20,495 nt of DNA, from IMG/VR virus record IMGVR_UViG_3300009159_003223, positions 1 through 20,495 of that record. One strand, given 5' to 3'. Shown piece by piece: positions 1-20,495 of the stretch (positions within the stretch are counted from its first letter, which is position 1; each line of letters begins with the position of its first letter). The notes beneath the pieces are model-generated. The model did not search any database. It saw only the letters and a program-made list of their open reading frames with translations, and had not been told where the DNA came from. This stretch comes from a virus. A program made the position numbers and the translations under genes.

Positions 1-13
1 AAAGGAGATTTCT

Positions 14-274
14 ATGTCAGCAAAAACATTCAACGGCGATCAAAAGATCAAACTCACCCAAATTATCAATGAAGGCATGCAGGTCATGCATGAAATTGAT
101 ACGCTACAAGGTGGACTCAATGACACCATCAAAGCCATTGCCGAAGAACTTGAGGTCAAACCGGCTATCCTGAAAAAGGCTATCAAACTGGCACACAAAG
201 CCACCTTTGGACAAGAAAAACAAGATCACGAAACACTCGAAACTATTTTGGAAACTGTAGGCAAGACTCTGTAA
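14..274 (+). CDS. dsbA: DsbA-like double-stranded DNA-binding protein
   Basis: Small charged protein of 86 aa, close in length to T4 DsbA (89 aa). T4 DsbA binds double-stranded DNA and is linked to late transcription. Visible features are a helical, lysine-rich N-terminal half, a central AIAEELEVKPAILKK segment that resembles the DELGVDGKMFNKLL region of T4 DsbA, and an acidic C-terminus (HETLETILETVGKTL). A strong Shine-Dalgarno AAAGGAG at 1-7 with 6 nt spacing fixes the ATG at 14. Its stop overlaps the next start as TAATG. The assignment rests on size, pattern similarity and T4-like context; it could be another small DNA-binding phage protein. Confidence 0.6.
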   Translation: MSAKTFNGDQKIKLTQIINEGMQVMHEIDTLQGGLNDTIKAIAEELEVKPAILKKAIKLAHKATFGQEKQDHETLETILETVGKTL

Positions 275-1359
275 TGTATTCTGTATTTCAACACTGGGAT
301 CCACTAAAGGTATGCGTCATAGGTAAGAGCTACCCGCCGGATTTTTATAACTGGATCCAAGACGCAAATACACGCCAACGCTTTGAGCAGTTGGCAGAAG
401 AAACTGAACAAGATTATCAAGTCCTTATAAATTTGTTACAAGGCAAGTTCGGAATCCGTGTGTTGCGGCCTCAATTACCCGAGGATCTCAGCTCGTTGAA
501 CGTACATGGACGTTGGATGCAACCACCAGTTTGTCCCAGAGATTATTTTATCATGATCCAGGATCAACTATGGGTTCCCACAGTTCCTAACCGTGTACAT
601 GCAGATCGTGCATTTGCAAGACAAAATGTATTGACTCGTGAAAAATTTGATCGGATGGATCAAGCACAACTGGATGCCAGGCTGAATTGTTATACTGACA
701 TTTTTCAACACGTTCGCGATCAAGGCAACGCAGTACAAGAAACAGATTTAGATTTTGTAAATGGTTGCTTTGTGAGTCGCATTGGTGAGAACTTGTATTT
801 TGCTACACAAGAATACACAGAAGATCAAGAACGTCTATTGCAGACAGTAAACACTCACTTTCCTAGCACACACAACAAGATTGTTAATGCCGGAGGTCAT
901 GGTGATGCTACGTATTGTCCAGTTACGCCTGGCTTGATTATTAGCCTACAAGATGTGCCCACTTACACAGATACTTTTCCTGATTGGGAAGTTGTATACT
1001 TGCCACCTAGTAACTACGAACACATGAGAGAGTTTCAAGCCAGCATGAGAATCAATCGTGGGCGATGGCACATTCCCGGCTTTGAACAAGATCAAAATCT
1101 CATCAACACAGTTGAATACTATTTTGAAGACTGGGTAGGTGATGTGAGTGAAACTGTTTTTGACGTCAACATCCTTGTGATTGATAACAAGAACATTGTG
1201 GTATCCAGTCACAACGATCAAGTTGAACAGGCTTGTGCTAGGCACAATATTGAAGTGCATGTGAGTCCTTTTAGACATCGTTATTTTTGGGACGCAGGTA
1301 TCCACTGCATTTCTAACGACCTAAATCGAGATGGCAAATTACAGAACTTTTTTAAATGA
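274..1359 (+). CDS. Amidinotransferase-like pentein-fold enzyme
   Basis: A 361-aa protein of the amidinotransferase/guanidino-modifying (pentein) superfamily, which transfers the amidino group of arginine to an amine or hydrolyses guanidines. Visible signatures are HGDAT at residues 209-213, matching the HIDAT motif of glycine amidinotransferase with the catalytic His; LDFVNGCFVSRIGENLYF around 159-176, where the family's catalytic Asp lies; and FWDAGIHCISNDLNR with Cys345 as probable nucleophile, followed by a short GKLQNFF tail like the GTLQSYL end of GATM. Length fits the 350-420 aa family range. The start overlaps the dsbA stop (TAATG) and the end overlaps the next gene (ATGA). A role in adding an amidino group to a sugar, as StrB does in aminoglycoside synthesis, is inference from the neighbouring sugar genes. 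Confidence 0.8.
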   Translation: MYSVFQHWDPLKVCVIGKSYPPDFYNWIQDANTRQRFEQLAEETEQDYQVLINLLQGKFGIRVLRPQLPEDLSSLNVHGRWMQPPVCPRDYFIMIQDQLWVPTVPNRVHADRAFARQNVLTREKFDRMDQAQLDARLNCYTDIFQHVRDQGNAVQETDLDFVNGCFVSRIGENLYFATQEYTEDQERLLQTVNTHFPSTHNKIVNAGGHGDATYCPVTPGLIISLQDVPTYTDTFPDWEVVYLPPSNYEHMREFQASMRINRGRWHIPGFEQDQNLINTVEYYFEDWVGDVSETVFDVNILVIDNKNIVVSSHNDQVEQACARHNIEVHVSPFRHRYFWDAGIHCISNDLNRDGKLQNFFK

Positions 1360-2498
1360 CAGAGTGGTCGGAAGATTTATTTCCCAGCAACGTAACGCTA
1401 CGTAGTCCAAAATTAAATTTTTGGATCAAACGATACGACTTCCTAAAACAGATTGATACTAGCCGTGTGTACTTGATGTTGAACTGGGACGCTGGTGTTG
1501 ACACGGTTGTGCTGGGATTACAACACCGTGCAATAATTTTTACCAGTTGTGCAGAAAGCCCACGCTACCAAGAAGTACGTGAACTGGCCAAACGTTATCC
1601 CAGTGTTCCTATACTGTGGTTAGCTGACCTTGATGCTTATGATTACCCGTTGCCCGCTAATGTAACTTTTGTGCCGTATCGGCATTGGTACATTAGACTT
1701 GAAATGTTCCAGGAATGTTTTCAAGGGCAAGTGAAGCGGGTTAAAGACAAGCCGCTCAAATACAAGTTCAGTAGTCTAAGTTATTTTCGTAGACCCAATC
1801 GTGCTGTAGTCACTGCGGCATTGTACACTCATGCTAGAAATAGCAGTTTGTTCACTTGGCGCTACTTGGATAACGACCGTACAGGCAGGCAAGAAGAGTT
1901 TATTGAAACGTTTCGCAATCATAGACTGTTTCGAGACTTGGACTGGAAATTCTTTGACCAAGACTGGTTTACAGACCAAGATAACATAGCAGGCAAATTA
2001 CAAGCAGACGGTGTTAACTTCCGTGTGCGTGACGCTATGTTAGATATACACACCCCGGGCTTTGAACAAGCACTAATAAACATTAGCAATGAAACAGACA
2101 CATTTGGTTGGATGGACAATGGCATAGAACGCTACAATAGACCTGGTCCATTCCTTACAGAAAAAACTTGGAAGACATTAATCAGTGGGTGTGCGTTATT
2201 AAATTCAGGCCAACCAGGTACAATAAAGTTTTTACGTGAGGCATACAACCTGCCACTAGATTACAGTTATGATACTAGTTACGATCTTGAAACTCGAGAC
2301 TTTGATAGGTTATCAGGGCTTGTTGAAACTATACAAAACATTGAACAGAGTAGTTTGCAAGATTTAGTAAATGCTAACATAGACACATGTCAACACATAC
2401 AAGACCTGGTATTGAGTCCCGAATATGTACAAAGCATGCGTGATTACAATCTAGCACAAGACAAAAAAATCATGGAGTTACTGGCACAATGGATCTAA
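1356..2498 (+). CDS. Putative glycosyltransferase with fucosyltransferase-like C-terminal motif
   Basis: A 380-aa soluble protein. The most recognisable segment is PFLTEKTWKTLISGCALLN near residues 264-282, followed by GQPGTIKFLREAYNLP. This resembles the nucleotide-sugar-binding C-terminal segment of GT10-like enzymes and related phage proteins, where TEK is followed by a small-residue loop and a G-T-x-x-F-L-R helix. The N-terminal half (LMLNWDAGVDTVVLGLQHRAIIFTS) is consistent with a Rossmann-like domain but carries no decisive motif. It overlaps the upstream gene as ATGA and the downstream one by 10 nt, so the block is probably co-translated. Class assignment is moderate; acceptor and donor are unknown. 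Confidence 0.5.
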   Translation: MTEWSEDLFPSNVTLRSPKLNFWIKRYDFLKQIDTSRVYLMLNWDAGVDTVVLGLQHRAIIFTSCAESPRYQEVRELAKRYPSVPILWLADLDAYDYPLPANVTFVPYRHWYIRLEMFQECFQGQVKRVKDKPLKYKFSSLSYFRRPNRAVVTAALYTHARNSSLFTWRYLDNDRTGRQEEFIETFRNHRLFRDLDWKFFDQDWFTDQDNIAGKLQADGVNFRVRDAMLDIHTPGFEQALINISNETDTFGWMDNGIERYNRPGPFLTEKTWKTLISGCALLNSGQPGTIKFLREAYNLPLDYSYDTSYDLETRDFDRLSGLVETIQNIEQSSLQDLVNANIDTCQHIQDLVLSPEYVQSMRDYNLAQDKKIMELLAQWI

Positions 2499-3205
2499 TC
2501 ACATTTGGCTGTAGTTTTACACGAGACAACTATCAAGGCACCTGGGCCGATGCGTTGGCCAGTGGGCTTGGCTTAACGTTGGACAATCGTGCAGAGCGTG
2601 GTTCAGGTTCTGAGTTTGTTGTTAACCGAATACTTGCCAGCAACCTAACAGATTCTGTAGTGGCAGTTATGTGGCCCAGTGCCGATCGCATAGATTTGTG
2701 GGCAGACCATACAGTGCCACACTTACAAGGCGATCTTGAATATGCAGCTTGGTTAGATGGTGTACAACCTGAATTTGTAAATTTGCAGGGTAACCGTAGT
2801 CAAACAACTGGATTTAACTTGAACGGCAATTGGCCACGTGGGTACAAGGAACACTACTATAAATATCTATACTCCAGCTATCAAAGCGCACACAGTCTTT
2901 ACCGCAACATCATCACAGCGCAACTCTACCTAGACAGCATTAGTGTACCTTATGTAATGATGAGCAGTATAACACTAACAAACCCATTGATAATGTGGAA
3001 GACACCGTTTGAGATAGAACAGTCTATCTATAGTAAAATTAATTTTGATCGATTTGTAGCAGGTAGTGAGGGGTTTATAAATTGGTGCGTTAGCAACCGT
3101 AAACCCTTTATGAACAAATGGTATCCTACTGAACAAACACACGCCGACTACTGTCAGCAATTTATATTACCCAAGGCAAAACATGAGTTTAGGAATCTTA
3201 CATAA
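2489..3205 (+). CDS. SGNH/GDSL-like hydrolase
   Basis: A 238-aa protein opening with DLITFGCSFTRDN, the block I motif of SGNH hydrolases as it appears in phage-type members (G-C-S-F, probable nucleophile Ser9). A C-terminal TEQTHADYCQQFILPK places His218 where block V should be; the usual Asp three residues before the His is Glu215 here. An asparagine-containing middle (RAERGSGSEF, residues about 34-43) resembles block II, where a Gly is conserved. Members deacetylate or esterify sugars and lipids. The gene overlaps its upstream neighbour by 10 nt and its downstream neighbour by 23 nt. A role in O-acyl editing of a glycan is an inference from context. Confidence 0.6.
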   Translation: MDLITFGCSFTRDNYQGTWADALASGLGLTLDNRAERGSGSEFVVNRILASNLTDSVVAVMWPSADRIDLWADHTVPHLQGDLEYAAWLDGVQPEFVNLQGNRSQTTGFNLNGNWPRGYKEHYYKYLYSSYQSAHSLYRNIITAQLYLDSISVPYVMMSSITLTNPLIMWKTPFEIEQSIYSKINFDRFVAGSEGFINWCVSNRKPFMNKWYPTEQTHADYCQQFILPKAKHEFRNLT

Positions 3206-3830
3206 CGTTTTAACACCCAAACAAGTAAAAACCTTGCATGAGTGCGCCAAGGACTTTACTACTCGCAATCATTTCTTGTTTAGAGATGATCCGGTGTTTA
3301 CTACTGTGCGTGAAATTATTTTACCACATATACAAAAGTTTGAAAGCCGTGATAACATTTACAAAGGCTTTTATCTCAACATTGACTATGCAGCCGGAAT
3401 CCACACTGATGAATACTATGACCGTCACGCACGAAATACATACATATTTCCTTTAGAGGTTGAGCCAATGGATCCTGCAAAACCATCTACTACACATACT
3501 TTGGTGTTCAATGAAAGTTACTATAGCGAATATACGCCAACAGATGAAAGATACGATGTAAGCGAGTTTTGGAAAATCTCCCCGGATGTACAACCAAATT
3601 GTACACTGGCTCCCAAAGAATACGTGGGGCATTTGGTAGGACTTACTGCCGGTGTAGATTTAAAGAAAATCAGCATTGAGGCTGCATTTACTTGGCAACC
3701 TGGATGTATGATATTTTTTCCACGGAATCGATTACACGCCAGTGGAAATACTGCCCTGACCAATGTTAAGATTAAACGTGCCCTTACTATGTTTACAACA
3801 GGTGATGAAATTTGGGATGGTATGAAATAA
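3183..3830 (+). CDS. 2OG-Fe(II) oxygenase-like protein
   Basis: A 215-aa protein with a plausible double-stranded beta-helix metal site: GIHTDEYY gives the HxD pair His74/Asp76, RLHASGN gives the distal His185, and KIKRALTMFTT supplies Arg199 as the likely 2-oxoglutarate carboxylate ligand. The spacing (about 110 residues between HxD and the distal His) is normal for the superfamily. Such enzymes hydroxylate proteins, nucleobases or small molecules. The start is inside the SGNH gene and has a good Shine-Dalgarno (AAGG at 3175-3178). It is the last gene of the accessory run; a promoter follows directly. Substrate unknown. Confidence 0.65.
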   Translation: MSLGILHNVLTPKQVKTLHECAKDFTTRNHFLFRDDPVFTTVREIILPHIQKFESRDNIYKGFYLNIDYAAGIHTDEYYDRHARNTYIFPLEVEPMDPAKPSTTHTLVFNESYYSEYTPTDERYDVSEFWKISPDVQPNCTLAPKEYVGHLVGLTAGVDLKKISIEAAFTWQPGCMIFFPRNRLHASGNTALTNVKIKRALTMFTTGDEIWDGMK

Positions 3831-3833
3831 CTG

Positions 3834-3862
3834 TTGACTTTTACAACAAAAATAAGTACAAT
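3834..3862 (+). promoter_or_regulatory. Sigma70-type promoter of the DNA polymerase gene
   Basis: TTGACT at 3834-3839 and TACAAT at 3857-3862, separated by exactly 17 bp, are each one mismatch from the bacterial consensus. The -35 box starts 4 nt after the stop of the preceding gene. The first transcribed base is expected near 3869. It would give the polymerase its own early-type transcript. Confidence 0.75.
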
Positions 3863-3920
3863 ATAGAATCGCTCACTTGAAGAGCATGTATCACGGCTAA
3901 CCGGCCACAAACGGAGAACA
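3863..3920 (+). promoter_or_regulatory. Untranslated leader of the polymerase mRNA, possible translational operator
   Basis: Unusually for this window the polymerase has a leader of about 50 nt. It contains short inverted repeats: GCTC 3871-3874 with GAGC 3882-3885, and CGG 3894-3896 with CCG 3901-3903. The CCG at 3901-3903 could instead pair with CGG at 3912-3914, inside the Shine-Dalgarno GGAG (3913-3916). T4 and RB69 polymerases repress their own mRNA at a hairpin just upstream of the start. The stems here are only 3 to 4 bp, so an operator is a suggestion, not a call. Confidence 0.25.
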
Positions 3921-6581
3921 ATGAGTTATATTGACGCACTATTTGATCGTGAGCACGATCGTATTCACACAGTAGAACGCCGCAATGGTGAGCGGGTCTA
4001 CAGAGAATATCCTGCAAATTATATTTTTTATTATGATGATGCCCGAGGTAATTTTAAAAGTATATACGGCACACCCGTATCAAGATTTTCTACACGCAAC
4101 AACAAAGAGTTCCGCAAGGAAGTCCGCGCTCACAGCCATAAGCCGCTTTATGAAAGCGACATCAACCCAATCTTTAGATGCCTTGAAGAAAACTACAAGG
4201 ACCAAGATGCGCCTGAACTTCACACAGCGTTTTTTGACATTGAGGTGGCTTTTGATAAAGACCGCGGCTTCTCACCTGTATCAGACCCTTTTAATCCCAT
4301 TACTGCGATTTCAGTCTATCTCGACTGGCTAGATCAATTGGTCACGCTTGCTGTGCCTCCCAAACATTTGAGTTGGGATACTGCCCATGAACTGGTCCAA
4401 GACTTTGAGAACACCATCTTGTTTGCTGACGAAGCAGACATGATCAAAACATTTTTGGATCTTATTGACGATGCAGATGTGTTGAGTGGCTGGAACTCAG
4501 AAGGCTATGACATTCCCTATACCGTGAACCGCTGTATTCGTGTGTTGAGCAAGGATGACACACGCAAATTCTGTTTGTGGGGGCAACTGCCCAAGAAGCG
4601 TATGTTTGAACGCTTTGGTGCTGAAAACGAAACCTATGACTTGATTGGGCGTGTGCATATGGACTATATGCAACTGTATCGCAAGTACACATACGAAGAA
4701 CGTCACAGTTATAGCCTGGATGCCATTTGTGAGTATGAACTGGGTGAGCGCAAGACACAGTTTGAAGGAACCCTGGATAGTTTATACAACCAACACTTCC
4801 GGACATTTATTGAGTACAACCGCCAAGATACATTGTTGATTGGTAAACTAGACAAGAAACTGCGCTTCTTGGATCTTGCCAATGAACTGGCACATGCCAA
4901 TACTGTACTATTGCAGACCACCATGGGCGCTGTGGCTGTGACTGAGCAGGCCATCATCAACGAAGCACATGAACGTGGCATGGTTGTGCCCAATCGCAAG
5001 CAACGACTCACAGACGAAGACACACAGGCCGCAGGTGCTTATGTGGCTTACCCCAAGAAGGGTGTGCATGAGTGGATTGGATCAGTTGACATTAACTCAC
5101 TTTATCCATCGGCAATTCGTGCCATGAACATGGGTCCAGAGACTGTGGTTGGTCAACTGCGTCAGACCATGACTGATAGACTGATCAAAGCCAACATGGC
5201 CAAGGGACAGAGTTTTGCGGCGGCCTGGGAAGGTATCTTTGCCAGTTTAGAATACACAGCCGTGATGAATCAAGAGCGTGGCACTGAGATCACAATTGAC
5301 TGGGAGTCGGGTGAAGAGTCTGTACACTCGGCCGCTGAGATCTGGACCATTATCTTTGATTCAAATCAACCTTGGATCCTCACTGCCAATGGCACTATTC
5401 TTACATTTGAGAAGAAGGGTATCATACCTGGCTTGCTAGAGCGTTGGTATCGCGAACGTCAAGAACTACAGGCTCAAAAGAAGGATGCAAAAGATGCTAA
5501 AGAGATTGCTTTCTGGGACAAACGACAACTGGTTAAAAAGATTAATCTCAACAGTCTCTACGGGGCTATTCTTAACCCGGGCTGTAGGTTCTTTGACAAA
5601 CGTATTGGACAGTCAACAACACTTACTGGTCGTTCGATTGCCCGGCACATGGACGCTCATCTTAATGAGCTCATCACAGGCGAATACGACCATGTGGGAA
5701 AAGCAGTTATATATGGTGACACAGACTCGTGTTATTTCTCCGCATGGCCGGTCCTCAAGACCGAAGTTGAAGAAGGCCGGATGGCATGGTCAAAAGAAAC
5801 TTGTATTCAACTGTATGACAGCCTTGCTGAGCAGGTCAACGAAAGTTTTCCCGCCTTCATGGAGCAGGCGTTTCATTGTCCCAGGGACATGGGTGAACTG
5901 ATCAAGTGTGGTCGTGAAACTGTGGCAGACCGTGGATTGTTTATCACCAAGAAGCGTTATGCTGTAAACGCCATTGATATTGAAGGCAAACGACTTGACG
6001 TCAACGGCGCAATTGGCAAAACCAAGGCCACAGGACTGGATCTAAAACGTAGTGACACCCCCAAAGTAATTCAAGACTTCTTGTTAGAAATTCTAAATAA
6101 ACTACTTGCTGGTGCAGGTCGAGATGAGATTGTAGAACGTATTCGTGAATTCAAGTATGAGTTCATGGAACGTCCAGGTTGGGAAAAAGGTTCACCCAAG
6201 CGTGTGAACAACTTGACCAAGTACCAGGCAGAAGAAACTCGATTGGGCAAAGCCAACATGCCAGGACATGTGCGAGCCGCAATCAACTGGAATAACATGA
6301 GAAAGATGAACAGCGACAACTACTCAATGGCCATTGTTGATGGTATGAAAACTATTGTGTGTAAACTCAAGTCAAATTCACTTGGGTGGACTTCAATTGG
6401 TTATCCTACGGATGAACAACGACTGCCCACATGGTTTACTGCTTTGCCATTTGACGATGGAGAGATGGAAGCCACTGTGGTGGATGGCAAGGTTGATAAC
6501 TTGCTAGGTGTGCTGGATTGGGATCTAGCATCGGCAACCAATACAGAAAATACATTTACTAACTTATTTGACTTCGAATGA
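3921..6581 (+). CDS. 43: Family B DNA polymerase, T4 gp43-like
   Basis: Replicative polymerase with 3'-5' proofreading, 886 aa (T4 gp43 is 898). The exonuclease motifs are in order: FFDIEVAF (Exo I, about residue 104), LSGWNSEGYDIPY (Exo II, about 188) and YNRQDT (Exo III, about 299). The polymerase motifs follow: DINSLYPSAIR (motif A, about 391), KKINLNSLYGA (motif B, about 538), YGDTDS (motif C, about 598) and TKKRYA (about 676). All catalytic acidic residues are present and there is no intron, intein or split, as occurs in some T4-like polymerases. Start is supported by GGAG at 3913-3916. It has its own promoter and overlaps the next gene by 4 nt (ATGA). The C-terminus ends in LFDFE, consistent with the gp43 tail that docks on the sliding clamp. 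Confidence 0.97.
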   Translation: MSYIDALFDREHDRIHTVERRNGERVYREYPANYIFYYDDARGNFKSIYGTPVSRFSTRNNKEFRKEVRAHSHKPLYESDINPIFRCLEENYKDQDAPELHTAFFDIEVAFDKDRGFSPVSDPFNPITAISVYLDWLDQLVTLAVPPKHLSWDTAHELVQDFENTILFADEADMIKTFLDLIDDADVLSGWNSEGYDIPYTVNRCIRVLSKDDTRKFCLWGQLPKKRMFERFGAENETYDLIGRVHMDYMQLYRKYTYEERHSYSLDAICEYELGERKTQFEGTLDSLYNQHFRTFIEYNRQDTLLIGKLDKKLRFLDLANELAHANTVLLQTTMGAVAVTEQAIINEAHERGMVVPNRKQRLTDEDTQAAGAYVAYPKKGVHEWIGSVDINSLYPSAIRAMNMGPETVVGQLRQTMTDRLIKANMAKGQSFAAAWEGIFASLEYTAVMNQERGTEITIDWESGEESVHSAAEIWTIIFDSNQPWILTANGTILTFEKKGIIPGLLERWYRERQELQAQKKDAKDAKEIAFWDKRQLVKKINLNSLYGAILNPGCRFFDKRIGQSTTLTGRSIARHMDAHLNELITGEYDHVGKAVIYGDTDSCYFSAWPVLKTEVEEGRMAWSKETCIQLYDSLAEQVNESFPAFMEQAFHCPRDMGELIKCGRETVADRGLFITKKRYAVNAIDIEGKRLDVNGAIGKTKATGLDLKRSDTPKVIQDFLLEILNKLLAGAGRDEIVERIREFKYEFMERPGWEKGSPKRVNNLTKYQAEETRLGKANMPGHVRAAINWNNMRKMNSDNYSMAIVDGMKTIVCKLKSNSLGWTSIGYPTDEQRLPTWFTALPFDDGEMEATVVDGKVDNLLGVLDWDLASATNTENTFTNLFDFE

Positions 6582-7522
6582 AACTACAACAAATTGTTGC
6601 TTATATAAATCTATTAGACTCAATGAGTATGAGTGCTGAGTGTCAAGAAGCTGTGCGAGTGCTGGACGGTATTCTCCACGTGGTAACAAACCATGAGTTG
6701 CAATTAAATAAATTGGCTCAGGCGCTTGACCAAGATTTTGTAAATATCAAAAACGGAATAGAAGGATTTTCTTCAACACTAGATCAATTGCGACAACGAT
6801 TGCTAGATGAAGTTACCTCTCAGGAACCAGAATATTTTAGAGAAAGTCTAAGGTTGTTCAATCATGACATGCCGCATGAAACCAACTTGTATATTCTCAA
6901 TCGTAGACTTGCAATTGATGATGAGAGTAATATATTGTTGCGCAGTCATTTGAGAAATCTCAGCGATTGGCGTGTACCCGGCATGATCTTGAGACCCGGA
7001 CGTGAAAATTTCATTGAAGACTTGGTGCCTCTTGATCCTTTGTACCTGGTGGACCATCATGAAGAATTGTTTGAGCCCAGCGTGGCAAATTTTACTCCCG
7101 AGTACCAACGACGCTTACGACAGTATGTGGTCAGTGATCGAACTCACGAAGCATACTTTACCAAGTTGCCACAAGGTCAGTTTGGATTGATATTTGCTTA
7201 CAATTTTTTCAACTTCAAACCAATCGAAATCATACGTCAATACATAACTGAATTGTTTGGCGTCATGCGCCCTGGCGGTACCTTGATCATGACCTACAAC
7301 AACTGTGATCGGGCACAAGGAGTTGGCTTGGTAGAACGTGGTTTCATGTGCTACACGCCAAAAAAACTTATTGTGACACATGCAGAGTCAGTTGGCTTTG
7401 AGTGTGAATTCGAACACGACGGTGCAGGCGATGTCAGTTGGTTGGAGTTCCGCAAGCCTGGCGAGATCACATCCTTGCGAGGCGGACAGACTCTAGCCAA
7501 AATCGTTGCAAATTCACAATAA
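6578..7522 (+). CDS. Atypical SAM-dependent methyltransferase-like protein
   Basis: A 314-aa protein with two parts. Residues 1-100 are helical and probably coiled coil (LNKLAQALDQDFVNIKNGIEGFSSTLDQLRQ). The C-terminal part has the late strands of a Rossmann methyltransferase: YLVDHHEELFE (about 152-162, acidic end of the second strand), FGLIFAYNFF (about 202-211, motif IV position) and MRPGGTLIMTYNN (about 230-242, post-motif). A glycine-rich motif I is not visible, so SAM binding is uncertain. It begins inside the polymerase stop codon and ends 31 nt before the clamp gene. Location between polymerase and clamp suggests a replication- or DNA-linked role; the substrate is unknown. Confidence 0.5.
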   Translation: MKLQQIVAYINLLDSMSMSAECQEAVRVLDGILHVVTNHELQLNKLAQALDQDFVNIKNGIEGFSSTLDQLRQRLLDEVTSQEPEYFRESLRLFNHDMPHETNLYILNRRLAIDDESNILLRSHLRNLSDWRVPGMILRPGRENFIEDLVPLDPLYLVDHHEELFEPSVANFTPEYQRRLRQYVVSDRTHEAYFTKLPQGQFGLIFAYNFFNFKPIEIIRQYITELFGVMRPGGTLIMTYNNCDRAQGVGLVERGFMCYTPKKLIVTHAESVGFECEFEHDGAGDVSWLEFRKPGEITSLRGGQTLAKIVANSQ

Positions 7523-7551
7523 ACCCTGTATACTTTAAACTTAGGAGAAAC
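7506..7551 (+). promoter_or_regulatory. Promoter and ribosome binding site of the clamp gene
   Basis: TTGCAA at 7506-7511 and TATACT at 7529-7534 have a 17-bp spacer; AGGAG at 7543-7547 sits 6 nt before the ATG. From the -10 box to the end of GAGAAAC the segment nearly matches the one before queD (18928-18949), with one insertion and a few substitutions. Transcription from here would give a leader of only about 13 nt, starting next to the Shine-Dalgarno. The -35 box lies inside the end of the upstream gene. Confidence 0.6.
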
Positions 7552-7553
7552 TT

Positions 7554-8276
7554 ATGAGAGATTACTTGTTAGACTTGGTAGAACACACTTACGACCTTGG
7601 TTGTATTGATTTGGTCAAAATTGTTGGTGACACCAGCAAGAGCGAAATTGTTGGCCTGGCAGAAGATTTGAGCGTGGTCATTCGCGGCAACTTCCACAAC
7701 CCTGTGGCAGACTTTGTGGGCACATTTGGTATGCCTAACTTGGGCAAACTAAAGACCTTGCTGAACTTGCAAGAGTACAAGGAAGATGCCAAGCTCACTA
7801 TTACAAAACGTACCGACGGTGAACCAGATGGTATTACATTTGAAAACAAGATTGGCGACTTTAAGAACAACTATCGTTTTATGGCGTCAGGCATTGTAAA
7901 CGAAAAGTTGAAAACAGCCAAGATTCGCCCTGTGACATGGCACATTGAATTTGAACCAACCAATGCGGCCATTCAGCGACTGAAGTGGCAAATGAGTGCC
8001 AACGCTGAAGAAGCCAACTTCCAGGCCAAAACTGAAAACGGTGATCTCAAGTTTTTCTTTGGTGATCACAGCACACACTCAGGTAACTTTGTGTTCCATC
8101 CAGGTGTGAGTGGTCAATTGAAACGTGCATGGTCATGGCCTGCCAAACAGTTTGTGAGCATCATGGACTTGACTGGCGACAAGAAAGTACGCATCAGCGA
8201 TGATGGCGCCGCTGAGATCACAGTTGATTCTGGACTGGCAGTTTATCAATACCTGTTACCAGCACAATCTAAATAA
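7554..8276 (+). CDS. 45: DNA polymerase sliding clamp, T4 gp45-like
   Basis: Trimeric ring that tethers the polymerase to DNA and, in T4, also activates late transcription. It is 240 aa against 228 for T4 gp45. The sequence has the clamp pattern of alternating amphipathic strands with few cysteines: an SVVIRGNFHNPVADF segment (about 41-55), LGKLKTLLNL (about 62-71, like the gp45 LSVLKLV helix), a KTAKIRPVTWHIEFEP strand in the inter-domain region and a closing GLAVYQYLLP. Its own promoter and strong AGGAG fit the high clamp demand. The stop overlaps the DUF2061 start as TAATG. Identity is supported by the nearby gp43-like gene. Confidence 0.88.
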   Translation: MRDYLLDLVEHTYDLGCIDLVKIVGDTSKSEIVGLAEDLSVVIRGNFHNPVADFVGTFGMPNLGKLKTLLNLQEYKEDAKLTITKRTDGEPDGITFENKIGDFKNNYRFMASGIVNEKLKTAKIRPVTWHIEFEPTNAAIQRLKWQMSANAEEANFQAKTENGDLKFFFGDHSTHSGNFVFHPGVSGQLKRAWSWPAKQFVSIMDLTGDKKVRISDDGAAEITVDSGLAVYQYLLPAQSK

Positions 8277-8488
8277 TGATCGAAACACACAAAAGAACTC
8301 TAGTGCGAATGCTTACATATCGCATTACTGCTTGGTTGTTTACAATCCTGTGGACCTATTTTTTCACAGGAGATTTAGGTAGTGCTACTGGATTTGCCAC
8401 TGCACTACATATTCTTTTAAGCATTGACTATTACATACATGAACGAATCTGGCTCAGAATCAAATGGGGTAGAGTTGACCCAAGATAA
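8276..8488 (+). CDS. Small DUF2061-family membrane protein
   Basis: A 70-aa protein matching the DUF2061 pattern: an N-terminal ETHKRTLVRMLTYRI, a first membrane segment (about residues 17-31, AWLFTILWTYFFTG), a second hydrophobic helix (about 36-53, GSATGFATALHILLSIDY), then YYIHERIWLRIKWG, the hallmark HER-W ending. The family is common in bacteria and found in phages but has no established function. The stop codon of the clamp gene supplies its start (TAATG), and it overlaps the following gene by 50 nt, so translation is probably coupled to the clamp. Confidence 0.8.
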   Translation: MIETHKRTLVRMLTYRITAWLFTILWTYFFTGDLGSATGFATALHILLSIDYYIHERIWLRIKWGRVDPR

Positions 8489-10046
8489 TTTAACTGCCAA
8501 GCAGAATGACTACGCTGTGTTCCTTCCGGCCATCAGCGGGTTCTATGCCACATTCATAGGCAAGCAAAGGAATGAACCATATGTGGATCCGGCTCGACTT
8601 CCTCAGGGCATTACTGATATGGAGCAACTTAATTGGCTCAACTCCAACAAAGCTCTTTTCCCGTACAAGTGGTCACTCTACTCTGGAGGACATGCTAATC
8701 TCGATCTTGCAAAACAAGACTGGTCAGAAGACATGGTACGGAACAGAGAGCCTGGTACTTTCATCCTCGGCGACTCAGGTGGGTTTCAAATTGCCAAGGG
8801 TCTTTGGGAAGGTGATTGGAAAGCCAACTCAGGTTGTGTTAAGGCTCAAAAGAAACGAAGTCTAATCTTAAACTGGTTAGATAACGTTGCTGACTATGGC
8901 ATGATCTTGGATATTCCCACATGGGTTATTCACGACAAACGTGTGTCGGGGATTATTGGATTCAGCACAACGGATAAAAAATTAGCATTGCAACAGGCAG
9001 TGGATGCTACCAAGTTCAACAACGAGTACTTCATGAAACACCGCAAAGGTGTAGCAAATGGTGGTGCCAAGTTCTTGAACGTGTTGCAAGGTGACAACCA
9101 TACGTCAGCAGATCAATGGTATGAGACCATGAAGGAATACTGCGATCCTGTCAAATATCCAACCACCCACTTCAACGGTTGGTCAATGGGTGGACAGAAC
9201 ATGTGTGACGTACACCTGGTGCTTCGCAGACTGGTAGCACTACGCTATGACAATTTACTTCAAGAGGGCAAACATGATTGGATGCACTTCTTGGGAACCT
9301 CCAAACTGGAGTGGGCTGTTTTATTAACTGTAATCCAAAGGGCCGTAAGAAAATATGTCAATCCAAACTTCACTATCTCGTTTGACTGCGCCAGTCCGTT
9401 CCTTGCAACAGCAAACGGACAGGTCTACTTTGAAAACGTGTTTGAACACGATAGCAAGTGGTCGTATCGCATGGCTCCTTCAGCCGACGACAAAAAGTAT
9501 TCCACAGACACACGCAAGTGGGGAACAGGTGTAGTAGCAGATGGCATCTATCCACGCTGGGAAGATTCACCCATAAGTGATTTGCTGAAGATGAAAGATA
9601 TTTGCATCTACAAGCCCGGTGATCTAAATAAGATTGGCAAAGAAGGCAAGACATCGTGGGACAGTTTCTCATATGCTTTGCTCATGGGCCATAATGTTTG
9701 GATGCACTTGACAGCAGTACAAGAAGCCAATCGACGTTTTGATGCAGGAGAATATCCTGCCATGATGCGTAGGTCAGGTGGAGACTATGCTCGGTTTGAA
9801 GACATTGTGGAGGCAATCTTTGCGGCACCAGATCGAGCAACTGCTGACGCTATTATCGAAGAGTATGATACATATTGGATGGAGATTGTGGGCACCCGAG
9901 GATTCAAAGGCAAGAAAACCAAGAATGCTAGAACACAATTCAATGCATTATTTGAATTTGAAGAAACTGACTCTGTACAACCAACCGATGATAGTGTACA
10001 ATTAGACACATCAGCATTAGATCAATTAGAAAATGAACAGACCTGA
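8439..10046 (+). CDS. dpdA: DpdA/TGT-like 7-deazaguanine DNA transglycosylase
   Basis: A 535-aa protein with the landmarks of tRNA-guanine transglycosylase-type TIM barrels: GDSGGFQ at 111-117 (general acid Asp112), FLNVLQGDN at 212-220 (TGT: VQGG), GWSMGGQN at 247-254 (TGT: GLAVGG), HFLGTSKLEW at 283-292 (TGT: YLMGVGKPED) and ISFDCASP at 313-320 with Asp316 in place of the nucleophile in FDCVLPTR. The TGT zinc motif CxCxxC is absent, as in DpdA, which swaps guanine for preQ0-type bases in DNA rather than tRNA. It is longer than many DpdAs; about 60 C-terminal residues are acidic and low complexity. ATG 8439 is preferred over an upstream TTG at 8424; neither has a clear Shine-Dalgarno, so reinitiation after the overlapping DUF2061 gene is likely. 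folE and queD homologues in the window support the call. Confidence 0.78.
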   Translation: MNESGSESNGVELTQDNLTAKQNDYAVFLPAISGFYATFIGKQRNEPYVDPARLPQGITDMEQLNWLNSNKALFPYKWSLYSGGHANLDLAKQDWSEDMVRNREPGTFILGDSGGFQIAKGLWEGDWKANSGCVKAQKKRSLILNWLDNVADYGMILDIPTWVIHDKRVSGIIGFSTTDKKLALQQAVDATKFNNEYFMKHRKGVANGGAKFLNVLQGDNHTSADQWYETMKEYCDPVKYPTTHFNGWSMGGQNMCDVHLVLRRLVALRYDNLLQEGKHDWMHFLGTSKLEWAVLLTVIQRAVRKYVNPNFTISFDCASPFLATANGQVYFENVFEHDSKWSYRMAPSADDKKYSTDTRKWGTGVVADGIYPRWEDSPISDLLKMKDICIYKPGDLNKIGKEGKTSWDSFSYALLMGHNVWMHLTAVQEANRRFDAGEYPAMMRRSGGDYARFEDIVEAIFAAPDRATADAIIEEYDTYWMEIVGTRGFKGKKTKNARTQFNALFEFEETDSVQPTDDSVQLDTSALDQLENEQT

Positions 10047-10560
10047 ACATGAAAACGTCGACTTCTTTGTAGGCACAGAAGTTGAACACACTCCAGCCTT
10101 TGGCAAGAGAACTTTGTTTGTTGTGGGATGGCAACCTGTACTCGAAATTGTCAAAGTACTGGCCAAACACAACTCCTACGAAGACAAGTCCAAACACATT
10201 GAGCACATTTTCTTTGGCGCCAATCACAGTTTTCATCCTGCCAATCGACTGGAATGGCAACGCTGGGAAAGCATGATTGAACCGTTCCTGCGTGACGGCC
10301 ACTTGTGCAGTTTGGATATTCCAATCACTCATGTGGAGGAATTCAACGATGGCGGACTCTGTGAACACAATAACTTTATTCCACAGATTCGAGTAAGCAT
10401 TCCATATACAAAGCTGTGGAATTATAATACAATGTTAAAAATAGATGACAAAGACTTCAACGCTACCAATCCCGGCGTTTGGTGTCATAGTTTGCATGGC
10501 CTAATGAGCCGTAGAACATTTACTTCATGGGATGACTACAAGCAGGACAAAAAGTTATGA
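10033..10560 (+). CDS. Unrecognised protein adjacent to dpdA
   Basis: A 175-aa soluble protein with no family I can name. It alternates hydrophobic strands and helices: RTLFVVGWQPVLEIVKVLAKH (split by Gly-Trp, about 26-45), HIEHIFFGANHSFHP (about 56-70), LCSLDIPITHVEEF (about 93-106) and PQIRVSIPYTKLW (about 118-130). It has three scattered cysteines and many histidines but no CxxxCxxC radical SAM motif. The layout could fit a reduced alpha/beta barrel. It overlaps dpdA by 14 nt and the next gene by 4 nt (ATGA), so it is probably co-translated with dpdA and may act in the same modification. Function unknown. Confidence 0.75.
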   Translation: MNRPEHENVDFFVGTEVEHTPAFGKRTLFVVGWQPVLEIVKVLAKHNSYEDKSKHIEHIFFGANHSFHPANRLEWQRWESMIEPFLRDGHLCSLDIPITHVEEFNDGGLCEHNNFIPQIRVSIPYTKLWNYNTMLKIDDKDFNATNPGVWCHSLHGLMSRRTFTSWDDYKQDKKL

Positions 10561-11015
10561 ACCAACGAGATCAAGCACTAACAGAACAGCGTGAGCGAAT
10601 CATGAGCCAAGCGGAACGTAAAATTTGGGTCACGTTCCGCAAAGAAGGGATTCACAAATATCCCGCGGCAGCAACAGACCCTTCATTAGCAACAGGAGAT
10701 GAATATGATGTTTCGTTTTTGGCCAGTCCTCATCGCCATATTTTTCATTTCAGGGTTTGGATTGACGTATTCCACAACGACAGAGATGTGGAATTTATAC
10801 AATTCAAGCGATGGCTCGAAAAACTGTATTCTAGCAACCAAGGTGTATTGTCGCTAGACTACAAAAGTTGTGAGATGATCGCTGACGATCTGTATCTACA
10901 GATTGCAACAAAGTATCCAGATCGTGCGGTCTGGATTGAGGTGGCCGAAGATGGTGAGAACGGTGCCTTGATCAAGTATGAACTTTCTCGCCCTAGTCTG
11001 TCAATAAAAATTTAA
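10557..11015 (+). CDS. Possible T-fold (PTPS/QueD-like) protein
   Basis: A 152-aa protein of uncertain family. Segment 59-88 holds three histidines (His59, His61, His64) followed by strand FRVWIDVFHNDRDVEFIQFKRWL, like the strand and DF/EF-lk helix of 6-pyruvoyltetrahydropterin synthase folds. SCEMIADDLYLQIATKYPDR (about 104-123) resembles the T-fold helix with its conserved substrate Glu (Glu106), and VWIEVAEDGENGA (about 125-137) resembles the closing V-x-V-x-E strand. The PTPS catalytic Cys motif is not seen. ATG 10557 overlaps the upstream stop (ATGA); an in-frame ATG at 10602 is an alternative. Neighbouring dpdA suggests a deazaguanine or pterin role, which is inference. Confidence 0.45.
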   Translation: MNQRDQALTEQRERIMSQAERKIWVTFRKEGIHKYPAAATDPSLATGDEYDVSFLASPHRHIFHFRVWIDVFHNDRDVEFIQFKRWLEKLYSSNQGVLSLDYKSCEMIADDLYLQIATKYPDRAVWIEVAEDGENGALIKYELSRPSLSIKI

Positions 11016-11025
11016 GGAACACAAA

Positions 11026-11250
11026 ATGGCCAAGCCATCATTTAAACACAATCCTCGTGTGGCTGAAATCTTCAACGATCTGGAAGTATTCATGGAATTC
11101 TGTCAGGACTACGGCTACAGATATAACGAGTCGGACCTGTATAATTTCAAGAGTTATGCATGGCAACAGTTTAACAAGTGGCATGCAGGCAAAAACGCCA
11201 AGAACATGTGGAGCGAAGATACTCGCAGACTGGCCGGATTCCGCGCATGA
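11026..11250 (+). CDS. Small conserved-looking hypothetical protein
   Basis: A 74-aa basic, aromatic-rich protein (EFCQDYGYRYNESDLYNFKSYAWQQF split over 26-51) with no membrane segment, no cysteine pair and no recognised motif. The start has an AAGGA Shine-Dalgarno at 11013-11017. The stop overlaps the following glycosyltransferase start as ATGA at 11247-11250. Compact composition and coupling to both neighbours argue it is a real gene. It may be a small DNA- or protein-binding accessory factor, but nothing in the sequence decides this. Confidence 0.7.
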   Translation: MAKPSFKHNPRVAEIFNDLEVFMEFCQDYGYRYNESDLYNFKSYAWQQFNKWHAGKNAKNMWSEDTRRLAGFRA

Positions 11251-12461
11251 GAAAACTATACTACATGGGCTTGGAGAGCTACGAAGCCCGCTACACACTA
11301 CAATTGACAGAGTGGAACCGACGTGTGTTTGACCGTAGAGGTCTTGATGTTGTGTATGTGCCAGGCACCACCATTGACAACACACAGGCCATATCAGTTG
11401 GGCAAGTGCTAGACGCACATGGTCGCAGTTACTTTGCCATGAGCCAGATGATGAACTTGGTTCAGCTCATGAAGAACGGCGAAGTAACTGCGGAAGATGT
11501 TATCTACTTTGAAGACATGTTCCAACCTGGCTTTGAAAGTCTTGGTTACATTATGAATCAGATTCCTCGAGAACAATGTCCACGTATCTTCGTACGTTGT
11601 TTGGCACAAGCTATTGACCCTGATGACTTTGTGCATGTATGGGGACTACAAAAGTGGATGGGACTATATGAACAAATGGTCAATGAGATGGTGGCTTTCT
11701 CGGGGGGTGCAGTATTGGCAACCAATGAGGAAATGGTCGCCCACATGCGCATTGCTGGATGGACTGCTCCGATCTACAACATTTCCGGTCTTGCATTTGG
11801 AAAAGCAGAAGTTCTTGGACGCATTGGCGGTAAAGAAAATATTAAATCTTTCGCGCTTCGTCCCCGGAGAGTTGGCTTTGCAGCTAGGTTTGACCAAGAG
11901 AAACAACCTGGCTTCTTTATGGATCTCATTGAGATGTATGGTGAACTCACCAGCGAACCGTGTGAGTTTGCAATATACAGTGGCGGACCTTTGCGATCCA
12001 ACAACCCAGAGTATGTTGAACGTGCCCGCCGTATGGAGGCAGAGGGGCGACTCAAGATCTATGACAACATAAGCAAGAATGAATACTATGCTCATCTCAA
12101 TAACACTCGTGTGCTGTTTAATTGTGCTTTACAAGACTGGGTCTCTAACACAGTTTCCGAGGCAGATACTCTCGGATGTAATGTATTGTATCCAGCGTAT
12201 CGTAGTTTCCCCGAAACCTTTGCTAATGATCCCAACCGCCTTTACGTACCATGGAGCATAGACGATGCCTATCACAAAATGTGTAATCTTTTGCAGACTC
12301 CTCATCACAACATGGGCCTTATTAGTGATTGGAATAATGGGACTGTTGATCGGGTTATTGATATTATTACCGATCAAGGTCATCAGTGGGATCGTTCGGG
12401 GTCTCGCTACCGAGATCATGTCCCGCACGAAAAATACCAAGTTGTAAAGATTGAAAAATGA
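11247..12461 (+). CDS. GT-B fold glycosyltransferase, GT4-like
   Basis: A 404-aa protein, MRKLYYMGLESYEARYTLQL at its start. A longer frame opens at 11178 inside the preceding gene, but ATG 11247 in an ATGA overlap is the likely start. The C-terminal half shows the nucleotide-sugar domain: RRVGFAARFDQEKQP (about 207-221), FAIYSGGPLR (about 240-249), LKIYDNISKNEYYAHL (about 270-285) and VLFNCALQDWVSNTVSEADTLGCNVLYP, where Glu in VSEA is the GT4-type ribose/phosphate ligand (E-x7-E region). No membrane anchor is seen. With the epimerases downstream it probably consumes a sugar made by this cluster. Acceptor is unknown. Confidence 0.72.
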   Translation: MRKLYYMGLESYEARYTLQLTEWNRRVFDRRGLDVVYVPGTTIDNTQAISVGQVLDAHGRSYFAMSQMMNLVQLMKNGEVTAEDVIYFEDMFQPGFESLGYIMNQIPREQCPRIFVRCLAQAIDPDDFVHVWGLQKWMGLYEQMVNEMVAFSGGAVLATNEEMVAHMRIAGWTAPIYNISGLAFGKAEVLGRIGGKENIKSFALRPRRVGFAARFDQEKQPGFFMDLIEMYGELTSEPCEFAIYSGGPLRSNNPEYVERARRMEAEGRLKIYDNISKNEYYAHLNNTRVLFNCALQDWVSNTVSEADTLGCNVLYPAYRSFPETFANDPNRLYVPWSIDDAYHKMCNLLQTPHHNMGLISDWNNGTVDRVIDIITDQGHQWDRSGSRYRDHVPHEKYQVVKIEK

Positions 12462-13408
12462 GTGTGGTAATTGTTACCGGCGTAGCCGGATACATTGGTG
12501 GACAGACTGCCTTGCTGTTGAAAGACGCAGGGCATGAAGTTTACGGCATTGACCGTAGAGAACCACCCAAACATCTGCGTGGTATCTGCGACAAGTTTTT
12601 GTACCAAGACTTTGCCAGTGATGTGGCCTTGAGTTACATTATTAATAAACAGCCGGATGCTGTGATTCACTGTGCTGGAACAAGTTTGGTAGGACCAAGC
12701 ATGCAAGATCCTGCAGAATACTACAACAACAATGTGGCCAAGACATTGCGACTACTAGACATTGTTCGCAAAAGTTTGCCACGCTGTAGATTCGTGTTCA
12801 GTTCTAGTGCAGCCACCTACGGTGAACCCATGGTAAGTGCATGTTACGAAACTGATAGTTGCGTACCGTTGTCACCGTATGGTGAAAGCAAACTGATGAT
12901 TGATATGATATTGGAATCATACCACCGAGCATACAATCTCAACTATGTTAGTTTCCGATACTTCAATGCTTGCGGTGCCGATCCCAAAGGTAGACACGGA
13001 CAAGAACCTGGTGCCACACACTTGATTGCCAAGTTGCTGGAAGCCACAAGAGATAATGGACAATTTAGAATATATGGCGATGACTATCCTACTGCTGATG
13101 GCACTTGTATCAGGGATTATGTACACGTCGAAGACATCGCTCGAGCACATGCCTTAGCATTGTCTTCGTCTATTCCTGCAGGTATATATAACCTTGGGTC
13201 AAACTCGGGAACCAGTGTCAAACAAGTAATGGATCGGGCAAGAAAGATTGTTGGCAAAATGCCCTACATTGGTATAGAACAACGACGGGCCGGCGACCCT
13301 CCTGAGTTAACTGCAACCTCTAAAAAGTTTGATGCAGTAGCAGGTGTCTGGCGTCATCATGATCTAGACGCAATGATTCAACACGCATGGACATGGTACA
13401 ATAAATGA
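12458..13408 (+). CDS. galE: UDP-glucose 4-epimerase-like extended SDR enzyme
   Basis: A 316-aa NAD-dependent sugar epimerase. Residues 7-13 hold the GxxGxxG dinucleotide motif (GVAGYIG). VFSSSAATYGEP (about 112-123) carries the catalytic Ser, and Tyr141-x3-Lys145 (YGESK) is the catalytic pair. RYFNACGADP (about 168-177) and GTCIRDYVHVEDIARAH (about 213-229) are the GalE-type substrate motifs. All catalytic residues are intact. Length is slightly below the 338 aa of E. coli GalE. Overlap is ATGA on both sides. The exact 4-epimerase specificity (UDP-Glc/Gal, GlcNAc or another sugar) cannot be fixed from sequence alone. Confidence 0.85.
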   Translation: MSVVIVTGVAGYIGGQTALLLKDAGHEVYGIDRREPPKHLRGICDKFLYQDFASDVALSYIINKQPDAVIHCAGTSLVGPSMQDPAEYYNNNVAKTLRLLDIVRKSLPRCRFVFSSSAATYGEPMVSACYETDSCVPLSPYGESKLMIDMILESYHRAYNLNYVSFRYFNACGADPKGRHGQEPGATHLIAKLLEATRDNGQFRIYGDDYPTADGTCIRDYVHVEDIARAHALALSSSIPAGIYNLGSNSGTSVKQVMDRARKIVGKMPYIGIEQRRAGDPPELTATSKKFDAVAGVWRHHDLDAMIQHAWTWYNK

Positions 13409-14313
13409 AAATTTTTATAACTGGGGTATCTGGGTTTATTGGCAGTCACTTGGTTCCGTTGATGTCACAACATGAAGTTGTAGCACTCAGAGCTGACTTG
13501 CTGGACTTTGATGCAGTACGTAAAGAAGTACAAGCAGCTAATCCTGACATTATAGTACACTTGGCCGCACGTACAGAAGTTGAAAAAAGTTTCTACGAGC
13601 AAATTAGTTTTAGCCAAGTTAACTATGTTGGTAGTGTGAACTTAATCGAAGCCGCAAAAACTTGTAGCAATTTAAAAAACTTTGTGTTTGCCAGTACTAT
13701 GGAAGTGTACGGCTGGCAACCTATTAGTGATCAAGTTAAAAATCATGAAATTATAAATAGTGTAGCGTTCGATGAAAATACCGAACCTCATCCAAATGCA
13801 CCGTATGCTGTGGCCAAACTGGCAGTAGAAAAGTACTTGGAATATATACATCGTAGCCAAGGATTCCCGTTTACTGCTATTAGACAGACCAACGCATATG
13901 GTCGCCAAGACAATGACTTTTTTGTTACCGAGCAAATTATTAGTCAGATGCTCAAAAACCCCGAAGTGATAACCTTAGGATACGCAGATCCGTATCGTAA
14001 TTTTATCTTCGTCAACGACTTGTTAGATGCATGGTTGTCGGTTATACACAATCCAGAACTGTGTAATGGAAAGATTTTTACTATCGGTCCAGATCATCCA
14101 GTTAAAATACGTGACCATGCTGACTACATTGCTAGACAGTTAAAATGGAATGGCACTATCAAGTGGGATACAAAACCCAAAAGACATGGTGAAATATATT
14201 GGCTTAACAGTAACAATAACCTAATTACAACAACATTAGGATGGAAACCCAAGTGGACTTATGAACAAGGTATCGCAAGGACAATTGATATATGGCAAAA
14301 GAAGTTACACTAA
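13405..14313 (+). CDS. NAD-dependent nucleotide-sugar epimerase/dehydratase
   Basis: A 302-aa extended SDR enzyme, distinct from its neighbour. It shows GVSGFIGSH (residues 7-15, cofactor binding), LAARTEVEKS (about 53-62, the H-L-A-A motif), FVFASTMEVYGW (about 92-103, catalytic Ser/Thr) and Tyr134-x3-Lys138 in PYAVAK. YADPYRNFIFVNDLLDAW (about 191-208) is the usual R-x-F-x-x-V-x-D motif. Members act as 4-epimerases, 4,6-dehydratases or decarboxylases on nucleotide sugars. It overlaps the gene before by ATGA and the next by 22 nt. The coding sequence appears more AT-rich than the polymerase and dpdA regions. Confidence 0.85.
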   Translation: MKIFITGVSGFIGSHLVPLMSQHEVVALRADLLDFDAVRKEVQAANPDIIVHLAARTEVEKSFYEQISFSQVNYVGSVNLIEAAKTCSNLKNFVFASTMEVYGWQPISDQVKNHEIINSVAFDENTEPHPNAPYAVAKLAVEKYLEYIHRSQGFPFTAIRQTNAYGRQDNDFFVTEQIISQMLKNPEVITLGYADPYRNFIFVNDLLDAWLSVIHNPELCNGKIFTIGPDHPVKIRDHADYIARQLKWNGTIKWDTKPKRHGEIYWLNSNNNLITTTLGWKPKWTYEQGIARTIDIWQKKLH

Positions 14314-15428
14314 CACCCACACAGAAACACTGGGATAACAACACTCTAAACTACGATTTAGAAAAATACAACTGGCCTGCCTGGGCGTTGAGTGTTATAC
14401 AAGAGGTAGCCCCTGATATCAAGGAACTCGAAACACTTCACAAAGTGTTAACACCTACTGAAATTGTACGTGTGGCTGGACATGTGCAAAATGCCTGTAG
14501 TCGCAAAGACTTTATGGAACGATTTGATGCATTTACTGCTGAATATGTGCCGGGTCGCATTGCCAACAAACGTTTTATGATTCAACGGCAAGGTACATTG
14601 CGTGTGGTAATTCCCGAGCAATCAAAAGTTGGGCGTAGACTGCAATTCCACCAAGGCATCTTTGTAGGCAACGGTCGCGGTTGTAGAACTATATGGACTC
14701 CGTTTACACAAGCAGAAAAAACAAACACAATGTGGATCATGGACTTAGATGTCAGCCGCAATGTTACTAAACGTGTGTTAGCAGAAAAATGGAGTCTTGA
14801 ACGATTTGAAGAAGAATGCATGAAACATGCATGGCCTGTTACACTTGATCCTGGCCAGAGTCATTTGTTCTTCCAGGAACACTTGCATGGTAATGTGGAC
14901 AACAAAGAAGGCTACACTCGTGTCAGTATGGACATGCGCATTCTAATCGAAGGTGAGGAGTGGGGCCGTAGATTACCTGGCGGCTTTATGCGGCTACCCG
15001 GAGACCATGAAGTAGCAGAGACTGGCAACTATATTGGCAAGAGCTTTATTACCTATGCAGGGTGGAATTCAACTTTTTCTAAAAACATTCCATTGCCCAT
15101 GCAACGTGCCACAATGGAACCATACTGTGCAAAAAACAAAATTACATACACCAACTACGAGTTTGAAAACGAACACCTAGATTGGCAACCTAGTTTAGAA
15201 TACTTTATCAAAGAGCATCCAGATGGCATTGTGTTATGTAGCATGTACTCATTAACCGATGACGTACAGCGTAGAAGCGAGCTGTTACAACTAGCATTGG
15301 ATCACGGCGTAGAGTTGCATTTTGCTAACGAGTCAGTCAGTTTGAAGTGCAAAAAAGATTTGGAAAAAATTGAAACGTATCTTAATTTTGCTGTTCCAAA
15401 ATTTGGTCCCTATGTTTGGGAAGAATAA
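14292..15428 (+). CDS. Fusion of 2OG-Fe(II) oxygenase-like and LIC12192-like carbohydrate-cluster domains
   Basis: A 378-aa two-domain protein. Residues about 70-240 resemble the 2OG-Fe(II) oxygenase of sporadic carbohydrate clusters: RRLQFHQGIF with His120, TIWTPFTQ, then FFQEHLHGN with His197/His199 and RVSMDMR. Gly122 stands where the acidic iron ligand of H-x-D/E is expected. Residues about 250-375 (GWNSTFSKNIPLPMQR, YCAKNKITYTNYEFE, DGIVLCSMYSLTDD, HGVELHFANES) resemble the LIC12192-type protein found beside that oxygenase in bacterial surface-sugar loci. The two are usually separate genes. Start is inside the upstream gene; stop and next start share TAATG. Function in modifying a sugar intermediate is inference. 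Confidence 0.62.
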   Translation: MAKEVTLTPTQKHWDNNTLNYDLEKYNWPAWALSVIQEVAPDIKELETLHKVLTPTEIVRVAGHVQNACSRKDFMERFDAFTAEYVPGRIANKRFMIQRQGTLRVVIPEQSKVGRRLQFHQGIFVGNGRGCRTIWTPFTQAEKTNTMWIMDLDVSRNVTKRVLAEKWSLERFEEECMKHAWPVTLDPGQSHLFFQEHLHGNVDNKEGYTRVSMDMRILIEGEEWGRRLPGGFMRLPGDHEVAETGNYIGKSFITYAGWNSTFSKNIPLPMQRATMEPYCAKNKITYTNYEFENEHLDWQPSLEYFIKEHPDGIVLCSMYSLTDDVQRRSELLQLALDHGVELHFANESVSLKCKKDLEKIETYLNFAVPKFGPYVWEE

Positions 15429-16024
15429 TGTTTGAAAAAATTAAAAAGTTTGAAGAAGAACTAGCAGAGTTCACCGGAGCCCCGTATGCTGTCATGACCG
15501 ACTGTTGTACACACGCAATCGAATTGTGCTTGCGATATGAACGTGTCAGAGAATGCCAATTCACTCCTTATACCTATTTGAGTATTCCCATGCTCATGTA
15601 CAAGTTGGGTATTGAGTTTCAATACCTGGATCATGCTTGGCAACGTTGGCACGGAGAGTACCAATTCATCAACACAAAGATTTGGGATAGTGCAAGACGT
15701 TTAGAACGAGATATGTATCGCACAGGTTCTATGCAATGTTTAAGTTTTGGACATGACAAGCCTTTACATATAGGTCGTGGTGGTGCTATAATACTAGATG
15801 ACAAAGAGGCATATGATGCAATAATTTGCATGAGGTATGACGGACGTGATCTAAATATCAAACCCTGGATTGATCAAAAAGAATTTAGAGTTGGATACCA
15901 CTACAAGCCCACACCAGAAGAAGCTGTGCAAGGTATTGCGATGCTGGAAGGTCTGAAAGAACACTGCCCAGCACCTCGACAAGTTGACTATCCAGATTTA
16001 AGAACTATCACTATCAAGGACTAA
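15428..16024 (+). CDS. Half-length DegT/DnrJ/EryC1-like aminotransferase
   Basis: A 198-aa protein related to PLP-dependent sugar aminotransferases, which are normally 360-400 aa. It keeps KIKKFEEELAEFTGAPYAVMTDCCTHAIELCL (segments about 4-34, the N-terminal cofactor loop, where T-x-G-T-x-A is replaced by TDCCTHA), FTPYTYLSIP (about 41-50) and SFGHDKPLHIGRGGAI (about 107-122), in which Lys111 matches the PLP lysine. The C-terminal small domain is largely missing, yet the frame is open and the end is followed at once by the folE start, so it may be a natural minimal form. ATG 15428 shares TAATG with the upstream gene. It would be expected to make an amino sugar, if active. Confidence 0.65.
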   Translation: MFEKIKKFEEELAEFTGAPYAVMTDCCTHAIELCLRYERVRECQFTPYTYLSIPMLMYKLGIEFQYLDHAWQRWHGEYQFINTKIWDSARRLERDMYRTGSMQCLSFGHDKPLHIGRGGAIILDDKEAYDAIICMRYDGRDLNIKPWIDQKEFRVGYHYKPTPEEAVQGIAMLEGLKEHCPAPRQVDYPDLRTITIKD

Positions 16025-16025
16025 G

Positions 16026-16781
16026 ATGACAGAATCAAGAACATATAATGAAACAGCACTAGATGCCATGGCCGGAGATGGTGGTTACGGCCTGGCTAAA
16101 ATTTGCGATCATCTTCGCTTTAAATTCAAGCGTGACGGAAAAAGATTCTGGGCTGGCGACAACGTTAGCGAGTATATTGACGAGTCGATGAAAGAGCAAC
16201 TAATTAACGAAGCTACAACAGCGTTTGAAGGTGTACTTGATGCACTACTAATTGACAGAGAAAATGATCCAAACTCACAAGGCACAGCAAGGCGTCTTGC
16301 TAAAATGTACTTCAATGAAATCATGTCTGGCCGTTATGAGGCGAGCCCTAATGCTACGGCTTTCCCGAACGATACGGACGGAAAATATGACGGTATGCTT
16401 GTGGTGCGTAGCGAGCTTAAGAGCATGTGTAGCCATCATCACCAACCTGTTACGGGTGTGGCTTATATTGGAATCATTGCTGGCCCCAAACTCATTGGTT
16501 TATCCAAGTACACTCGGATCGCGCAGTGGTGTGCCAGACGTGGAACTTTACAAGAAGAGCTCTGCATGGACATCGCTCGTGAGATCGAGTTCGCAACTGG
16601 ATCCCGAGATGTTGCTGTTTATATTCAGGCTACCCACGGATGTTGCGAGAATCGTGGTATTATGGCTCACAGTAGTCTCACCCAAACAACGGTACTCCGT
16701 GGAGCATTCAAAACAGACCAAAGCGTAAAGAAGGAATTCTTTGACAACATCAAACTACAACAGGACTTTGCACCAAGATGA
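16026..16781 (+). CDS. folE: GTP cyclohydrolase I
   Basis: Converts GTP to 7,8-dihydroneopterin triphosphate, the first step of folate and of 7-deazaguanine synthesis. It is 251 aa against 222 in E. coli. Cys135, His137 and His138 in SMCSHHHQP match the E. coli CEHH motif with zinc ligands C110 and H113 and catalytic H112. Cys206 in THGCCENRG matches the third zinc ligand C181. GIIAGPKLIGLSKYTRIAQW and QEELCMDIAREI are the classic core segments, and LRGAFKTD matches LGGLFKSS near the end. All active-site residues are present. Start has AAGGA at 16016-16020. With queD and dpdA homologues nearby, a role in making the base for DNA modification is likely. Confidence 0.95.
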   Translation: MTESRTYNETALDAMAGDGGYGLAKICDHLRFKFKRDGKRFWAGDNVSEYIDESMKEQLINEATTAFEGVLDALLIDRENDPNSQGTARRLAKMYFNEIMSGRYEASPNATAFPNDTDGKYDGMLVVRSELKSMCSHHHQPVTGVAYIGIIAGPKLIGLSKYTRIAQWCARRGTLQEELCMDIAREIEFATGSRDVAVYIQATHGCCENRGIMAHSSLTQTTVLRGAFKTDQSVKKEFFDNIKLQQDFAPR

Positions 16782-17182
16782 TCAAATACGCAACACTACA
16801 GGCCGCACAAGAAGGCAAGGTGGCACCCTGGGATCTAGAAGTTCCTGAACTCAGCACTCAACACGTGACTGTGTTTCGAGATCGTTTTCCAGTAACCGCG
16901 GGTCATTTGTTGTTTGTACCACGTAACAACACCGACGAAGGCATTGTTGTTTGTCTAGGTACCGCATTGATTGCCGGGCAACAGATGGTTGCTCGTGACG
17001 AATGTGACGCATTCAACGTGGGACTAAATATGGGAGAAGCCGCAGGACAAACTGTGATGTACCCGCATGTACACTTGATGCCAAGACGTGCAGGAGATAC
17101 AGTTGATCCCGTAGGCGGCGTCCGAGGAATTATCCCTGGACAGGCCAACTATCGCAAAGGCGATTATCAACTTCCTGATTAA
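16778..17182 (+). CDS. HIT-family nucleotide-binding protein
   Basis: A 134-aa histidine-triad protein, a family that hydrolyses or transfers nucleotidyl groups from dinucleotides and adenylylated amines. It has the N-terminal FRDRFPVTAGHLLFVPR (about 33-49) and GLNMGEAAGQTVMYPH plus HLMPRRAGD (about 82-107). His97-Val-His99 are the second and third histidines of the HxHxHxx motif; the first is replaced by Tyr95. The usual nucleophile is the middle histidine, so activity is possible. It overlaps folE by 4 nt and shares TAATG with the Rieske gene. A link to pterin or nucleotide-sugar metabolism is inference. Confidence 0.85.
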   Translation: MIKYATLQAAQEGKVAPWDLEVPELSTQHVTVFRDRFPVTAGHLLFVPRNNTDEGIVVCLGTALIAGQQMVARDECDAFNVGLNMGEAAGQTVMYPHVHLMPRRAGDTVDPVGGVRGIIPGQANYRKGDYQLPD

Positions 17183-18012
17183 TGTTTCTATCACTAAGTC
17201 AACACGTTCCAATTGGGCATGTAATCCCGTTACCCCAATATGATAATCGAGTATCCATTGTTAACAATGGAACGTTGTCTCTAATGAGCAACATTTGCCC
17301 TCATCAAAACAGTCGTATTGTTAGATGCGCTACTGACCACAGTCATTTACAATGTCCATACCATGGACTAAAATTTGATCACAACGGCGCAGGAGTAGAC
17401 AGCAAATACAGTCTAGAAAAATGGCCTGTGTATCAAAATCAAACCATGTTGTTTGATCAGCATGTGAGTTGCACATTTCCTATTGACACAAAAGACATGG
17501 CATTGATAGAACATCGGCAAGACATTGTCAATGCAAGTCCTGCAACTATCATGGATGTGTTTTTAGACATTGTTCATATTCCTGTTGCTCATGCCGGGGT
17601 ATATGAGCAGATTGGCATCACTGGTATTGGAGATCTCACCTGGTCTACATTTGAAAACGGTAGTATACAATTTGTACCGGCACAAGAAGGCATGGATATG
17701 GTGCTCGAAGATCGACAATATAATTTGGGTGCATGTTGGATGGCAGTGTACCCTGGTACCATGATTGAATGGCAACCAGGTGCATTGTTTGTCACAATGG
17801 CACACAGCATTGACGAAACAACCAGTCGTGTGCAGGTATACAAATACAAAGACAATCGATACTGGGAAGAAGCCTGGGCAATAAATCAGCAGGTGTGGGA
17901 AACCGCCTGGGCACAAGATCGAGAACTTGCTGAATCTATTGTGTATCCAGCTGTGGAAAATCTAGATGAACTAAAACAACACTACATGATTTGGAAACAA
18001 GATGCTGTGTAA
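17182..18012 (+). CDS. Rieske non-heme iron oxygenase
   Basis: A 276-aa oxygenase alpha-subunit-like protein. Cys39-x-His41 (CPH) and Cys58-x2-His61 (CPYHG), 16 residues apart, bind the [2Fe-2S] Rieske cluster. The mononuclear iron site is DIVHIPVAH with Asp129, His132 and His137; Asp246 in WAQDRELAES fits the third iron ligand. Family members hydroxylate, desaturate or demethylate small molecules with electrons from a reductase, which is not encoded here, so a host ferredoxin or reductase must serve. It is shorter than typical alpha subunits (340-450 aa), but both metal sites are complete. It overlaps the following gene by 11 nt. Confidence 0.9.
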   Translation: MFLSLSQHVPIGHVIPLPQYDNRVSIVNNGTLSLMSNICPHQNSRIVRCATDHSHLQCPYHGLKFDHNGAGVDSKYSLEKWPVYQNQTMLFDQHVSCTFPIDTKDMALIEHRQDIVNASPATIMDVFLDIVHIPVAHAGVYEQIGITGIGDLTWSTFENGSIQFVPAQEGMDMVLEDRQYNLGACWMAVYPGTMIEWQPGALFVTMAHSIDETTSRVQVYKYKDNRYWEEAWAINQQVWETAWAQDRELAESIVYPAVENLDELKQHYMIWKQDAV

Positions 18013-18868
18013 AAATTCATGGATAGACATGACCTGGGACGGCAAGCCGGCTAGAACTGGAAAAGAAAATATACAAGTTGAGTTTCATCAGCGAGCAAAA
18101 ACATTAATAAATTTTGATCTAGCTTGCGATATGGCGGCACGAGAAATTTATGACACACATAAAGATCTCTACTTGGGTCTCAGCGGCGGTGCAGACAGTG
18201 AGTATATTGCCACCTGTTTTCATCGCAATGGAATACCGTTTACTCCAGTTATTTTACAATACAATCTTGCAACTTCAAATGATCAAATATATGAATCTTG
18301 GTATGCAAAACAATGGTGCAGGCAACACAACGTAGAACCGTTGATAGTCAATATTGATGATTACGTAACTTCTAAACGTGAAGCAACCCTGTACCTCGAA
18401 CTCAAACCAAGATTGATCGGCGGTGCAGTTACCACAGGATTTTTAAAAAGTTGTGTGGAAGAACGCGGGGGAAAATTACTTTCTGGGTTTCAACTAGAAT
18501 ACTATCCGGATCACGAGCAAATGACTTATTTAGAATCACAACTAAAAAACTACAACGGATTTGTGTTGGAAGAATCAGATCTTTACATAGAAACACTAGG
18601 ACAAAATCAGCATCCGTGGGCGTTTTTTTATTGGAGTCCAGAAATAATTGCTGGATTCGTGCATGAGTGGAATGTTAATAAAACTATGACCGAAAACAAA
18701 TCTTTGATTTATAAAACCAGTTATAGACCTAAGTTTTCGTACCCAACAGGTTTTTTCCCAGGGCATCAATCGACTATTAGAAAAACAATTGCTAGTAGCA
18801 AATGGGGCACAAGAGACTGTGCATTAATGGGTAGCAGGGAACATTTGCTATCACAGTTATTGGAGTAA
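18002..18868 (+). CDS. PP-loop ATP pyrophosphatase (QueC-step candidate)
   Basis: A 288-aa protein with LYLGLSGGADSEYIATCF (about 56-73); Ser61-Gly-Gly-Ala-Asp-Ser66 is the SGGxDS PP-loop of N-type ATP pyrophosphatases, which adenylate a carbonyl before amination or thiolation. PFTPVILQYN (about 80-89) and VEPLIVNIDDY (about 111-121) are the next strands of this fold. QueC, asparagine synthetase, NAD synthetase and PAPS reductase share it. The C-terminal four-cysteine zinc motif of QueC is absent. The central region (LESQLKNYNGFVLEESDLYIE) has no known counterpart to me. Its place between folE and queD makes a preQ0-type amidation role plausible, but a sugar-amidation role fits the cluster equally. 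Confidence 0.7.
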   Translation: MLCKNSWIDMTWDGKPARTGKENIQVEFHQRAKTLINFDLACDMAAREIYDTHKDLYLGLSGGADSEYIATCFHRNGIPFTPVILQYNLATSNDQIYESWYAKQWCRQHNVEPLIVNIDDYVTSKREATLYLELKPRLIGGAVTTGFLKSCVEERGGKLLSGFQLEYYPDHEQMTYLESQLKNYNGFVLEESDLYIETLGQNQHPWAFFYWSPEIIAGFVHEWNVNKTMTENKSLIYKTSYRPKFSYPTGFFPGHQSTIRKTIASSKWGTRDCALMGSREHLLSQLLE

Positions 18869-18952
18869 ATATTCTTTTACACCGGCCTTCGGCGTTCATC
18901 CCGGTATACAAACTCTGCCGCCTATGCTATAATTTAACATAGGAGAAACAGC
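18869..18952 (+). promoter_or_regulatory. Intergenic region with extended -10 promoter for queD
   Basis: TATACA at 18905-18910, a 17-bp spacer, and a perfect TATAAT at 18928-18933 preceded by TGC (18925-18927), an extended -10 element. Transcription would start near 18940, just before AGGAG (18941-18945), which lies 8 nt before the ATG. The upstream part has ACCGG 18881-18885 pairing with CCGGT 18901-18905 around a GCC-TTC-GGC mini-stem; no T-run follows, so it is not a convincing terminator. The -10 region also resembles, imperfectly, the T4 late promoter TATAAATA. Confidence 0.7.
18921..18943 (+). promoter_or_regulatory. Hairpin enclosing the -10 box and masking the queD Shine-Dalgarno
   Basis: CCTATG at 18921-18926 and CATAGG at 18938-18943 form a perfect 6-bp stem with an 11-nt loop that contains the TATAAT box. 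The 3' arm includes the AGG of the AGGAG ribosome binding site. RNA reading through from upstream would hold the full hairpin; RNA started at the local promoter (near 18940) would lack the 5' arm. The same logic is known for T4 genes e, soc and 49. Confidence 0.55.
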
Positions 18953-19450
18953 ATGACACCAGTAGTTTACAAATATACCTCAACCAAAGAGTACCACGAC
19001 GCATTTCCATGTGCATACAGACAATGGAGGGCAGACAGTCATTGTAATTTGATACATGGATATTCGTTTAGTATGAAATTTTTCTTTGGCACAGATGACT
19101 TGGATGTGCGTAACTGGGCCGCAGACTATGGCGGCCTCAAAGAACTTAAAAAGACCCTGGAAGATCAATTTGACCATACGTTGCTGGTAGCACAAGATGA
19201 TCCAGAATTGGCAACATTCAAGTTACTGCAAGAGAAGAAAATGGCCAAACTCACAATACTGCCAAGGCTGGGCTGTGAAGGTCTTAGCGACATGCTGTAC
19301 AAGTATGTCAACGGTGTGTACATTCCAGACTTGTGGGGGCCAGGTGAAGCCAAGAGACTATGGTGCTATCGCATTGAAGTACGTGAAACGCAGGCCAACA
19401 TGGCCTTCCGTGAAGGGCATCGTGAATGGAATGAAGACTTGTTTGCATAA
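18953..19450 (+). CDS. queD: QueD-like 6-carboxytetrahydropterin synthase
   Basis: A 165-aa T-fold protein of the QueD/PTPS family, expected to act on dihydroneopterin triphosphate made by FolE. Cys31 in SHCNLIHGYS aligns with the catalytic Cys of C-x3-HGH; FDHTLL (about 74-79) is the L-D-H motif with the catalytic His; GCEGLSDML (about 103-111) and YRIEVRETQ (about 142-150) hold the substrate-binding Glu residues. Of three zinc histidines only His35 is in place: Tyr22 and Tyr37 stand at the other two positions, with His15 or His30 as possible substitutes. It has its own promoter and a strong AGGAG. Its stop is shared with an in-frame ATG of the next gene. Confidence 0.8.
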   Translation: MTPVVYKYTSTKEYHDAFPCAYRQWRADSHCNLIHGYSFSMKFFFGTDDLDVRNWAADYGGLKELKKTLEDQFDHTLLVAQDDPELATFKLLQEKKMAKLTILPRLGCEGLSDMLYKYVNGVYIPDLWGPGEAKRLWCYRIEVRETQANMAFREGHREWNEDLFA

Positions 19451-19461
19451 TGGAGATGTCG

Positions 19462-20295
19462 ATGAAAGAACATGAATACGGTATTGCTATGCTGTTGGCC
19501 ACTCGTGGTCGAACAGAAAGCCTGGGTCGTAGTATACGTAGTTTGGTAGAGCTAGCCGACGATGTTAGTCGTGTGCAAATCATGTTTGCGTTTGACAATG
19601 ATGACGACGTGGGGTTCAAGTACTTTGCGAATGAACTGCAACCTTGGATGGACGAGCGTGACATAAGTTATACTGCCATGAAGTTTGAACGCATGGGCTA
19701 TGTGAACTTACACAAGTACAACAATGCCATGGCCAAGCACACCGACAGTGACTGGTTGGTGATCTGGAACGATGATGCTGTGATGCAAAGTCAAGGTTGG
19801 GACACCACCATACTCAGTTATACCGGCCAGTTCAAACTGCTGAGTTTTTGCACTCATCGCATGCATCCTTATTCAATCTTTCCTATAGTACCCCGAACAT
19901 GGTATGACCTGCTGGGCTATATCAGCCCTCATCCCACACAAGATGGTTGGGTAAGTCAGCAGGCCTACATGCTGGACATCTATCAGCGAATTACCGTGGA
20001 TGTGCTGCATGATCGATTTGACTTGACTGGCAACAACAACGATGATATCTATGCCAATCGTCCCATGCTAGAAGGCAAGCCCGATGATCCTAGAGACTTT
20101 CACAGCAAAGAGATGATAGATTTGCGCCATTTAGATTGTGCTAAATTGGCCACTGTCATGCGTAGACAAGGCATGAACACTGAATTTTTTGAAAATATTT
20201 TTAAAGGCACACAAGACCCCTGGCAGAGACTGGCCGAAAATGACATCAACAGCCAAATGGTACAGTTTGCCAATCCACATGTGCTCAAGGCTTAA
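19462..20295 (+). CDS. GT-A fold glycosyltransferase, GT2-like
   Basis: A 277-aa protein from ATG 19462; upstream ATGs at 19450 and 19456 are in frame, but GGAG at 19452-19455 sits 6 nt before 19462. The opening IAMLLATRGRTESLGRSIRSL (segments about 7-27) is the nucleotide-sugar strand of GT2-like enzymes, with VQIMFAFDNDDD following. DSDWLVIWNDDAV (about 94-106) carries the metal-binding Asp-Asp of the DxD position. A C-terminal LTGNNNDDIYANRP region may be part of the acceptor site. No membrane helix is present, so it is probably cytoplasmic. Donor and acceptor are unknown. Confidence 0.75.
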   Translation: MKEHEYGIAMLLATRGRTESLGRSIRSLVELADDVSRVQIMFAFDNDDDVGFKYFANELQPWMDERDISYTAMKFERMGYVNLHKYNNAMAKHTDSDWLVIWNDDAVMQSQGWDTTILSYTGQFKLLSFCTHRMHPYSIFPIVPRTWYDLLGYISPHPTQDGWVSQQAYMLDIYQRITVDVLHDRFDLTGNNNDDIYANRPMLEGKPDDPRDFHSKEMIDLRHLDCAKLATVMRRQGMNTEFFENIFKGTQDPWQRLAENDINSQMVQFANPHVLKA

Positions 20296-20302
20296 ATACA
20301 GT

Positions 20303-20495
20303 ATGAAACATACCATTGCCTTTGTGCAACCCAACTTTCAGCAAGGCCCCAAAGAATTCAATGCCTATTACCTGCCGTATTCTGCAGGGGTAGTATGGAG
20401 TTATAGCCTAGCTGACCCTGCCATCCGTGAACAGTTTGAAGCCACTGACTGGATCTGGCGCCGAGATGCGCTGGAGCCAACAGCACAACGCCTGG
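20303..20495 (+). CDS. Probable B12-binding radical SAM protein, 5' part only
   Basis: The first 64 codons of an open frame that runs off the window. It reads MKHTIAFVQPNFQQGPKEFN and then AYYLPYSAGVVWSYSL, ending with TDWIWRRDALEPTAQRL. The hydrophobic opening strand, the YYLPYSAG segment and the WRRD segment resemble the N-terminal cobalamin-binding domain of B12-dependent radical SAM enzymes. The CxxxCxxC cluster motif would lie downstream and cannot be seen, so the class is tentative. The start is 7 nt after the preceding stop, without an obvious Shine-Dalgarno. Such enzymes methylate or rearrange unactivated carbons. Confidence 0.5.
   Translation, partial: MKHTIAFVQPNFQQGPKEFNAYYLPYSAGVVWSYSLADPAIREQFEATDWIWRRDALEPTAQRL

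Follow-up and report, generated by a model that had tools for sequence, protein, structure and literature searches.

The locus studied here raises the question of what a Rieske oxygenase does in the middle of a phage operon. The window, by which we mean the whole stretch of DNA analyzed, is an entire IMG/VR record of 20,495 bases, and all of its features named below lie on the plus strand. It codes for a family B DNA polymerase of the jumbo-phage type (PolB; 3921..6581) that is 51% identical to that of Sinorhizobium phage Phosso, 46% to that of Vibrio 2.275.O and 45% to that of Atu_ph07, all of which are jumbo phages. The viral setting is thus supported both by the record as a whole and by its PolB. 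A first-pass annotation, made from the sequence, had described the gene at 17182..18012 as a complete Rieske oxygenase of a short form, set in a phage operon without an accompanying reductase and coupled by overlaps to HIT and PP-loop genes, and had proposed that it carries out a tailoring oxidation of a base or sugar made by the cluster.

An intact Rieske oxygenase of short form

The gene (17182..18012) begins with an ATG codon and codes for a putative Rieske non-heme iron oxygenase of 276 amino acids, which matches the Pfam Rieske family (PF00355; E = 2.8e-9; 37.2 bits against a cut-off of 20.3). The [2Fe-2S] ligand motif, formed by C39-P-H41 and C58-P-Y-H61 (CPHx16CPYHG; 17296..17364), the bridging Asp129 with the mononuclear iron ligands His132 and His137 (17566..17592), and Asp246 (17917..17919), assigned as the carboxylate ligand of this iron by analogy with the 2-His-1-carboxylate triad, are all invariant in an alignment of 34 viral homologues with identities down to about 21%. 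Comparison with the Rieske gene of a sister contig (L002) gave a dN of 0.035 against a dS of 0.43, the mark of purifying selection; this, and the invariance of the ligand residues, rule out a chance ORF or motif. An AlphaFold model, with the 34-sequence alignment as input, has a pLDDT of 94.2 and a pTM of 0.91, and its best Foldseek matches are stachydrine demethylase, CntA and oxygenases of the saxitoxin pathway (TMq of about 0.58-0.75, with about 0.75 for the first two; E = 1.9e-13); a structure search among viral models returned two matches, at a TM of 0.52. With the cluster ligands, the iron triad, the bridging Asp and the two-domain fold all present, the sequence and the model assign the protein to the Rieske alpha-subunit class, with oxygenase activity as the predicted function.

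The short length is a trait of the family, most members of which have 267-300 residues, and not a truncation. No reductase ORF was recognized within the window, and a search of ten large related contigs with the plant-type ferredoxin profile (Fer2; PF00111, the only profile used) found no match, the control genomes being positive in 12 of 14 cases. The completeness of both metal sites, the short form and the lack of an accompanying reductase therefore stand as first described, and the gene, set in a phage operon, appears to code for an enzyme that is intact and under selection.

The oxygenase gene lies in a 7-deazaguanine operon

The operon opens with a gene for a DpdA-like DNA guanine transglycosylase (8424..10046; start probably at 8457), which shows the TGT-type motifs DSGGFQ and SFDCASPF. 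The protein is 35% identical to hypothetical proteins of PA5oct-like phages and has relatives in at least 574 viral contigs; searches of Pfam, PHROGs and NCBIfam gave no family match, so that the name DpdA rests on motifs and context. Next in order are genes for a glycosyltransferase-like protein (11244..12461; 'GT8' cluster, which is not GT family 8; PF13692, E = 0.003, below the cut-off), a GalE-type UDP-sugar epimerase (12458..13408; TIGR01179, E = 6e-87, above the cut-off), a second NAD-dependent sugar epimerase/dehydratase (13405..14313; PF01370, 1.4e-42), a sporadic-carbohydrate-cluster 2OG-Fe(II) oxygenase/LIC12192-like fusion (14292..15428; TIGR04324, 4.7e-19, and TIGR04323, 4.6e-13, both below the cut-off), a short DegT-family aminotransferase-like protein (15428..16024; PF01041, E = 1e-16), FolE (GTP cyclohydrolase I; 16026..16781; PF01227, E = 1.1e-39) and a HIT-domain protein (16778..17182; PF01230, E = 2.3e-9). 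The Rieske and PP-loop genes follow, and then those for a QueD-like 6-carboxytetrahydropterin synthase (18953..19450; PF01242, E = 2e-14; TIGR03367, E = 2.4e-8, below the cut-off) and a putative glycosyltransferase (19450..20295; 'GT4' cluster, which is not GT family 4), named by sequence reading and with no Pfam match. The HIT stop and the Rieske start share the sequence TAATG (17180-17184), and the Rieske stop and the PP-loop start overlap by 11 nt, as the first-pass annotation had it. The 2OG oxygenase/LIC12192-like fusion is a single protein, missing in L002, and the DegT-family protein, of about 200 residues, has about half the usual length, a length kept in its relatives.

In L002 the operon extends to a B12-type radical SAM protein and then to a QueE-like protein, the latter called from a weak radical-SAM match and sequence reading. 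Phage 7-deazaguanine DNA-modification systems with DpdA, FolE, QueD and QueE have been described (PMC6884629). Judged by the same gene set, namely the DpdA-like protein, FolE and QueD with the QueE-like protein of L002, the operon of the window is a 7-deazaguanine DNA-modification operon.

A phage-specific family of oxygenases

A DNA pattern scan for CPHx16CPYHG and an alignment-based scan together gathered 45 viral loci, to which scans for the PP-loop and DpdA-like proteins added more; after removal of near-copies, 42 distinct viral Rieske genes were left. The carriers are large freshwater phages. In a collection of 50,697 records no isolated phage encoding the family was found; the sole direct match to a phage record, Acinetobacter phage MD-2021a (CAKLQH020000026.1; L011), was rejected as likely contamination because the genes around it (purE, mpl, hpt, trmE) are those of a bacterial chromosome. 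Two IMG/VR matches (L008 and L009) were set aside as other, unrelated Rieske proteins, and at L101/G023:31119-31898, one copy of the L100 type, the Rieske match has one internal stop (TAA).

The best relatives in the genome collection are about 25% identical, have 383-486 residues and are thus about 100 residues longer; their top score with the same profile is 87 bits, whereas full-length viral members score 236-498. In a maximum-likelihood tree, a branch with support 94/79 and a length of 1.16 divides 34 viral sequences from CntA, YeaW, HcaE and the bacterial set, while a second, divergent viral group (L034 copy 2, L104 and L106) has full support; because the branches are long, exact positions, the rooting and the joins between long branches are unsure. 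As far as sampled, the sequences point to the short Rieske oxygenases as a phage-specific group, separate from bacterial and characterized oxygenases. The phylogenetic check proposed in the first-pass annotation thus placed the protein in none of the metabolic oxygenase clades tested.

A PP-loop ATPase is the constant partner

The gene that overlaps the Rieske gene (18002..18868) codes for a protein of 288 residues with the PP-loop motif SGGADS, and SGGxDS is invariant across 28 PP-loop homologues. Its profile matches are to NAD synthetase (6e-6) and the NcsA thiolase (1.8e-5), with PF01171 below the cut-off; Foldseek, run with an AlphaFold model of pLDDT 83, returned TtuA (E = 8e-5), NadE, LarE and YcfA, in alignments that cover mainly the common ATPase part. 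The motif and the HUP-type fold of the model identify it as a predicted member of the N-type PP-loop ATPase superfamily.

The pairing was counted over the 37 distinct Rieske genes from Rieske-based searches, with finds of the PP-loop scan left out. A PP-loop gene of the same family adjoins 30 of them, follows immediately on the same strand with ends overlapping by 11-20 nt in 25, and is at most three genes away in 33. Among the unpaired cases, L052 is adjoined by a PP-loop gene of another family, L042 lies at a contig edge, and in L041 and L046 no PP-loop gene stands within three genes of the Rieske gene. The divergent second Rieske type also stands beside PP-loop genes (L034, L104, L106). When the 42 distinct FolE-QueD intervals from all scans are considered, a PP-loop gene is present in 17/17 with a Rieske gene as opposed to 3/25 without (Fisher p = 4.5e-9, uncorrected for shared descent or for the way in which loci were gathered). 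The Rieske gene has a constant partner, a PP-loop ATPase gene that is nearly always adjacent, in two genomic settings.

Within the DpdA operon the pair is optional

The DpdA scan yielded 33 loci with a complete FolE-to-QueD stretch, which have neither gene in 27 cases, both in three and the PP-loop gene only in three. The Rieske gene, missing in 30/33, was accordingly rejected as a core gene of the 7-deazaguanine pathway, and the pair, being optional, is not core to the synthesis of 7-deazaguanine. The site of the cassette is between HIT and QueD; a 331-kb contig (G024) with a DpdA-FolE-HIT-QueD relative of the operon contains no cassette. Of the two genes coupled to the Rieske gene by overlaps, HIT is thus not its specific partner: it is a backbone gene present in most relatives without a Rieske gene, and was rejected as a functional partner.

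Other genes are found at the same site. In the three loci with a PP-loop gene and no Rieske gene, a PLP aminotransferase-like gene (PF00155) stands in its place, the two genes together lying at L113:12542-14280, L142:17078-18824 and L150:17281-19027; methyltransferase-like genes, recognized by sequence reading, are found in the slot of L119 and L149, with another in L150, and the L119 protein has no Pfam match. Two or three PP-loop genes are present in L100-L107. In L104 (7180-10578), L106 (7180-12142) and L107, three PP-loop genes in a row come after a divergent short Rieske gene, and L106 has another Rieske gene beyond QueD. Since Rieske, PLP, methyltransferase-like or multiple PP-loop genes occur at one site, the slot seems to house interchangeable tailoring genes.

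Methyltransferase-like proteins in this slot are in line with one alternative view of the substrate, in which the cassette tailors an unusual sugar made by GalE, DegT and the epimerase, and the glycosyltransferases of the operon move it onto DNA or a surface structure. GalE, a further epimerase, DegT and the fused sporadic-carbohydrate 2OG oxygenase are all encoded in the window, and glycosyltransferase-GalE-DegT is, like HIT, part of the backbone. However, cassette-free relatives keep the sugar genes, and no sugar genes were recognized around the pair in the second genomic setting described below; we regard a sugar substrate as unlikely, though a serious contender.

A second genomic setting

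In L030-L055 the pair is often found among genes for fatty-acid desaturases, GNAT-like and 2OG oxygenase-like proteins and further PP-loop proteins. Membrane fatty-acid desaturases (PF00487) lie near the pair in about 13 distinct loci, often in tandem, and some of these loci also have genes for an AMP-ligase and an ACP synthase (PF01648). In L036, L038, L048 and L053 (about 8-18 kb), regions with desaturase, GNAT, 2OG, PP-loop, AMP-ligase and ACP synthase genes resemble a biosynthetic gene cluster. Three proteins of this setting (L048:13874-14767, L048:18537-19373 and L036:13765-14688) look, by sequence reading, like secreted substrate-binding proteins of tricarboxylate transporters, and might hint at betaproteobacterial hosts. 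Three large contigs of the second setting have DpdA, QueD and QueC elsewhere in the contig; L006/L050, with a PolB only 33% identical to that of the window, show no DpdA, QueD or QueC within 66 kb.

The desaturases and their GNAT-like, 2OG oxygenase-like, AMP-ligase and ACP synthase neighbors would fit a cassette that comes from a small-molecule or lipid pathway of the phage, with oxidation, amide formation and desaturation, and that entered the 7-deazaguanine operon as a mobile insert. In window-like phages, however, no desaturase stands beside the cassette, and the PP-loop proteins of the second setting are of different subfamilies, only 18-28% identical to that of the window, so that substrates may differ between settings as well; a lipid or small-molecule origin is, in our estimate, unlikely, though likewise a serious contender.

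The link to 7-deazaguanine and the question of QueC

Among the Rieske contigs of at least 100 kb, a DpdA-like protein and QueD are present in 9/10, several of which are near-identical. The PolB proteins of the large contigs are 64-93% identical to that of the window, and the co-occurrence may therefore reflect common descent. In some cassette operons a YhhQ-type (Vut_1) transporter gene adjoins QueD (L014:6902-7522, and similarly in L021-L028); its product possibly imports a 7-deazaguanine precursor.

The QueE product, CDG, is the substrate of QueC (PMC6884629), and no QueC above the cut-off was found in the window-type contigs tested, of up to 354 kb. From this it could be argued that the PP-loop protein replaces QueC in the conversion of CDG to preQ0, the Rieske gene being an unrelated passenger. 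Cassette-free relatives such as G024 lack QueC equally, which leaves the PP-loop protein unsupported as a simple QueC substitute; moreover, phages of the second setting carry QueC in addition to the pair, and every Rieske gene of the DpdA operon is accompanied by the PP-loop gene, all of which makes replacement of QueC very improbable.

A proposed oxidise-and-condense cassette

In known Rieske oxygenases the Asp-bridged electron link runs between subunits. In the viral enzyme, electrons would pass from a ferredoxin or reductase of the host, the presumed donor, to the [2Fe-2S] center and across Asp129 to the iron held by His132, His137 and Asp246, where O2 would be activated; such Rieske chemistry with a borrowed reductase fits the conserved bridging Asp and triad and the lack of Fer2 in the ten contigs. 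The Rieske protein would then oxidise the substrate and the PP-loop protein, probably in a second step, would adenylate a carboxyl or carbonyl group and join the substrate to a nucleophile. The likely substrate would be 7-deazaguanine, either the base itself or the side chain it carries, with 7-carboxy-7-deazaguanine as one example, and the product a further modified base of the phage DNA.

That the pair is an accessory cassette of this kind, tailoring the 7-deazaguanine base in this operon, is the reading we tentatively prefer, at somewhat less than an even chance. 7-Carboxy-7-deazaguanine is a substrate of QueC-family PP-loop enzymes (PMC13329287), and for some of these its attachment to protein has been proposed or shown (PMC13329287; PMC13279940); this analogy, the position of the pair between FolE/HIT and QueD and the co-occurrence with DpdA are what favor the base. 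Against it count the 27/33 DpdA-scan loci without the cassette, the pairs that lie in other phages away from 7-deazaguanine genes and near desaturase, GNAT-like and 2OG oxygenase-like genes, and a PP-loop protein that falls below the QueC family cut-off and whose closest structures cover mainly the common ATPase fold. Of the original proposal, a tailoring role is retained as the best reading, whereas the operon by itself is not enough to infer a base or sugar substrate, since the pair is optional there and is present in other genomic settings.

A wider reading, doubtful but worth stating, is an undescribed DNA hypermodification in which 7-deazaguanine is tailored by the Rieske oxygenase together with a PP-loop ligase, and in which swappable cassettes in the slot (Rieske with PP-loop, PLP enzyme with PP-loop, multiple PP-loops, or methyltransferase-like) would lead to differing products in related phages. 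Were the cassette to act on DNA, phage base modification would gain oxygenase chemistry and more variety against host nucleases; otherwise the pair is still a recurrent two-enzyme module of phages, accessible to tests with cloned genes.

Comparison with known systems

The quaternary-ammonium oxygenases CntA and stachydrine demethylase are closest to the viral family by both profile (E = 5.5e-16 for CntA) and fold. Together with YeaW they have in common with it the two-domain fold, the [2Fe-2S] motif, the bridging Asp and the 2-His-1-carboxylate triad, but they are some 100 residues longer than the viral proteins and only about 14-16% identical to them in structural alignments, and the viral clade includes neither CntA nor YeaW (support 94/79, with long branches). 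An ordinary auxiliary metabolic gene, that is, a host-derived carnitine/betaine-type Rieske monooxygenase for catabolism, is disfavored and hardly probable at all in view of this distance, of the longer and only distantly related best matches in the genome collection, and of a partner that is a PP-loop ATPase and not the reductase or transporter of CntA-type systems. The top bacterial profile matches are aromatic-ring-hydroxylating oxygenases of Burkholderiales (about 370-400 residues), which reach 118 bits in 399 genomes searched with a broader profile; these are full-length proteins with PF00848 (Ring_hydroxyl_A) and form a separate clade, whereas the viral protein has no PF00848 match in a Pfam search.

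The PP-loop protein of the window has the SGGxDS ATP pyrophosphatase motif in common with QueC, QatC and Cap9, but has no match to QueC (PF06508) at E = 0.1, and in its family weak matches were found in 2/28 members (best E = 0.004). The phage 7-deazaguanine systems described so far resemble the window in the backbone of the operon, and later work covers further 7-deazaguanine derivatives. In contrast to the window, the systems described in the literature searched have no Rieske oxygenase, and the word 'oxygenase' appears nowhere in PMC6884629; nor did this literature reveal a Rieske-dependent step in the modification of nucleic acids or in the biology of phages. Set beside these systems, the short Rieske oxygenase and its PP-loop ATPase look like an undescribed tailoring module of phages, in which a known kind of enzyme stands in a new two-gene arrangement.
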